NCBI RefSeq assembly: GCF_000340375.1
Contig: NZ_KB446648.1
Location: 381,263-445,262 of the forward strand
DNA: 64,000 bases
Direction: 5' to 3'
From: Eggerthia catenaformis OT 569 = DSM 20559
GTDB taxonomy: Bacteria; Bacillota_I; Bacilli_A; Erysipelotrichales; Coprobacillaceae
This document shows, one piece after another, positions 1-64,000 of the stretch. Numbering within the stretch: the stretch's first letter is position 1; each line of letters opens with the position of its first letter. The notes under the pieces are model-generated. The model did no database searches. It saw nothing but the letters and a program-made list of their open reading frames with translations, and was not told the DNA's origin. The translations under genes were made by a program, and so were the position numbers.

Positions 1-787
1 TGTTTTCATCTCCTATAAACCAGTTAAAATATACACAGGCATTATAAATGCCGTCATTAGCTAAAGTATCAGTAATATAATCAGCTTTTTCTTTGGCGGC
101 AGGATCTCCATCTCCCATACATATAGATAAAGAAGCATATTTAAACATTTCCAAATCATTTTGACTATCACCAAAGGCTATATAATTATTATAACCAAAC
201 AAATCGGCTAATAAAAGATTACCGGTCGCTTTAGAAAGACCTTCAATACTGACATCAGCATAAGCGGATTTACCGGGATCTACGTGAATACCTTTAATAT
301 CTCTAAATGCTTCATATTGATCTCCCGGATAAGAATATAAGATCATGGCATAAACATTATCTTTGCCATTATAATCTCTCACTTCAGGAATAACATTATC
401 AAAATATTTCTGTGTCTGATAAACATACTTATTTGGTTTTCTGGTAATTAATCTTTTTTTCATTTTTAAGACTACAGGCATATCTAGCTGATTAGCAGTA
501 GCAATTGTTTTCATAACGCTTTGAGGATTCATATGATATTCCTTGATAACGCATTGATCTTGATTTAAGATAAGCTGTCCATTATTTAAAACATATCCAT
601 CCCATTCTAAAATATCAAATATCTGAGTATTCTTTAATGAGTCATAGCCTCTGCCTGTACTAATAATCATTTTATGTCCCAGTGCTTTTAAATGTTTAAT
701 AGAATTTAAAGTACTCATAGATATCTTATGAACAGTATTATCTCTTAATGTACCGTCAACATCAAAACATAGCAATTTACTATTCAT
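1..787 (-). CDS. HAD-superfamily Cof-type sugar-phosphate phosphatase (3' end outside window)
   Basis: Cytosolic HAD hydrolase of the Cof/YbjI type, expected to dephosphorylate phosphosugars or similar small phosphoesters; the substrate cannot be read from sequence. Motif I is FDVDGT at residues 8-13, with both Asp present. Motif II is STG near residue 44, and motif IV is GDSQNDLEM near residue 210. The C2-type cap lies between. Translation starts at ATG 785-787 and overlaps the end of the upstream rhodanese-like gene by 8 bases, so the two are probably co-transcribed. The C-terminus continues past base 1. Three more Cof-type genes occur in this window. Confidence 0.88.
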   Translation of the reverse strand, partial: MNSKLLCFDVDGTLRDNTVHKISMSTLNSIKHLKALGHKMIISTGRGYDSLKNTQIFDILEWDGYVLNNGQLILNQDQCVIKEYHMNPQSVMKTIATANQLDMPVVLKMKKRLITRKPNKYVYQTQKYFDNVIPEVRDYNGKDNVYAMILYSYPGDQYEAFRDIKGIHVDPGKSAYADVSIEGLSKATGNLLLADLFGYNNYIAFGDSQNDLEMFKYASLSICMGDGDPAAKEKADYITDTLANDGIYNACVYFNWFIGDEN

Positions 788-1151
788 AATTGTTTTTCTT
801 TCTTTTCAGCTTTCTATTTTTAGGAGCGGCAAGACCTTCAAAGTATCCTTTAAAATGAACCTGACTGCCTAAGTTATAAGCTTTAAATCCTTTATTAATG
901 AGTTTTTTAGTTCCTTGATAAGCAATCCCTTCTCTAAAGGCATAGACATAATAAACAGCATCTTTTGGTAATAGATGAGATTCATTAGATATTCTTCTTA
1001 AAGGAAAACACTGTGCCTCTTTTAAATGCATAATATCAAAATCTTTTGCTTCATCCACACATAATAGTATAATATCTTCATTATTAAGGAATTCTTTATA
1101 AGCCTGATTAATTTCTTTTTCTTTTATAATACTCTTTTTTCCAAATAACAT
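780..1151 (-). CDS. Rhodanese-like domain protein lacking the catalytic cysteine
   Basis: Single-domain rhodanese-fold protein of about 123 residues. It has the typical pattern of an Asp/Glu-rich strand followed by HLKEAQCFPL, which corresponds to the HIxGAxxIP element of rhodaneses. The active-site loop reads VYAFREGIAY where active sulfurtransferases have VYCxxGxRS, so the sulfur-carrying Cys is replaced by Ala. A binding or regulatory role is more likely than sulfur transfer. An ATG at 1157 is also possible, but GAGGG at 1158-1162 is better spaced for ATG 1151. The 3' end overlaps the HAD gene, so they probably form a two-gene operon. The C-terminal tail is very basic. Confidence 0.72.
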   Translation of the reverse strand: MLFGKKSIIKEKEINQAYKEFLNNEDIILLCVDEAKDFDIMHLKEAQCFPLRRISNESHLLPKDAVYYVYAFREGIAYQGTKKLINKGFKAYNLGSQVHFKGYFEGLAAPKNRKLKRKKNNYE

Positions 1152-1200
1152 ATTCATCCCTCATTAGTATTAGTTTAGCATTATTCTCTTATTTAATCTA

Positions 1201-1229
1201 TTGCTTTTATAAGATTCTTATGATAATAT
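1201..1229 (+). promoter_or_regulatory. Promoter of tRNA-Trp
   Basis: TTGCTT (1201-1206), a 17-base spacer, then TAATAT (1224-1229), 14 bases before the tRNA. This is a sigma-A type promoter. Confidence 0.7.
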
Positions 1230-1242
1230 AATAAAGCGATTT

Positions 1243-1316
1243 AGGGGCTTGGTCCAATGGTAGAACATCGGTCTCCAAAACCGTTGATGCGGGTTCGATT
1301 CCTGCAGCCCCTGCCA
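1243..1316 (+). tRNA. tRNA-Trp (anticodon CCA)
   Basis: A 74-base tRNA. The acceptor strands AGGGGCT (1243-1249) and AGCCCCT (1306-1312) pair fully. The anticodon CCA is at 1275-1277 in a CTCCAAA loop. The T-loop GTTCGATTC is present, the discriminator is G1313, and 3' CCA is encoded at 1314-1316. The CCA anticodon reads UGG only, which argues against UGA being a tryptophan codon here. Confidence 0.97.
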
Positions 1317-1325
1317 GTAATATTG

Positions 1326-1357
1326 AAACACCTAGGGTGTTTTTTTTTTTTTTTTTT
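1326..1357 (+). terminator. Rho-independent terminator after tRNA-Trp
   Basis: Stem AAACACC (1326-1332) with GGTGTTT (1336-1342), a 3-base loop, and a long T run to 1357. Confidence 0.9.
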
Positions 1358-1363
1358 GAATTA

Positions 1364-1392
1364 TTGACATGAGATATGGCAATACTTATACT
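1364..1392 (+). promoter_or_regulatory. Strong sigma-A promoter before the broken gene at 1441
   Basis: TTGACA (1364-1369), a 17-base spacer and TATACT (1387-1392). It drives the degraded locus that follows. Confidence 0.75.
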
Positions 1393-1399
1393 TTAATCA

Positions 1400-1413
1400 G
1401 TAAAACGCTTACA
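1400..1413 (+). promoter_or_regulatory. cre-like element (possible CcpA site)
   Basis: GTAAAACGCTTACA matches 12 of 14 positions of the cre consensus TGWAANCGNTNWCA. The mismatches are the first two bases. It lies just downstream of the promoter, where CcpA binding would block elongation. Confidence 0.45.
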
Positions 1414-1440
1414 TAAAATAAAAAGGGAGGGAGAGAATCT

Positions 1441-2189
1441 ATGTTATTGTTTAATTTATCAAGATATAAAAATGGAGATAAAAATTGAAAAATTCCTAAT
1501 AATATTTTTACAATTTCAATATGAGTAATATGCTTTTAAATCAATTGAATAATTATACGAAAAACAAATAAGATCAATCTATTTCAAAAAATTGTATTTA
1601 GAAGCAGAAAAACTCAACTTACGTGCTCCTAATATATGGGGTGAATTAGTTGACGAAAAAGGTGAAAAGAAGTGTGTTCCTGTATATCTTGTTAAATCAG
1701 TAAATAATAGGAAAGGTGACAATGAAGTGACATGTGTATATGCTTTAAAGAAATCTATGTTTTCACATGAAAATGAGTTAAAATCAAGATTTATTTCTGT
1801 AGGTGAAGATGATGATGGTACATATGTTTGGGGTAGAATAACTTTATATTACGAAAAAATTAATAAGACAGGTTATTATCAACGACGTATTCTTCTAACA
1901 AAAGTTAAAGCTGAGTGGAGTTCACAGTTATCAAATTAAACTATCAAATAGAAGAGTAGCTTATACTTGTCAGTCAATAACAAATCAGAAGCAAACTGCT
2001 TATAAATATCCTTCTTCAAATACAGTTACATATAAGACAGGATTTAAAGATTATGTCGAAGATATTATAGGCTCTTTATTGGCACCACAGATGAATGTTA
2101 CTTGTAAAAGAGGGACAGGGTCTTGGAGATTTACTTGTCAGAACCGAATAATGGATAAAATACCCGGATTGGGGGATTTAATTAAATAA
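1441..2189 (+). pseudogene. Frameshifted gene of unknown function
   Basis: I do not recognise the family. Behind a strong promoter and the ribosome site GGGAGGGAG, ATG 1441 opens a frame that stops after 15 codons. A second frame is open from 1553 to 1939 (a TTG at 1592 gives 115 residues). A third frame, shifted by one base near 1915-1925, runs to TAA 2187-2189 and reads KLSNRRVAYTCQ, later GSWRFTCQNR. The continuity of good coding sequence across the shifts, and the last stop lying 11 bases before the next start, indicate one ancestral gene broken by small indels. The middle part is rich in charged and aromatic residues with no membrane segment. The C-terminal part has several Cys, as in a secreted protein. 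Confidence 0.6.
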
Positions 2190-2200
2190 GAGGAAAAATT

Positions 2201-2794
2201 ATGAAAAAATTATTTATGGCTATACTATTAGTTTCTTTAATTTTATATGGCTGTCAGAATAAAACTTTTCCTATTAAAAAAGATAATGTAAATATTGAAA
2301 AGTATCAGTTAAAGAATAAGGTAATATTAGAATTTACTAATGAAAGTCAGAACCTGATAGATATCTATCAGGATGATAAGCTAGTTATAAGGGCTTTAGA
2401 TCATAATAGTATATCTATACTTTCTTTTAGTAAAGATCAGTATAAAGATGACATTATAAAGACTATAAGTATTAAAAAGAATGAAGATGCTAAAATATTT
2501 AATAATTATAAAGATAATACTTATGTTAAGGCAACCGATGAACAGACCATTATTCTGGATATTGTAAAAGCAAAACCGGCATCAGGAATATGTGAAGGAG
2601 AATCAGTTATGTATCTCTATTCTAAAGAAACTGATGCTAAAACTAAAAAACCTATATTGCTTGATATTATCAGTAAAAAGATTATTTTGGATAAAGATAA
2701 AGCCACTATAACAGTTAAGAATGAGTGGGATAAGCCATCTCAAAAATTTCATCAGGTGACTTTTAAAACTAGATTCTATACTTATGAAAAATAA
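2201..2794 (+). CDS. Putative lipoprotein
   Basis: A 197-residue protein with a short Lys-start hydrophobic signal peptide and lipobox LYGC (Cys18), so it should be lipid-anchored to the outer face of the membrane. The mature part is polar and beta-rich with no catalytic motif that I recognise. It holds a single further Cys in a region reading KPASGICEG. AGAGGAAA lies 6 bases before the start. It follows the broken gene by 11 bases and may once have shared its transcript. Function unknown. Confidence 0.7.
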   Translation: MKKLFMAILLVSLILYGCQNKTFPIKKDNVNIEKYQLKNKVILEFTNESQNLIDIYQDDKLVIRALDHNSISILSFSKDQYKDDIIKTISIKKNEDAKIFNNYKDNTYVKATDEQTIILDIVKAKPASGICEGESVMYLYSKETDAKTKKPILLDIISKKIILDKDKATITVKNEWDKPSQKFHQVTFKTRFYTYEK

Positions 2795-2816
2795 CTGTAT
2801 TTCCTTTATATATTGA

Positions 2817-2849
2817 TAAAGGAATTTGGTTTTACCAAATTCCTTTTAT
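2817..2849. terminator. Bidirectional terminator between the lipoprotein and GH32 genes
   Basis: A long stem, AAAGGAATTTGGT with ACCAAATTCCTTT, flanked by A and T runs. It can serve both converging genes. Confidence 0.8.
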
Positions 2850-4300
2850 TATACAATAAATTCATTGAAAACAGCAGGTTTTAATGACCATATTTGAATA
2901 CTTCCCTGATACTGATAATAAATATAATGTTCATCTTCTTCAAGAAAAACTCTGCTTGTAAATAGGGATTCACCGTCATTAACATAAATTTCAATAGAAC
3001 TTGTGTCAATAAAGATTCTTAAATGATAGAGATCATTTTCTAAAACTCTTGAGCGTATTTCACCACGCTCTTTATTAAAATGATTATGAAGTCGGCTTCT
3101 GTCAACGGTTAATGTATGATGAGTGTATTGTATTCTTAAACCTCCGGTCTGATCTTTTTTAGAGAAAAGAAGAAGGTTAAGGTTACCCTGACAATGGATT
3201 TCTATTTCACAAGCTTGAGGAAGCTTATGCGTAGTTGTATCAATTCTCTGATCTCTTAATATTTTAAATCCTTCTAATGGTTTTTGCAGTAAACGTCTGT
3301 TTTCAATACATAATTCTCTAGGCATGGTAAGGCAGCCTTGCCAGCAGTCATTATCTGAAGGATAAGAAGAATCGGGGAGTCCCATCCAGGCAATCAGGAT
3401 AGCTTTTTTAGAATCATTAATATTAGCTGCACATTCAGCGGCATAAGAATCAAAGCCAAAATCTAATACATGGAAATGACCTGATGGAGTAAAGATCAGG
3501 TTCTTCCAGTCCATTTTTCCTAACAAATATCCATTATGATTATATTCCTGTTCTCTGTTTATTAAATAGATATGCTGAGGACAGAAAATCAGAATATCCT
3601 GATTATCTATTGTTTCAATAGATGGACATTCCCACATATCACCAAAATCTTCAAATCCTGGTACTTTAAGTTCACCTGCAAATGAGAAGTCTTTATTATG
3701 ATGAGATGACTTATAAATAATAACACAGCCTTTTTTATTTAATGTTTGTGCTCCGATTAATAAATAATAGGTCTGATCTTCTTGACGATAGATGATTTTA
3801 GGATCCCGCTGATGTTCACTATAAGAAGGATGCGGACCAAAAAGAGGCTTTGAATATTTATGAACAGTACCATCATCTCTTAGATTAACTAAACAGGTAT
3901 AAGAATGTCTATGCCAGTTCTCATCTCTATGGTTACCTGTATAATAAAGATATATTGATTGATCAGTAACTAAGGCAGAACCGGAATAGGCACCTTTATT
4001 ATCATAAATACAATCAGGATAAATACATACTCCTTTATTTTTCCATGTAATTAAATTAGTACTGGTAACATGATACCAGTGCTTTAATCCATGAACTGCA
4101 CCAAAAGGAAACCACTGATAAAAAAGATGCCATGTCTTATTATGATAGACAAATCCATTGGGATCATTAAGCAGACCGGTTACCGGTTGAATATGGAAAA
4201 CTTGTCTGTATTTAGAATTTTGTATTTTATTATAAAGATTACTGATCTCATTCTTATTATTAAAATGCCTATATCTTTCTTCTTTTGTCCATTCTTTCAT
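2849..4300 (-). CDS. scrB: GH32 sucrose-6-phosphate hydrolase / beta-fructofuranosidase
   Basis: Hydrolyses beta-fructofuranosyl bonds of sucrose-6-phosphate or short fructans. The 483 residues match full-length GH32. The N-terminal beta-propeller carries the nucleophile motif NDPNGF (about residue 46), the RDP motif (QRDPKI, about 165) and the acid/base motif WECPS (about 224). A C-terminal beta-sandwich follows. There is no signal peptide, so the enzyme is intracellular and its substrate is probably phosphorylated by a PTS encoded elsewhere. AGGAGG precedes ATG 4300. No sugar transporter or ScrR regulator lies next to it; the divergent neighbour is an AEC permease. Invertase versus fructanase specificity cannot be settled here. 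Confidence 0.9.
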   Translation of the reverse strand: MKEWTKEERYRHFNNKNEISNLYNKIQNSKYRQVFHIQPVTGLLNDPNGFVYHNKTWHLFYQWFPFGAVHGLKHWYHVTSTNLITWKNKGVCIYPDCIYDNKGAYSGSALVTDQSIYLYYTGNHRDENWHRHSYTCLVNLRDDGTVHKYSKPLFGPHPSYSEHQRDPKIIYRQEDQTYYLLIGAQTLNKKGCVIIYKSSHHNKDFSFAGELKVPGFEDFGDMWECPSIETIDNQDILIFCPQHIYLINREQEYNHNGYLLGKMDWKNLIFTPSGHFHVLDFGFDSYAAECAANINDSKKAILIAWMGLPDSSYPSDNDCWQGCLTMPRELCIENRRLLQKPLEGFKILRDQRIDTTTHKLPQACEIEIHCQGNLNLLLFSKKDQTGGLRIQYTHHTLTVDRSRLHNHFNKERGEIRSRVLENDLYHLRIFIDTSSIEIYVNDGESLFTSRVFLEEDEHYIYYQYQGSIQIWSLKPAVFNEFIV

Positions 4301-4446
4301 AATATAATCCTCCTGGTTATATTATGAAAGAGATAAAATTTGAATTCAAGAAAATCAAAGAATTTAAAATAAATAGTTTCTGATTCGGAAAATAAAAATT
4401 ATTATGTATTCTTTTTGTTAGAATGCAGATGTTTGGGGGCATAGTT

Positions 4447-5385
4447 ATGGAATTAAGTATATCATTGATTACACAGATAGGATCATTATTTATTCTTATT
4501 GGTATAGGGTATATTCTTGTTAAAAAGAATGTACTTGCAATATCAGATGCAACAGCTTTATCAAAATTAACATTATATGTTTGTGCACCGGCCGCTATTA
4601 TCAAATCATTTCAGATAGAACTCACAAGTGAAAGATTACATGGATTTATGCTTGCGATTATTGCTGCAATCATTATTCATATTGGTTATATAGTTTTTAG
4701 TGAAATACTGGCTAAATTTTTTTCTTTAAATGACATAGAAAAAGTTAGTATTACTTATTCTAACTGTGGGAATCTGATTATTCCTTTAGTATTAGCAGTA
4801 TTAGGGGAAAAGATGGTTTTTTATGCATCAGCCTATATGATGGTACAGACAGTTTTGCTTTGGACACACTGTAAAATGACAATTTCTCGAGAAAAAGAGA
4901 TCAGTATTCAAAAGATTTTAGGTAATGTGAATATGCTTGCGATAGCTTTAGGGATTCTCTTATGTGTTTTTCATATTCAGCTTCCGGTTTTATTAAGTAG
5001 TGCCTTATCCGGTGCTCAGGCTCCTCTAGGACCATTATCTATGTTAGTGGTAGGAATGCTTTTAACAGAGATGAGTTTAAAGGAAGTTTTTTCTAATAAA
5101 AGAGCATATCTGACTGCATTTTTTAGATTAATTGCTTATCCTTTGATAACAATGCTGGTTATTTATTTAAGTGGAGTTTATAAACTTTTTCCTAGTGCAT
5201 CAGCTGTTTTAATGATTACTATGTTATCGGCTAGTGCTCCAAGTGCATCCAGTATTACCCAGTTTGCAACTATTTATGATAATCATCCTGCTTTTTCATC
5301 TGTTATTAATACGATTACGGTACTTCTTTGTATTATTACTATGCCATTATTAAATTTTATTTATACATCATTAGTTAGATTATAA
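4447..5385 (+). CDS. AEC-family permease (auxin efflux carrier / malate permease type)
   Basis: Integral membrane transporter of about 312 residues with around ten hydrophobic segments in two halves, as in the Mem_trans/AEC family of organic-anion or auxin-type carriers. Conserved features include YVCAPAAI in the first half and SNCGNLIIPL in the middle. ATG 4447 is preferred because GGGGGC lies 8 bases upstream; an earlier ATG at 4423 lacks a ribosome site. It is divergent from the GH32 gene and not in an operon. The substrate is unknown; bacterial homologues are often annotated as malate permeases. Confidence 0.82.
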   Translation: MELSISLITQIGSLFILIGIGYILVKKNVLAISDATALSKLTLYVCAPAAIIKSFQIELTSERLHGFMLAIIAAIIIHIGYIVFSEILAKFFSLNDIEKVSITYSNCGNLIIPLVLAVLGEKMVFYASAYMMVQTVLLWTHCKMTISREKEISIQKILGNVNMLAIALGILLCVFHIQLPVLLSSALSGAQAPLGPLSMLVVGMLLTEMSLKEVFSNKRAYLTAFFRLIAYPLITMLVIYLSGVYKLFPSASAVLMITMLSASAPSASSITQFATIYDNHPAFSSVINTITVLLCIITMPLLNFIYTSLVRL

Positions 5386-5425
5386 CAAAATAATATTTAT
5401 TATTTCGTCATTTTCATAAAATAAC

Positions 5426-5454
5426 TTTACATATTTATATAAAGTATGTTAATA
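5426..5454 (+). promoter_or_regulatory. Promoter of the histidine operon
   Basis: TTTACA (5426-5431), a 17-base spacer and TTAATA (5449-5454), about 20 bases before the leader-peptide start. Confidence 0.6.
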
Positions 5455-5476
5455 TTTGAAAAATGAGGTGATTACT

Positions 5477-5527
5477 ATGCAAAACTATACAGTTAAACAA
5501 TTTCATCATCACCATTGGCGTATTTAG
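5477..5527 (+). CDS. hisL: Histidine operon leader peptide (four consecutive His)
   Basis: A 16-residue reading frame, MQNYTVKQFHHHHWRI, with ribosome site GAGGTG (5465-5470) and stop TAG 5525-5527. Four His codons in a row (5504-5515) sit just before alternative RNA hairpins and a terminator upstream of hisZ. This is the classical design of a ribosome-mediated attenuator that senses charged tRNA-His. The peptide itself needs no function. It was recognised by content and position rather than by homology. Confidence 0.88.
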   Translation: MQNYTVKQFHHHHWRI

Positions 5528-5623
5528 GGTTATATCATTTGATACAGCCCGTTTTGTTTTACAATTAAGCAAGGCTGTCAATCTAATAACACTAGAAACG
5601 AGGTTATTAGTACCTCGTTTTTT
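5527..5623 (+). promoter_or_regulatory. his operon transcription attenuator
   Basis: Competing RNA elements are visible. Hairpin A pairs GGGTT..TATC (5527-5536) with GATA..AGCCC (5541-5550). Hairpin B pairs ACAGCC (5544-5549) with GGCTGT (5573-5578), so A and B exclude each other. The antiterminator pairs CTAATAAC (5583-5590) with GTTATTAG (5603-5610). The terminator pairs AAACGAGGT (5596-5604) with ACCTCGTTT (5612-5620) and runs into T's. Antiterminator and terminator share bases 5603-5604, and the antiterminator arm also occupies the terminator loop. Ribosome stalling at the His codons is expected to favour read-through. The exact wiring is inferred and not folded by program. Confidence 0.85.
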
Positions 5624-5643
5624 ATTATAGAGGAGGAAAAAGA

Positions 5644-6606
5644 ATGGATGAATTTAAATATCTGATTCCGGAAGAAAGTGCTGATGCAACAAGCCTAAAT
5701 GCAGAGCTATTAAGAAATATTGAAGGAAAACTAAGAAATATCTTTAATCATCATAATTATCAGGAACTTATGTTACCGGCATTTGAATATGCTGATCTTT
5801 ATCAGACAGTTCGTAATGAAGATGAAGAAAGTATGTTCTTATTTGTTGGAAGTGAAGGTAAGAGAATTACTCTAAGAACGGATTTTACCGTTCCTATCGC
5901 AAGACTTTACAATGCTTCAGGAAATGGTATTAAACGCTATAGTTATTTTGGAGCTGTTTATAGATCTCAGCAAAGACATAAAGGAAGACATACAGAATTG
6001 TATCAGTCGGGTATTGAACTGATGGGATTAGAAGGAAGAAAGGGAGATCAGGAATGTTTAAGAATTATTGAAGAAACCATGCTTTCTTTAAATATGAAGA
6101 GCTTAAAGCTTGAGTTGGGAAGTGCTTCTTTTTATCATCGTTTATTAGAATTAGCTGATGATCAGAGACTTATTAGTATTTTAAAAAAGAAGTCTGTCAG
6201 TGATATGGAACAGTTTATTGCTTCTCATAGCTATTCGGATGATTTGAATCATCTTTTATCACAGCTTTTAGTATCATTTGGAACAATTGATGAATTAAAG
6301 ACTATTAAATCTTATGTAAGTGATAAAAGATTACTTGCTTCTATTGAGGAGCTGGAAGAGCTTTATGAAATAAGCGCTATGAAATCACAAATGATTTTTG
6401 ATTTGGCTATGGTACCTACACAGTCTTATTATACCGGTGTAATGTTTAAGGGATATTCTTCTTATAGTCCATATCTCATCTTATCAGGAGGAAGGTATGA
6501 TCATTTATTAAGTTATTTTGATTCTCATACGCCTTCTGTCGGCTTCTCTTATCATATGAATACACTTACAAAAGCTGTTATAAAGGAGCGTGAAGATCAT
6601 GATTAA
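5644..6606 (+). CDS. hisZ: ATP phosphoribosyltransferase regulatory subunit HisZ
   Basis: Histidyl-tRNA-synthetase-like paralogue that forms a complex with short HisG and is needed for its activity and histidine feedback. The 320 residues cover the class II synthetase core: [10 protein letters not shown] (about residue 81) resembles motif 2 surroundings, and QSGIELMG (about 120) is typical. The anticodon-binding domain of true HisRS is absent, which separates it from hisS. AGGAGG lies 6 bases before ATG 5644. First gene of the attenuated operon. It is at the short end for HisZ (many are near 390). Confidence 0.93.
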
Positions 6607-7222
6607 GATTGCGATTACTAAGGGACGTATAGAAAAACAGGTCTGCCGGTTATTAGAAAAACAAGGATTTGATATGGATCCTATTTTTAACAAGAATAGA
6701 GAGCTTTTGATAGAAACAAAAGATGGTATTCAAATGATATTTGCGAAAAGCAATGATGTTTTAACATTCCTAGAACATGGTATTGCTGATGTGGGATTTG
6801 TTGGTAAGGATACCTTAATGGAATCTGATTATCATGATTATTATGAAATGTTGGATTTAGAAATAGGGAGATGTTTCTTTGCTTTATGTGCTTATCCATT
6901 GTATAAAACAAAAAGCTTTAATAGAAGAAAGAGAATAGCTTCTAAATATACGAAAACCGCAAAAGAATATTTTGCTAAAAGGAAAGAAGATGTTGAAGTT
7001 ATTAAATTAGAGGGGTCGGTAGAGTTAGGACCGGTGGTTGGGCTCAGTGATGCGATTGTAGATATTGTAGAGACAGGAAACACTTTAAAAGCTAACGGTC
7101 TTGAAGTTATTGATAAGATAGAAGAAATATCGACCAGAATGATTGTGAATAAAGTGGCTTTAAAATATAAGAAAAAGGAAGTATTAGATCTTATTAAAGC
7201 ATTGCAGGGGGGAAAAGAATAA
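6599..7222 (+). CDS. hisG: ATP phosphoribosyltransferase, short form HisG
   Basis: First committed step of histidine synthesis: ATP plus PRPP gives phosphoribosyl-ATP. The protein has 207 residues, the short HisG type without the C-terminal ACT-like regulatory domain, which fits the HisZ gene directly upstream. Visible motifs are ITKGRIEK at the N-terminus, [10 protein letters not shown] (about residue 65) and the PRPP loop [15 protein letters not shown] (about 158-172). ATG 6599 is chosen because AAAGGAG (6582-6588) is spaced 10 bases from it; GTG 6590 is too close. It overlaps hisZ by 8 bases and hisD by one. Confidence 0.95.
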
Positions 7223-8520
7223 TGCTTAAGACAATAATATATGATGGACATATTAATGAGATTAAAGAAAAACTTCATGGACGTAAAACAGAAATATCAC
7301 AGCAGGTAAATGAAGCGGTATTAGATATTATTAAGAATGTAAGTATTAAAGGAGATAAGGCTGTTGTAGATTATTGTGCACAGTTTGATGGTTTTAGAGT
7401 TAACACCTATAAAGAACTGGTAGTTACTAAACAGGAGATTATGGATGCTGTGACGGCAGTAGGAAATAATTTTATTCGTATTTTAGAACGTACTAAAGAA
7501 CAGCTTATTGAATATCATAAGAATCAGATTGAAAAATCATGGATGATTACCAAAGATGATGGAGTTATTTTGGGAAGTAAAGTAACACCTATAGAAACAG
7601 TTGCTCTCTATGTTCCCGGAGGAACAGCTACTTATCCTTCTACTGTTATGATGAATGCTGTTCCGGCTATATTAGCAGGTGTTAAAAATCTTTATATTAT
7701 GACACCGGTCAAAGAAGATGGTAAAGTATCTGATGTTATTTTAGCAGCTGCTTATGTCTGTGGGATAGAGACAATTTATAAGGCGGGAGGTGCTCAGGGA
7801 ATAGCCGGAGCAGCCTATGGTACAAAAACCATCAAAAAGGCAGACAAGATTGTTGGACCGGGCAATATCTATGTAGCAACTGCTAAGAAGCTTTGTTATG
7901 GTATGGTGGACATAGATATGATAGCCGGTCCCAGTGAAATATTGGTTATTGCTGATTCATCAGCTGATCCATGTTATGTAGCTGCTGATTTAATGAGTCA
8001 GGCAGAGCATGACAGACTGGCCAGTGCGATTTTAATCACAACAAGTGAAAATCTCATTAAAGAAGTTAATGAAGAAATCAGTAAACAGATTCAGAGCTTA
8101 CCGCGTCAGGATATTATTGAAGAGTCTTTAAGAAATTATGGCGGAGCTATCTTAGTAGATTCATTAGATCAGGCTTTTACTGTTGCTAATGAATTAGCTC
8201 CTGAGCATTTAGAAGTTCTTACTTTAGATCCTATTGAAAAGCTTCCTCTTATTACTCATGCCGGTTCAATCTTCTTAGGTGCTTATTCACCTGAACCGCT
8301 GGGTGATTATATGTCCGGCACTAATCATGTTTTGCCAACCGGAGGAACTGCTAAGTTCTATAGTGCTTTGGGTGTATATGACTTTATAAAACGTAGTGCT
8401 TTTTCTTATTATCCAAAAGCAATCTTAAAAACATTTAAAGATGATGTCACAGATTTTGCATTAAGAGAAGGATTGCAGGCACATGCGAATAGTATTCAGG
8501 TTAGATTTAAGGAGGATTAA
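7222..8520 (+). CDS. hisD: Histidinol dehydrogenase HisD
   Basis: NAD-dependent, zinc-containing enzyme for the last two oxidations, histidinol to histidine. It has 432 residues, normal for the family. Conserved blocks are VPGGTATYPST (about residue 130), GPGNIYVATAK (about 212), the zinc and catalytic segment SQAEHD (about 257), the catalytic pair in APEHLEVLT (about 325) and GSIFLGAYSPE (about 350). The start overlaps the hisG stop by one base (TAATG), so translation is coupled. Confidence 0.97.
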   Translation: MLKTIIYDGHINEIKEKLHGRKTEISQQVNEAVLDIIKNVSIKGDKAVVDYCAQFDGFRVNTYKELVVTKQEIMDAVTAVGNNFIRILERTKEQLIEYHKNQIEKSWMITKDDGVILGSKVTPIETVALYVPGGTATYPSTVMMNAVPAILAGVKNLYIMTPVKEDGKVSDVILAAAYVCGIETIYKAGGAQGIAGAAYGTKTIKKADKIVGPGNIYVATAKKLCYGMVDIDMIAGPSEILVIADSSADPCYVAADLMSQAEHDRLASAILITTSENLIKEVNEEISKQIQSLPRQDIIEESLRNYGGAILVDSLDQAFTVANELAPEHLEVLTLDPIEKLPLITHAGSIFLGAYSPEPLGDYMSGTNHVLPTGGTAKFYSALGVYDFIKRSAFSYYPKAILKTFKDDVTDFALREGLQAHANSIQVRFKED

Positions 8521-9110
8521 TGATGAGAAAGGCACAGATAAAAAGAAAAACAAAAGAAACGGATGTTTTTGTAAGTATAGATTTAGATGGAAAGGGTATC
8601 AGTGATATTAATACCGGGGTAGGATTTTTAGATCATATGCTTGAATTGTTTGCATTTCACGGTCAATTTGATTTATCAGTTACTTGTCATGGGGATTTGC
8701 AGGTTGATTCTCATCATACTATAGAGGATATTGGAATTGCTTTAGGAAAGTCTATTAAAGAAGCTTTAGGTGATAAAAAAGGAATTCATCGTTATGGTTC
8801 TTTCACTATTCCAATGGATGAAACATTGCTTAGTGTTTGCTTAGATATGAGTAATCGTCCTTATTTAGTTTTTAATGTTTGTTTAGATAATGTTTTGTTA
8901 GGTAATTACCAGACGGAAATGACTGAAGAATTTTTTAGAGCAACTGCTTTTAATGCAGGTATGACTTTACATATTAATGAACACTACGGAAAGAATATGC
9001 ATCATATTATTGAAGCCTGCTTTAAAGCATTTGCAAGAGCATTAAAAGAAGCTGTTTCGATAGATCGGCAAAGAAAAGATGAAATAATTTCATCAAAAGG
9101 TGTCTTATGA
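8520..9110 (+). CDS. hisB: Imidazoleglycerol-phosphate dehydratase HisB
   Basis: Mn-dependent dehydration of IGP to imidazole-acetol phosphate. The monofunctional form has 196 residues without the N-terminal phosphatase of enteric HisB, consistent with the separate PHP phosphatase at 13787. Metal motifs are FLDHML (about residue 36) and HHTIED (about 63), with a second-repeat His-rich segment HINEHYGKNMHHI (about 151-163). GGAGG (8511-8515) serves ATG 8520 or the adjacent ATG 8523. The stop TGA overlaps the hisH start as ATGA. Confidence 0.96.
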   Translation: MMRKAQIKRKTKETDVFVSIDLDGKGISDINTGVGFLDHMLELFAFHGQFDLSVTCHGDLQVDSHHTIEDIGIALGKSIKEALGDKKGIHRYGSFTIPMDETLLSVCLDMSNRPYLVFNVCLDNVLLGNYQTEMTEEFFRATAFNAGMTLHINEHYGKNMHHIIEACFKAFARALKEAVSIDRQRKDEIISSKGVL

Positions 9111-9715
9111 TTTGCGTGATTGATTATAATCTGGGGAACCTTAGTTCCGTTACGAATGCTTTAAAGAGATTAGGAATGGCAGTAACAATTACCAGAGATC
9201 CGGCTATTATCAGACGGGCAAAAGGGATTATTCTTCCGGGAGTAGGAACTTTTCCGGTAGCAATGAAGCATTTAAGGAATTATGGACTTGTTGAGATATT
9301 AAATGAAATGAAAGATAAGCATATTCCAATTTTAGGAATATGCTTAGGCATGCAGGTTCTATTTGAAAAAGGATTAGAAGTGACTGAAACAGAAGGTTTA
9401 GGCTTTTTAAAAGGAACTGTAGAATATATGGATATTAAAGAGAAGATTCCGCATATGGGATGGAATCAGTTGGAGATTAGACAGAAGCATCCTATCCTAA
9501 AGTATATTAAAGAGAATGATTATGTTTATTTTGTTCATTCTTTTATGGCACATCCTTTACCTGAGCAGCTGATTTCTGTCTGTTATTATGGAAATACAGT
9601 TATTCCGGCAGTTGTAGCTAATGATTGTGTTATAGGATGTCAGTTTCATCCGGAAAAAAGTGGTCAGATTGGTGAAAAGATATTATTAGGATTTAAGGAG
9701 ATGACAGAATGTTAG
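9107..9715 (+). CDS. hisH: Imidazole glycerol phosphate synthase glutaminase subunit HisH
   Basis: Class I glutamine amidotransferase that passes ammonia to HisF; together they make IGP and release AICAR. It has 202 residues. The nucleophile lies in GICLGMQVLFE (Cys about residue 79), and the His/Glu pair in CQFHPEKSG near the C-terminus. The N-terminal IDYNLGNL is typical. It overlaps hisB by 4 bases and hisA by 7. The AICAR by-product links this step to the transformylase gene at 19706. Confidence 0.96.
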   Translation: MICVIDYNLGNLSSVTNALKRLGMAVTITRDPAIIRRAKGIILPGVGTFPVAMKHLRNYGLVEILNEMKDKHIPILGICLGMQVLFEKGLEVTETEGLGFLKGTVEYMDIKEKIPHMGWNQLEIRQKHPILKYIKENDYVYFVHSFMAHPLPEQLISVCYYGNTVIPAVVANDCVIGCQFHPEKSGQIGEKILLGFKEMTEC

Positions 9716-10449
9716 TGATACCGGCAATTGATTTGAAAAATGGCGAAGCTGTCAGGTTATATAAAGGAGATTATCAGAAGAAGACTGTTTATAGTACAGC
9801 TCCGGAACAACTGGCTAAACAGTTTGAAGAGATGGGAGTATCTTATTTACATCTGGTTGATTTAGATGGAGCCAAGGATGCTCAGGCGGTTAATAAAAAG
9901 ATTATTAAAAAGATAAGGGAGACTGTATCCATGTCTATTGAATTAGGTGGAGGAATTCGTAATATGGAAACTGTTTCTTATTATTTAGATACAATAGGTA
10001 TTGATAGAGTTATTTTAGGGACAGCAGCATTAGATCATCCTGATTTTCTAAAGGAGGCATTATTTCGTTATGGAGCAGATAAAATTATTGTAGGAGTAGA
10101 TATCAAGAATGGTTTTGTTTCTACTTCAGGCTGGCTTAAGACAAGTGCTATGTCTTATTTGACATTTATTGATCAGCTTGCTGAAATCGGCATAAAAACA
10201 ATTATCTGTACTGATATTTCAAAAGATGGCACTTTACAGGGACCGAACTTTGAACTTTATAAAACGATTGCTTCTCATAGTTCTCTTTCATTAGTTGTTA
10301 GTGGTGGAATAAAAGATGATAAAGATATTTATCAGGTAGCTAAGCAAGGATATTATGGGTGCATTGTAGGAAAAGCATATTATGAAGGACATATTGATTT
10401 AAGAGAGGTTATTAGGAATGTTAGCCAAGAGAATAATACCCTGTCTTGA
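9709..10449 (+). CDS. hisA: ProFAR isomerase HisA
   Basis: TIM-barrel isomerase converting ProFAR to PRFAR. It has 246 residues and the half-barrel repeat typical of HisA and HisF. The catalytic Asp is in [11 protein letters not shown] (Asp8). ELGGGIR (about residue 78) and VVSGGIKD (about 199) form the two phosphate sites, and [10 protein letters not shown] (about 164-173) carries the second catalytic Asp. The stop TGA lies 32 bases inside hisF, an unusually long overlap for this operon. Confidence 0.96.
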
Positions 10450-11176
10450 TATTAAACAGGGAAAGGTTGTGAAAGGGATTAATTTTGAAGGATTAAAAGA
10501 TGTTGGAGATCCTGTGGAACTTGCTAAAGAATATGATAAGCAGTGTGCTGATGAAATAGTTTTTTTAGATATTACAGCAAGTTATGAGGAACGTGGCATT
10601 ATGTATGAAATTATTCAAAGAGCCGCAAATGAACTCTCTATACCTTTATGTGTAGGAGGAGGGATTCGCAGTATAGAAGATTTCCGTATGATTCTTTCTA
10701 AAGGGGCAGATAAAGTCTCCGTTAATTCAGCAGCTATCAGAAATCCTAAGCTTATCAGAGAAGCTTCTTTAGAGTTTGGTGTACAGTGTGTTGTAGTTGC
10801 TGTTGATGCTAAAAGAAAAGAGAATAGCTGGGATGTTTATATTTCCGGAGGACGTATCAATACTCATAAAGATCTTATTGAATGGGTTAAAGAATGTGAA
10901 ACATTGGGTGCCGGAGAAATTCTTTTAACCAGTATGGATGCTGATGGGACAAGAAATGGCTATGATATTGATATGTTAAATGCTGTATGTCAGGCTGTTT
11001 CTATTCCGGTTATTGCTTCAGGGGGATGCGGAGACAAGGAAGATATTGTTGAAGTTTTTAGGAAAACAAATGTTGACGGAGCATTAGCTGCTTCATTATT
11101 TCATTATAAAGAAGCTACTATTCAGGATGTTAAAGAGGAATGTGAAAAAGCCCATATTCCAGTGAGGAGAGTATAA
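10418..11176 (+). CDS. hisF: Imidazole glycerol phosphate synthase cyclase subunit HisF
   Basis: TIM-barrel cyclase using PRFAR and ammonia from HisH to form IGP and AICAR. It has 252 residues. The catalytic Asp is in [15 protein letters not shown] (Asp11). VGGGIRS (about residue 80) and IASGGCGD (about 199) bind phosphate, and SMDADGT (about 168) holds the second catalytic Asp. It starts inside hisA (ATG 10418). Confidence 0.96.
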
Positions 11177-11177
11177 A

Positions 11178-11819
11178 ATGGAACCGGATTTTAAGAAAAT
11201 GAATGGACTTGTCCCTGCTATTGTCCAGGATATTGAGACTAAACAAGTTTTAATGTTAGCTTATGTTAATGAAGAAGCTTATAAGAAAATGATGGAAACA
11301 AAGCAGACATATTTTTATTCAAGAAGTCGTCAGTCATTATGGCATAAGGGAGAAACTTCCGGTCATTATCAGGATATTGTAGGAATGAGCCTTGATTGTG
11401 ATTTGGACACATTACTAATAGATGTAAGACAGACAGGTGTTGCTTGTCATACAGGCAGCTATTCTTGCTTTTTTAATGATATTATTCCTTATGATATGAG
11501 TGATTTAGCTGATGGTGTCTATAAGACAATCATTGATAGACAAAAACATCCGGTGGATAATTCTTATACTAATTATTTATTGGATCAGGGAATTGATAAG
11601 ATTTGTAAAAAAGTAGGTGAAGAAGCTACTGAAACAGTCATTGCTGCTAAAAATGAGAATAAGGAAGATTTGATAGGTGAAATTGGAGATCTTTATTATC
11701 ATGTATTGGTACTTATGGCTAAGAAAGGAATTACTCCTAAGGATATTGAAAAATTATTAAAGAAAAGACATCAGATATCAGGAAACAAGAAAGCTTTTCA
11801 TACTAAAGGAGATTATTAG
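11178..11819 (+). CDS. hisI: Bifunctional phosphoribosyl-AMP cyclohydrolase / phosphoribosyl-ATP pyrophosphatase HisIE
   Basis: Carries out steps two and three of the pathway. The N-terminal HisI domain (about residues 10-110) shows WHKGETSGH, the Mg/Zn-binding CDLDTLL and TGSYSCF. The C-terminal HisE domain (about 120-210) has the all-alpha MazG-like fold with [15 protein letters not shown]. It has 213 residues, the normal length for the fusion. It is the last gene of the attenuated operon and starts 2 bases after hisF. A strong terminator follows. Confidence 0.96.
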
Positions 11820-11849
11820 ACTGTACTTAATAATAAAGTACAGTTTTTT
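11820..11849 (+). terminator. Terminator of the his operon
   Basis: Stem ACTGTACTT (11820-11828) with AAGTACAGT (11836-11844), then T's to 11849. Confidence 0.9.
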
Positions 11850-11876
11850 GTTTTAAATTGAAGAATCTGATATAAT
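11848..11876 (+). promoter_or_regulatory. Promoter of ndk
   Basis: TTGTTT (11848-11853), a 17-base spacer and a perfect TATAAT (11871-11876). The -35 box overlaps the end of the upstream terminator. Confidence 0.65.
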
Positions 11877-11898
11877 ACATAAAAAGGAGAAGGATATT

Positions 11899-12303
11899 AT
11901 GGCAATTGAAAGAACTTATATTATGTTAAAACCGGACTGTCTGCAAAGAGGACTTATAGGAGAAGTGATATCAAGGATAGAAAGAAGAGGCTATCAGATT
12001 ATTGAAGCTAAGACAATGATGTTGGATGAGCCTATATTAAGAGAACATTATGCTCATATTACAGATAAGCCTTTTTTCCCTGAAACAGTTCGATATATGA
12101 CATCAGGTCCGGTACTGGCAATGATTGTTGAAGGAGAAAGTGCAGTAGAAGGAATGCGTTTATTGATGGGACCAACAAAGTTTGGTGATGCCAAGCCGGG
12201 GACTATTAGAGGAGATTATGCTTTTGATACTACTCACAATATTATTCACGGCAGTGATTCTTTAGAGAATGCGGAAATAGAAATAAAAAGATTTTTTAAG
12301 TAA
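11899..12303 (+). CDS. ndk: Nucleoside diphosphate kinase
   Basis: Transfers the gamma phosphate between nucleoside triphosphates and diphosphates through a phospho-histidine. It has 134 residues, the usual length. The N-terminal ERTYIMLKPD is typical, and the catalytic His lies in NIIHGSDS near residue 115. AAAGGAGAAGG precedes ATG 11899. It has its own promoter and is followed after 18 bases by murE, so the two may be co-transcribed. Confidence 0.97.
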   Translation: MAIERTYIMLKPDCLQRGLIGEVISRIERRGYQIIEAKTMMLDEPILREHYAHITDKPFFPETVRYMTSGPVLAMIVEGESAVEGMRLLMGPTKFGDAKPGTIRGDYAFDTTHNIIHGSDSLENAEIEIKRFFK

Positions 12304-12321
12304 GATATTTAGGTGATAAAA

Positions 12322-13794
12322 ATGAGATTAACGGAAATACTGAAGAATATAGATTATCAATTGCTGCAAGGAAATTTGGATCATAAGATAGAAGCTTTGA
12401 TCTATGATTCTAGAAAAGCTGTTAAGAATACTGTTTTTATAGCTATGGATGGTGTTTATGCTGATGGTCATCAGTTTATTAATGATGCTGTTGAACAAGG
12501 TTGTCAGGTCATTGTTTTAGAAAAAGATATTTGTATGCAAAAAGGTATTACTTATATTAAAGTAAGTGATACAAGATCAGCTCTTGCTCATATGAGCTGT
12601 TCCTTTTTTTCTCATCCGAGTCATGAATTAACAGTTATCGGTGTAACCGGAACTGTGGGGAAGACAACTTCTGCTTTAATGATTTATTCTATTTTAAAAG
12701 AGGCTGGAAAGAAAGTAGGAGTGATTGGAACGAATGGTGTTTATATTAATGACTTTTATGAAGAAACTCATAATACTACACCCGAATCATATGAACTTAA
12801 TAGAATTATGAGACTGATGCGTTTTCATAACTGTGATTATTGTGTAATGGAAGTTTCTTCACAGGCCTTTAAAATGCATAGAGTAGATGGTATTGATTTT
12901 GATTATGGAATATTTACTAACTTATCTCCTGATCATATTGGACCTAATGAACATGCCAGCTTTGAAGAATATAGAGACTGTAAGAAACAGCTGTTTCAGT
13001 TATGTAAGATAGGATTATTTAATCTTGATGATAGTCATGCATCAGAAATGATGAATCAGGCAGCTTGTCAAATATATACATACAGTACTTTAAAAGAAGC
13101 AGATTTATATGCTCAGCATATAAATCTTTATCAGGAACCCGGACATATGGGTATTCGTTTTGAAACAGGAGGATTATTAAAAGACTTTTATACTTTAGAC
13201 ATGCCGGGACGTTTTAATGTATATAATGCTTTAGTATCTTTATTTATCTGTAGTCAGATAGGAATTGATCATGCAGATATTAAAAGAGCTTTAGCTCATG
13301 TTCATATTGCCGGCAGAGGAGAAGTTATTCATGTAAGTGATGATTATACTGTCATCATTGATTATGCTCATAACGGAGCAGCTTTTGAATCTATTTTAAA
13401 TACTGTTGAAGAATATAAGCCGAATCGGGTGATTTGTGTTTATGGAATGCCCGGTAAACGCTCTAAGGTCAGACGGATAGAAAGTGGAGAAGCGATTGCC
13501 AGACATCATGCATATGCGGTATTAACGGCTGATGATCCGCGAGATGAAAAAGTGAGTGATATTGCTTTAGAAATAATTCATGCAATGGGTCATTTAAGCA
13601 ATGATCATTATACGGTTGTAGAAAATCGTAAGGAAGCTATTTACTATGCGTTAGATCATGCGTTAAAGAATGATGTGATATTAATTCTTGGAAAAGGTCA
13701 TGAAACACATATGGTTTTAGAAAATGAAGTAAAAGTTCATTATAGTGATAAAGAATCTGTAGAAAGCTATAGAAAGGATCATAAGAATGCGTAA
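12322..13794 (+). CDS. murE: UDP-N-acetylmuramyl-tripeptide synthetase MurE
   Basis: Cytosolic Mur ligase adding the third amino acid to UDP-MurNAc-L-Ala-D-Glu. It has about 490 residues with an N-terminal UDP-binding domain, a central ATPase with VTGTVGKTTSA (P-loop, about residue 109) and MEVSSQAF, and a C-terminal domain. The amino-acid-specificity motif reads DDPR, between the DNPR of diaminopimelate enzymes and the DDPAN of lysine enzymes, so the third residue is uncertain. ATG 12322 is preferred over GTG 12313 because AGGTG lies at the right distance. It overlaps the next gene by 8 bases. Confidence 0.93.
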   Translation: MRLTEILKNIDYQLLQGNLDHKIEALIYDSRKAVKNTVFIAMDGVYADGHQFINDAVEQGCQVIVLEKDICMQKGITYIKVSDTRSALAHMSCSFFSHPSHELTVIGVTGTVGKTTSALMIYSILKEAGKKVGVIGTNGVYINDFYEETHNTTPESYELNRIMRLMRFHNCDYCVMEVSSQAFKMHRVDGIDFDYGIFTNLSPDHIGPNEHASFEEYRDCKKQLFQLCKIGLFNLDDSHASEMMNQAACQIYTYSTLKEADLYAQHINLYQEPGHMGIRFETGGLLKDFYTLDMPGRFNVYNALVSLFICSQIGIDHADIKRALAHVHIAGRGEVIHVSDDYTVIIDYAHNGAAFESILNTVEEYKPNRVICVYGMPGKRSKVRRIESGEAIARHHAYAVLTADDPRDEKVSDIALEIIHAMGHLSNDHYTVVENRKEAIYYALDHALKNDVILILGKGHETHMVLENEVKVHYSDKESVESYRKDHKNA

Positions 13795-14572
13795 AATAGA
13801 TTATCATCTGCATACTCATTTCTCTTTTGATAGTAATGCTGATCCAAGAGAACATATTAAAGAGGCTCTTAATAAAAATTTAGATGAAATATGTTTTACT
13901 GATCATCGTGATTTCAATTATCCAATAGATCCTTTTGAATTGGATACAGTTTCTTATTTTAAAGAATTAAAAGATCTGCAAAAAGAATATCAGGATAAGA
14001 TAAGTATTAAGATAGGTCTTGAAATAGGACTGGATATGAATCATTTTAAAGAGATTAATGATTTTGTGAATGCTGATGATTATGATTTTGTGATAGGGAG
14101 CATTCATGTTATTAGGAATACGGACTTTTATTATGGAGAATACTTTAATAATAAAACAAAAGATCAGGCTCATAGAGAATTTTTTATAGAAACATTAAGA
14201 TGTGTTAAGAGTTTTGATTGTTTCAATGTATTGGGACATATGGATTATATTAGCCGTTATGGACCATATGAAGATAAAAGTATTGATTATTCAAGATATA
14301 AAGATTTAATTGATCAGATATTAAAAACGTTGATTCAGAAAAATAAAGGTATTGAAGTGAATACCAGCGGCTATAAAGTAAATGGAAGTTGTGGATTTCC
14401 GTCTTTTGATATCGTGAGAAGATATAAAGCATTAGGTGGTTCTATTATTACTGTAGGCAGTGATGCACATACCGGTGAAAGAGTAGGAGAACATGTTGAA
14501 GAGGTTATAAAAGAGTATCAGAAAATTGGTTTTGAAGATGTGACAACTTTTTCAAAAAGGATGCAAGATTGA
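13787..14572 (+). CDS. hisK: PHP-domain histidinol-phosphatase (HisK/HisJ family)
   Basis: Metal-dependent phosphatase of the PHP family, expected to convert histidinol phosphate to histidinol, the step between HisC and HisD. It has 261 residues. Metal ligands are visible in DYHLHTHFS (residues 4-12), FTDH (about 38), GSIHVI (about 104), LGHMDY (about 147) and GSDAHTGERVG (about 225-235). It overlaps murE by 8 bases and sits about 2 kb after hisIE, which together with the monofunctional HisB supports the assignment. Another PHP phosphoesterase function cannot be excluded. Confidence 0.8.
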   Translation: MRKIDYHLHTHFSFDSNADPREHIKEALNKNLDEICFTDHRDFNYPIDPFELDTVSYFKELKDLQKEYQDKISIKIGLEIGLDMNHFKEINDFVNADDYDFVIGSIHVIRNTDFYYGEYFNNKTKDQAHREFFIETLRCVKSFDCFNVLGHMDYISRYGPYEDKSIDYSRYKDLIDQILKTLIQKNKGIEVNTSGYKVNGSCGFPSFDIVRRYKALGGSIITVGSDAHTGERVGEHVEEVIKEYQKIGFEDVTTFSKRMQD

Positions 14573-14608
14573 AAGATAGATGATATAATGTGATTTGTGG
14601 AGGAACAT

Positions 14609-14962
14609 ATGGATTTATTTAATAAGGAAGATATCAATGAATTAAAAGATTCAAGCCATTCTGTATATTATGTACCGGCTGAATTATTTGATGGTATGCA
14701 ATATAAACTGGTAAGATTAGAAGTAAAATGGGCTTATGTTGCATGCTTAAATGTTATGCTGAATAAGCCTCATTATGATAAAGAGAATAATGCTTATATT
14801 AAGGACGATTCTCCTATGATTATTGAAACATTAAAGAAGATTGCGAATAAAGAAGTAGATAAAGATAAGATTAAGGGATATCTTAATGAATTAGAAGACG
14901 CTTCTTTGATTAAGAGAGATCAGAGAAATGTGTATTTAAAGAGAATAACGGATATTTTTTAA
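14609..14962 (+). CDS. Hypothetical protein with a winged-helix-like C-terminus
   Basis: A soluble protein of about 117 residues that I do not recognise. The N-terminal part is mixed. Residues about 70-115 (two amphipathic helices, then LIKRDQRNVYLKRI) look like a winged-helix recognition helix and wing. ATG 14609 is preferred because GGAGG (14599-14603) lies just before it; a GTG at 14597 precedes that site. It follows the PHP phosphatase by 36 bases and ends in a terminator, so it could be the last gene of the ndk-murE-hisK group. Confidence 0.6.
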   Translation: MDLFNKEDINELKDSSHSVYYVPAELFDGMQYKLVRLEVKWAYVACLNVMLNKPHYDKENNAYIKDDSPMIIETLKKIANKEVDKDKIKGYLNELEDASLIKRDQRNVYLKRITDIF

Positions 14963-14985
14963 GCAAGCGAAAAGCTTGCTTTTTT
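14961..14985 (+). terminator. Terminator after the 14609 gene
   Basis: Stem AAGCAAGC (14961-14968), a GAAAA loop, GCTTGCTT (14974-14981), then T's. Confidence 0.9.
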
Positions 14986-14995
14986 GAGAGGGATT

Positions 14996-16147
14996 ATGTT
15001 TAAGATACTATCAAAAATATTTATTAAAAGTGAAGATTATCATGACAGCAGAATTAGAACATCATATGGTATATTGTGCTCTATTCTTTCTATTCTATGT
15101 AATCTGATCTGTGTTATTTTTAAAATAATATTTGGTTATTTTATTCATTCTTATGCCATGATAGCTGATGGTCTTAATAATCTGTCTGATATAGGCAGCA
15201 ATGTTGCCAGCCTGATCGGCTTTAAGCTGTCATCCAAATATCCTGATACAAAGCATCCTTTCGGTCATGGACGCTATGAATATTTAGCAGGATTTATTAT
15301 TGGAATACTTATTACTCTGGCAGGTGCCGAAAGCCTTATTTCTTCAATAAAACAGATTATTCATCCTGCGGATATTATTTTCAGCATACCGGCTATATTG
15401 GTTATGGTTATTTCTGTTATGATTAAATTGTGGATGTATCGTTTTAATCATTATGCAGGAACTTTAATTGAATCACAAACGTTAATTGCGGTTGGTAAAG
15501 ACAGTCTTAATGATGTGATTACATCAGTTGCTTCATTAATAGTTATTCTATGCTCAAATTTTGTATCTTGGTCTCTTGATGGATTGGCTGGCGTTATTGT
15601 ATCAATTATTGTATTGAAGAATGGAATAGAAACAATTAAAGAAATGATAAATGCTCTTTTAGGGCAGCTCCCTGATCCGTCTCTTGTTTCTTCAATAGAA
15701 TCTATTATTGTAAGTCATCCGGAAGTATTGGGATATCATGATTTTATGCTTCATGATTATGGAGCCGGAGGAAGATTTCTTATTCTTCATGTAGAAGTTG
15801 ATCATAGAATGAGTCTTGATCATTCTCATGAAATTGCGAGCGAACTGGAAAATAAGATTGAAAAGAAATATTCTATTCTAACAACTATTCATATTGATCC
15901 GGTGGATCTGGAAGATAGTCAGGCTATTGATCTTTATCAGAAGATTTTAAAATCAGTAAAATCTTTAAATCAGGATTATACAATCCATGATTTTAGAGTT
16001 ATTAGAGGTAGAAAAATTAAGATTATTTTTGAAGTAGAGGTTAAAAATGATCATTTATCAACTGAATCTATTAAAAATCAAATATTAGATTTAATGGATA
16101 AAAACTATGAATATATGATCAGAGTAGAGCATAGTTTTAGCGGATAG
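14996..16147 (+). CDS. Cation diffusion facilitator metal transporter
   Basis: Membrane antiporter that exports divalent metals (Zn, Mn, Fe or Co) in exchange for protons. It has about 383 residues with six hydrophobic helices in the first 220. The signature ADGLNNLSDIGSN (about residue 54-66) holds the TM2 metal site, followed by HPFGHGRYEYL and, in TM5, GKDSLNDVITS. The C-terminal domain has the ferredoxin-like fold, here extended to about 170 residues, longer than in FieF. ATG 14996 follows GAGAGGG; the upstream TTG at 14984 lies in the terminator. Substrate not deducible. Confidence 0.9.
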   Translation: MFKILSKIFIKSEDYHDSRIRTSYGILCSILSILCNLICVIFKIIFGYFIHSYAMIADGLNNLSDIGSNVASLIGFKLSSKYPDTKHPFGHGRYEYLAGFIIGILITLAGAESLISSIKQIIHPADIIFSIPAILVMVISVMIKLWMYRFNHYAGTLIESQTLIAVGKDSLNDVITSVASLIVILCSNFVSWSLDGLAGVIVSIIVLKNGIETIKEMINALLGQLPDPSLVSSIESIIVSHPEVLGYHDFMLHDYGAGGRFLILHVEVDHRMSLDHSHEIASELENKIEKKYSILTTIHIDPVDLEDSQAIDLYQKILKSVKSLNQDYTIHDFRVIRGRKIKIIFEVEVKNDHLSTESIKNQILDLMDKNYEYMIRVEHSFSG

Positions 16148-16229
16148 AATATAAGGATTTTGCTTTTTCTTATTGTTTACATTGATGTCTTGTTGGTGGT
16201 AGAATAGTAAAGCAAGAGGAGGGTGTATT

Positions 16230-17567
16230 ATGAGTATGACAAATGAGCAGTTAAGACAATTATTGATTGAAGGCACTCCTGAGCAGATTCAGGATGCGAT
16301 TGATAATATACACCCGGCTGATATTTTAGATATTATTAATAATAGTGAAGAAGATCTAAATATTATTCTTCCTAAGCTTCCTAATGATGTTATTGCTTCT
16401 ATTATTGAAGAAGAGGAAGATGAGGATAAGTATAATTTATTAGAGCCATTTCTTAAGGAACGTCAAAAAGCGATTTTAGAAGAAATGAGTGATGACGAGA
16501 TAGCTGACCTAATTGGTGAATTGGAAGATGAGAAACAGATTAAGGAAGTTTTAGATAATCTGGATAGCGAGAATCAGGATAATGTTAAGCAGCTTTTATC
16601 TTACGAGCCTGATACAGCAGGAGGTCTGATGTCTACTGAGTTTATTTCTATTCATTCTAATAATACTGTTTTAGAAACATTATGGTATTTACAGAAATAT
16701 GCTGAGCAGGATGCTAAATATTATTTGTATGTTGTTGATAAGAGTAAAGTATTAAAAGGAGTTATTGCTTTAAGAGATATTGTAACTTCAAGCTTTGGTA
16801 CAAAGATTATCGATATTACAAATCCAAATGTAAAAACGCTTTTTTATAAAGATGATCAGGAAGAGGTTGCTAATAGATTTATTAAATATGGCTTTGTAAT
16901 GATGCCTGTTGTCGATGAAGAAAATCATCTTATAGGTGTTGTTGAAGTTGATGATGTTATGGATGTTATGGAAGATGAAACAACTGAAGATATTAACTTG
17001 CTTGCCGGTGTTAGCGGTGAAGAACGTGTAGATTCCACAGTCCTTGAATCCTTTAAATCACGTACACCATGGCTTATTGTCAATTTATTTACAGCAGTTA
17101 TGGCAGCTGCGGTTGTTAATCAGTTTAGTGCAACAATTGCTAAGGTTGTGTCTCTTTCTGCTATTATGAGTATTGTTACAGGAATGGGGGGGAATGCCGG
17201 TACACAGTCACTTACTATTCTGGTTAGAGGATTGTCATTGGGAGAAATTGATCATAGTAATGCCTTTAAAATCTTCTGTAAAGAAATTATGGTAGGAGTA
17301 CTGACAGGAGTGATCATCGGTGTTATTGTGGCAATCGGTTCCATGTTCTTTGCCGGAAATCCTTACTTTGGGCTTGTTGCCGGACTTGCGATGCTTTTAA
17401 ATATGGTGGCTGCTAATCTGGCAGGCTTTATTGTACCGGTTATTTTAAGAAAAATGAATATTGATCCTGCTCTTGCTTCGGGCGTTTTTGTTACTACAGT
17501 TACTGACTGTCTTGGTTTTTTCTTTTTCTTAGGACTGGCAACGCTTTTTTTGCCATTATTACGTTAA
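16230..17567 (+). CDS. mgtE: Magnesium transporter MgtE
   Basis: Mg2+ channel with an N-terminal helical domain (about residues 5-125), a tandem CBS pair (about 130-255) that senses cytosolic Mg2+, a plug helix and five C-terminal membrane helices (about 280-445). It has 445 residues, the usual length. The pore signature GMGGNAGTQSLTILVRG (about 315-331) is intact. TTTACA and TAGAAT spaced 18 bases form a possible promoter upstream. I saw no M-box riboswitch in the 82 bases before it. GGAGGG precedes ATG 16230. Confidence 0.95.
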   Translation: MSMTNEQLRQLLIEGTPEQIQDAIDNIHPADILDIINNSEEDLNIILPKLPNDVIASIIEEEEDEDKYNLLEPFLKERQKAILEEMSDDEIADLIGELEDEKQIKEVLDNLDSENQDNVKQLLSYEPDTAGGLMSTEFISIHSNNTVLETLWYLQKYAEQDAKYYLYVVDKSKVLKGVIALRDIVTSSFGTKIIDITNPNVKTLFYKDDQEEVANRFIKYGFVMMPVVDEENHLIGVVEVDDVMDVMEDETTEDINLLAGVSGEERVDSTVLESFKSRTPWLIVNLFTAVMAAAVVNQFSATIAKVVSLSAIMSIVTGMGGNAGTQSLTILVRGLSLGEIDHSNAFKIFCKEIMVGVLTGVIIGVIVAIGSMFFAGNPYFGLVAGLAMLLNMVAANLAGFIVPVILRKMNIDPALASGVFVTTVTDCLGFFFFLGLATLFLPLLR

Positions 17568-17588
17568 CATCACTCAAGTGATGTTTTT
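17566..17588 (+). terminator. Terminator after mgtE
   Basis: Stem AACATCAC (17566-17573) with GTGATGTT (17578-17585), then T's. Confidence 0.85.
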
Positions 17589-17647
17589 ATATAATCTACT
17601 GTGAAGCAAGAGAAGAAAAATGAGACTTTTCAATAATTTTCTAAATA

Positions 17648-17703
17648 ATATAGGAAATCAAAAAGCTCTACCGGTATCTAAAAGAAGTAGGCTTTTCCTA
17701 TAT
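17648..17703 (+). other. Inverted repeat forming a long hairpin upstream of the 17760 gene
   Basis: ATATAGGAAA (17648-17657) and TTTCCTATAT (17694-17703) are exact reverse complements. Inside, AAAAGC can pair with GCTTTT and CTAC with GTAG in an alternative, longer stem. No T run follows, so it is not a terminator. It lies inside a possible 33-codon frame (ATG 17620 to TGA 17721) that has only a weak ribosome site. Role unknown: operator or structured leader. Confidence 0.5.
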
Positions 17704-17759
17704 GGAAACCTTATTTCATGAAAGTAAGACTTGGATTATTATAAATAAGGAGGCTAGTT

Positions 17760-18566
17760 ATGAATATTTATCATACAGATAATTTGCCCTCATCTATTGG
17801 TATGGCTATATATCATTATGGTGATGAACATATTAGAACAGTTATAAGCTATGGGGAAATAGATCAGGAGCATGGATATATTTTGACATCTGATCAGTTG
17901 TATTATTCATTTGATCAAAAAAATATAATTTCTTTACAAGAAATTACATCTCTTACGATAAAGAAGCAAAGAAATCGGAATGACCAGTATATTATTCATT
18001 CATTAGATGATTTTATTATTAAAGAAGATATTTCAGCATTATTTGATGAGCTAAAAGAATTAATAAGAGTAGATATTATCTTAGACATGAATCCATGGGA
18101 TTCTATTCATTATTATTCTAAGATTATTTTAGAGGATATCAAAGAAGATAATTATGAAGATATAGCTCTAACATCTTTGCAGGAAGATCAAATAGAAACT
18201 TATAGAGAAATATTATCAGGTGACTTCACTGAGGCTGACTATCGCATAGAAATGGAATTTATGGGTGATAAAATGATGTCCCTTGTAGAAGAATTAGAAA
18301 TTGACAGTGAAGAGATAGATGCTTTAGAAAAGGCTAATAATATTTTACAGCAGAAACAATCAGAATTGTTTAATCAGTATCAGAATATGTATTTAAAAAA
18401 TAAAGATCAGTTAGAAAATATAATGGGATTCAATTTGGATGATTTAGAAAATAAATCTCCGGACGAATTGAATCAAATGGTTGATGACTTATGTAATAAG
18501 TTTAATCTTAATAAAGAATCACTTATGAAGATGGCACAGAAGATGAGTAATAAAAAAACCGGCTAA
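17760..18566 (+). CDS. Hypothetical cytosolic protein
   Basis: A 268-residue acidic, soluble protein that I do not recognise. Residues 1-105 are beta-rich and include YYSFDQKNIISLQEITSL, reminiscent of the small PH-like domains of Gram-positive proteins. Residues about 130-265 are predicted to be helical with coiled-coil potential. No signal peptide or membrane segment. AAGGAGG lies 8 bases before ATG 17760. It is monocistronic and convergent with the heat-shock genes, whose terminator lies inside its last codons. A strain-level conserved but uncharacterised gene is the safest reading. Confidence 0.65.
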   Translation: MNIYHTDNLPSSIGMAIYHYGDEHIRTVISYGEIDQEHGYILTSDQLYYSFDQKNIISLQEITSLTIKKQRNRNDQYIIHSLDDFIIKEDISALFDELKELIRVDIILDMNPWDSIHYYSKIILEDIKEDNYEDIALTSLQEDQIETYREILSGDFTEADYRIEMEFMGDKMMSLVEELEIDSEEIDALEKANNILQQKQSELFNQYQNMYLKNKDQLENIMGFNLDDLENKSPDELNQMVDDLCNKFNLNKESLMKMAQKMSNKKTG

Positions 18567-18575
18567 ATGCCGGTT
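18551..18575 (-). terminator. Terminator of the small heat-shock operon (minus strand)
   Basis: AACCGGC (18557-18563) pairs with GCCGGTT (18569-18575). The A run at 18552-18558 becomes a T run on the minus strand. It overlaps the 3' end of the convergent 17760 gene. Confidence 0.75.
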
Positions 18576-18580
18576 CTTGA

Positions 18581-18985
18581 TTATTCTATTGTAATGAAAT
18601 GGTTTTGCTGAACTTTTTCGGGAAGTTCCTTAGGTAAAGTAATGATTAACTCACCATTATTGAACTTAGCTTGAATATTCTCATGAGTATAATTCTTGCC
18701 AATATAGAAGCTTCTGGATACATGTCCTTTATAGCGTTCTTTACGAATAAGTTTTCCATTGGCTTCGTTACTTTCTGATGACTGATCAGCTTCAATAGTC
18801 AGATAGCCATCTTTAAGTCCTAATTTGATATTTTCCTTAGAATATCCTGGCAGTTCAATGTTTAATTCATAATTGTTATCGATTTCTCTAATATCAGTCT
18901 TCATTACATTCGCTTTTTTAGCCGGTGTAAAGAAACGGTCATTAAATAAATCATCAAGCATATAATCAAAATAACTCATCATCAT
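18581..18985 (-). CDS. Small heat-shock protein, Hsp20 family (second copy)
   Basis: ATP-independent chaperone holding unfolded proteins. It has 134 residues. The alpha-crystallin domain (about 28-120) shows ELPGYSKENI, a K-L-I-R-K-E-R-Y segment and FNNGELIITLPKE, the last being the conserved A-x-x-x-n-G-v-L end of the domain. It lies 5 bases after an equally long paralogue on the same strand and probably shares its promoter. GGAGAT precedes ATG 18985. Confidence 0.92.
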   Translation of the reverse strand: MMMSYFDYMLDDLFNDRFFTPAKKANVMKTDIREIDNNYELNIELPGYSKENIKLGLKDGYLTIEADQSSESNEANGKLIRKERYKGHVSRSFYIGKNYTHENIQAKFNNGELIITLPKELPEKVQQNHFITIE

Positions 18986-18990
18986 ATCTC

Positions 18991-19395
18991 CTATTCTATC
19001 GTAATGTAGTGATTTTCTATTTCCGGAGTCTTAGTTTCTTTAGGAAAAGAGATAATTAACTCACCATTATCAAATGATGCCTTAATATCTTCTTCAGATA
19101 CCTGATCTCCAATATAGAAACTTCTAGAGCACTGTCCATGATATCTTTCACTTCTAATGAGATTGCCTTTTTTATCTTTTTCCTCTTTAGAAGTATCGGC
19201 TTTAGCAAGAATATTCAAATAGCCGTTCTTAATAGATAATTGAATATCCTCTTTCTTATATCCTGGCAATTCCATATTCAATACATAAGAATCATCGGTT
19301 TCTTTGATATCAGTACGCATGCCTGTGCTAGGTGCAAAAAACTTGTCATCAAAGAAATCATCAAATAAATTATTCATACTAGGTAGTAATCTCAT
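18991..19395 (-). CDS. Small heat-shock protein, Hsp20 family (first copy)
   Basis: Hsp20 chaperone of 134 residues with a full alpha-crystallin domain: ELPGYKKEDI (about residue 46), RSERYHGQCSRSFYI (about 82-96) and FDNGELIISFPKE (about 110-122). ATG 19395 is chosen because AAAGGAGATG lies just upstream. The frame is open further upstream (to 19509), but that part crosses the promoter and operators. First gene of a two-copy operon. Control by tandem CIRCE-like operators is likely. Confidence 0.92.
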   Translation of the reverse strand: MRLLPSMNNLFDDFFDDKFFAPSTGMRTDIKETDDSYVLNMELPGYKKEDIQLSIKNGYLNILAKADTSKEEKDKKGNLIRSERYHGQCSRSFYIGDQVSEEDIKASFDNGELIISFPKETKTPEIENHYITIE

Positions 19396-19434
19396 AATAA
19401 CATCTCCTTTTTCTTTGAATTGAATTACTATCAT

Positions 19435-19451
19435 GTAGCCACCCTTGCTAC
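19435..19451 (-). other. Small hairpin in the 5' leader of the heat-shock operon
   Basis: GTAGC (19435-19439) and GCTAC (19447-19451) are inverted repeats in the untranslated leader, about 40 bases before the start. It could affect mRNA stability or temperature response; there is no direct evidence. Confidence 0.35.
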
Positions 19452-19472
19452 AACTATATATTATCACTCTTT

Positions 19473-19529
19473 TTAGCAAAGTCAATAGCTGAGTGCTAAT
19501 TTTTAGCAAATATTTTAATAGAGTGCTAA
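19473..19529 (-). promoter_or_regulatory. Two tandem CIRCE-like operators over the Hsp20 promoter
   Basis: Two copies, 30 bases apart, of TTAGCAAAN-N9-GAGTGCTAA (19473-19499 and 19503-19529). The canonical HrcA operator is TTAGCACTC-N9-GAGTGCTAA. One half is perfect in both copies and the other has the same CTC-to-AA change in both. The minus-strand -35 box TTGACT falls in the first copy (19479-19484), followed after 16 bases by TAATAT. Repressor binding there would block the promoter. Confidence 0.7.
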
Positions 19530-19553
19530 AATATTTAAAAAAAAGAATTTATC

Positions 19554-19582
19554 TTGTCAAATAAAAAAGAATTCAGTATATT
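19554..19582 (+). promoter_or_regulatory. Promoter of the ZTP riboswitch-transformylase unit
   Basis: TTGTCA (19554-19559), a 17-base spacer and TATATT (19577-19582). Confidence 0.6.
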
Positions 19583-19589
19583 GTAGGTA

Positions 19590-19686
19590 GTTATACGACT
19601 GACGGAAGTGGAATCAACCACATGAAGTATAATCATTTAAAGAGCCGACCGTCTGGGCTGATAGATGCCTGGATTAGGCTCTTTTT
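19590..19686 (+). ncRNA. ZTP/ZMP (pfl) riboswitch with terminator
   Basis: The 5' part GGAAGTGG..CCAC..GAAGT (19604-19628) and the 3' part GCCGACCGTCTGGGC (19644-19658) match the conserved core of pfl/ZTP riboswitches (CCG..CUGGGC end). AAAGAGCC (19639-19646) can instead pair with GGCTCTTT (19677-19684), which is followed by T's to form a terminator that uses part of the ligand-binding core. Binding of ZMP/ZTP, which signals a shortage of 10-formyl-tetrahydrofolate, should therefore switch the gene on. The call rests on motif and gene context. Confidence 0.85.
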
Positions 19687-19705
19687 CAAATTTTAGGAGG
19701 ATAAT

Positions 19706-20884
19706 ATGAAAGAATTAGAATTAAAGTATGGATGTAATCCTAATCAAAAACCAGCACGAGTATATATGAAAAATGGGGAATTACCTTTTATTGTTTTAAA
19801 TGGGAAACCGGGTTATATTAATTTGTTGGATGCTCTTAATAGCTGGCAGCTGGTTAAGGAATTAAAGGAAGCGACAGGTCAGACATGTGCTGCCAGTTTT
19901 AAGCATGTTTCTCCGGCCGGTGTCGCTATTGGCACACCGTTAAGTGAGATAGAAAGACAGATGTATTTTGTAAAGGAATTACCGGAAGAACTGACTCCTA
20001 TTGCAAATGCTTATATTAAAGCAAGAGGATCAGATAGAATGAGTTCTTATGGAGATTTCTGTGCTTTATCAGATATCTGTGATGAAGTGACTGCCAGATT
20101 GATTAATAGAGAAGTAAGTGACGGTGTTATTGCTCCGGGATATACAGCGGAAGCATTAGAAATTTTAAAGAAAAAGCGTCGTGGAACATACTGTGTTATT
20201 GAAATAGATCCTTCATATATACCGCAAGAGATTGAAACAAAAGAAGTATTTGGTGTAAGTTTTGAACAGGGAAGAAATAATATTCAAATGACTGAAGAAT
20301 TATTTAAAGATATTGTTTCAGATAATAAAGATCTGCCTAAAGAGGCACTCAGAGATCTTATTGTATCAATGATTACATTAAAATATACACAATCTAATTC
20401 TGTCTGTTATGTTAAAGATGGGCAAGCTATTGGGATTGGTGCAGGTCAGCAGTCACGTATTCACTGTACCAGATTGGCAGGAGATAAAGCTGATAAATGG
20501 TATTTAAGACAATCTCCTTTGGTATTAAATCTTCAGTTTGCGGATGGATTAAAACGTGCTGAAAGAGATAATGCGATTGATATTTATTTATCTAAAGACT
20601 GGAGAGATGTCAATGGAGATGATAACTGGCAGCAAACATTTAAAGTAAGACCGGAAGTCTTTACAGAGGAAAAACAGATAGAGTGGTTGGCAACAAATAA
20701 GAATGTTGTATTAGGCAGTGATGCTTTCTTTCCATTTGGAGATAATATTGAAAGAGCTTATCGGAGCGGTGTTCAGTATATTGGTGAAGCAGGGGGATCT
20801 ATTAGAGATGATCATGTGATAGAAACTGCCAATAAACATAACATGGTCTTAATATTCACACATCTTCGTTTATTTCATCATTAA
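19706..20884 (+). CDS. Stand-alone AICAR transformylase (PurH-like, no IMP cyclohydrolase domain)
   Basis: Transfers the formyl group of 10-formyl-THF to AICAR. It has 392 residues and corresponds only to the transformylase part of PurH: the N-terminal KYGCNPNQKPA, SFKHVSPAGVAIG (about residues 65-77) with the catalytic Lys-His, IKARGSDRMSSYGDF, and GAGQQSRIHCTR (about 247-258). The MGS-like IMP cyclohydrolase domain that starts ordinary PurH is missing, so ring closure needs a separate enzyme. AGGAGG precedes ATG 19706. The ZTP riboswitch lies directly upstream. Confidence 0.9.
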   Translation: MKELELKYGCNPNQKPARVYMKNGELPFIVLNGKPGYINLLDALNSWQLVKELKEATGQTCAASFKHVSPAGVAIGTPLSEIERQMYFVKELPEELTPIANAYIKARGSDRMSSYGDFCALSDICDEVTARLINREVSDGVIAPGYTAEALEILKKKRRGTYCVIEIDPSYIPQEIETKEVFGVSFEQGRNNIQMTEELFKDIVSDNKDLPKEALRDLIVSMITLKYTQSNSVCYVKDGQAIGIGAGQQSRIHCTRLAGDKADKWYLRQSPLVLNLQFADGLKRAERDNAIDIYLSKDWRDVNGDDNWQQTFKVRPEVFTEEKQIEWLATNKNVVLGSDAFFPFGDNIERAYRSGVQYIGEAGGSIRDDHVIETANKHNMVLIFTHLRLFHH

Positions 20885-20906
20885 AGGTGACTTTGTCACC
20901 TTTTTT
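20883..20906 (+). terminator. Terminator after the AICAR transformylase
   Basis: Stem AAAGGTGAC (20883-20891), TTT loop, GTCACCTTT, then T's. Confidence 0.9.
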
Positions 20907-20959
20907 ATAGAATCAATTCTATTGATTATGTTATAATATCAAAATGGAGGATTCAAAGA

Positions 20960-23900
20960 ATGCTTTTTATTACAGATGCAGAATTTGAGAGAATTGTTTC
21001 AAGATTTAGAAATAGACAAATTGCTTATCGTTATTTTTCTTATCACTGTGTAACAAGAATAAGAATAGAATATAGGAATGATGAATATATTATTGATGGT
21101 ACAGTTATGGTAAATGGTATTTTATATACGCCTAGAATTATAGCTAATCAGTTTTCAAAAATTATCAGTACACACTGTGACTGTAATTTTTCTGATGCTT
21201 ATACAACTTGTGCACACGCCGGAGCGGTAATTTTAAAAGTACAGGAACTTTCTCCGGATACTTTTCCTTTTGAATATAAATCAGAGACGCCTGCTAAAAC
21301 ACAAAAAAGAAAATTAAGTTATCAGGAAAGATTACAGAAACAATGGGAAGAAATACATATTCATAACTTAGAAACTATTGGTACTCATTTGACTAACCGA
21401 ATTAAAAATAACTGGTTAGAGAGTTTCAGTAATGCAAAAAGTGAAATTGCCAGTCTTAGAATATATTATGAATATCAATATGTTCCTTTTATTAAGTTTA
21501 AAATAGGGAATGATAGATTTTATGTAATTAAAAATTTAAATAATTTTGTAAAAGACATGATAGAGAATAATGAAATAAGCTATGGGAAGATGTTTCGCTT
21601 CTTACATAAATATGAAAATCTTGATGATTATTCAAAGAAGATTTATGACTTCATTCAGACATATTATCATGATTCTTATTCTAATTCTATTTTTCTTAAT
21701 GAGAATAATCTGGATGCCTTCTATAAGCTTGTGAGCGATATTCCTAAAGAGTATATTTCTAATCTACATATAGAAAATATCAATATTAAGCCTCATATTC
21801 ATATTCATGAAACAAAAAGAAATGTTCATATAGAATGCTTAGATCAATTGAATGCTTATAAGATTGCCAATTATCATATTTATCAGGCAGAAGATAATCA
21901 GATCAAGGTATCACATGGTGATGAGAAAGGAATACTTGCATCCTTTTTACGGACTCTTCATGAGCATAATTTATCTCTTTATATCCCTAATAATGAAAAG
22001 AATGATTTCTATCATTATATTCTTTCTCCTATAAGAAACTATCTGAAGATAGACAATTCTCCGGTAGAGATAGAAGAAGATAAAATAGAGATTTATGGTG
22101 ATATTAATGAGGTAGAAGAGGCTGTGTTTCAGATATACGGATTATATGATGATGAGAAAGTGAACCTGTTAAAAGAATCAGATAAGTCCCATAGTGTCAT
22201 TGCTTCACTTGTGATTGATTATATGAAACGTTATTGTACAAATGATGATAATCAGTCTTTATATTTTGATACTCATTCTGAAGAAACATCTGATTTTTTA
22301 AATGAAGGTATTGCTTTTTTAACTCGGTATGCAGATATTTATGTATCTGAAAATATTAAGAAGTATGGTAAGAAATCAAAAATGAGCTTATCTGTAGGAA
22401 TTGGTATCAGTCACGGGCTTTTATCTATTGACATAGATGCTGTCGGGATACCAAAAGAAGAGCTTGCCGGTGTCATTAAAAGCTATAAGTCTAAGAAGAA
22501 ATATCATAAATTAAAAAGCGGAGAAATGCTTTATATAGATTCTAATGAATTAGAAGAATTATCCAATATAATGGATCGTTATCATTTAGTATCTAAAGAT
22601 ATTAATGATGGTCAGATTCACATGAATTTAAATAGAGCTTATGCATTAGAAAACAGTGCTCAGGATATAAAATATTTAAAGGTTAGTCGATCTTCATTAT
22701 TTAATGATATTATCGATCGGTTAAAGAACTATCAGAATCATCATTATTCTTTAAATAATCGATATGAACATATCTTAAGAGACTATCAGAAACAAGGATA
22801 TCAATGGCTTTCAACGATGACTGATTTAAATTTAGGAGGTATTCTTGCTGATGATATGGGTCTGGGAAAAACACTACAAATAATTTCTTTATTAGAGAAT
22901 CAGCAGAATCATTATAGTATTGTAATTTGTCCCAGTACGCTTGTTTTAAATTGGGCCGATGAGATTAGAAAGTTTTCATTTTCTTTAAAGCCGTTGTGTA
23001 TAGCCGGAACAAAGCAGGAGAGAAAAGAGAAAATTGCAAGTTCAGATCATTATGATATTCTTATTACATCCTATGATTTAATGAGAAGAGATATCGATTT
23101 ATATAAAGATAAACAATTTGATTTTATTATATTAGATGAGGCACAGTATATAAAGAATCAGAACACTAAGAATGCCTTAAGTGTTAAGAAATTAAATGGC
23201 TATCATAAGTTTGCTTTAACAGGAACACCTATAGAAAACAGTCTTGCTGAACTATGGAGTATCTTTGATTTCTTAAATAAGGATTATCTCTTTCACTATC
23301 ATTATTTTAGAGAACATTATGAGTCACCGATCGTTAATGAACATGATGAAAAGAAACAGAGGGAATTAAAGAAATTAATTGCTCCGTTTATATTAAGGCG
23401 TACAAAAAAGGAAGTATTGAAAGAACTTCCTGATAAGATAGAAAATAATATTTCTATTGAATTTACGAAAGAGGAAAGGAAACTTTATTTTGCTCATCTG
23501 GCAGAAGTAAATAAAGAATTAAGAGCCTTGGATACAAATAGAGACCGTATTCAGATTCTTGCGATGTTGACCAGATTAAGACAGATATGCTGTGAACCTA
23601 GAATGCTTTTTAATAATATTAATCATTTATCTTCTAAGATGAATGCCTGCTTAGAGATTATAGATAATTACTATCAGAGTCATAAGAAACTTATTATTTT
23701 TTCATCGTTTTCAAGTGTTTTAGGCTTATTAGAGAAGGAACTTAAGGCAAGACATATTAAATATCATATGATTACAGGAGCTACGCCATCGCTTAAAAGG
23801 AAGCCTATAGTAGATGCTTATCAAAAAGATGATTCAACAGTTTTTCTAATATCATTAAAAGCCGGTGGAACAGGTCTTAATCTGACTGCTGCTGAAGGCG

Positions 23901-24139
23901 TCATTCATTTTGATCCGTGGTGGAATATGAGTGCACAAAGTCAAGCAACTGATAGAGCACATCGTATTGGTCAGGAAAATATTGTTTTTGTCTATAAGCT
24001 GATTATGAAAGATTCATTAGAAGAAAAGATTCAAGAGCTTCAGAATCAGAAAAAACAGCTTTCCGACACTTTTGTAGAAGGTAATGAAGGAGCAATCACC
24101 AATATGACTTCAGAAGAGATTATGAGTCTATTTAAATAG
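20960..24139 (+). CDS. SNF2-family helicase with SWIM zinc finger
   Basis: DNA-dependent ATPase of the bacterial RapA/HepA-like SNF2 group, expected to remodel protein-DNA complexes; the cellular role is unknown. It has 1059 residues. The SWIM finger is at about 73-86 (CDC..CAH). A long middle region contains no motif that I recognise. The two-lobed motor fills the C-terminal 430 residues: Walker A DDMGLGKT (about 631-638), DEAQ box (about 724-727), ALTGTPIENS, and in lobe 2 LKAGGTGLNL and DRAHRIGQ. It is monocistronic. Similar SWIM-SNF2 proteins are common as single genes in Firmicutes. Confidence 0.93.
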   Translation: MLFITDAEFERIVSRFRNRQIAYRYFSYHCVTRIRIEYRNDEYIIDGTVMVNGILYTPRIIANQFSKIISTHCDCNFSDAYTTCAHAGAVILKVQELSPDTFPFEYKSETPAKTQKRKLSYQERLQKQWEEIHIHNLETIGTHLTNRIKNNWLESFSNAKSEIASLRIYYEYQYVPFIKFKIGNDRFYVIKNLNNFVKDMIENNEISYGKMFRFLHKYENLDDYSKKIYDFIQTYYHDSYSNSIFLNENNLDAFYKLVSDIPKEYISNLHIENINIKPHIHIHETKRNVHIECLDQLNAYKIANYHIYQAEDNQIKVSHGDEKGILASFLRTLHEHNLSLYIPNNEKNDFYHYILSPIRNYLKIDNSPVEIEEDKIEIYGDINEVEEAVFQIYGLYDDEKVNLLKESDKSHSVIASLVIDYMKRYCTNDDNQSLYFDTHSEETSDFLNEGIAFLTRYADIYVSENIKKYGKKSKMSLSVGIGISHGLLSIDIDAVGIPKEELAGVIKSYKSKKKYHKLKSGEMLYIDSNELEELSNIMDRYHLVSKDINDGQIHMNLNRAYALENSAQDIKYLKVSRSSLFNDIIDRLKNYQNHHYSLNNRYEHILRDYQKQGYQWLSTMTDLNLGGILADDMGLGKTLQIISLLENQQNHYSIVICPSTLVLNWADEIRKFSFSLKPLCIAGTKQERKEKIASSDHYDILITSYDLMRRDIDLYKDKQFDFIILDEAQYIKNQNTKNALSVKKLNGYHKFALTGTPIENSLAELWSIFDFLNKDYLFHYHYFREHYESPIVNEHDEKKQRELKKLIAPFILRRTKKEVLKELPDKIENNISIEFTKEERKLYFAHLAEVNKELRALDTNRDRIQILAMLTRLRQICCEPRMLFNNINHLSSKMNACLEIIDNYYQSHKKLIIFSSFSSVLGLLEKELKARHIKYHMITGATPSLKRKPIVDAYQKDDSTVFLISLKAGGTGLNLTAAEGVIHFDPWWNMSAQSQATDRAHRIGQENIVFVYKLIMKDSLEEKIQELQNQKKQLSDTFVEGNEGAITNMTSEEIMSLFK

Positions 24140-24149
24140 GCCATCAGTA

Positions 24150-24552
24150 TTATTGATGACCTTCTTGTATTTCTAATAATTCTAAGTAACGATGATTCAT
24201 ATCTTCAAGTTTATTCTCTTTGCTTAGAAAGAGCTAAGAGTAAGCTGAAATCAGATAGAACATTCATTTGATTATCAATATCTTTAATTGCTTTTGTTGA
24301 CTGAAAGTAAGTTTTTTAGGTTTATTCTTTTTTCTCTTTTTTCAATCAGACTGAGATTTTTTGCTGTAGCCGTTATTATAATAAGTAATCTGCTGATAAA
24401 AAGAAGTAATCAGCTTTAAAAAAGGTGAACTTTCCGGTACCGTTAATACCTACCAATTCAATCTGTTCACCTTCTTCAATAATAGGGCTGATATTTTTAA
24501 ATAATATACGTTCTCCTATGGAATAAGAGAGATTATCTATTTTACAAAGTAT
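24150..24552 (-). pseudogene. Remnant of an ABC-F ATPase
   Basis: The first about 50 codons match the start of an ABC-F protein: LCKIDNLSYSIGERILFKNIS, then a degraded Walker A, GINGTGKFTFFK, where an Ser/Thr is expected after GK. A ribosome site AAAGGAG precedes ATA at the expected start, so the initiation codon is lost. After a large internal deletion, a second frame reads NKPKKLTFSQQ, typical of the C-terminal linker of ABC-F proteins, followed by frameshifted coiled coil to a stop at 24150. Over 85 percent of a normal gene of about 500 codons is gone. Probably a dead translation-factor or resistance-type ABC-F paralogue. Confidence 0.7.
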
Positions 24553-24656
24553 AATTTTCTCCTTTTGTAAGATATTAACATAAAATTCCATTTGGTTGTA
24601 TGATTTTACTATGTTATAATGCATATTGATGAAAATGATGGAAGGTAAAGGATGTC

Positions 24657-24950
24657 ATGCAAAGATTATACATGAGATTCTCGGGTATTATTAAAGACAT
24701 TACCAGCAAAAGTAGAAATCCTTTTATAAGAGAATCAGAATTTATTGGATTATATGGTATGATAGATATTCTCTATAGTCGAAGTAGTCATTATACTCAG
24801 GTGTTTGCAGTTTTTAAAGGAGCTACTACTCCATATCATTATATTAAGACAACACCCGGTATACTTACAAGAGATGAAAAAGGGCTGATATATTTAACTA
24901 CAAAGAATCATCGATATGTGTTTGAAGTGATTGAATTGTATAAGGAGTGA
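24657..24950 (+). CDS. Hypothetical protein upstream of an XRE regulator
   Basis: A 97-residue basic protein with no signal peptide that I do not recognise. Its order RFSGIIKDITS..FIGLYGMIDILYSR..TTPYHYIKTTPGIL suggests a small mixed alpha/beta fold. AAGGTAAAGGATGTC precedes ATG 24657. It ends 5 bases before the start of a helix-turn-helix gene, and a shared ribosome site (AAGGAGTG) lies inside its last codons, so they form an operon. The pairing resembles toxin-antitoxin or regulator-effector pairs, but no family match supports that. Confidence 0.55.
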   Translation: MQRLYMRFSGIIKDITSKSRNPFIRESEFIGLYGMIDILYSRSSHYTQVFAVFKGATTPYHYIKTTPGILTRDEKGLIYLTTKNHRYVFEVIELYKE

Positions 24951-24955
24951 TTAAA

Positions 24956-25225
24956 ATGAAGACTCCCGAAGAATTGATGGGGATGCGTGTAAAAGAATTA
25001 AGAAAGAAAGCCGGTCTAACTCAAGAAGAATTAGCAAGATTGAGTTATTTAGATCGCAGCTATATTGTGTCATTAGAGAATGGTCATAGAAATCCTACTG
25101 TCATTACTATTTCTCGAATTGCTGCCGGGATGGGATTACGTTTGGTAGATTATTTTGATTCACCATTATTTGATGAATTAGAGAAGCAGGAAAAGAAAAA
25201 GAATGAAGAAGCGAACTCTCAGTAA
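24956..25225 (+). CDS. XRE-family helix-turn-helix regulator
   Basis: An 89-residue DNA-binding protein of the Cro/CI type. The HTH lies at about residues 14-66: VKELRKKAGLTQEELA, then LDRSYIVSLENGHRNPTVITISRIAAGMG. A lysine-rich tail follows. ATG 24956 is chosen because AAGGAGTG lies 7 bases upstream. It is co-transcribed with the 24657 gene, which it may autoregulate. The target is unknown. Confidence 0.88.
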   Translation: MKTPEELMGMRVKELRKKAGLTQEELARLSYLDRSYIVSLENGHRNPTVITISRIAAGMGLRLVDYFDSPLFDELEKQEKKKNEEANSQ

Positions 25226-25236
25226 TGAGAGTTTTT
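25214..25236 (+). terminator. Terminator after the XRE regulator
   Basis: Stem AACTCTCA (25214-25221) with TGAGAGTT (25226-25233), then T's. Confidence 0.85.
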
Positions 25237-25315
25237 ATTGTGGGTGCAAATGAATAGAATTTAAACATATAATATGATAATATAAAGATGGTTATATGAA
25301 AAGGAGGTTTTTGTA

Positions 25316-25678
25316 ATGGAATTTTATCGCTGTAAAGAATGTGGAAGTATTGTAGTTAAGGTAACTGAAGGAAAAGGTGCTCATTGTGGAGAAAATTTAG
25401 AAAAGCTGACAGCTAATACCGTTGATGCAGCTACTGAAAAGCATGTTCCGGAAATAAGTGTTGAAGGGCATCTTGTTACTGTTAAGGTAGGAAGTGTAGA
25501 ACATCCTATGTTGGAAGCACATTATATTGAATTTATTGCCTTAGAAACAACTGCCGGTGTCCACTATAAGACTTTAAAGCCTGGCGAAGCTCCGGTTGCA
25601 AAATTCGTATTAGATGAAGGTGAAGAAGTGCTTCATGCTTATGAATTCTGTAATTTACATGGTTTATGGATGGCATAA
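25316..25678 (+). CDS. Desulfoferrodoxin-like superoxide reductase
   Basis: Non-haem iron protein reducing superoxide to peroxide in anaerobes. It has 120 residues. The SOR domain keeps the iron ligands: His in EKHVPEI (about 42), His in EHPMLEAHYIEF (two, about 62-68), and the Cys/His pair in CNLHGLW near the C-terminus. The N-terminal desulforedoxin-type domain has CKECG and one further Cys in GAHCGENL, where class I proteins have Cys-Cys. One of four ligands of the accessory Fe(SCys)4 centre is therefore His or missing. AAAGGAGG precedes ATG 25316. Confidence 0.9.
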   Translation: MEFYRCKECGSIVVKVTEGKGAHCGENLEKLTANTVDAATEKHVPEISVEGHLVTVKVGSVEHPMLEAHYIEFIALETTAGVHYKTLKPGEAPVAKFVLDEGEEVLHAYEFCNLHGLWMA

Positions 25679-25689
25679 ATAAAGAATCT

Positions 25690-25716
25690 CATCACCTCAT
25701 ATGAGGTGATTTTTTA
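25690..25716 (+). terminator. Terminator after the superoxide reductase gene
   Basis: ATCACCTCA (25691-25699) and TGAGGTGAT (25702-25710), followed by T's. Confidence 0.85.
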
Positions 25717-25853
25717 TAAGTGTATAAATGTTCCTTTCAAATAGATAATAAAAGATTATTTATTAAATCAAGTATTTTTTGGTACCGATTACAGCAAAAA
25801 TGTGATAAACTAATATTAATAGTTATAGGGATGATTTTATGAGGGGTGGGACA

Positions 25854-27176
25854 ATGAAGAAACTGCTGAAAATACAATTTATGATAATAAGCTTATTTAT
25901 AATAGGTCTGTTTATTTTATTGCTTTATTTACTGAATATCTATCATGCCGACAGGAATATGTATTTGCTGACTATTTTACTATTCTTTCTTTTTATCGGT
26001 CTTATTTCTTTTATGCATTATCTTTTATATCAGAAAATAAATGAAACAAAAGAAGAATCTCATTACAAAAAAACAGTTTTATCACAGGGAAGCCGTGATA
26101 TAAGAACGTTAATGAATAATATATTGAATTATTCAAGTCCTATTATGAGTCAGGATTATAATCCTAAAGAATTGAAAGAAGCACTGGCAAAGATTAATAG
26201 TTCTTCAGAAATTCTGATGAATCTGATTGATGACTTAATGGCAGTCTTTAATATTGGTAATAGAACACTTTCTTTAAGTGAAAGCGTAGAAACAATTCAT
26301 GACTGTATTTCATGGGCAACGGATATTATTGAACCACGGATGAAAGAACATCATCAGAAACTTGATTTGAAATATAGAAATATTGATAAATTCAGATATA
26401 TCTTAGTAAATAAAGCAAGATTACAGCAAGTTCTGACTAATATTTTAAATTATGCAAGCCGTTATTCTAAGGATGGAGGCTTAATTAAAATGAGAGTATC
26501 CGGTGAGGAGAAGAGTAATGGGATTGGTGTTGTTATTTCAATTAAGGATAATGGTAACGGCATCAGTGAAGAAGAGCTTTCTTCACTTTATAATAAGGAT
26601 TATCATAAGCCTTCTGATACAGCTCATTTTGAGCTGGGGCTGGCAATGTTGGGTACTATTGTAGATGAGATGAATGGTAAAATAGAGTGTCACAGCAAGC
26701 CGGGAGAGGGAACAGAGTTTATTCTTTCTTTTTATTGGGTTTATAGTGATCGTAGTAATGTTCCTGATACTTCTTTTGATTTTTCTGTTTTAAAGGGAAA
26801 GAATATTTTATTGGTTGAAGATGATTTAATGAATGCTGAAATTATTGAAGCTATTCTTTCTAAAAAAGGAATTACTATGGATTTAGCCAGTGATGGCAAA
26901 CAGGCTGTTTCTATTTTTACTCATGCGATGCCTCATACTTATGATGCAATTCTAATGGATTTAAGAATGCCGGTCATGGATGGCTTTGAAGCGACCAGAT
27001 CTATTAGAGAAGCGACTCATCCTGAGGCTTCAATTATTCCTATTATTGCAATGACTGCTGATGTTTTTGATGCCAGCAGTACAACCACAAAGGAAGCAGG
27101 TATGAATGGACATATTGTTAAGCCTATTAATCCTGATGATCTTTATATAGTACTTACCAATACAATTCATATTTAA
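25854..27176 (+). CDS. Hybrid histidine kinase-like protein lacking the phospho-acceptor His
   Basis: Membrane signalling protein of 440 residues. Two transmembrane helices (about 8-29 and 36-58) are joined by a very short loop, leaving almost no extracellular sensor. The dimerisation helix reads SRDIRTLMN at about 80-88, where active kinases have SHDIRTPMN; Arg81 (CGT 26094-26096) replaces His. The HATPase domain keeps the N-box, DNGNGIS and a degraded G2 box. A C-terminal receiver domain has the acidic pair EDD, Asp369 in LMDLRMP and Lys in KPIN. ATG 25854 follows GGGGTGGG. It is followed 15 bases later by a second hybrid kinase with an intact H-box. Confidence 0.87.
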   Translation: MKKLLKIQFMIISLFIIGLFILLLYLLNIYHADRNMYLLTILLFFLFIGLISFMHYLLYQKINETKEESHYKKTVLSQGSRDIRTLMNNILNYSSPIMSQDYNPKELKEALAKINSSSEILMNLIDDLMAVFNIGNRTLSLSESVETIHDCISWATDIIEPRMKEHHQKLDLKYRNIDKFRYILVNKARLQQVLTNILNYASRYSKDGGLIKMRVSGEEKSNGIGVVISIKDNGNGISEEELSSLYNKDYHKPSDTAHFELGLAMLGTIVDEMNGKIECHSKPGEGTEFILSFYWVYSDRSNVPDTSFDFSVLKGKNILLVEDDLMNAEIIEAILSKKGITMDLASDGKQAVSIFTHAMPHTYDAILMDLRMPVMDGFEATRSIREATHPEASIIPIIAMTADVFDASSTTTKEAGMNGHIVKPINPDDLYIVLTNTIHI

Positions 27177-27191
27177 TAAGGAGGGGATGAG

Positions 27192-29114
27192 ATGCTTACC
27201 GATTTTTCACTGATTCAGTCATTTTTAATCCCCTTAGCTATCTTTGAGAAAAAGACACATAAATTTATTTTAAAAGCTATTTCTCAGGGATTAAAAGAAC
27301 ATTTAAAAATAGAAGATGAGCGAGAAACTATTCATTTGTTTAACTCTCATCCGGAGAATTTTCTTTATTATGAAGATTTAGAAAGTATAGGTAATATTTA
27401 TCGCTTGATGGAGAATCAGAAAAATAAAGCGAGACATCTTATGGTAAGATTTAGAACTTCACCAAAAGATGATTATCACTGGTATTTTTTAGAGGGCTTT
27501 TTTACAGAAGGGTTACTATTTGTTTTTTTAAATAATATTGATTATCAGCATCACTTGTTGTCGGAAACACTGGATGATGCTCAGGAGGCTAAGGAATTAC
27601 TGGATGGTATTTTGGCTAATGCACAAACACCTATTTTCTGGAAAGATATGAATAGATGTTTTATTGGAGCCAATCAAGCTTTTCTGAATTATTTTAAGTT
27701 TGAGTCACTTGATTATATTCTAGGGAAAAAAGAAGAAGATCTCATTTGGCACAAATATCCTGAAAGGAATATCGAAGATGAAATCTCTATCTTAAAAAGC
27801 GGTAAGAATACACAGGAAAGGGATCAATGTCTTATTAATAATGAGTTAAGAGATATTAAAACTTTTAAATCACCTTTATATATTCATGGACAAATTAACG
27901 GTTTAGTGGGCAGTATTGTTGACATTACATCAGAAATACATGCTCAAAAAAAGATAGAAGACTTAAATAATGCTTTAGTAGATTCGTTAGATGTAAAGAC
28001 TAAAGCAGACAAGATAAAAAGTGATTTTATGGCTCAAATGAGTCATGATATGCGTACGCCTCTAACTACAATCATGGGATTAAGCGAACTGTCTTTAAAA
28101 GATGATATTGATGACTCAACCAGACAGACATTTCAAAAGATACAAAGTGCCGGTAAATATTTATTAGCTTTAATTAATGATTTATTGGAGGTTGAGAAAT
28201 TCCAGTCCGGTAAAATGGAGCTTTATAATAAGCGTATTGCTTATGATCATCTGATTCAGGGAATATTGGATATTATTGAACCCAATGCCAATCAAAGACA
28301 TCATATTTTTAAATATATTTCTCATAATAAAGAATATAAGTATGTGATTACAGATCAGCACTGGGTCAATCAAATTATTATTAATTTACTAAATAATTCT
28401 ATTAAGTATACACCTAAAGGGGGCATTATTACCTGGGAAGATTATTTCTTTATAGAAAATGATCAGCTTTATAATCAACACGTTATTAAAGATAATGGTA
28501 TTGGTATTTCTGAGGAATTTCAAAAACAGATGTATGAACCTTTTACTCAGGAAAGAACAAGACTTTCACGTTCTAAGACATCAACAGGGTTAGGACTGAA
28601 TATTGTTAAGAATGCAGTAGAGATGTTTGGCGGTAAAATTGAATGTCAATCACATATCTCACAGGGAACTTCATTTATTATTACTTTGCCGATGACTGCT
28701 TCTAATGAAGCAATTAAAAAAACGAAATCAAAGAATATCAGTACGGATATTCTTAAAGGTCTTCATATTCTTATTGTCGAAGATGTAGAAATTAATGGAG
28801 CTATTATTAGAAGTATTTTAAGCAAATATGGAGCAACATCTGATAGTGCCTTAAATGGACAGGAAGCAGTAGATTTTCATATTCATAATAATTATGATGT
28901 TATTTTAATGGATTTAAGAATGCCGGTTATGGATGGTTTTGAAGCAGCGAGAAAAATTAGAGAAATAGATCAGGAAATTCCTATTATTGCATTATCTGCT
29001 AATGCTTATGAAGATGATAAAAAGAAAGCTTTACAGGCAGGTATGAATGATCATATTGAAAAGCCTATTAATCAGAAACAGCTGATTCAGACAATTATTC
29101 AATATATTTTTTAA
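27192..29114 (+). CDS. PAS-containing hybrid histidine kinase
   Basis: Soluble hybrid kinase of 640 residues. The N-terminal 130 residues are unassigned. A PAS domain is at about 140-250 (TPIFWKDMNRCFIGANQAF). HisKA has His285 in MSHDMRTPLT. The HATPase has the N-box NLLNNSIKY, DNGIGIS and TGLGLNIV. A C-terminal receiver holds Asp574 in LMDLRMPVMDG. It has no membrane segment, so it probably acts with the membrane protein encoded just upstream (15-base gap, GGAGGGG ribosome site). No DNA-binding response regulator or HPt gene is adjacent, so the output is unknown. Confidence 0.92.
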   Translation: MLTDFSLIQSFLIPLAIFEKKTHKFILKAISQGLKEHLKIEDERETIHLFNSHPENFLYYEDLESIGNIYRLMENQKNKARHLMVRFRTSPKDDYHWYFLEGFFTEGLLFVFLNNIDYQHHLLSETLDDAQEAKELLDGILANAQTPIFWKDMNRCFIGANQAFLNYFKFESLDYILGKKEEDLIWHKYPERNIEDEISILKSGKNTQERDQCLINNELRDIKTFKSPLYIHGQINGLVGSIVDITSEIHAQKKIEDLNNALVDSLDVKTKADKIKSDFMAQMSHDMRTPLTTIMGLSELSLKDDIDDSTRQTFQKIQSAGKYLLALINDLLEVEKFQSGKMELYNKRIAYDHLIQGILDIIEPNANQRHHIFKYISHNKEYKYVITDQHWVNQIIINLLNNSIKYTPKGGIITWEDYFFIENDQLYNQHVIKDNGIGISEEFQKQMYEPFTQERTRLSRSKTSTGLGLNIVKNAVEMFGGKIECQSHISQGTSFIITLPMTASNEAIKKTKSKNISTDILKGLHILIVEDVEINGAIIRSILSKYGATSDSALNGQEAVDFHIHNNYDVILMDLRMPVMDGFEAARKIREIDQEIPIIALSANAYEDDKKKALQAGMNDHIEKPINQKQLIQTIIQYIF

Positions 29115-29115
29115 C

Positions 29116-29150
29116 ACTTAATCTACTAATGTAGATTAAGTATCTTTTTT
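29116..29150 (+). terminator. Terminator of the kinase operon
   Basis: Stem ACTTAATCTAC (29116-29126), TAAT loop, GTAGATTAAGT (29131-29141), then T's. Confidence 0.9.
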
Positions 29151-29196
29151 ATTTTGATAAGACTGCTTGTAATATAGGAATAGATAGGAGAGTAAG

Positions 29197-30127
29197 ATGA
29201 AAAGGATTTTTATTGTATTTGTGTTATTATTATTCGGTTGTCAGAGTGTAAAAAAGATGGTATTCAGTTAAAGTCAGTTATTGAAACAAAAGATATTCCT
29301 GATAAATATGTTGAAAGAATAACTAAGCAGGGCAGTATTGAAGAATTAAGTTATAAGACATATCTAAGAAGACAGAAAAAAACTGTTTAAAAAAAGCAAT
29401 GGTTTATTTGCCTTATGGCTATCGTCCGGATAAGAAATATAAAATTATGTATTTGTTTCATGGCTATGGAGGCAATGAAAATACTTATTTAGGAACGATA
29501 AATCAGCCTAGAGATTTTAAATATATATTAGATTATATGAATGAAGATATGATTGTGGTTACACCGACAATTACTTTTAATCGTAAAAATAGTGAAAACA
29601 GTATTCAGGATTTTACAGATGAAATACTGAATGATCTAATACCCGCAGCAAAATCAAAATATAAAACATATGCTTTAGATGTTAAAAAAGAGGAACTGAT
29701 TAAGTCAAGGGAGTATAGGATATTTGCAGGATATTCATTAGGAGGATTACAGGTATGGTGATTGTTTTCAAAAGGATTAGAATATGCAAAATACTATTTA
29801 CCAATGAGCTGTTCAATGTATCTTTTAATTGCTAAAACGGATAAGACATTAGCTAAAAAAACAAGTCAGGAAATTATTGATAAAATTAAGAGTCTTCATT
29901 ATCACAAGGAAGATTATAAGATATATGTATCAACAGGAAGTAATGATTATATGGGACCACAGACAAAAAATCAGGCGGAAACGCTTGCTTTACATTATCA
30001 TTATTTTGACAGACATAATCTTTCTTATCATCAGTGGCAGGGAAGGCATCATGGTTTTAGGCAGTCATATCCTTATCTTTATTATGGAATACGCTCATTT
30101 TACTGGTGTGCTTGTTTTCATGAATGA
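29197..30127 (+). pseudogene. Broken lipoprotein esterase (alpha/beta hydrolase of the feruloyl-esterase type)
   Basis: ATG 29197 opens with a signal peptide and lipobox LFGC. A frameshift follows within 20 codons, and another shift lies near 29390. From 29399 the frame reads YLPYGYRPDKKYKIMYLFHGYGG and later AGYSLGGLQVW with the catalytic Ser, characteristic of esterase-D/feruloyl-esterase proteins. TGA at 29759-29761 then interrupts a W-W/L-F context typical of the family, after which the same frame continues to 30127. At least three lesions make it a pseudogene. The ancestral protein was a surface-anchored esterase, possibly acting on plant cell-wall esters. Confidence 0.85.
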
Positions 30128-30163
30128 ATTTAGGTAAAATACTGATGAGGGGAGTTAATAGAG

Positions 30164-31444
30164 ATGAAATCATATAAAGAAATGAATAGAGAAGAGTTAT
30201 TAAATGAGTTAGATCTGATAAAAGAACAGTATCAGAAATATACTGATATGCATTTATCATTGAATATGGCAAGAGGAAAGCCTTCACAGGAACAGTTGGA
30301 TCTATCTAATGATATGCTGGATATTTTAAACAGTCATAGTCATTTATATAGTTTAGATAATACAGATTGCCGTAATTACGGTGTACTGGATGGGCTATCA
30401 GAAGCCAAAGCTTTAATGGCTGATATGATGGAAGTTCATGCAGATCAGATTATTATTTATGGTAATTCATCTTTAAATGTGATGTATGATACGATTGCAA
30501 GAGGATATATTTTTGGAGTAGGCGGCAATCTTCCTTTTTCTAAGCAAGAGAAAATCAAATGGTTATGTCCTGCTCCCGGATATGATAGACATTTTGGCAT
30601 TACTGAAAGCTTTGGGTTTGAATTGATTACCATTCCTATGACTTCTAAGGGACCTGATATGGATATAATAGAAAAAATGGTAAGTGAAGATGAAAGTATT
30701 AAGGGAATCTGGTGTGTCCCTAAATTCTCTAATCCGGAAGGAATAGTCTATAGTGATGAAACAGTAAGAAGAATGGCTTCATTAAAACCAAAAGCAAAAG
30801 ATTTCAGAATTTACTGGGACAATGCTTATTGTCAGCATTATCTTTATGATGAAGAAGTAAAAATCTTGAATATTCTTGATGAGTGTGAAAAAGCAGGGAA
30901 TCCTGATATGGTGTATATGTTTGCTTCTACCAGCAAGATTACTTTTCCCGGTGCAGGTATATCTGCATTAGCATCATCTTTAAATAATAAGGAAGAGATA
31001 CTCTCTTATATGACACATCAGACAATTGGTCATGATAAGCTTAATCAGTTAAGGCATGTTTTATTCTTAAAGGATATTAAAGGAATAAAGACACATATGA
31101 AAAAGCATGCAGCTATTATCAGACCTAAGTTTGAAGCGGTAGATATAATTTTAAAAGAAGAGCTTGATGGATTAGAGATAGGGTCATGGAATTTTCCTAA
31201 AGGGGGATATTTTATTAGCTTTGATAGTTTAGAGGGGTGTGCTTCAAAGATTGTTTTAAAAGCAAAAGAAGCAGGTGTTATAATGACAAATGCCGGTGCT
31301 ACTTATCCATATGGCCAAGATCCTAAAGATAGAAATATTAGAATTGCTCCAACTCTTCCGCCATTAAAAGAATTAAAAACTGCGACTAAGCTTTTTACTA
31401 TCTGTGTTAGATTAGTAAGCTTAGAGAAACTGCTTAATAATTAA
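30164..31444 (+). CDS. Class I aminotransferase of the AspT (subgroup Ic) type
   Basis: PLP-dependent transaminase of 426 residues. It resembles the subgroup Ic aspartate aminotransferase of Corynebacterium throughout: LNMARGKPSQEQLD (about residue 33), DCRNYGVLDG, CPAPGYDRHFGI (about 144), the PLP-binding Asp/Tyr in YWDNAYCQHY (about 223) and the Schiff-base Lys in STSKITFPGAG (about 258-268). The expected reaction is aspartate plus 2-oxoglutarate to oxaloacetate plus glutamate. It lies downstream of the broken esterase with its own GGGGAG site. It is the only aminotransferase in the window, but the family is not HisC. Confidence 0.88.
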   Translation: MKSYKEMNREELLNELDLIKEQYQKYTDMHLSLNMARGKPSQEQLDLSNDMLDILNSHSHLYSLDNTDCRNYGVLDGLSEAKALMADMMEVHADQIIIYGNSSLNVMYDTIARGYIFGVGGNLPFSKQEKIKWLCPAPGYDRHFGITESFGFELITIPMTSKGPDMDIIEKMVSEDESIKGIWCVPKFSNPEGIVYSDETVRRMASLKPKAKDFRIYWDNAYCQHYLYDEEVKILNILDECEKAGNPDMVYMFASTSKITFPGAGISALASSLNNKEEILSYMTHQTIGHDKLNQLRHVLFLKDIKGIKTHMKKHAAIIRPKFEAVDIILKEELDGLEIGSWNFPKGGYFISFDSLEGCASKIVLKAKEAGVIMTNAGATYPYGQDPKDRNIRIAPTLPPLKELKTATKLFTICVRLVSLEKLLNN

Positions 31445-31454
31445 AAGAATAATC

Positions 31455-31481
31455 AAAGAAACTGATCTCAGTTTCTTTTTT
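31455..31481 (+). terminator. Terminator after the aminotransferase
   Basis: GAAACTGA and TCAGTTTC form the stem (31458-31475), with T's to 31481. Confidence 0.85.
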
Positions 31482-31547
31482 ATGTGAATAAGACAAACTT
31501 AAGAAAAAATTAAGAAATAAATATTTTGATGATTTAATGCAATAAAT

Positions 31548-31575
31548 TTGACATTTAAAAAAAATATGTTATAGT
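31548..31575 (+). promoter_or_regulatory. Promoter of the cell-wall hydrolase gene
   Basis: TTGACA (31548-31553), a 16-base spacer and TATAGT (31570-31575). Confidence 0.6.
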
Positions 31576-31638
31576 GTAGCAGTCAAATAATTTGTTTATT
31601 ACATAAATTTGATAAATTTACAGAAAAGGAGCATATGA

Positions 31639-32328
31639 ATGATACTTAAATGAAAGAAACTTGCAGGGGTTATGGCAATGTTCCTTGTTGTGTCAAGTCA
31701 TCAACCATTGCCGGTACGTGCAGAGGAAAAAATCAATCCTATAGTAATACAAAGACCTCAGTTATCGTTATCTAATCTAATGGAAGAAACGGAAAAAGTA
31801 ACTGATAATCAGATAGAAATTATTAAACAGCAAGAAGCTGAATTAAAGAAGAAACAAGAAGAAAAAAGAAAACAAGAGGAAGCAAAGAGAAGACAGGAAG
31901 AGGAAAGAAAAAAAGCTGAAACGGCTCGTAAAAGAACACAGAGCTATTCGCCATTATCTTCTTCATCGTATTATTCAATAAGTGAAAGTGATGCTGTCTT
32001 ATTACAGAAATTAATGCTTTCTGAAGCAGGTAATCAGGGCGTTAAAGGAATGGCTTTAGTAGGTCAGGTTGTTCTTAATAGAGCAAAGAGAAAACATTGG
32101 AGCATAAGAAGTGTTATTTATGAACCCGGTCAGTTCTCAGTTGTTAAGAATGGTGCTTTAAGCAGAAGGGTACCTAATGGTTCTTCAAAACAGGCTTTAA
32201 ACCAGATATTAAGAGGAGCATATAAGAACTTTAATGCTTATTATTTTATTGAGAGTTCTTCTTACCGCGGCTGGTTTAAATCTTTATCAGTCGTAGAAAA
32301 ATATAATTCACATATATTTTTAAGATAA
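31639..32328 (+). CDS. SleB-type cell-wall hydrolase with an in-frame TGA in its signal peptide
   Basis: Secreted peptidoglycan hydrolase of the Hydrolase_2/SleB family. After the signal peptide (cleavage near VRA-EE), residues about 50-90 form a Lys/Glu/Gln-rich coiled coil, then a Ser/Tyr linker. The catalytic domain (about 125-218) has LMLSEAGNQGVKGMALVGQVVLNR, with the catalytic Glu in LSEAG, and ending YNSHIFLR. AAAAGGAG (31624-31631) is ideally placed for ATG 31639, but the fifth codon is TGA (31651-31653). From ATG 31672 the frame is open for 218 residues, but that start lacks a ribosome site and the charged N-terminus of the signal. It is either a nonsense-mutated gene or one started at 31672. 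Confidence 0.72.
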
Positions 32329-32335
32329 AGCATGC

Positions 32336-32363
32336 ATGACTTCTGAAAAGAAGTCATTTTTTT
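32336..32363 (+). terminator. Terminator after the cell-wall hydrolase
   Basis: Stem ATGACTTCT (32336-32344) with AGAAGTCAT (32349-32357), then T's. Confidence 0.9.
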
Positions 32364-32373
32364 ATGTTTTCAC

Positions 32374-32401
32374 TTGAAAGCGATTACAGATATGTTATAA
32401 T
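32374..32401 (+). promoter_or_regulatory. Promoter overlapped by a perfect cre site
   Basis: TTGAAA (32374-32379), a 16-base spacer and TATAAT (32396-32401). TGAAAGCGATTACA (32375-32388) matches all 14 positions of the cre consensus TGWAANCGNTNWCA and covers the -35 region, so CcpA would be expected to repress this transcript. Confidence 0.75.
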
Positions 32402-32421
32402 AGAGATGAAGAAAGGGGGAT

Positions 32422-32484
32422 ATGATCATAGAAGCAGAAAGCGTGTTTAAGAAAAAGGTGCTTTATCTTAATGAATTACTATAA
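32422..32484 (+). CDS. Possible 20-codon leader ORF before the VanZ-like gene
   Basis: MIIEAESVFKKKVLYLNELL, preceded by AAAGGGGGAT. It starts about 20 bases after the promoter and lies before alternative hairpins. There is no enrichment for a single amino acid that would identify the signal. It may be a short regulatory uORF or chance. Confidence 0.4.
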   Translation: MIIEAESVFKKKVLYLNELL

Positions 32485-32494
32485 ATCTATATAC

Positions 32495-32587
32495 ACAAGA
32501 TAGGATCATAAATCTTATTTATTCACATATATTTAAAGATCTTGTTTATAGAAGAGTAGTAAGGATTTTGGATAAGGCATCTTTTTT
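32495..32587 (+). promoter_or_regulatory. Possible attenuator in the leader of the VanZ-like gene
   Basis: ACAAGAT (32495-32501) can pair with ATCTTGT (32539-32545). The overlapping AAAGAT (32535-32540) can instead pair with ATCTTT (32579-32584), followed by T's. These are mutually exclusive antiterminator and terminator arms. It resembles no riboswitch class that I recognise. The terminator stem is short with a 38-base loop, so the call is tentative. Confidence 0.4.
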
Positions 32588-32637
32588 ATTTTATTCATTT
32601 GATTTTCCTGATAGAATATAAAGAGAAGGAGGGAATT

Positions 32638-33279
32638 ATGAAAGATAAAATAAAATATATATTTTTAATAGCTGCCTGTGCTTCTTTTGTTTTAGAAATT
32701 TATGATATTATTTCACAGGACTTCGCTTTTTCCATTAGTATTACTGTTCTTCTCCTTGTAACACAGGTTACTTCACTGCTTATATTTACATACCTTCATA
32801 CCAGCAAAGTAAAGAATGTAAAGAAGTTTGTTGATATTATACAGATTGTACTATGCTTGGTATATTTTATTAATTTATGTTATGAACTATTTATAAATCC
32901 GGCATTTAGAACTTCAACAATGCCTTATAAAGTTAATATTATACCTTTTCATACGATTAAGTTATTTATTAATTCTGTAAATACTCTTTCTTTAAGTGCA
33001 ATTGTATTAAATTTAGCAGGTAATATTATCTTATTTATACCTTTAGGGTATTTTCTTTATATATTTTTTGAACGATGTCGTCATTTTCTTTTTTATCTAT
33101 ATGTCACACTGGTAGTTATTATGAGTGTAGAGCTGATTCAGGTTTATTTCGGGATAGGTACGGGTGATATAGATGATATTATTTTAAATATGACAGGTGT
33201 TATTATCTTCTTTATTTTTACTAAGTTTCCTCTATTTAAAAAATATCTGGAGAAGATGTCTATAGACTTTAAAAAATAA
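32638..33279 (+). CDS. VanZ-family membrane protein
   Basis: Integral membrane protein of 213 residues with about six hydrophobic segments. The VanZ signature is clear: VNIIPFHTI (about residue 101), LNLAGNIILFIPLGYF (about 123-138), SVELIQVYFGIGTGDIDDIILNMTG (about 161-185). VanZ proteins are linked to low-level teicoplanin or lipoglycopeptide resistance, but chromosomal homologues are mostly uncharacterised. GGAGGG precedes ATG 32638. It has a 240-base leader under a cre-overlapped promoter. Confidence 0.88.
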   Translation: MKDKIKYIFLIAACASFVLEIYDIISQDFAFSISITVLLLVTQVTSLLIFTYLHTSKVKNVKKFVDIIQIVLCLVYFINLCYELFINPAFRTSTMPYKVNIIPFHTIKLFINSVNTLSLSAIVLNLAGNIILFIPLGYFLYIFFERCRHFLFYLYVTLVVIMSVELIQVYFGIGTGDIDDIILNMTGVIIFFIFTKFPLFKKYLEKMSIDFKK

Positions 33280-33280
33280 G

Positions 33281-33313
33281 AAAAGTGACCGGAATTTAAT
33301 TTCGGTCACTTTT
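33281..33313. terminator. Bidirectional terminator between the VanZ-like gene and nrdB
   Basis: AAAAGTGACCG (33281-33291) pairs with CGGTCACTTTT (33303-33313). A and T runs flank both sides of a convergent gene pair. Confidence 0.88.
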
Positions 33314-34358
33314 ATAAATCATCTTCAATAGCACTGCTTTTAGCATAAGCGGTAGATTTTGCTTCAAAGAAGTCAGTTTTTACCATATTTGCATTAGAAT
33401 ACTGAGAAACCCAGTGCATAGATTCAGGTTCTTTTTCATAGCCTTCATACAAGATGCCTAAGCCAATAGATTTAAACCTTAGATTACCTAGGTATTTGAT
33501 ATAGTCTTCTACCATCCGGTGATTAAGACCGGGAATCTGATCACCGATTACATATTGTCCCCATTCTATTTCTTGTTTAACACCTTCTCTAATCATATCA
33601 GCTATCATTTCTTTATTTTTATCTGTAAAAAGATCCGGTTCTTCATTTTGAAGAATCATCAGTATCTCTCTAAATAGCCATAGATGCGTATTTTCATCTC
33701 TATTAATATATCTGATTTCTTGAACGCTGCCAGGCATTTTTCCATTTCTGCCTAAATTATAGAAGAACATGAATCCTGAATAGAAGTAGATACCTTCCAG
33801 TATATAATTAGCAACACATACTTTTAAAAAACTTATTTTATTTTCGTTTTTAATAAATTCATTATAGAGATTGCCAATGAACTGATTTCTTTTTAGTAAA
33901 TGTTGATCTGTTTTCCACTGATAGAGAATATTATTTCTTTCAGTAGGATTACAGATAGTATCTAGCATATAGCTATAGCTTTGAGAATGAATACATTCCT
34001 GAAAAGTCTGGATAGAAAGACAAAGATTAATCTCATTAGCAGTAACATACTGATTAATATTAGGAAGATTAGCTGACTGGAGAGAATCCAGATAAACTAA
34101 AAAGCTTAATATTTTATCATAAGCCATGCGTTCAGCATGACTTAGTTTTTGATAATCATTTTTATCTTTATCCATATTAATTTCTTCCGGAATCCAGAAA
34201 TTATTCATTGCCTGACGATACCAGTCTGAAACCCATGTATACTTCATATTATTAAAATCATTAATATTAGTTGTATTAAAATTAATAAGATGTTTATGCC
34301 TGATATCAGTATCACCTTCAGGATTAAATAAAGGTTTTCTTTTTAATGTATTAGTCAT
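33312..34358 (-). CDS. nrdB: Class I ribonucleoside-diphosphate reductase beta subunit
   Basis: Small radical-carrying subunit of aerobic ribonucleotide reductase, 348 residues. Dimetal ligands are in place: Asp in YLDSLQ (about 90), Glu and His in QECIH (about 119-123), Glu in LEGIYFY (about 186) and Glu/His in RDENTH (about 220-225). The radical Tyr is in IHSQSYSY (about 127). All canonical residues for a tyrosyl-radical class I enzyme are present. No nrdI or nrdH gene is adjacent, which argues against the Mn-dependent Ib type. It follows nrdA by 14 bases. Confidence 0.93.
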   Translation of the reverse strand: MTNTLKRKPLFNPEGDTDIRHKHLINFNTTNINDFNNMKYTWVSDWYRQAMNNFWIPEEINMDKDKNDYQKLSHAERMAYDKILSFLVYLDSLQSANLPNINQYVTANEINLCLSIQTFQECIHSQSYSYMLDTICNPTERNNILYQWKTDQHLLKRNQFIGNLYNEFIKNENKISFLKVCVANYILEGIYFYSGFMFFYNLGRNGKMPGSVQEIRYINRDENTHLWLFREILMILQNEEPDLFTDKNKEMIADMIREGVKQEIEWGQYVIGDQIPGLNHRMVEDYIKYLGNLRFKSIGLGILYEGYEKEPESMHWVSQYSNANMVKTDFFEAKSTAYAKSSAIEDDL

Positions 34359-34372
34359 ATTTATTAATCTCC

Positions 34373-36877
34373 TTAAGCACTACAGCTTTCACAGTCTTCA
34401 GGATCTAATGCCTGTGATCTTACATAATAGATTGTTTTTACACCTTTTTCCCAGGCAAGTATATAAAGATTTAGAAGCTGACTCATTTTATATTCGTTTG
34501 TGATCCATAAATTAACACTCTGTGATTGATCAATATGTCTTTGTCTGATGCCTGCAGCTTTTATTGACCAACTTTGATCAATTTGATGAGCCTGTTTATA
34601 ATACCAGTAAGTATCCGGTGATAATTCGGGAGCAGTTCTTGGCAGAATAGTTCCTTTTTTTTCTTCTAAGAAATAACGATTCATGACAGGATCTAATCCG
34701 GCAGTTGAACCAATCAGAATAGAAGTAGAACTGGTAGGAGCGATTGCCATCAAGTAAGCATTACGCATGCCATTAAGCTGAATATCCTTTTTGAGATTAT
34801 TCCACTTATCTGAGTGATAGTGGCGTATCTTAAAATAATTACCGTTATCCCACTCACTGTCCTTAAAAAACTGATAGCTTCCTCTTTCTTTAGCAAGCTC
34901 ATTGCTTGCTTTAATAGTGCCATAAGCAATTCTTTCAAAGACATCATCCACAAACGTTAAATGATCTTCTGATTCCCATCTGATTTTATTTTTAGCAAGC
35001 ATATGATGATACCCGCTTACTCCTAAGCCTATAGAACGGTATTTCTTATTTGTGATTTCGGCAAAAGGTAAAGGATAAAAATTAAGATCAATAACATTAT
35101 CTAATGCCCGAACAACAGTTCCGGTAATATCATTTATCATTTCATCATTTGTGACATCAAGATGTCCCAGACATAATGAAGCTAAATTACATACTACAAA
35201 ATCACCGGGCTTTGCTTTTGTGACTACTATTTCATCCCCTGATTCTGTTTTAACAATTTCAGTAGAAAGTTCTGAAGCATTCATATTTTGTGTAATTTCA
35301 GTACAAAGATTAGAACAATAGATAATTCCTTGATGTTTATTAGGATTGGCTTTATTGACAGTATCACGATTAAAAGCAAATGGAGTACCTGTTTCAACGG
35401 CTGATTTTAATATCAGACGAATAATATCTTTTAAAGAAAGGATACGTTTAGAGATTCTTGAATCATTGACACAATCCCAATATTTAGTTTCCCATTCTTC
35501 ACCATAGCTATCTTCTAATGCATAGCCTTTAGTTATTAGAATGTCATGAGGATCCATAAGATACCAGTTCTGATTGAGATCTTCCCTAGCCATTTTCCAG
35601 AACAAATCAGGATAACAGATAGCCGGGAAAACATCATGAGCTTTCATACGATCATCACCATTATTTGTACGAAGCTGTAAGAATTCAGGAAGATCTTTAT
35701 GCCATGCATCAAGATAAACAGCGACAGCACCTTGTCTCATACCTAGCTGATCTACCGCTATGGCAGTGTCATTAACAACCCTAATCCAGCGAATAATCCC
35801 GCCGGATGCACCTTTAAAGCCACGAATATTTCCTCCGCGAGAACGTACTTTACCAAAATACATTCCCATGCCTCCGCCAAACTTTGAAACATCAGCGAAG
35901 CTTGAAATAGAATGATAGATACCATCTAATGAATCAGGAACAGTATCAATAAAACAACTTGATAGCTGATGGTATGGCTTACGAGCATTAGAAAGGGTAG
36001 GTGTTGCCATAGTAACCTGATGAAGACTTAACATATCATAGAATTTTCTAACCCATACCAAACGATCTTTTTTCTCATTCATAGCTAAATGCAGTGCAAC
36101 ACCTAGAAACATTTCCTGAACTGATTCTAGAATAATATGATTATGAGATTTAATCAGATATCTCTGAATAAGCAAATCCAATCCTGCATAAGTGAAAAGC
36201 TGATTACGAGTTTGATCAAGCATCTTCTCTGCTTCTTTTATTTCCTTTGAAGAATAGTTTTCTAAGATATAAGATCCATATAATCTCTCTTTGGTTAGAT
36301 AAGAAAGTTTTTCATATAAATTATCAAGATGTAAGTTTTTTTCTACTACTTTTAATTCTTTATGAAAAGTATAAGATAATAGTCTGCCGGCAACATATTC
36401 CCAATAAGGCTCTTGTATAGTTGTCAGTTCAGCCCCGCTGCGAACAAGTAATCGAAGCTTTTCATTTTGTGACATTTGCGGCTTACTCATAGTGCGATAT
36501 TTAGTAAGTAAGGTTTCCATAGAGGATAAAGGAAACTCTTTTTCTATATCAGTAAGTAAAGACTGTAATGAAGAATCATTAACTTCTAGAATAATTTCTT
36601 TTCTTATTTTTCGGGCATGATTTCTTTTTTCACGATAAAGAATATAATTTTTAGCTGCTTCATAGTATTCATTCTTCATTAGTGTTTTTTCAACAATGTC
36701 TTGAATCTCTTCTACAGATATTTCTTCTTTATCTTTGAAAGAAGACTCAATTTGTATTAATAATTGTTCAAGAATATCTTCACTTTCTAATGAATTTAAT
36801 GCTTTTCTCATAGCTTCTTTAATCTTTATACGATTATAAGGAACATTTTCTAAATTTCTTTTAATAATAGTTTTCAA
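34373..36877 (-). CDS. nrdA: Class I ribonucleoside-diphosphate reductase alpha subunit
   Basis: Catalytic subunit reducing ribonucleotides to deoxyribonucleotides. About 834 residues. An ATP-cone (about 1-90) points to allosteric overall activity control. The first redox Cys is in LSSCFIDTVPDS. The finger loop SNLCTEITQN holds the catalytic Asn-Cys-Glu. The second redox Cys lies in VVCNLASLCLGH. The flexible tail ends in CESCSA. A TTG at 36875-36877 is taken as the start because GAAAGGAAAG precedes it; upstream codons of the open frame lack a ribosome site and the conserved N-terminus starts at this point. Operon with nrdB. Confidence 0.93.
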   Translation of the reverse strand: MKTIIKRNLENVPYNRIKIKEAMRKALNSLESEDILEQLLIQIESSFKDKEEISVEEIQDIVEKTLMKNEYYEAAKNYILYREKRNHARKIRKEIILEVNDSSLQSLLTDIEKEFPLSSMETLLTKYRTMSKPQMSQNEKLRLLVRSGAELTTIQEPYWEYVAGRLLSYTFHKELKVVEKNLHLDNLYEKLSYLTKERLYGSYILENYSSKEIKEAEKMLDQTRNQLFTYAGLDLLIQRYLIKSHNHIILESVQEMFLGVALHLAMNEKKDRLVWVRKFYDMLSLHQVTMATPTLSNARKPYHQLSSCFIDTVPDSLDGIYHSISSFADVSKFGGGMGMYFGKVRSRGGNIRGFKGASGGIIRWIRVVNDTAIAVDQLGMRQGAVAVYLDAWHKDLPEFLQLRTNNGDDRMKAHDVFPAICYPDLFWKMAREDLNQNWYLMDPHDILITKGYALEDSYGEEWETKYWDCVNDSRISKRILSLKDIIRLILKSAVETGTPFAFNRDTVNKANPNKHQGIIYCSNLCTEITQNMNASELSTEIVKTESGDEIVVTKAKPGDFVVCNLASLCLGHLDVTNDEMINDITGTVVRALDNVIDLNFYPLPFAEITNKKYRSIGLGVSGYHHMLAKNKIRWESEDHLTFVDDVFERIAYGTIKASNELAKERGSYQFFKDSEWDNGNYFKIRHYHSDKWNNLKKDIQLNGMRNAYLMAIAPTSSTSILIGSTAGLDPVMNRYFLEEKKGTILPRTAPELSPDTYWYYKQAHQIDQSWSIKAAGIRQRHIDQSQSVNLWITNEYKMSQLLNLYILAWEKGVKTIYYVRSQALDPEDCESCSA

Positions 36878-36947
36878 TAGTATTCTTTCCTTTCGTAATA
36901 ATAAGAGTATTGTATGAGGGCTCTTACATGAAAGCAAAGAATATGCT

Positions 36948-37736
36948 TTAAATAATATGAAAATGCTTTAAAGCATGATAGATGCCATTATCATGAATAT
37001 CAGAGGTAATATAGTCTACTAATGGAAATAAGTCTTTTTTACTATTTCCCATTGCGATAGAAGTATGTACATAATTAAGCATTGTCAGATCGTTGGCAGA
37101 ATCACCAATTGCATAAGTATTCTGATGAGGAATATTAAGTAAGTCAATGAGTTCTTTTATTCCGGTAGCCTTAGAGTAAGCTAAAGGAATAACCTCATAA
37201 AAGTTAGCATCTCTTCTAATAAAGGATAGATCATTTTTAAAAATTTCTATAAAACGATCTATCTGACTGTCTAAAAAGAACCATAAAGCCATTTTTTCAA
37301 ATAAAGGATGAGATTTATGATTATATTCTTTTACATTAAAATGATGTTTTAAATAATGGCTTTTAGTATTTATGACCATTGGATCTCTCAGATTCTTAGG
37401 GAAATAAACTGCATGACTGCCTTCTAAAACAGTCTCTAAATGACAGTTAAAAGTTTCTCTTACAATCTTATCTTTTAAATTATCAGATAACTGATGCAAA
37501 ACAATCTGCTTATTATGATAAATGATCTCTGTACCACAGCCGCAAATAAAACCATCAACAGGTAAATTTTTAATTTGTTTTTCAATTGTAGAAGATCCTC
37601 TTCCTGTATTAATAATAAGAATATGACCATTATCTTTAGCAAGATGCATTGCTTTAATAGTACTTTCAGGTATTTCAAATGTTTTTTCATCACTGATAGT
37701 TCCATCAATATCAAAGAATATTATTTGTTTATTCAT
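36948..37736 (-). CDS. HAD-superfamily Cof-type phosphatase
   Basis: A 262-residue cytosolic phosphatase. Motif I is FFDIDGTISD (about 6-15), motif II NTGRG (about 42), and motif IV GDSANDLTML (about 211). ATG 37736 is chosen because AAGGAG lies 7 bases upstream. It is on the same strand as nrdAB, 71 bases ahead of it, and may share its transcript. Substrate unknown; HAD-IIB phosphatases commonly act on sugar phosphates or pyridoxal phosphate. Confidence 0.88.
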   Translation of the reverse strand: MNKQIIFFDIDGTISDEKTFEIPESTIKAMHLAKDNGHILIINTGRGSSTIEKQIKNLPVDGFICGCGTEIIYHNKQIVLHQLSDNLKDKIVRETFNCHLETVLEGSHAVYFPKNLRDPMVINTKSHYLKHHFNVKEYNHKSHPLFEKMALWFFLDSQIDRFIEIFKNDLSFIRRDANFYEVIPLAYSKATGIKELIDLLNIPHQNTYAIGDSANDLTMLNYVHTSIAMGNSKKDLFPLVDYITSDIHDNGIYHALKHFHII

Positions 37737-37772
37737 ATGTAAGCTCCTTGTTTCTATTTTTAACATATTCAA

Positions 37773-38146
37773 TCTATAAAATCAATGAGACTTAATGTCT
37801 TGATATTTATATAATAAAGAAGAATTCAATTTAAGGTCAGAAAACACAGATTTGTTTTATTTTCTTTGTTTGACAGTAGAACTTATTTGTATACTTTTAA
37901 AGCTATTTTTTGATGCTTATAAAAAATAGTCTCAAAACAAAAAGATGTATTATTTTATGTTTTTTTGGTTTTGACTTCTTTATTATAGACTGTAAATATA
38001 ATCAAATAAGTCATATTTTAAATAGGCTAATTGTTAAGAGTTTTTATGTTATGAACAATAAAAAGTGACTGTTTTTGAATTATAAATGGATTGTTTCATT
38101 ATTAAAAATATGATAAAATTTCTACTAGAAAAGAGGTTGAATAAAA
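37773..38146 (+). promoter_or_regulatory. 374-base intergenic region with the nfn promoter
   Basis: Very AT-rich. Near its end TTGTTT (38091-38096), a 17-base spacer and TAAAAT (38114-38119) form a promoter for the NfnAB operon. The rest shows no reading frame, tRNA or stable hairpin that I can support. It also separates the minus-strand HAD gene, whose promoter must lie here. Confidence 0.5.
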
Positions 38147-38998
38147 ATGTATGAAATTGTAAGGAAAGAAGTGTTAAATGACGCTGCTTATGAAATGGAC
38201 ATTTATGCTCCACAGGTTGCTAAAAAGGCTGAACCCGGGCAGTTTGTGATTGTAAGAGTCGGTGAAGATGGTGAGCGTATTCCTTTGACAATTGGTGATT
38301 ATGATCCTCAAAAGGGAACAATAACAATTGTGGTGCAGGCAGTAGGATTTTCTACTAAACAGTTAGAAGCTTTAGAAGTCGGTGATAGCGTGACTGATTT
38401 TGTAGGTCCTTTAGGTGTACCTACTCATTTGACTGCTGATAAAAAACATGTCATTGGTGTGGCCGGAGGAATTGGTTCGGCTCCGGTTTATCCTCAGTTA
38501 AAGAAATTGGCAGATTTGGGTGTAAAAGTAGATGTTATTATTGGCGGACGTGAAAAACAGTATGTCTTATGGGCAGACAAGTTTGCTCAATTCTGTGATC
38601 ATGTTTATATTGCTACCGATAATGGTGAAGTAGGAACAAAAGGATTTGTAACTGATGTTTTACAAAAACTGATTGATGATGGTGAACAGTTTGATGAAGT
38701 TATTGCGATTGGACCGGTTATTATGATGAAGAATGTTGTCAGAGTAACAAAACCTTATAATATTCCTACATCTGTTTCTTTAAATCCTATTATGGTTGAT
38801 GGAACAGGTATGTGTGGATGCTGTCGTGTAACAGTAGATGGAAAGATTAAATTTGCATGTGTTGATGGACCGGATTTTGACGGATTAACAGTTGATTTTG
38901 ATGAATTGATGGCTAGACAGAGAATGTTTAAGGAAGAAGAACACTATGTTGATGAACATGCAGATAGAATCTGTAATCTGATGAGAGGGGTTGAATAA
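38147..38998 (+). CDS. nfnA: NADH-dependent ferredoxin:NADP oxidoreductase subunit NfnA
   Basis: Small flavoprotein subunit of the electron-bifurcating Nfn complex, which couples NADPH, NAD and ferredoxin. It has 283 residues with an FAD domain (about 1-100; IPLTIGDYD), an NAD-binding domain (about 105-215; GVAGGIGSAPVYPQ) and a C-terminal [2Fe-2S] site with GTGMCGCCRV and KFACVDGPDF giving four Cys. The gene overlaps the next by 8 bases. Such proteins are often annotated as sulfide dehydrogenase SudB or dihydroorotate dehydrogenase electron transfer subunit; the pairing with the 38991 gene favours Nfn. Confidence 0.88.
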   Translation: MYEIVRKEVLNDAAYEMDIYAPQVAKKAEPGQFVIVRVGEDGERIPLTIGDYDPQKGTITIVVQAVGFSTKQLEALEVGDSVTDFVGPLGVPTHLTADKKHVIGVAGGIGSAPVYPQLKKLADLGVKVDVIIGGREKQYVLWADKFAQFCDHVYIATDNGEVGTKGFVTDVLQKLIDDGEQFDEVIAIGPVIMMKNVVRVTKPYNIPTSVSLNPIMVDGTGMCGCCRVTVDGKIKFACVDGPDFDGLTVDFDELMARQRMFKEEEHYVDEHADRICNLMRGVE

Positions 38999-40391
38999 TA
39001 TGCCTAATATGTCAAAAGTAAAGGTTGCAATGCCTGAACAGGATCCAAATGTAAGAAACAAAAATTTTGAAGAGGTTGCTTTAGGATATACTCCTGAAAT
39101 GGCAATGGAAGAAGCATCAAGATGCTTAAACTGTAAGAGACCGTTTTGTGTAGAGGGATGTCCGGTTAATGTACCGATTCCTAGATTTATTCAGGAAGTA
39201 GCTAAAGGGAATTTTGAAAAAGCATATGATATCATTACTGAAGAAAATGCTTTGCCGGCAATTTGCGGACGTGTATGTCCACAAGAGAGTCAGTGTGAAG
39301 GTAAATGTATCAGAGGACGTGCTAAAGGAGCAGAACCTGTTGGAATTGGCAGACTGGAAAGATTTGTTGCTGATTATCATAGAGAACATGGTGAACATAA
39401 GGTTCCGGAGATTAAAAAGAATGGCAAGAAGGTTGCTGTTGTAGGATCAGGACCTTCAGGTATTACATGTGCCGGTGAATTAGCTAAAAAAGGCTATGAT
39501 GTTCATGTCTTTGAAGCATTGCATAAAACCGGCGGTGTATTATCTTACGGTATTCCGGAATTTCGTTTACCTAAAGCTTTGGTGCAGTCTGAAATTGATA
39601 CAGTAGCTCAATTAGGTGTTGATTTTGAGACAAATGTTGTTGTTGGACGTACTATTACTGTTGATGAGCTAGAAGAACAAGGTTATGATGCAGTCTTTGT
39701 CGGGTCCGGAGCAGGATTACCTCGTTTTCAGGGAATTCCCGGAGAAAATCTTAATGGAGTATATTCAGCTAATGAATTCTTGACACGTGTTAATTTGATG
39801 AAAGGCTATATGTTCCCGGATAGACCTACACCGGTTAAAATATCTAAGACTGTCTGCGTTGTTGGTGCGGGTAATGTTGCAATGGATGCTGCCAGAACTG
39901 CAAAACGTTTAGGAGCGGAAAATGTTTATATTGTTTATCGTCGTAGTGAAGAAGAAGCTCCTGCGAGAAAAGAAGAAATTCATCATGCAAAAGAAGAAGG
40001 TATTATCTTTAAATTCTTAACAAATCCAATTGAAGTAAAAGGAGAAAACGGTTGGGTTAAGAGTCTGGTATGTCAGGAAATGGAATTAGGAGAACCTGAT
40101 GAATCAGGAAGAAGAAAACCGGTCCCAATTGAAGGAGCAACACTTGAGATTGAAACAGGAACATTCATTATTGCGATAGGACAATCTCCAAACCCATTAA
40201 TTAGACAAACAACCCCTGGCTTAGATACCCAAAAATGGGGCGGTATTATCGTTAATGAAGAAACAAATGAAACAACTCGTGAAAATGTCTATGCCGGTGG
40301 TGATGCTGTTACCGGGGCGGCGACTGTTATTCTGGCAATGGGTGCCGGTAAAAAAGCAGCTCAATCCATTGATGAAAAATTAGGAGGTTAG
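38991..40391 (+). CDS. nfnB: NADH-dependent ferredoxin:NADP oxidoreductase subunit NfnB (GltD-like)
   Basis: Large Nfn subunit, 466 residues, homologous to the small subunit of glutamate synthase. The N-terminal Fe-S region has CLNCKRPFCVEGCP (about 43-56) and CGRVCPQESQCEGKC (about 92-106) for two [4Fe-4S] clusters. FAD (VAVVGSGPSGITCA, about 148) and NADPH (VCVVGAGNVAMDAARTAKR, about 285) Rossmann motifs follow. No large glutamate synthase subunit is nearby, which supports Nfn rather than GltD. It overlaps nfnA, so translation is coupled. Confidence 0.9.
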   Translation: MNNMPNMSKVKVAMPEQDPNVRNKNFEEVALGYTPEMAMEEASRCLNCKRPFCVEGCPVNVPIPRFIQEVAKGNFEKAYDIITEENALPAICGRVCPQESQCEGKCIRGRAKGAEPVGIGRLERFVADYHREHGEHKVPEIKKNGKKVAVVGSGPSGITCAGELAKKGYDVHVFEALHKTGGVLSYGIPEFRLPKALVQSEIDTVAQLGVDFETNVVVGRTITVDELEEQGYDAVFVGSGAGLPRFQGIPGENLNGVYSANEFLTRVNLMKGYMFPDRPTPVKISKTVCVVGAGNVAMDAARTAKRLGAENVYIVYRRSEEEAPARKEEIHHAKEEGIIFKFLTNPIEVKGENGWVKSLVCQEMELGEPDESGRRKPVPIEGATLEIETGTFIIAIGQSPNPLIRQTTPGLDTQKWGGIIVNEETNETTRENVYAGGDAVTGAATVILAMGAGKKAAQSIDEKLGG

Positions 40392-40393
40392 TT

Positions 40394-40747
40394 ATGTATT
40401 GTCCGGGATGTGGAAAACAGATTACTGTGAATGATCATTATTGTCCCTATTGCGGCAAACAGTTAAATTCTGATCAGCAGCCTAGCTATACAGTTACTGA
40501 ACCTCAGTATCAGGGACAGTATTCAGCAGGCAATCCTAACTATAATTATCGGCCGGATTATAGCCATGTGAATGGAGATGATGCACCTTCAATAGGATAT
40601 TCAATCATAAGTGTTTTCGTTCCAATAATAGGAATTATACTTTATTTTCTCTTTAAGAGAAACTATCCTAATCGTGCTCAAGCCTGTGGCATAGCTGCGC
40701 TTATTGGCTTTTTGATTAATCTTATTATTGTTTTTAGTGTTAATTAA
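40394..40747 (+). CDS. Zinc-ribbon membrane protein
   Basis: A 117-residue protein with an N-terminal zinc ribbon (CPGC and CPYC at residues 3-6 and 17-20), a Gln/Tyr/Pro-rich low-complexity linker (about 27-60) and two C-terminal membrane helices (about 66-84 and 95-115). Zinc-ribbon membrane proteins of this layout are common in Firmicutes and have no assigned role. It begins 2 bases after nfnB (AGGAGG inside the last nfnB codons) and ends the operon. Confidence 0.78.
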   Translation: MYCPGCGKQITVNDHYCPYCGKQLNSDQQPSYTVTEPQYQGQYSAGNPNYNYRPDYSHVNGDDAPSIGYSIISVFVPIIGIILYFLFKRNYPNRAQACGIAALIGFLINLIIVFSVN

Positions 40748-40775
40748 CCCTTTCTCTATACGAAAGGGCTTTTTG
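40747..40775 (+). terminator. Terminator of the nfn operon
   Basis: CCCTTTC (40749-40755) pairs with GAAAGGG (40763-40769), followed by T's to 40775. Confidence 0.88.
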
Positions 40776-40838
40776 TTAGTTATGGGTAATATAAAGTATG
40801 TATAAGAAGAAATATTCACTCATCTCATGCATATTTAT

Positions 40839-41066
40839 TTAATATCTTAAATGATGAGATAATTCTTTTTTTATTTCTGTATAAAAGTCTTCGCTTTCAA
40901 CTACTTTATCATTACTCACAAGATAAAACATATCTCCATATTTTATCTTGATAGTTTTGAAATAGTATAAGCAATAAAAATACCGATTATTTCTCTTGGT
41001 GAGTTTGTAATAATATCAGTATATTTAGTTTTCCATTGATTATAAACCAAACGATCTTTTAAAAAT
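40839..41066 (-). pseudogene. Decayed coding remnant on the minus strand
   Basis: Two minus-strand frames continue each other. One reads about YTDIITNSPREIIG..IAYTISKLS before TAA. The next, shifted by one base, reads IKIKYGDMFYLVSNDKVVES..ELSHHLRY to a stop at 40839-40841. The composition looks coding, but there is no start and no family that I recognise. It would be read from the minus-strand copy of the symmetrical promoter at 41203-41246. Confidence 0.45.
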
Positions 41067-41202
41067 AATAATACATATTAGATTAGCTAAGTAAAATATC
41101 ATTGATTCTAAAGTCGTTTTTTTTGATTTCGTTTTATATCTTTTTCGAAATTCATTACTGAAAAATATAACTTATATCTTTTTTTAATAAAAGTGAATAA
41201 AA

Positions 41203-41246
41203 CTTGATTAACATAATTTTATCATGATAAAATTATGTTAATCAAG
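41203..41246. promoter_or_regulatory. Perfect 44-bp palindrome carrying a symmetrical promoter
   Basis: Two 22-base arms are exact reverse complements with no spacer, centred at 41224/41225. The arm begins CTTGATTAAC and ends TTTTATCA. On the plus strand TTGATT (41204-41209) and TAAAAT (41228-41233), 18 bases apart, form a promoter; by symmetry the same boxes exist on the minus strand. It ends inside the ribosome site (AAGGAG, 41244-41249) of the regulator gene. An autoregulatory operator is the likely role. Confidence 0.7.
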
Positions 41247-41257
41247 GAGTGGTTATA

Positions 41258-41923
41258 ATGAATAAATTGTTAGAGTCTTATGCAGGCATGATTGATTTTT
41301 TAGGAAAAGCTTTAGGAGAAAATGTAGAAATTGCCTTGCATGATCTAAGCAGCCCGGAGCAGGAGATTGTGGCGATCAGTAATGGGCATATTTCCGGTAG
41401 AAGCATTGGTGCAAAGTTATCTAATTTATCAAGGCATTATTTAGAAAATAAGCAGTATCTTACTCATGATTATGTAGTGAATTATAAAACTACCGGCAAT
41501 GGTGGAAAGCTTTTAAAGTCAGCTACATTATTTATTAAGGAAAATAATAATGAGTATCCTGTTGGAATGCTTTGTGTAAATGTTAATATTTCTGATTATG
41601 ATTATGTAAAGGAAATGATGAAGAGGATATTAGGTATTAAGAAAGAAGGGGATGATGAAGTAGAATTTAATAGAGAAAATCCGATAGAGATATTATCTTC
41701 GCCATTGGATGAGATGGTAGATAAATATGTAAAGGAATGTTTATCAGAAATGGGCATACCGTCTTATGTATTAATTGAAAGATTAAAGGTAAATGAGAAG
41801 ATTAAAGTTGTAAAGTATCTTCAGGATAAGAATACTTTTAAGGTTAAAGGAGCTATTGCCTTAGTGGCTAAGAGACTTGGTGTTTCTGAACCAACTATTT
41901 ATCGTTATTTAAAGAAAATGTAA
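41258..41923 (+). CDS. YheO/DauR-like transcriptional regulator (PAS_6 plus HTH_22)
   Basis: DNA-binding regulator of 221 residues. The N-terminal YheO-type PAS domain (about 5-120) starts with a LGENVEIALHDLSSPEQEIVAI segment and contains GMLCVNVN. The C-terminal HTH (about 170-220) ends GVSEPTIYRYLKKM. Homologues include YheO and the D-arginine regulator DauR, but the ligand is unknown here. ATG 41258 follows AAGGAG by 8 bases. The 44-bp palindrome is its promoter region. The pyrophosphatase gene follows 13 bases after its stop, so the two form an operon. Confidence 0.87.
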   Translation: MNKLLESYAGMIDFLGKALGENVEIALHDLSSPEQEIVAISNGHISGRSIGAKLSNLSRHYLENKQYLTHDYVVNYKTTGNGGKLLKSATLFIKENNNEYPVGMLCVNVNISDYDYVKEMMKRILGIKKEGDDEVEFNRENPIEILSSPLDEMVDKYVKECLSEMGIPSYVLIERLKVNEKIKVVKYLQDKNTFKVKGAIALVAKRLGVSEPTIYRYLKKM

Positions 41924-41936
41924 AGGAGGAAAGTAT

Positions 41937-43577
41937 ATGAATGATATTGTTTATGTAAGCGGGCATAAAAATCCTGATTCAGATTCTGTATGCTCGGCTA
42001 TTGCGTATTCTTATTTATTAAATAAGACAAATAAATATCATGCTGTACCGGTTAGATTAGGTGAGATTAATCGTGAAACAGAGTATATTTTAAAGAGATT
42101 TAATCAGGAGAGTCCGGTTTTATTGAAGACTGTTAAACAGAAAGTAGAAGACCTTGATTATGATAAGGTGACTGTTTTTTCTAAAGAGCTGACTTTAAAG
42201 ACAGCGTGGTCTTTAATGAAACAACAGAATTTAAAATCAGCTCCTATTTTGGATGATCATGGCAAATTGCTGGGGCTTTTATCATCAACAAATATTTTGG
42301 AGGGCTATTTGGATCATTGGGATGCTGATGTTTTAAAGAAAGCTCATACACCTATTGAGAATGTGATTGATACATTACGTGCAAATGTTATTTACTTGGA
42401 TAAGAATCTTCTGACTATTAATGGAACGGTTCATATTATTGCAATGGATAGTGAAGCCAAGGGATATATTAGGAAAGATGACGTTGTTTTGATAGGCAGC
42501 GATCGTCTTGAGATGATTAAGTATCTTGCTGAAATTCAGGCAGGTCTGATTGTCTTGACCGGTATGCATTATCCTTCTGAAGAGATTATAGCATTATGTA
42601 AAGAGAAAGGTGTTTCTCTTATTATTACTCCTTATACCACATTTATGACATCACAGCAGATTGTTCAGTCTATTCCTGTAGAATATGTGATGCAGAAAGG
42701 GAATCTGACCGTCTTTTCGACTGATGATACTGTTGAATATCTCAAAGAAGTAATGAGTCATACAAGATATCGTAGTTATCCGGTAGTTGATTTAAATAAT
42801 AATGTGGTGGGAACAATATCACGTTATCAACTGTTAAATGGAGAGAGAAAGAAGATTATTCAGGTAGATCATAATGAGAGAGGACAAGCGGTAGATGGTA
42901 TTGAGGAAGCGGAAATACTTGAAGTAATAGATCATCATAGAATTGCTGATTTTCAGACAATAGGACCATTGAGCTTTAGAGCTGAACCTTTAGGATGTAC
43001 TTGTACTATTATCAATAAGATTTATGAAGAGCAGGATGTTGAAATACCGCCGGAAATTGCCGGTATTATGTTGGGGGCTATTCTATCTGATTCTTTGATT
43101 TTTAAATCACCTACATGTACAAATGTAGATAAGAAAACAGCGTATAAACTTGCAAAAATAGCTGGTGTTGACCTTGAAGAATTTGGAATGGAAATGTTTA
43201 AGGCCGGAACATCATTATCTGGAAAAACAGTGGAAGAAATCTTTAATCAGGATTATAAGAAGTTTAATATTGGAGATACCAAGATAGGTATTGCTCAGGT
43301 CAATACAATGGATATTGACGGATTTGCTCCTTATAAAAAGGAAATGCTTCAATATATGGATCAGGTTGTTAAAGAGAATCAGTATTCTGTTGCGGTTTTA
43401 TTGCTGACAGATGTTATCAATGCTAATAGTGAAGTCTTTACGGCAGGACCTAGACAAGAATTTGTAGAAGAGGCTTTTCATGTTAAGTTAGATGATTCAC
43501 AGGCAACCTTACCAGGTATTATCTCTAGAAAAAAACAGGTTGTACCGGCTATTACTAATGCAATTAATAATGCTTAG
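41937..43577 (+). CDS. ppaC: Manganese-dependent family II inorganic pyrophosphatase with CBS and DRTGG domains
   Basis: Hydrolyses pyrophosphate to drive biosynthesis. It has 546 residues, the long regulated form. The N-terminal DHH catalytic part has SGHKNPDSDS (about residues 8-17). A regulatory insert (about 65-300) holds two CBS motifs around a DRTGG domain. The catalytic part resumes with EVIDHHRIADF (about 322-332), and the DHHA2 domain is at the C-terminus. In characterised clostridial homologues adenine nucleotides and diadenosine polyphosphates act through the insert. GGAGGAAAG precedes ATG 41937. Co-transcribed with the YheO-like regulator. Confidence 0.93.
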   Translation: MNDIVYVSGHKNPDSDSVCSAIAYSYLLNKTNKYHAVPVRLGEINRETEYILKRFNQESPVLLKTVKQKVEDLDYDKVTVFSKELTLKTAWSLMKQQNLKSAPILDDHGKLLGLLSSTNILEGYLDHWDADVLKKAHTPIENVIDTLRANVIYLDKNLLTINGTVHIIAMDSEAKGYIRKDDVVLIGSDRLEMIKYLAEIQAGLIVLTGMHYPSEEIIALCKEKGVSLIITPYTTFMTSQQIVQSIPVEYVMQKGNLTVFSTDDTVEYLKEVMSHTRYRSYPVVDLNNNVVGTISRYQLLNGERKKIIQVDHNERGQAVDGIEEAEILEVIDHHRIADFQTIGPLSFRAEPLGCTCTIINKIYEEQDVEIPPEIAGIMLGAILSDSLIFKSPTCTNVDKKTAYKLAKIAGVDLEEFGMEMFKAGTSLSGKTVEEIFNQDYKKFNIGDTKIGIAQVNTMDIDGFAPYKKEMLQYMDQVVKENQYSVAVLLLTDVINANSEVFTAGPRQEFVEEAFHVKLDDSQATLPGIISRKKQVVPAITNAINNA

Positions 43578-43597
43578 AGGTCATACGACCTCTTTTT
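43576..43597 (+). terminator. Terminator after the pyrophosphatase
   Basis: Stem AGAGGTC (43576-43582), ATAC loop, GACCTCT (43587-43593), then T's. Confidence 0.88.
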
Positions 43598-43842
43598 ATA
43601 TATACTGAATGATTAATAATATTGAGGCTAAACTTGTACATAAGTAAAATAAATAGAGTTCGTTAATCCAAATATTTTCTAACAATAACAGAGAGTGATG
43701 ACGTTTCATATTATTTGTTTATAACTCTTATAGTAGTTCGTGTATTTGACTTTTATAATTTATTGTTCTATTTTATTATCCAGAAATATATTCGAGTTTT
43801 TAAATATTTGTAGTATAATGATCATTGAAATGGGGGATTTCT

Positions 43843-44526
43843 ATGTATCAGCTGGCTCATCGAGGATATAGCGACTGTTTTCCTGAAAATACTATTATAG
43901 CTTTTAGATATGCTTTGGAGAAGGATTATGATGGGATAGAAACGGATATTCAGCAGACAAAAGATGGCAAGCTGGTCTTGCTGCATGATTATAAGATTAA
44001 TCGTACAAGCAATGGAAAGGGATATTTGAAGGATTATAATTATTCTGATCTTAGGCAGTATGATTTTCATGGTAAATTTAAGATTAAGGCAACAATACCT
44101 ACTTTAGAAGAACTGTTGATGTTGGTAAAGGAATCCGGCAAGATTGCTAATTTGGAAATTAAAGAGAATGTATTAAATTTAACTGTTGAAAAGACAGTAG
44201 AAATGGTAAAAACATTCGATGTTCTGGAACAGATTTATTTTTCTTCAACGTCTTTAGAACAAATGCTTTTAATAAAGAAATTATTGCCTGATTCTTATTG
44301 TGCACTGATATCTGATTATGATTATCCATGGTATAAGCAAATGATTGTTAAATATCATTTAAATGGTATTCATGCCAGATATACAGATTTAACAAGAGAT
44401 GAAATTCGGTATTTTAAAGAACATAATATTATGGTAGGTGCATGGACAATAAAGAATCAGAAAGACTTTGATTATTTTAAAGAACAGGATATTATGTTTA
44501 TATTCACAAATAGATATTTTAAATAG
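43843..44526 (+). CDS. ugpQ: Glycerophosphodiester phosphodiesterase
   Basis: Cytosolic GDPD releasing glycerol-3-phosphate from glycerophosphodiesters. It has 227 residues. TIM-barrel motifs are AHRGYSDCFPENT (His/Arg at about 5-6, Glu at 14), DGIETDIQQTKDG (metal-binding Glu/Asp) and LLHDYKINRTSNG (catalytic His). The C-terminal AWTIKN is typical. ATG 43843 is chosen because GGGGGA lies 7 bases upstream; the upstream ATG at 43825 lacks a ribosome site. No signal peptide. It starts a run of closely spaced genes through folC. Confidence 0.9.
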   Translation: MYQLAHRGYSDCFPENTIIAFRYALEKDYDGIETDIQQTKDGKLVLLHDYKINRTSNGKGYLKDYNYSDLRQYDFHGKFKIKATIPTLEELLMLVKESGKIANLEIKENVLNLTVEKTVEMVKTFDVLEQIYFSSTSLEQMLLIKKLLPDSYCALISDYDYPWYKQMIVKYHLNGIHARYTDLTRDEIRYFKEHNIMVGAWTIKNQKDFDYFKEQDIMFIFTNRYFK

Positions 44527-44535
44527 GGGATTGGT

Positions 44536-44823
44536 ATGCGTTTAGATAAATTTTTAAAAGTATCAAGAATTATAAAAAGAAGGACGCTTTCTAAAGAAAT
44601 TAGTCAGGCAAGTCGGGTTAAGGTTAATGATAAGACAGCTAAGCCTTCTACAAAATTAAAAGAAGGCGACATTATTGAAATTGCTTTTGGCAGAAGTATA
44701 CTTAAAGTGAAAGTATTGTGTTTGAAAGAGCATGTTTTAAAAGAAGAAGCAGACAGTCTTTATGAGATTATAGAAGAAATAAAGAAAGAGGAAGATTATG
44801 AAAAAGAAGAAACTCAGATATAA
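44536..44823 (+). CDS. rqcP: S4-domain RNA-binding protein RqcP (YabO)
   Basis: A 95-residue S4 protein: RLDKFLKVSRIIKRRTLSKE..ASRVKVNDKTAKPSTKLKEGD. In Bacillus subtilis RqcP binds stalled 50S subunits and assists RqcH in adding Ala tails. Length and the following divIC gene match the yabO-yabP/divIC region of Bacilli. Its 3' end overlaps the next gene by 26 bases. Hsp15-like annotation is an alternative name for the same fold. Confidence 0.88.
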   Translation: MRLDKFLKVSRIIKRRTLSKEISQASRVKVNDKTAKPSTKLKEGDIIEIAFGRSILKVKVLCLKEHVLKEEADSLYEIIEEIKKEEDYEKEETQI

Positions 44824-45094
44824 TGTAATATTATCTTTAATTGCGATTGCTGTTTCATGTGGTCTTATTTTTAGTGTTGTTTCACAGGTGATAAGAATTC
44901 ATCATCGTAAACAAGAGCTTGCAGTATTAGAAAAACAGCGGCAAAAGCTGGTTAAGGAAAAGGCTTCTTTAAATAAAGAGGTTAAAGAATTAGAAGAAGA
45001 TGATTATATTGTCAGGTATGCAAGAGATCATTATATTTTTTCTAAAGATGGAGAAAAAGCGGTTGTACTGCCTGATGGTAATAAGGAGCAATAA
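44798..45094 (+). CDS. divIC: Septum formation initiator DivIC/FtsB family
   Basis: Bitopic division protein of 98 residues. It has a short basic cytosolic tail, one membrane helix (about 9-28), then an extracellular coiled coil (about 30-68, KQELAVLEKQRQKLVKEKA) and the conserved end DDYIVRYARDHYIFSKDGE. It works with FtsL and DivIB at the septum. The start lies inside rqcP, as expected for the conserved pair. Confidence 0.88.
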   Translation: MKKKKLRYNVILSLIAIAVSCGLIFSVVSQVIRIHHRKQELAVLEKQRQKLVKEKASLNKEVKELEEDDYIVRYARDHYIFSKDGEKAVVLPDGNKEQ

Positions 45095-45096
45095 AT

Positions 45097-45927
45097 ATGT
45101 ACAAACTGATATTATCTGATTTAGATGAAACCTTACTGGTTAATCATCATGTTCCTGATTTTAATAGAAATGCAATATCCCGGGCAAGGAAAAAAGGAGT
45201 TAAGTTTGCGGTTGCTACAGGGAGAGCTTTTAATATGATTCCTGAAATTTTAGAAGAGCTGGGAACATATAATCAAGAAGATGAATATTCTATCTGTTTT
45301 AATGGTGCTTTGATTGTTGAACATAAGGATCAGAATATTATCTATTTTAACGGTCTGGATTATGATCTGTGTTCCAAATTATTTGAATATGGAAGATCTT
45401 TGGATGTTTGTGTATTGATATTTACTTTAGATTGTTGTTATATCTTTCATGCAGATAGTGATGAAGTGGAGAGAAAAACTGCTCAGAAAGCTCCATTTAA
45501 GATAATAGAAAATTATGATATGTCTTTTCTTAAGGGTGATCAGATTGCTAAAATACTTTTTATGAAGAGAGATATGGATTTTTTGATGAAATTAAAAAAT
45601 CGGATGGAGACTGTTTTTGAAAATGTTTCATTTGCTTTTTCAAGTAATCGTTATATTGAAATGAATGCAAAAGGAGTTAATAAGGGTGTAGGATTACATT
45701 GGCTTTGTCATTATTTAGGAATTAAAGAGAGTGAAACTATCGCCATTGGTGATAATTATAATGATGTGTCTATGATCAAAGAAGCAGGGCTTGGATGCTG
45801 TGTAAGAAGTAGTCGTGATGATGTTAAAGCCATCAGTGATTATGTATGCAGACATGATTATGGAGATGGTGCTGTTAAAGAAGTGATTGAAAAATTTATT
45901 TTACAGGAGACAACAAATGAACTATAA
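45097..45927 (+). CDS. HAD-superfamily Cof-type phosphatase (first of a tandem pair)
   Basis: A 276-residue Cof-type HAD phosphatase. Motif I is SDLDETLL (about 6-13), motif II ATGRAF (about 44), with a cap domain at about 85-185. IAIGDNYNDVSMI (about 218-230) is motif IV. It starts 2 bases after divIC and overlaps the next paralogue by 11 bases. Relative to other family members the segment SSNRYIEMNAKGVNKG matches the usual substrate-site block. Substrate unknown. Confidence 0.9.
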   Translation: MYKLILSDLDETLLVNHHVPDFNRNAISRARKKGVKFAVATGRAFNMIPEILEELGTYNQEDEYSICFNGALIVEHKDQNIIYFNGLDYDLCSKLFEYGRSLDVCVLIFTLDCCYIFHADSDEVERKTAQKAPFKIIENYDMSFLKGDQIAKILFMKRDMDFLMKLKNRMETVFENVSFAFSSNRYIEMNAKGVNKGVGLHWLCHYLGIKESETIAIGDNYNDVSMIKEAGLGCCVRSSRDDVKAISDYVCRHDYGDGAVKEVIEKFILQETTNEL

Positions 45928-46750
45928 ATTAATTGCCTGTGATCTTGATGAGACTTTACTCAATGATGATCATATTGTACCTGAAAGTAATATTTACTGG
46001 ATTCAGAAAGCAAGAAAAGAACATAATATTAAATTTGTGCCGGCAACAGGCAGGGGATATATGCAGATTCTTCCTGAATTACGGCAGTTGGGTCTTGATA
46101 AGCAAAAAGATGAATATGTTCTTTCTTTTAATGGCGGGGCTTTAACTGAGAATAAAGATTATCATTTGATTGACTGGCATGGCTTAGATTTTAATAAGAT
46201 GAAAGAATTATTTGAATTTGGATTAAAACAGGATGTCTGTATACATGTTTATACAAATACCGTATTATATATCTATCATTTAAGTGAGAGTGAAAGAGAG
46301 CGTATCAAGCATCAGAAGCTTCAAGCTATTTATCCTGATGAAGATAGTGTTGATTTTTTAAAGGATGAACCTATTGCTAAAATACTATATCAGAATATTG
46401 ATGTTCCTTATCTGATGAGTTTGGAAGATCAGTTGAAAGATATTACAGATGGGTGTGTTTCAGTTAGTTATTCTAGTAATCGTTATATGGAATTTAATGC
46501 TTTAGGTGTTGATAAAGGAGCCGGCTTAAAAAATCTGGCTCAAAAATTAGGATGTTCTATTGAGGAAACTATAGCTGTTGGAGATAACTATAATGATTTA
46601 ACTATGCTTGATATGGCCGGCTTATCTGTTGCAGCCGGTAATGCGGTTGAAGATGTTAAGAAGGCCTGTGATTATACTACTAAGGCAAATAATAATGAAG
46701 GAGTTGTTGCAGAACTTATTAGAAAGTTCATTTATCATGAAGACATTTAG
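45917..46750 (+). CDS. HAD-superfamily Cof-type phosphatase (second of a tandem pair)
   Basis: A 277-residue paralogue of the preceding protein, co-linear with it: CDLDETLLNDDH (about 7-18), PATGRGY, SSNRYMEFNALGVDKGAG and AVGDNYNDLTML. The pair evidently arose by tandem duplication. ATG 45917 follows CAGGAGAC; it overlaps the upstream gene by 11 bases and ung by 14. Confidence 0.9.
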   Translation: MNYKLIACDLDETLLNDDHIVPESNIYWIQKARKEHNIKFVPATGRGYMQILPELRQLGLDKQKDEYVLSFNGGALTENKDYHLIDWHGLDFNKMKELFEFGLKQDVCIHVYTNTVLYIYHLSESERERIKHQKLQAIYPDEDSVDFLKDEPIAKILYQNIDVPYLMSLEDQLKDITDGCVSVSYSSNRYMEFNALGVDKGAGLKNLAQKLGCSIEETIAVGDNYNDLTMLDMAGLSVAAGNAVEDVKKACDYTTKANNNEGVVAELIRKFIYHEDI

Positions 46751-47393
46751 AGAGATTATAGAACAAGAAAGCAAGCAAGAATATTATCGGAGATTACATA
46801 GCTTTGTAGATGAACAATATGCATCATATACTGTTTTTCCGCCTTATAAAATGATTTTTCATGCTTTTAATTTCTGTGATTATGAAGATATCAAAGTTGT
46901 TGTTATAGGGCAGGATCCTTATCATGAACTGCATCAGGCTAACGGATTAGCCTTTTCGGTAAATAAAGGTGTTATAATTCCTCCATCATTAAGAAATATT
47001 TATAAAGAAGCTCATGATGATGTTGGAATAGATATTCCTTCACATGGTGATTTAAGCGACTGGGCAAGACAGGGAGTATTACTTCTTAATACTGTTTTAA
47101 CTGTTCAGGAAGGACTTGCAAATTCTCATAAGATGCAGGGCTGGGAAATTTTTACTGATCATATTATTGAAGCAATGAATCAAAGAGATAAGCCACTGGT
47201 ATTTATTTTGTGGGGCAGACAGGCGCAAAATAAAGAAGAGATGATAGATACAACAAAACATTTTGTTGTTAAAAGTGCACATCCTTCACCCTTAAGTGCG
47301 TCCAGAGGCTTTTTTGGAAGTAGACCTTTTTCTAAAACTAATGCTTTTTTAGAAAGTCGGGGTATTGATCCGATTGACTGGAGGATTAAATAG
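46737..47393 (+). CDS. ung: Uracil-DNA glycosylase, family 1
   Basis: Removes uracil from DNA. It has 218 residues. Catalytic water-activating motif GQDPYH (about 60-65), the minor-groove loop with HPSPLSASRGFFG (about 182-194), and LLLNTVLTV are all conserved. ATG 46737 lies inside the end of the upstream HAD gene; the open frame extends further upstream, but homologous sequence begins at MKTFREI. The stop TAG overlaps the GTG start of folC by one base. Confidence 0.95.
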   Translation: MKTFREIIEQESKQEYYRRLHSFVDEQYASYTVFPPYKMIFHAFNFCDYEDIKVVVIGQDPYHELHQANGLAFSVNKGVIIPPSLRNIYKEAHDDVGIDIPSHGDLSDWARQGVLLLNTVLTVQEGLANSHKMQGWEIFTDHIIEAMNQRDKPLVFILWGRQAQNKEEMIDTTKHFVVKSAHPSPLSASRGFFGSRPFSKTNAFLESRGIDPIDWRIK

Positions 47394-48604
47394 TGTTTAA
47401 GAATATTAATGAAGCCATACAATATATTGAATCACAGAGATCTAAGCATACTGTAGATGAGTTTAGACAGATTTTAAGACATTTGCATATTCCTATGAAA
47501 CAAAAGAATATGATTCATATTGCAGGGACTAATGGGAAAGGATCAACAGTAAATTATATTAGAGCCATCTTAAATGCGCATGGTTATAAAACAGGTACCT
47601 TTACTTCACCTTATATAGTCAGTCATAATGATCGTATTCGGATAGATGATCAGCCAATCAGTGATGAAGATTTATTATTTTATATTAATAAACATTATCA
47701 GACTATTAAAGAGAAGCATTTATCGATGTTTGAGATAGATGTATTAATTATGCTTGATTATTTTTCTTCTCTGCCTTTGGATTATCGGATTATTGAATGC
47801 GGTATTGGCGGACTTAATGATAAGACAAATGTAATTGATCCTATTTTGTCGGCTATTACTAATATTGGAGATGATCATCTGAATCTGATTGGACCTAGCA
47901 TTTATGATGTTATTAATGAGAAAATGGGTATTATTAAGCCTCACCAGACATTTGTTACCAGTGAGACAAGCGGTACCTTTTTAGCACGTCTGCAAGAACA
48001 ATGTGATGTTATGGAAACAAAAATGGTTGTTGTACCGGAATATCTGGTTACTCACTATCCATATGAGTTTTATTATCGCGATATGTGCTTTAAGCTCATT
48101 GATCAAGGCATTTATCAGGTTTCTAATGCCAGATTAGCTTTAACCATATGTAATCAGTTTATTAAATTGAATTCCCAGAAAACGATATCAGCTATTGAAA
48201 ATACACATTGGGCCGGACGTTTTGAAGTCATGAAATATAAAGGAAAAAAGATTATTCTTGATGGAGCACATAATAAGCCCGGATTAGCAGCTTTAATGAA
48301 ATCTATTACTTCACAGCCTCATGAAAATTTAGCAGTTATTTTTGCATGTTTAAAAGACAAAGATGATATTGAGATGATAGAGCTTCTTGATTTGACACCT
48401 TATCCTGTCATTCTTACATCTTTTCAGGATGAAAGAAGCGTGGAACTGAAAGATCATGTAATGGGCGATCATATGAAATATATTAAGGATTATCAGGAGG
48501 CTATTAAAACCGCCTATCTGAAATATGATGAAATTCTTATTACAGGATCATTGCATTTTATTTCAGCAGTTAGAAAATTAATACAAAAACAGGAGGGAAA
48601 ATGA
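47393..48604 (+). CDS. folC: Folylpolyglutamate synthase / dihydrofolate synthase FolC
   Basis: ATP-dependent addition of glutamate to folates. It has 403 residues. The P-loop GTNGKGSTVNYI (about 44-55) is typical of the family, followed by GIGGLNDKTN and GDDHLNLIGPSI. The C-terminal Mur-ligase-like domain includes ILDGAHNKPG. It starts with GTG 47393, supported by GGAGG 11 bases upstream. Last gene of the run that began at ugpQ. A terminator follows. Confidence 0.93.
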   Translation: MFKNINEAIQYIESQRSKHTVDEFRQILRHLHIPMKQKNMIHIAGTNGKGSTVNYIRAILNAHGYKTGTFTSPYIVSHNDRIRIDDQPISDEDLLFYINKHYQTIKEKHLSMFEIDVLIMLDYFSSLPLDYRIIECGIGGLNDKTNVIDPILSAITNIGDDHLNLIGPSIYDVINEKMGIIKPHQTFVTSETSGTFLARLQEQCDVMETKMVVVPEYLVTHYPYEFYYRDMCFKLIDQGIYQVSNARLALTICNQFIKLNSQKTISAIENTHWAGRFEVMKYKGKKIILDGAHNKPGLAALMKSITSQPHENLAVIFACLKDKDDIEMIELLDLTPYPVILTSFQDERSVELKDHVMGDHMKYIKDYQEAIKTAYLKYDEILITGSLHFISAVRKLIQKQEGK

Positions 48605-48627
48605 GTTTATTTCTTCTCCTGTTTTTT
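48585..48627 (+). terminator. Terminator after folC
   Basis: AAAAACAGGAG (48585-48595) pairs with CTCCTGTTTTT (48616-48626). The first arm overlaps the last folC codons. Confidence 0.8.
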
Positions 48628-48674
48628 AGATATACAAATAAATTAAAAGAAAAATAAAAAAGAGAAAATTTTAC

Positions 48675-48725
48675 TATGACTCCTCTCTTTATTATGATAA
48701 AATAGAAACATAGAAAGCGATTACA
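48675..48725 (+). promoter_or_regulatory. glgC promoter with a downstream cre-like site
   Basis: A weak -35 (TATGAC, 48675-48680), a 17-base spacer and TAAAAT (48698-48703). AGAAAGCGATTACA (48712-48725) matches 13 of 14 cre positions; only the first base differs. It lies about 10 bases after the -10 box, where CcpA would block elongation. Confidence 0.6.
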
Positions 48726-48746
48726 TATAGAAGGAGGAGATAAAAT

Positions 48747-49874
48747 ATGGGAAAAGAGTTAGTAGCAATGATTCTTGCCGGCGGACGTGGAACACGTTTA
48801 AAAGAATTGACTGCTAAAGTCGCTAAACCAGCTGTATATTTTGGGGGAAAATATCGTATTATCGATTTTCCTTTAAGTAATTGTGCAAATTCGGGCATTG
48901 ATATTGTTGGTGTACTGACACAGTATGAGTCAGTTTTATTAGGAGCATATGTAGGTGCAGGAAGCAAGTGGGGTCTTGATGGAAATAACTCATTGGCAGC
49001 TATTTTACCGGCTCGTGAGAGAGGTGAAGTAGGCGCTACATGGTATGCAGGAACCGCTGATGCTATTTATCAGAATATCAGTTTCTTGGATCAGTATGAT
49101 CCTGAATATGTTCTTATTTTATCAGGTGATCATATTTATAAAATGGATTATACGGAAATGCTGGCTGCACATAAAGAAAAGAATGCTGACTTAACGGTTG
49201 CAGTTTTAAATGTATCTAAAAAAGAAGCAAGCCGCTTTGGGATCATGAATACAAATGAAGATTTATCTATTTATGAGTTTGAAGAGAAGCCGGCAGAGCC
49301 GAAGTCTACACTGGCATCTATGGGTATTTATATTTTTACTTATAAAGAATTAAGGAAATATCTAATAGCTGATGCTAAGAAAAAAGACAGTAAACATGAT
49401 TTCGGCATGAATATTATTCCGGATATGCTTGCTGACAATAAGCGTTTATTTGCTTATGAATTTAAAGGCTATTGGAAAGATGTCGGAACAGTAGATAGTC
49501 TATGGGAAGCAAATATGGATTTATTAGATGATCGTCAGTTGGATCTTTATAATACTAAGAAGGATTGGAAAATTTATTCTGAAGATACTTTAAGTAAGCC
49601 GCAGCTTCTTGGTGAGAATGCTTCTGTTAAACATTCTATGATTAATCAAGGATGTATTATTGATGGAACTGTTCAGGGATCTGTCTTATTTAATAATGTA
49701 TCAGTGGGAAAGAATGCAAAAGTTATTGATTCAGTTTTAATGCCGGGAGTTTTAGTTGAGGAAGGTGCTGAAGTTTATAAATCTATTGTTGATGAAGGCA
49801 TTACTGTTAAAGCCGGTGCCGTTGTAAATAAAGATGCCAAAGAGGTCGCACTTGTTGCGAAAAATATAAAGTAG
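48747..49874 (+). CDS. glgC: Glucose-1-phosphate adenylyltransferase GlgC
   Basis: Makes ADP-glucose for glycogen synthesis. It has 375 residues. The N-terminal nucleotidyltransferase has [13 protein letters not shown] (about 10-22) and GDHIYKMDY (about 128). KFGMN-type and [10 protein letters not shown] (about 181) bind glucose-1-P. The C-terminal left-handed beta-helix (about 295-375) shows hexapeptide repeats. AAGGAGGAG precedes ATG 48747. First of three genes. Confidence 0.95.
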
Positions 49875-49887
49875 GGAGGATGAAGAA

Positions 49888-51003
49888 ATGGCTAATAAAG
49901 TAATCGGATATGTCAATTTACATTCAGATGTATCGCTTAATGGATTAACAGAGAAAAGACCAGTTGCTTCAGTCAGCTTCCTGGGTCGTTATGGCATTAT
50001 TGATTTTGTATTATCGAATTTTTCTAATTCAATGATTGATAGTGTTGGTGTTTTAATTAAAGAGAAGCCAAGATCTTTATTAAAGCATATGAGTAATGGA
50101 AATGCATGGAATTTTAATTCTAAAAATGGCGGTATTAATCTGCTTTATAATGAGAAGCATGTTAATACGATGTATAATCATGATATTAATAATATTCTTG
50201 AAAATATTAAGTTCTTTGAAAAAGAGAATCCGGATTATGTTGTTGTGGCACCGAATCATATTGTAACAACTATGGATTATAGCGAACTTGTTGAAAATCA
50301 TATTGCTTCAGGTAAGGATATTACTATTGTTGCAATGAAAACAAAGAATGCACATGAAGAGTTTATTGGTGGAGATTATATTAAGATAGATAGTGATACG
50401 AGAGAGGTTGTCGGCATTGAGAAGAATATGGGAACTGCTAAAAACAGAGTTGTATCTTTAGAAACATATGTTTTCTCTGCTAAGGTATTTGCTAAGTTCT
50501 TAAAGGATGCTCAGAAAATTTCTGCTTTCTTTGATCTTCGTGATATGCTTGCATACAGCGTCAATGAAAGAAGTATTAATATTTATGATTATAAAGGATT
50601 TGCGAAAGCAATTAATTCTTATGAATCATATTATGAAGTTTCAATGGGCTTCCTGTCTCTTGAGAATTCTACTCAGGTCTTTAAATCTAATTGGCCTATA
50701 TTTACTAACACTAATGATACACCGCCAACTAAGTATCTTGATGATGCAAAAGTGGTAAGTGCATTTATAGCAAACGGTGTTATTGTGGATGGAACGGTAG
50801 AGCATAGTATTTTAGGACGTAATGTAAAGATTGGTAAGGGAGCTATTGTTAAAAATAGTATTATTCTGTCTGATTCAGTCATTGATCCGGGTGCTCATGT
50901 TGAAAATGTTATTGTGGATAAAGAAGCCAGAGTTAAAAATATTAAGACTCTTATCGGTGATTCAAAGAGCCCGACTTTTATTAAAGAAGGAGATATTGTT
51001 TGA
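49888..51003 (+). CDS. glgD: Glucose-1-phosphate adenylyltransferase accessory subunit GlgD
   Basis: GlgC paralogue of 371 residues that partners GlgC in Firmicutes. The catalytic loop is eroded: where GlgC has LAGGRGTRL, this protein has an unrelated LHSDVSLNGLTEKR segment, so it is probably regulatory. ISFLGRYGIIDFVLSNF-like sequence and C-terminal hexapeptide repeats (about 285-360) remain. GGAGGATG precedes ATG 49888, 13 bases after glgC. The stop TGA overlaps the glgA start. Confidence 0.93.
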   Translation: MANKVIGYVNLHSDVSLNGLTEKRPVASVSFLGRYGIIDFVLSNFSNSMIDSVGVLIKEKPRSLLKHMSNGNAWNFNSKNGGINLLYNEKHVNTMYNHDINNILENIKFFEKENPDYVVVAPNHIVTTMDYSELVENHIASGKDITIVAMKTKNAHEEFIGGDYIKIDSDTREVVGIEKNMGTAKNRVVSLETYVFSAKVFAKFLKDAQKISAFFDLRDMLAYSVNERSINIYDYKGFAKAINSYESYYEVSMGFLSLENSTQVFKSNWPIFTNTNDTPPTKYLDDAKVVSAFIANGVIVDGTVEHSILGRNVKIGKGAIVKNSIILSDSVIDPGAHVENVIVDKEARVKNIKTLIGDSKSPTFIKEGDIV

Positions 51004-52433
51004 TGAGAATTGCCTTTGCAGGAGGTGAAGCACTTCCTTATATTAAATCCGGAGGGTTGGCTGATGTATTGGGGTCTTTGCCAAAAGAATTAGCTAAAAA
51101 AGGACATGAATGTTATGTTTTTTTGCCAAAATATGAAGATATTAAGCTTTCTGATACATTAGAGTATGTCACTAATTTTTATCTTTGGGTTGGCTGGAGA
51201 AGATGCTATTGTGGTGTTTTTAAAGCCGTTTATGAAGGCGTAACTTATTATTTTGTAGATAATGAGCAATATTTCAGAAGACCTGGACTTTATGGCTATG
51301 ATGATGACTATGAGAGATTTGCATTCTATGATTTTGCGGTTTTAGAATGTCTTTCTCGTTTAGATATTATGCCTGATATTCTGTCTCTTCATGATTGGCA
51401 GGCAGCTATGATTGCACCGTTATATAAAGAGAGATATTGCTATTATGATTTTTATGGAGATGTAAAGATTACTTTTACTATTCATAATATTGCCTATCAG
51501 GGAAAATGTGATCCTAATTTGCTTCAGGATTTATTTGGATTAGATAATTATCTTTATTATAACGGTAACTGTCGTAATGACGGATGTATGAATATGATGA
51601 AGGCTGCTATTGTTTATAGTGATATTATTACGACTGTTTCACCTACTTATGCCAATGAGATATTGACAGATGCTTATGGTGAAGGACTGCAGTCTATTCT
51701 TAATATGAGAAGGCATGATTTATTCGGTATTTTAAATGGTATTGATTATGATGTAAATGATCCGGCTACTGATCCAAATATTGCTGTTAACTTTGATGTT
51801 TCTAATGTTAAAGCTAAGAAAATGGAAAATAAGCTTGCTTTACAAAGAGAGGTCGGATTACCGGAGAATCCTGATGTTGCTTTAATCGGAATAGTAACAA
51901 GACTGACATGGCAGAAAGGCTTAGATCTTATTATTAACAGGCTTGAAGAATTGCTTAAGAAAGAAGTTCAGCTTGTTATTTTGGGGGCCGGAGATGCAAA
52001 ATATGAAGAACCTCTTAAACAAATAGCAGGTATTGATAATCCGAAAATTAGTCTACAATTAAAATATGATTTTGGCTTAAGCTGTCGTATTTATGCTTCT
52101 TGTGATATGTTTTTGATGCCTTCGTTATTTGAACCATGCGGTTTATCACAGATGATGTCATTACGTTATGGGACAATACCTATTGTTAGGGAAACCGGCG
52201 GATTAAAAGATTCAGTAGAGCCTTATAATGAATATGAAGATACAGGCACCGGCTTTAGTTTTGCTAATTACAATGCTCATGAAATGGAGCATACTATTGA
52301 TTATGCTTTAAGTGTTTATTACAATAATAAAGAAGCTTGGGATCGGATGGTACAAAGAGCTATGAAGGCTAAGCTTGACTGGGATCGTTCAAGCGATGAA
52401 TACATTAATGTATTTAATGCATTACTATATTAA
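51003..52433 (+). CDS. glgA: Glycogen synthase GlgA
   Basis: ADP-glucose-dependent GT5 glycogen synthase of 476 residues. The N-terminal KSGGLADVLGSLPKEL (about 16-31) binds ADP-glucose. HDWQAAM (about 129), TIHNIAYQG (about 160), and the C-terminal RLTWQKGLDL (about 300) and SLFEPCGLSQMMS (about 377-389) with the catalytic Glu are all present. ATG 51003 overlaps the glgD stop (TGATG). No branching enzyme or phosphorylase follows within the window. Confidence 0.95.
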   Translation: MRIAFAGGEALPYIKSGGLADVLGSLPKELAKKGHECYVFLPKYEDIKLSDTLEYVTNFYLWVGWRRCYCGVFKAVYEGVTYYFVDNEQYFRRPGLYGYDDDYERFAFYDFAVLECLSRLDIMPDILSLHDWQAAMIAPLYKERYCYYDFYGDVKITFTIHNIAYQGKCDPNLLQDLFGLDNYLYYNGNCRNDGCMNMMKAAIVYSDIITTVSPTYANEILTDAYGEGLQSILNMRRHDLFGILNGIDYDVNDPATDPNIAVNFDVSNVKAKKMENKLALQREVGLPENPDVALIGIVTRLTWQKGLDLIINRLEELLKKEVQLVILGAGDAKYEEPLKQIAGIDNPKISLQLKYDFGLSCRIYASCDMFLMPSLFEPCGLSQMMSLRYGTIPIVRETGGLKDSVEPYNEYEDTGTGFSFANYNAHEMEHTIDYALSVYYNNKEAWDRMVQRAMKAKLDWDRSSDEYINVFNALLY

Positions 52434-52464
52434 ATTGAATTTATCAGACTCATGTTTAGAAAAC

Positions 52465-52518
52465 AAAAAAGGCTGATTCTGAGGACTTTTTCGGAAGACA
52501 CTCGGAATCTGCTTTTTT
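52465..52518 (+). terminator. Terminator of the glg operon
   Basis: An imperfect stem, GC.GATTC.GAG (from 52472) with CTC.GAATC.GC (from 52501), then a run of T's to 52517. Confidence 0.75.
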
Positions 52519-52921
52519 ATATGAATATGAGATTTAAAGTTAAAAAAATTGAGTATTGTTTTTGTGTTTTTAAATCAAATCATTCTGTTTTTACAATGGC
52601 TTAGTAAAAAATTATGATAAATATGCAGTAATGATCAAAGTAATATGTTTTAGTTAGGGAATAATATTTATATGTTTGGAGTTTGGAAACTTCATGAAGG
52701 AGCACTATACAATAAAATATGTTTCTTGATCGATTATAGCTAAAACTCTTTTATTCTAAAATGCGAATGTATTGCAATTATAATTGACAGAATATAATTT
52801 TATGATATTTTAAGTTAATTAGACTATGTTATATGGCTATGGTAAGCGAATTATCTATAGAATATCTTTATTTGTTAAAGAACAGAAAAACAAAGATAAC
52901 AGAGTAAAGGCGAAATGAATA
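52519..52921 (+). other. 403-base AT-rich gap before the surface-protein remnant
   Basis: No gene can be supported. A promoter-like pair, TTGACA (52784-52789) and TATTTT (52806-52811) spaced 16 bases, may have driven the decayed surface-protein gene. Confidence 0.4.
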
Positions 52922-53902
52922 GTGAAAAATAAAATACAAAAAACCGGTTTTATTCTTTTAATGTTATTAATGGCATTAAGCAGTTTCATAGGGATAGCAG
53001 GAATGAATAAAACAGTGCATGCACAAAAATATTATTAGTGATTTATTTGTTGATAGAACAGAGATCAGGCAAGGATAGCATTTTCCGGTTAATGTAAAAT
53101 TAGGCGGTAATGGAATAAGAGTTGTAGAAAATCAGGTGAATTAAAAATTATTAAGAAGATTGAAAATAAAAATATACCAATCAAAGTGGTAGAGTTTATT
53201 CTTGAAAGAAAAGATAATCGCGATATAGAGGTAAAAGAAAATAATACTTTTGTAAATAAAGGAAAATCTATCACACTAACAACAGATAAAGATGGAATTG
53301 CTAATATCAAAGGATTAAGAGCAGCAACATATATTATGAGAGAAAATAAAGCTCCAAACCGGATTGAATTTGATGTTAATGATCCAATAAAAAAAGAATT
53401 TACAGTATCAGATAATGATATTGAAGGTAAAGAATACAAGATAGAAAACAAAAAGAAAACTACCGATATAAATGTAGAAAAAATATAGAAAGATAGCCAA
53501 GGTAAGATAGTTAGTGCACCTTCAGCTATTAAAATTCAGTTATACAGAAACAATCAGCCACTTGGAAAAGCAGTAGAGTTATCTGCAAACAATCTTACTC
53601 ATAAATGGGAAAAGTTAGATATAACAGATGATTATGGCAATCCTTATAAATATACAGTAAAAGAAGTTGGCGAAAAGTTTGGAAAAATTAAGCTAAATAA
53701 TGAATTTTATATGGTGGAAGTAAAAGGTTCTGAAAAAGATGGATATACTATTGTGAATAAAAAACAGCAGTTAGAATCATCTGGAGTAAAGAAACCATCA
53801 CCTAAAACAGGAGATAGTAATAAGCTATTTGTTTATATAACGCTGATCGGCTTATCAATAATCAGCTTAATTGTGTTAAAGAATATTAAGAAAAAAGTAT
53901 AA
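52922..53902 (+). pseudogene. Decayed Cna_B-type, sortase-anchored surface protein
   Basis: GTG 52922 begins a convincing signal peptide (about 38 codons, ending near VHA-QK) that stops at TAG 53037. After unreadable sequence, a frame from about 53140 encodes SpaA/Cna_B-like beta domains. TAG at 53486-53488 interrupts VEKI.KDSQGK, where the family has Trp (VxKxWKD). The frame then continues through a second Cna_B-like domain (YTVKEVGE) to a sorting signal, PKTGD, a membrane helix and KNIKKKV. The ancestral protein was a cell-wall-anchored adhesin or pilin-like protein. The present length, about 330 codons with several lesions, suggests large deletion as well. Confidence 0.8.
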
Positions 53903-53958
53903 AACGGAAAAAAGCTGTTTCTCGAATTTCAGATAAAAAGCTATGGAGCAGTCATAAT

Positions 53959-53985
53959 AAATTCGGTCAAATGCCCGAATTTTTT
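53959..53985 (+). terminator. Terminator after the surface-protein remnant
   Basis: AAATTCGG (53959-53966) pairs with CCGAATTT (53975-53982), followed by T's. Confidence 0.85.
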
Positions 53986-54039
53986 CTTTAGTTTTTTGAG
54001 AATGATCTGTTTTACTTGAATGAAAGATTATTATTTGGT

Positions 54040-54232
54040 ATAGTTAGATAAATTAGAAGCAGGAATGAATAGTAGAAGGAATTATTAGCGAGAGTCAGTT
54101 TGGTGAAAAGGACTTAATTAGGAATACTAGGATGCCCCTTGCTTGAGCTCTTTTAAAAGAAGAGACGTCGGACTTGCGTTAAAAGTATTGTGGCTTTATG
54201 AAAGTGGAACGTCTTTCATAATAGCTTTTTTT
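54040..54232 (+). ncRNA. T-box leader upstream of cysS
   Basis: The 200-base leader has the T-box layout. The T-box-like sequence AAAGTGGAACGTC (54201-54213) lies in the antiterminator: AGACGT (54163-54168) pairs with ACGTCT (54209-54214), leaving TGGA free to pair with the tRNA 3' end. The competing terminator is GCTTTATGAAAG (54193-54204) with CTTTCATAATAGC (54213-54225) and T's. TGC at 54133-54135 is a candidate Cys specifier. The 5' stem I was not traced in full. Confidence 0.8.
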
Positions 54233-54251
54233 ATTATATGAGGAGAGGCTT

Positions 54252-55595
54252 ATGAGATTATTTAATACATATACAAATAAGAAAGAAGAGTTTATTCCTA
54301 TTCATGATCATATGGTAAGTATTTATGTATGTGGACCAACTGTTTATAATTATGTGCATGTTGGCAATACCAGACCAATGATTGTTTTTGATGTTTTAAG
54401 ACGTGTCTTAGAATATTATGGGAATGAGGTAATTTTTGTTTCTAACTATACTGATGTTGATGATAAGATCATTAAACAGGCAAAAGAAGAAGGTATTACA
54501 GAGAAAGAATTAACGGATAAGTATATTAAGGCATATGAGGATGTTAGAAATGGCTTAAATATAAAAGCTCCCACTTATACACCGAGAGTAACTCAGACTA
54601 TGGATAAGATTATTGAATTTATTCAATCATTGATTGATAAAGGATATGCTTATCAGGTAGATGGTGATGTTTATTTTAGAGTACCTAAAATTAAAGATTA
54701 CGGTCATTTATCCGGTATTAGAATAGAGGATCTTATTGAAGGAGCCAGTCGACGTACAGAAAGCAGTGATGATGCTAAGAAGGAAAGCTTATTAGATTTT
54801 GTGTTATGGAAAAAAACAGATGAAGGGATTCGATTTGAATCACCATGGTCAAAAGGAAGACCCGGATGGCATACAGAATGTGTGGTTATGATTAATGATA
54901 TTTTTAAAGAATCAAAGATTGATATTCATGGCGGAGGTCATGATTTAAAGTTTCCTCATCATGAAAATGAAATAGCTCAAAGTGAAGCCTATAATGGAGA
55001 TCACCTGGCAAATTATTGGGTTCATAATCAGATGATAAATATTAATGGAGAGAAGATGAGTAAATCTTTAGGTAATGTGCTATGGGCAAAAGATTTACTT
55101 TTGAAGCTTGGTATTAATGTTTATAAATGGCTTATGCTTTCTACTCATTATCGAAATCCTTTAAACTTTACTGATGAAGTTCTTAATAATGTAAAGAAAG
55201 AGACGACTAAAGTTGAAAATGTAGTAAAGGCAGCATCTTTATATTTACAGACTGAAAGGGTTAAAAAAGGTATTGTTTTAAAGGAAAAAATAGATAAGAT
55301 AGCTGATGCTTTGTCAGATGACTTGAATACATCACTTGCTTTAACTCTTATATTAGAAGAAGTGAAGGTATTGAATCAGATTATGCGCACTAAAGAAAAA
55401 GATAATGAAATGATTTCTAATGAGTATGAAACATTGATGCAAATGACTGATTTAATAGGATTTAATTTTAAAACACCTGTATTAAGTGATGAAGATATTA
55501 ACATATATAATCAGTGGAATAATTATAAGAAAGAGAAGAATTTTGAAGAGGCGGATCGATTAAGATCAAAATTGATGCAGAGAGGAATTCTTTAA
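54252..55595 (+). CDS. cysS: Cysteinyl-tRNA synthetase
   Basis: Charges tRNA-Cys. It has 447 residues, slightly short for the family. The class I HIGH-type motif reads YVHVGNTRP (about 34-42). Zinc ligands are the Cys in YVCGPTVYN (about 28), the Cys in WHTECV (about 209) and following His/Glu. KMSKSLGN (about 265-272) is the KMSKS loop. GAGGAGAGG precedes ATG 54252. Controlled by the T-box upstream. The stop overlaps the next start by one base. Confidence 0.95.
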   Translation: MRLFNTYTNKKEEFIPIHDHMVSIYVCGPTVYNYVHVGNTRPMIVFDVLRRVLEYYGNEVIFVSNYTDVDDKIIKQAKEEGITEKELTDKYIKAYEDVRNGLNIKAPTYTPRVTQTMDKIIEFIQSLIDKGYAYQVDGDVYFRVPKIKDYGHLSGIRIEDLIEGASRRTESSDDAKKESLLDFVLWKKTDEGIRFESPWSKGRPGWHTECVVMINDIFKESKIDIHGGGHDLKFPHHENEIAQSEAYNGDHLANYWVHNQMININGEKMSKSLGNVLWAKDLLLKLGINVYKWLMLSTHYRNPLNFTDEVLNNVKKETTKVENVVKAASLYLQTERVKKGIVLKEKIDKIADALSDDLNTSLALTLILEEVKVLNQIMRTKEKDNEMISNEYETLMQMTDLIGFNFKTPVLSDEDINIYNQWNNYKKEKNFEEADRLRSKLMQRGIL

Positions 55596-55981
55596 TGAAA
55601 CCTGAATTAATGAATGCTTTGACTCTTGCCTATTTAGGGGATGCTGTATTTGAGGTCTATGTAAGAGAATATCTGATTTTAGAAAAGAATATTCAGAATT
55701 CACATGCTCTTCAGAAAGCTTCAGTTTCTTATGTCAGTGCTGATGCACAGGCTCTTTTTATCAAAAAAACTTTAGCACAAGGTTTCCTGACTGAAAGAGA
55801 GATAGATGTTTATAGAAGAGGACGTAATACCAAGACCAGACGTATCAAGAATGTGATTAATCATAATCATTCTTCAGGGTTCGAGGCATTAATAGGTACT
55901 TTATATTTAGAGAATAATAAGACCAGAATAAAGGAAATATTTGAAAAATATAAAGAGATTATAGAGAAAGATGAGATATAA
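55595..55981 (+). CDS. mrnC: Mini-ribonuclease III
   Basis: RNase III-fold nuclease without a dsRNA-binding domain that trims 23S rRNA ends. It has 128 residues. YLGDAVFEVYVREY (about 12-25) contains the catalytic Asp, and HSSGFEALIGTLYLENN (about 90-106) the second acidic cluster. It overlaps cysS (TAATG) in the conserved cysS-mrnC-rlmB order. Confidence 0.93.
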   Translation: MKPELMNALTLAYLGDAVFEVYVREYLILEKNIQNSHALQKASVSYVSADAQALFIKKTLAQGFLTEREIDVYRRGRNTKTRRIKNVINHNHSSGFEALIGTLYLENNKTRIKEIFEKYKEIIEKDEI

Positions 55982-55993
55982 GGTGATATCACT

Positions 55994-56719
55994 ATGAAAC
56001 AATGGATCTATGGAAGAAATACTGTTCGTGAACTGCTAAGAAATAATAAAAATATTAGTGAGCTTGTTTTCTTAAAAGGAAGCAGAAATGATGATTTAAT
56101 TATGCTTGCTAAAAAAATAAAAATAAAGTATAGGGTGAGTGAAGATAAAAAAGAATTTAATACTTTAACATCTGGCGGTAATCATCAGGGAGTCATCGCA
56201 GTCATTGAATCCTATGGGTATTCGACAATTGAGCAAATGCTTGAAAAAATTCATGATAAATACCCTTTATTAGTGATGTTGGATGGTTTAGAAGACCCAC
56301 ATAATCTAGGAGCGATTTTACGTACATGTGATGCAATGAATGTTGATGGAGTGATTATTGGTAAGAATAGAAGTGTTAATCTGACATCTACAGTTGCAAA
56401 GGTATCAACAGGAGCTATTGATTATGTGAAAGTGGCTCAGGTGACTAATTTGGCAAGATGTTTGGAAGACTTAAAGAAGCAAGGGTTTTGGATTGTTGGC
56501 TGTGAAAATGAGGAATCAGAGGATTATCGCTGTATAGATTTTAATATGCCTGTAGTAGTTGTAATCGGGTCTGAGGGATCCGGGATTTCAAGATTGGTGA
56601 AATCTAAATGTGATTTTAAGGTTGTTTTACCAATGAAAGGGCATGTTAACTCATTGAATGCTTCAGTAGCAGCAGGAGTATTACTTTACCAGGTTTATAA
56701 TTCACGTCATCCTCTATAA
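55994..56719 (+). CDS. rlmB: 23S rRNA (guanosine-2'-O-)-methyltransferase RlmB, TrmH family
   Basis: SPOUT methyltransferase of 241 residues. A substrate-binding domain (about 1-75) is followed by the knotted domain with LDGLEDPHNLGAILRTCDA (about 95-113), VVIGSEGSGISRLVKSKCD (about 193-211) and MKGHVNSLNASVAAGVLLYQ (about 216-235). It starts 12 bases after mrnC with AGGTGATAT as a weak ribosome site. Confidence 0.92.
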   Translation: MKQWIYGRNTVRELLRNNKNISELVFLKGSRNDDLIMLAKKIKIKYRVSEDKKEFNTLTSGGNHQGVIAVIESYGYSTIEQMLEKIHDKYPLLVMLDGLEDPHNLGAILRTCDAMNVDGVIIGKNRSVNLTSTVAKVSTGAIDYVKVAQVTNLARCLEDLKKQGFWIVGCENEESEDYRCIDFNMPVVVVIGSEGSGISRLVKSKCDFKVVLPMKGHVNSLNASVAAGVLLYQVYNSRHPL

Positions 56720-56734
56720 GCAGGAGGAGTATTT

Positions 56735-57322
56735 ATGTTTGAAGACAATACGATGGAATTAATATATTTAGTAAAAACCGGCAATAAGATGGCGTATTAT
56801 GAATTATGTCAGAGGTACTATCATATTGTTAAGAAAATGGTAAGAAAATCATATCATTATCGTTTAGGATCAGTTAATTCTGATGATCTTATTCAAATAG
56901 GAATGATTTGTTTTGATAAAGCTCTCTATTCTTATCGAGAGGATCGTGAAGCAAGTTTTTCGACTTTTATTAGAGTTTGTATTTCAAATAAGCTAATGAC
57001 GGCGTTAAGAGATGATCAGACACGAAGTTTTTATGATTCTTTAGATGCCAGTTTGTCGAAAGCTGATCAGCGGACTCTTTTGGATATTGTCCCTGATGGG
57101 CATACTGATTATGTTCCTGATATTCAGTCTGAATTAAAAGAAGTTTTTGATAAATTAGGAAATTATGTTTTAAATCATTTGAATTATAGAGAAAAACAAG
57201 TTTTTCATATGTTTATATTAGGATATAAGCCAAATGAGATTGCTGATGAATTGCAGGTTAATCTGAAGACTGTTTATAACCTGAATTATCGGATTTTAAA
57301 AAAGATACGTACAGTGATATAA
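56735..57322 (+). CDS. RNA polymerase sigma factor, SigH-like
   Basis: Sigma-70 family protein of 195 residues. Region 2 (about 15-90) includes DDLIQIGMICFDKALYSYRED, and region 4 (about 140-195) REKQVFHMFILGYKPNEIADEL. It occupies the sigH position between rlmB and rpmG. It is shorter than B. subtilis SigH. Whether this organism sporulates, or uses it as a competence or stress sigma factor, cannot be told. AGGAGGAG precedes ATG 56735. The yacP/rae1 gene usually found before sigH is absent. Confidence 0.85.
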   Translation: MFEDNTMELIYLVKTGNKMAYYELCQRYYHIVKKMVRKSYHYRLGSVNSDDLIQIGMICFDKALYSYREDREASFSTFIRVCISNKLMTALRDDQTRSFYDSLDASLSKADQRTLLDIVPDGHTDYVPDIQSELKEVFDKLGNYVLNHLNYREKQVFHMFILGYKPNEIADELQVNLKTVYNLNYRILKKIRTVI

Positions 57323-57382
57323 AATCAATTTGACTAGGTTTATATATTATGATAAATTAAGAAAGCGAAAGAGGTGATAGGC

Positions 57383-57532
57383 TTGAGAGAGAAAGTAATA
57401 TTAGTATGTACAGAATGCCTGTCACGTAATTATTCGACTTATAAGAATAAACGTACAAATGTAAAGAGATTAGAAATTAATAAGTATTGTAAGAGATGTA
57501 ATAAACATACTCTTCATAGAGAATCTAAATAG
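57383..57532 (+). CDS. rpmG: Ribosomal protein L33
   Basis: A 49-residue zinc-ribbon L33 with all four Cys (VCTEC, YCKRC) and the typical [10 protein letters not shown] and KHTLHRESK. The start is TTG 57383, supported by GAGGTGA (57372-57378). It lies directly before secE, as in Bacilli. Confidence 0.93.
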
Positions 57533-57543
57533 GAGGACTCTTC

Positions 57544-57852
57544 ATGGATGCAAATGAAAAGAAAGAATTAAAAGAGAAAAGAAAACAAGAACGTCGTGAA
57601 CTGCGTAAAGCAAAAAAACTTGAGAGAAAAAAATATATGGAAGATACTATTGATCAGAATCCTTTAAAGTTTAAAGAATGGTTCTCTTTAAGAGGTATTA
57701 GAGATGAATTAAAGAATGTTCATTGGCCTAGAGGAAAAGAGCTTGCTGTTGATGCAGGGGTAGTCTTATTATTTACTATTGTTCTTGGCGTATTTTTTTA
57801 TGCAAGTGATGCTATTATTGCATTTATATTGAAAGCATTGGGGATGAATTAA
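57544..57852 (+). CDS. secE: Preprotein translocase subunit SecE
   Basis: Small essential Sec channel subunit of 102 residues. A highly charged N-terminal extension (about 1-40, lysine-rich coiled coil) precedes the conserved amphipathic helix ELKNVHWPRGKELAVDAG (about 57-74) and one C-terminal membrane helix (about 75-97). AGGAGGAC precedes ATG 57544. nusG begins 1 base after the stop. Confidence 0.93.
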   Translation: MDANEKKELKEKRKQERRELRKAKKLERKKYMEDTIDQNPLKFKEWFSLRGIRDELKNVHWPRGKELAVDAGVVLLFTIVLGVFFYASDAIIAFILKALGMN

Positions 57853-57853
57853 A

Positions 57854-58411
57854 ATGGCAGACATGAATGATGAAGGCAGAATGTGGTATGTTGTTAATAC
57901 ATATTCCGGACATGAAAACAAAGTAAAAGATAATCTTGAGAAAAGAATTGAATCTATGGGATTACAAGATCTTGTATTTAATATTTTGATTCCTACTCAT
58001 ATAGAAACTGAAATTAAAGATGGTAAGAAAGTTAATAAGGAGAAAAACATCTGGCCCGGTTATGTTTTAGTAGAGATGATTATGACAGATGAGGCCTGGT
58101 ATGTTGTTAGAAATACTCCGGGTGTTACCGGATTTATTGGCTCAAGTGGAGGTGGTGCTAAGCCGTTCCCTCTTGCCAAACATGAAATAGATCCTATTTT
58201 AAAGAAGATGGGTATTCATACTTCAGCTGTTGAGATTAACTTTGATATTGGTGATGAAGTTAAGCTTCTTTCCGGCCCGTTTGCCGGTAAGACCGGAAAA
58301 GTTGATTCTATTGATAAAGAAAAAGAAACAGGAGTTGTTCTTGTAGAATTCTTTGGTAATTTAACACCTGTTGATACTGATTTGATCAGTATGGAAAAAG
58401 TAGAAGTTTAG
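57854..58411 (+). CDS. nusG: Transcription termination/antitermination protein NusG
   Basis: NusG of 185 residues: NGN domain (about 8-115) with MWYVVNTYSGHENKVKDNL and WPGYVLVEM, and a KOW domain (about 130-185) with FDIGDEVKLLSGPFAGKTGKV. Binds RNA polymerase and Rho or ribosomal S10. It ends in a terminator, so secE-nusG is separated from the ribosomal-protein unit. Confidence 0.96.
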   Translation: MADMNDEGRMWYVVNTYSGHENKVKDNLEKRIESMGLQDLVFNILIPTHIETEIKDGKKVNKEKNIWPGYVLVEMIMTDEAWYVVRNTPGVTGFIGSSGGGAKPFPLAKHEIDPILKKMGIHTSAVEINFDIGDEVKLLSGPFAGKTGKVDSIDKEKETGVVLVEFFGNLTPVDTDLISMEKVEV

Positions 58412-58439
58412 ATAGATGATGAATCATCTATCTTTTTTT
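58410..58439 (+). terminator. Terminator after nusG
   Basis: AGATAGATGA (58410-58419), TGAA loop, TCATCTATCT (58424-58433), then T's. Confidence 0.9.
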
Positions 58440-58613
58440 ATCTATTCTTTGCAAAATAATGTTATTGATACTTTATTTGGAGATAAAAATAAATTGAATC
58501 TTCTTTAAAGGAGATTTTTAAGTTATCACAGTCAGGTAGAGAGAATGTTTTATCTGAATTTTTTATGTTTTACTTTTATCTTTAAGAAGAAGAGTGTTTT
58601 TTTAACTTTATTA

Positions 58614-58641
58614 TTGCATTTTATAAATAATCATATATAAT
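58614..58641 (+). promoter_or_regulatory. Promoter of the rplKA unit
   Basis: TTGCAT (58614-58619), a 16-base spacer and TATAAT (58636-58641). The 170 bases upstream of it (58440-58613) show nothing else. Confidence 0.65.
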
Positions 58642-58665
58642 GTTGTCGATACGGATGTATCTAGG

Positions 58666-58695
58666 CGTGGGAGGACTATGTTCTTTTGTACCACG
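58666..58695 (+). promoter_or_regulatory. Putative ribosomal protein L1-binding leader before rplK
   Basis: CGTGGGAGG (58666-58674) and TACCACG (58689-58695) form the short stem with a GGGAGG bulge found in L1-binding rplK leaders of Firmicutes, where L1 represses its own operon. Confidence 0.6.
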
Positions 58696-58727
58696 GCGCG
58701 AACAAAATTTAATAGGAGGTGTGTCGC

Positions 58728-59147
58728 GTGAGCAAAAAAGTTGTAAGAGTGATGAAGATTCAATTTCCGGCTGGTGGAGCTAAACCGGGTCCTGCATTAG
58801 CAGGTGCCGGTATTCAGATGCCAAAGTTTTGTACAGCTTTCAATGATCAGACTAAGGAACGTGCTGGTGAAACAGTACCTGTTGTCTTAACTGTTTATGA
58901 AGATAAGAGCTTTGACTTTGTATGTAAGACTAGCCCGGCATCAGAATTAATTAAGAAGGCATGTAATTTAAAGAAAGCAGCTAGTGATTCAAAACAGACT
59001 GTTGCTACATTAAGTGCTGATAAGTTAAAAGAAATCGCTGAATACAAGATGCCTGATTTGAATGCGAATGATCTTGAAGCTGCAATGAAGATTGTTGCTG
59101 GAACAGCTCGCAATATGGGTGTTAAATGCGAAGGTATTGATGCTTAA
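58728..59147 (+). CDS. rplK: Ribosomal protein L11
   Basis: L11 of 139 residues. FPAGGAKPGPALAGAGIQMPKFC (about 12-34) is the conserved N-terminal block. The C-terminal RNA-binding domain (about 70-139) includes EIAEYKMPDLNAND and GTARNMGVKCEG. The start is GTG 58728 after AGGAGGTG. Two Cys residues (about 34, 70) are unusual for L11 but do not alter conserved positions. Confidence 0.95.
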   Translation: MSKKVVRVMKIQFPAGGAKPGPALAGAGIQMPKFCTAFNDQTKERAGETVPVVLTVYEDKSFDFVCKTSPASELIKKACNLKKAASDSKQTVATLSADKLKEIAEYKMPDLNANDLEAAMKIVAGTARNMGVKCEGIDA

Positions 59148-59190
59148 TTAAAAGTAAGTAATGCTTTGATGGATAAGATTCCGTCATTAC

Positions 59191-59218
59191 AGTGGGAGGT
59201 CAATCCGTTAAGACCACT
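59191..59218 (+). promoter_or_regulatory. Second putative L1-binding element, between rplK and rplA
   Basis: AGTGGGAGG (59191-59199) and GACCACT (59212-59218) repeat the layout seen before rplK. The outer pairs AGTGG and CCACT are perfect. It lies 14 bases before the rplA ribosome-binding region. Confidence 0.55.
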
Positions 59219-59231
59219 TAAGGAGGAAAAT

Positions 59232-59915
59232 ATGGCTAAGAAAAAAAGTAAAAAATATTTAGAAGCTGCTCAATTGATTGAAAAAGATAAAGCTTATTCA
59301 ATAGAGGAAGCAGTTGAATTAGTAAAAAAGACATCTACAGCAAAATTTGATGAGTCTGTTGATGCAGTATTTAATTTAAACTTAGATACTAGACATGCAG
59401 AACAGCAGTTGCGTGGGGCTTTAGTACTACCACATGGAACAGGGAAAACAAAGACTGTTTTAGTTATTGCTGAAGGAGCAAAAGCTGATGAAGCTACAGC
59501 TGCCGGTGCAGATTATGTAGGATCTCAGGATTTATTAGATAAGATTGCCGGCGGATGGCTTGATTTTGATGTTGTAATTGCAACACCAAACATGATGGCC
59601 GGCTTAGGTAAATTAGGTAGAATTTTAGGTCCTAGAGGATTAATGCCTAACCCTAAGACTGGTACAGTTACTATGGATATCGAACAGGCAGTAAAGGATT
59701 CAAAAGGCGGTAAGGTTAACTACAGAACTGATAAAGATGGAAATGTACATATACCTATGGGACGTGTTTCATTTAGCGCTCAGCAGTTAGCAGAAAACTA
59801 TAATGCAATCCATGACTTAATTGTAAGAGTTAAGCCGTCTGCTACTAAGGGAACTTATATTAAAAATATTGCAATCTCAGCTACTATGGGACCTGCAATC
59901 AGAATTCAGGGATAA
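59232..59915 (+). CDS. rplA: Ribosomal protein L1
   Basis: L1 of 227 residues, the standard length. Key segments are [21 protein letters not shown] (about 31-51), [19 protein letters not shown] (about 125-143) and [13 protein letters not shown] (about 203-215). ATG 59232 follows AGGAGG. It forms an operon with rplK and is probably the repressor acting on both leader elements. Confidence 0.96.
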
Positions 59916-59924
59916 AATCCCAAT

Positions 59925-60035
59925 TTAATTGATGCAATCAATATACCGTAGACAGTAACAGCTTAATGCTTAATATGTTACCGAGGTAGTATTGTCATTT
60001 GATGACAACGCTCCTCTATGGTTAGGAGCGTTTTT
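59925..60035 (+). ncRNA. Ribosomal protein L10 leader with attenuator hairpin
   Basis: The 165 bases between rplA and rplJ carry the features of L10 leaders, including CCGTAGACAG, AATGCTTAA and TTACCGAGGTAGT (59947-59993). They end in AACGCTCCT (60007-60015) with AGGAGCGTT (60024-60032) and T's. Excess L10(L12)4 binding the leader is expected to reduce rplJL expression. Confidence 0.75.
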
Positions 60036-60080
60036 ATATAGCGTGTATATTGTTGCGATAAATTTTATGGAGGTGCAAGA

Positions 60081-60635
60081 ATGGCTAAAGAAGAAGTATT
60101 AGCACAGAAACAGGCAATCATTGATGAAGTCACTGATAAGCTTAATAATTCAGCGTCTGTAGTAGTTGCTGAATATCGTGGTTTATCTGTTGCTGAAGTT
60201 ACTGAATTGCGCCGTGCTTTAAGAGCAGAAAATGTAGATTTAAAAATCTATAAGAATAAGCTGGTAAAGCGCGCAACAGAAGCTACAGGAAAAACTGAAT
60301 TGAATGAATACCTTGTTGGACCTAATGCAATGGCTTTTGGTACTGATGATGCAGTTGCTCCGGCAAGAGTACTGGCAAAGTTTGCTAAAAAGCATAAGAA
60401 TTTGGTAATCAAATCGGCAATTGTTGAAGGTAAGTTATTAAATGTTGATGAAGTTAAGGCAATCTCAGCATTACCGGACAGAAAGGGTATGTACTCAATG
60501 TTACTTGGTACATTACAGGCTCCTGTCGCAAAGTTTGCTAGAGCAGTACAGGCTGTAGCGGATGCTAAGCCTGCTGAAGGATCTGCTGTCGCAGAGCCGG
60601 TGAAAGAAGAAGCAGCAGAAGCTGCTGCTGAATAA
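60081..60635 (+). CDS. rplJ: Ribosomal protein L10
   Basis: L10 of 184 residues: [25 protein letters not shown] (about 23-47), KNKLVKRA, and an Ala/Glu-rich C-terminal tail where L12 dimers bind. GGAGGTG precedes ATG 60081. Operon with rplL. Confidence 0.95.
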
Positions 60636-60658
60636 AAAAATATTTGGAGGAAAATACA

Positions 60659-61030
60659 ATGGCAAAATTAACACATGAAGATATCTTAGCTTATTTAGAG
60701 GAAGCTACAATCTTAGAATTAAATGATTTAGTAAAAGCAATCGAGGAAAAATTTGATGTTACAGCTGCTGCTCCAGTTGCTGTGGCTGCTGCCGGTGCAG
60801 CTCAGGAAGATGAAGGACCTAAGAGCGTTACAGTTACTTTAACTGATATCGGTGCTTCAAAAGTTCAGGTTATCAAAGCTGTAAGAGGAATTACTGGCTT
60901 AGGCTTAGTAGAAGCTAAAGGCTTAGTTGATAAGGCACCTTCACCAATCAAAGAAAATATCCCAGCTGATGAAGCAGCTAAAATCAAAGAAGAATTAGAA
61001 GCTGCCGGTGCAACTGTAGAAGTAAAATAA
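60659..61030 (+). CDS. rplL: Ribosomal protein L7/L12
   Basis: L12 of 123 residues: N-terminal dimerisation segment (about 1-35), an Ala-rich hinge (about 37-52) and the globular domain with [30 protein letters not shown] 60659 follows TTGGAGGAAAA; an earlier in-frame ATG at 60644 precedes that site and is unlikely. Confidence 0.96.
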
Positions 61031-61040
61031 TCTTTGACAG

Positions 61041-61065
61041 AAAAAAGCCCTTTGGGGCTTTTTTT
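61041..61065 (+). terminator. Terminator after rplL
   Basis: AAAAAAGCCC (61041-61050), TTTG loop, GGGCTTTTTT. Confidence 0.88.
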
Positions 61066-61073
61066 ATAAAATT

Positions 61074-61664
61074 ATGAATCATTATTATACGGACAATGTA
61101 GATCTTATTTCACAAAAGAAACAGATAGAATTCTATTATCGTAATCATTCTATTTCTTTTATTACAGATCATGGCGTATTTTCAAAAGATCGGGTAGACT
61201 ATGGCAGCCATGTTTTATTAGAAGCTATTGAAATTAATGATGAAAAATCATTGCTTGATATAGGATGTGGCTATGGAGCTATGGGAATAAGTTTAAAAAA
61301 AGCTTATCCCTCTTTATATGTAGAGATGATTGATATAAATAATCGAGCATTATCTTTAGCTCAGGAAAATATTCGTTTAAATCATCTCAATAATATTATT
61401 TCTTATAATAGTTATTGTCTTGAAGAAGTAAAGAATAGCTTTGATATTATTATTTCTAATCCTCCTATCAGGGCAGGAAAGCAAGTTGTTGGAAAGATTA
61501 TTAAAGACAGCTATGATCATTTGAATAATCAAGGGAAACTGGTGATTGTTATTCAGAAGAAACAAGGGGCACCCAGTGCTAAAAGGCTGATGGAAGAAAC
61601 TTATGGCTTTTGTGAGATATTAAAAAGAGATAAGGGATATTATATTCTTTGTTCACAAAGATAA
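61074..61664 (+). CDS. Class I SAM-dependent methyltransferase YbxB (RsmC-like)
   Basis: A 196-residue methyltransferase of the YbxB/RsmC family, likely to modify 16S rRNA. The SAM motif is LLDIGCGYGAMGISL (about 60-74), and the catalytic NPPIRAGK is at about 130-137. It sits between rplL and rpoB exactly as ybxB does in B. subtilis. It starts only about 9 bases after the rplL terminator with no clear ribosome site, so partial read-through or a leaderless start is possible. Confidence 0.85.
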   Translation: MNHYYTDNVDLISQKKQIEFYYRNHSISFITDHGVFSKDRVDYGSHVLLEAIEINDEKSLLDIGCGYGAMGISLKKAYPSLYVEMIDINNRALSLAQENIRLNHLNNIISYNSYCLEEVKNSFDIIISNPPIRAGKQVVGKIIKDSYDHLNNQGKLVIVIQKKQGAPSAKRLMEETYGFCEILKRDKGYYILCSQR

Positions 61665-61667
61665 ATG

Positions 61668-61774
61668 AACGCTGCTAATGAGATAAAAAATTATTTTTTT
61701 ATAAATAATTATTGACTTTAGAACTAGTGTATGCTAGCATTCTAAGATGCCTACTCATATGTAAAAGCAGCGTT
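61668..61774 (+). promoter_or_regulatory. rpoB promoter region enclosed by a long-range inverted repeat
   Basis: AACGCTGCT (61668-61676) is the exact complement of AGCAGCGTT (61766-61774), which runs into T's. ATGAG/CTCAT adds an inner stem. Between the arms lies TTGACT, a possible -35 box for an internal promoter (-10 near 61728-61736). Read-through RNA from rplL could fold into a terminator, while RNA starting inside cannot. Confidence 0.5.
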
Positions 61775-61825
61775 TTTTAGCTACTTTTTATATAGATAGA
61801 GAATATAAAAGGAGTGAATCAGAAC

Positions 61826-64000
61826 TTGGAAAAGAATGTACCACATTTAGAAAGTCGAATTCATCGACGTAATTATTCACGAATTACTGGATCATTAGAT
61901 CTCCCAAATCTAGTAGAAATTCAGACTGATTCTTTTAAATGGTTCCAGGAAGAAGGAATCAAAGAGGTTTTTGAGGATATTTATCCTATTAAAAGTTTCA
62001 ATGATACTCTTTCATTAGAGTTTGTTGATTGTCGTTTTGATGAACCGAAATATGATGCTGATGAATCAAAGGATAGAGATGCAATTTACGCTGCACCATT
62101 ACGTGCTACTCTAAGATTGGTTAATAATCAGACCGGTGAAATTAAGGAAAATGAAGTCTTTATGGGAGACTTCCCTTTAATGACGGACTCTGGGACATTC
62201 GTTATTAATGGTGCTGAACGTGTAATTGTATCACAGTTAGTGCGTTCTCCAGGTGCATATTTTGCTGATGGAACTGATAAAATTGGTAAAACAGTATTTT
62301 CAGGACAGGTTATTCCTAGTAGAGGAACTTGGCTTGAGTTTGAAAATGATACTAAAAATGTATTAAATGTTCGTATTGATAGACAAAAGAAAATTCCGGG
62401 GACAATTTTATTAAGAGCTTTAGGACTTTCGAGCAATGAAGAAATCATTGATGTTTTCGGTGATCATGAATTCCTGAGAAATACTTTTGAAAAAGATACA
62501 ACTGAAGATATGAATAGTGCCTTAACTGAGATTTACAATAAGTTAAGACCGGGAGAACCTGCTACTTTAGAAGGTGCAAATACTTTGCTTTATACACGTT
62601 TCTTTGATCCAAAGAGATATGATTTAGCAAAAGCAGGTCGTTTTAAGCTAAGCAAAAAATTAAGTCTGCTTGATCGTATTATGAATAGAGTATTAGCAGA
62701 GGATGTTATTGATATTGATGGCAATATTGTTATGAAAGAAGGGACATTAATATCTAAAGATAAAATTGATATTTTGCGTAAGGTATTTGAAGCCGGTGCT
62801 CATACAAGAGAGATTAAAATCAATTCTGCTATGGATTCTCATAGTATTATTCAGGTACTGGATGTTTATTTAGATGAGACAAAACAGAAGAAGATGAGAG
62901 TGATTGGTACAGATTTATCACTAACATGTAAGTATATTACTGTTTCTGATATGCTTGCTTCTTATTCATATATGCTTAATTTAGTAGATATTTTTGATTC
63001 TATTGATTTACAGGATGCTGACCGTGTTAATTTAATGAGTCGTGCCGGCTTATTAGATGATATTGATCATTTAGGGAATCGACGTGTACGTACTGTAGGT
63101 GAGCTTGTCCAGAATCAGTTTAGAATCGGTTTATCTAGAATGGAAAGAGTTGTTCGTGAGAGAATGTCACTTTCTGAAATTGAGAGTGTTACTCCTCAGT
63201 CTTTAACTAATATCAGACCATTAACAGCTGCTATTAAAGAATTCTTTTCAAGTTCTCAATTATCTCAGTTTATGGATCAGATTAATCCATTAGCTGAGCT
63301 TACAAATAAGAGACGTTTATCAGCCTTAGGACCAGGCGGATTATCAAGAGATCGTGCCGGTTATGAAGTACGAGATGTACATACTTCACACTATGGAAGA
63401 ATTTGTCCGATTGAAACACCTGAAGGTCCTAACATTGGCTTGATTTCTACTTTAGCAAGTTATGCTAAGGTGAATAAATATGGTTTTATTGAAACACCAT
63501 ATAGAAAAGTGAATAATTGTATTATTGATGAAAATGATATTCGTTATTTAACTGCTGACGAAGAGAGAAATTATGTCATTGCACAGGCTAAGGTTGAATT
63601 AGATGAAAATAGAAAAATATTAGATAAACAGGTGATTTCTCGTCATTTAGGTGAAAACGTAATGGCTAAGCCGGAAGAAATAGATTTTATTGATATTTCT
63701 CCAAAACAGATTGTATCGGTTGCTTCATCATGTATTCCATTCTTAGAAAATGATGATGCAACACGTGCCTTGATGGGATGTAATATGCAAAGACAGGCTG
63801 TGCCTTTATTAAATCCTCATGCTCCTTATGTAGGAACCGGTATGGAATATCAGGCAGCTAGAGATTCCGGAGCTGCTGTCGTTTCTAAAGAAGCAGGGAC
63901 TGTTAGTTATGTAGATGCTAAAAAAGTAACTGTCAGAAGTGATGAAACAGGACAGGAACGTTCTTATAGAATGCTTAAATTCACTATTTCTAATGCCGGT
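61826..64000 (+). CDS. rpoB: RNA polymerase beta subunit RpoB (N-terminal 725 residues, cut by the window end)
   Basis: Starts with TTG 61826 (AAAGGAG 61808-61814). The sequence is colinear with bacterial RpoB throughout: [12 protein letters not shown], then [32 protein letters not shown] split over residues 114-145, and the rifampicin region [20 protein letters not shown]. In that region the position equivalent to E. coli His526 is Asn (AAT 63305-63307), Ser522 is Ala and Asn518 is Ile. Asp516 and Ser531 are kept. The frame is open to base 64000. Confidence 0.96.

Follow-up and report, generated by a model that had tools for sequence, protein, structure and literature searches.

DauR of Pseudomonas aeruginosa, a YheO-like protein, is reportedly the repressor of dauBAR. 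In C. jejuni, the PAS6-HTH protein CfiR (Cj1387c) represses its adjacent gene (PMC4519771). CBS-domain family II pyrophosphatases are inhibited by AMP and ADP and activated by ATP and diadenosine polyphosphates (PMC11172384). The literature that we searched held no description of a dedicated, linked PAS_6 regulator and its operator for a pyrophosphatase of this kind. The start sites of typical bidirectional promoters in E. coli lie 18, 10 or 23 bp apart (PMC12825309), and a single template-switching event can give rise to a perfect inverted repeat (PMC8794818; see also PMC7202029).

The window, which is the whole 64,000-nucleotide stretch of Eggerthia catenaformis DNA analyzed here, contains a 44-bp palindrome at 41203-41246. 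We consider that this palindrome serves as the operator-promoter of an autoregulated regulator-pyrophosphatase operon with autorepression as the mechanism, a reading of the sequence to which we assign a probability of about 0.72. The two arms (41203-41224 and 41225-41246) are 22 nt each, 100% complementary and free of a spacer, so the perfect palindrome described in the first-pass annotation is real (22/22 complementary), and it lies far beyond chance: about 1e-6 palindromes with 22-bp arms are expected per 1.94-Mb genome at 32% GC, and still only 7e-4 copies at 85% A+T. The runner-up among spacer-free perfect palindromes has 14-bp arms in the 344 kb of the E. catenaformis genome that were sampled (the 64-kb window and fourteen 20-kb stretches). 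Further palindromes of this type in the same genome, with arms of 13-14 bp, were located at L089:5079-5106, L094:10926-10951 and L095:9658-9683. A mobile element or repeat was ruled out given that the genome contains a single copy of the 44-bp palindrome and of the 433 bp adjoining it on the left. A search of viral contigs for the palindrome found none.

The gene to the right of the palindrome (41258-41923, + strand, 221 aa) encodes a YheO-like regulator, a membership indicated by both of its domains, PAS_6 (124.7 bits against a Pfam cut-off of 27) and a C-terminal HTH_22 (68.8 bits against 29.6). In its predicted model (mean pLDDT 83.8), the N-terminal part adopts a PAS fold, with Foldseek matches to LOV/PAS proteins, and the C-terminal HTH spans approximately residues 178-219; a search for a solved structure of a sequence relative gave none that was convincing. 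It is the only PAS_6 protein in the E. catenaformis genome. After a 13-nt gap, the same operon continues with a CBS/DRTGG family II (Mn-dependent) inorganic pyrophosphatase (41937-43577, + strand, 546 aa), for which DHH, DHHA2, CBS and DRTGG all scored above their cut-offs, as did NF011443. These domain matches agree with the earlier proposal of a YheO/DauR-like regulator followed by a CBS pyrophosphatase. The palindrome also ends in the ribosome site as had been noted, with the first three bases of the Shine-Dalgarno sequence AAGGAG (41244-41249, + strand) lying inside it. On the left, an intrinsic terminator (40748-40775, + strand) separates the upstream zinc-ribbon gene from the regulator operon, and roughly 430 bp of AT-rich sequence lie between it and the palindrome. 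No recognizable gene was found in a search of this flank, and no known RNA family matched 40700-41400. Given this terminator and the lack of a recognizable gene or RNA in the DNA that follows it, transcription of the regulator operon most likely starts between the terminator and 41258, and the palindrome would be the natural site for that start.

At the center of the palindrome lies a conserved core, TTATCATGATAA (41219-41230), predicted as the site of the PAS_6/HTH_22 regulator; from its conservation, it is very probably the operator of this adjacent regulator. Comparison of the same intergenic region in relatives showed that the core is conserved and the 44-bp arms are not. A match of at least 11/12 to TTATCRTGATAA, the exact palindrome center, was present upstream of the regulator in 33/35 orthologs of the family, covering 17/19 genera, and only 0.7% of dinucleotide shuffles of the same upstream regions reached 11/12. 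Column information is about 2 bits within the core and falls to background some 3 bp outside it in either direction; what is conserved in this place across the family is a stretch of 12-16 bp at the center, TTATCRTGATAA plus A/T flanks. A dimeric regulator on a symmetric site of this length is the arrangement to be expected. Regulator orthologs occur in nearly all of the genomes of the family that were examined, and the pyrophosphatase is directly downstream in 34/34 of those with downstream sequence (ortholog L084, a fragment, was left out of this count). Orthologs with the core have an almost unchanging recognition helix, SEPTIYRYLKK, which is altered in L083, an ortholog without the core; ortholog L082 (genus g3) retains both the helix and the operon and has no recognizable core. 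Both L082 and L083 are deep-branching, with the operon kept and the core unrecognizable. In genus g12 (L027, L029, L030, L031 and L032), two to three copies or variants of the core are spaced about 29 bp apart, and the mode of regulation may vary there.

The core appears to belong to this operon. The core is missing upstream of PAS_6 homologs in other families of the class, where no pyrophosphatase is linked to the regulator, and this rules out an operator common to all PAS_6 regulators. The linkage of regulator and pyrophosphatase seen here is itself limited to one family of Bacilli-class relatives. An exact 14-mer of the extended core occurs once in the E. catenaformis genome and zero to three times in its relatives; 16 of the 23 occurrences fetched from positions away from the operon fell within ORFs, as did most one-mismatch sites in the E. 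catenaformis genome. We therefore rejected a wider regulon, given that exact sites elsewhere in the family genomes are few and mostly within ORFs. With no other place in these genomes where the core recurs consistently, a local (auto)regulatory operator is the best reading of it, and we infer from its conservation that the 41258-41923 regulator binds DNA and controls the adjacent gene. A symmetric motif conserved upstream of a regulator across genera (33/35 orthologs, 17/19 genera) is a mark of such operators, as is overlap with the promoter, which is seen here at the level of sequence only, with the core lying over an extended -10 in the window's clade.

That clade (clade A) comprises six genera, the window's own and five others, with support of 95/92 on the regulator tree. 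On the + strand of the window, the hexamer TTGATT in the left arm (41204-41209), a -35-like element whose position relative to the core is unlike that in relatives, is followed after 18 nt by TAAAAT (41228-41233), which is preceded by TGA. Promoter-like matches as a whole were not in excess in the 1-kb region (8 found versus 7.4 +/- 2.2 in shuffles). The extended -10 (TGA-TAAAAT, 41225-41233, + strand) is also the right half-site of the operator, and throughout clade A it is kept as TGA-TAAAAT or TGA-TAAGAT, always 3 nt from the operator center and in most cases 26-36 nt before the start codon. Because half-site and extended -10 coincide in this clade, a bound regulator would sit on the promoter, a placement that suits repression. 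In a second layout, found in about 10 genera (e.g., g4, g6, g8 and g18), the -10 is a separate, good one of the TATAAT/TATACT type, about 34-39 nt downstream of the core center, mostly with poor -35 hexamers.

Provided that the core is the regulator's operator, its mode of action is probably repression. We propose that the PAS_6/HTH_22 protein binds as a dimer to the symmetric core, where it would cover the -10 and repress both its own gene and the pyrophosphatase gene, and that a signal at the PAS domain would release this repression. The same operator could also serve a regulator that activates its own operon or works in both modes, and the second layout, in which a good -10 with a mostly poor -35 lies downstream of the core in about 10 genera, would accommodate an activator. 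We regard this alternative as unlikely, however, given that core and -10 overlap in the window's clade and a dimer bound there should obstruct RNA polymerase. Activation fits the second layout only; the single mode that fits both layouts is repression, and the characterized PAS_6-HTH protein Cj1387c is reported as a repressor (PMC4519771).

The first-pass annotation regarded the palindrome as a two-way promoter, and as either under selection or of recent origin. Its elements are present, with TTGATT-18-TAAAAT on both strands, the minus-strand copy following by symmetry. Any motif in a perfect palindrome necessarily appears on either strand, and the second copy therefore adds no independent evidence. 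In the seven other clade genomes, the extended -10 persists on the + strand (TAAAAT or TAAGAT), whereas the counterpart of the mirror-image -10 (TAAAAT, 41216-41221, - strand) reads TAAAAA, TAAGAA or TAATAA, so that a reverse -10 is absent from 7/7 close relatives. The decayed coding remnant said to lie on the left could not be verified: a minus-strand open stretch of 58 codons (40839-41015) in this AT-rich flank may be what is left of a gene, but it has no Pfam match, and a homolog search returned two weak matches in other genomes (E 0.004-0.008) that were not convincing. In the minus-strand direction, T-rich DNA (TTTTATTC) comes after the palindrome, and the combination scores like a terminator; it has just 3 G-C pairs, and that strand carries no gene for it to end. 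The promoter on the minus strand comes with the symmetry as a by-product and has no recognizable gene to drive, and two-way promoter function is unlikely. The proposal that a bound regulator occludes both promoters thus stands in part: a very probable regulator site does overlap the + strand promoter, and the second promoter is unsupported.

Perfect 22-bp arms that far exceed chance could nevertheless mean that the whole symmetry is selected in this lineage, as a tetramer site, a true two-way promoter with a leftward transcript, or both. A higher-order oligomer would then throttle the two-way promoter and a leftward regulatory RNA, and a conserved simple operator would have been upgraded to a symmetric switch. 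We consider this very unlikely. The reverse -10 is missing from all seven clade relatives, the left side offers no recognizable gene and a 58-codon stretch without a family match, and the predicted + and - start sites are 31 bp apart versus 18, 10 or 23 bp in E. coli (PMC12825309). Furthermore, arms longer than 11 bp occur in no other genus; there, perfect arms around the same core reach at most 11 bp, and for this reason neither selection on the 44-bp length nor cruciform sensing is supported. 

In the favored reading, the outer 10-14 bp of each arm are therefore a lineage-specific extension of the operator. Growth of the arms from about 8 bp to 22 bp by chance has a calculated probability of about 2e-7 at the local 21% GC. 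The simplest origin of the arms, we infer, is a fold-back template switch that copied one of them onto the other over the conserved operator, an interpretation drawn from the absence of such arms in other genera; the copied TTGATT would then happen to supply a usable -35 box.

Action at the RNA level is more improbable still. A readthrough transcript could fold a 20-bp hairpin beside the Shine-Dalgarno sequence and limit translation, and a transcript from 41195 does fold at -22.2 kcal/mol (z -6.35), but transcription from upstream is stopped by the terminator at 40748-40775, a transcript from the predicted start within the right arm (about 41240) has no special fold (z +0.93), and the hairpin is not conserved in relatives. 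Cruciform extrusion as a supercoiling sensor, also put forward earlier, is the least credible reading: in its favor are AT-rich flanks and perfect, AT-rich hairpin arms (-16 kcal/mol for the single-stranded DNA), yet relatives with arms of at most 11 bp could hardly extrude and still keep operon and core, and apart from length no sequence feature demands it.

Collectively, the comparative sequence evidence gives good support to a newly predicted operator for an ordinary, known kind of switch, with unusual lineage-specific arms. It provides a concrete operator prediction (TTATCRTGATAA) for a widespread, poorly studied regulator family and ties a regulator, throughout one bacterial family, to a type of pyrophosphatase controlled by adenine nucleotides. 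A further lesson is that behind a striking long palindrome there may be a short conserved operator with nonconserved, lineage-specific arms. Among described systems, DauR reportedly shares the domain type and the role of a local repressor with neighboring metabolic genes; its target genes are different, and the likeness is one of domain type and role. The symmetric -10 elements on both strands recall the bidirectional promoters of E. coli (PMC12825309), but those share or overlap a -10, with starts mostly 10, 18 or 23 bp apart compared to the 31 bp predicted here, and the reverse -10 element of the E. catenaformis palindrome is not conserved. The pyrophosphatase at 41937-43577 has the same DHH, CBS, DRTGG and DHHA2 set as the CBS family II enzymes (e.g., PMC11172384). 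Like the regulator described here, CfiR combines a YheO-like PAS_6 domain with a C-terminal HTH, and it regulates its adjacent gene, reportedly as a repressor (PMC4519771); the CfiR target is an L-PSP endoribonuclease-family gene and the predicted target here a pyrophosphatase gene.
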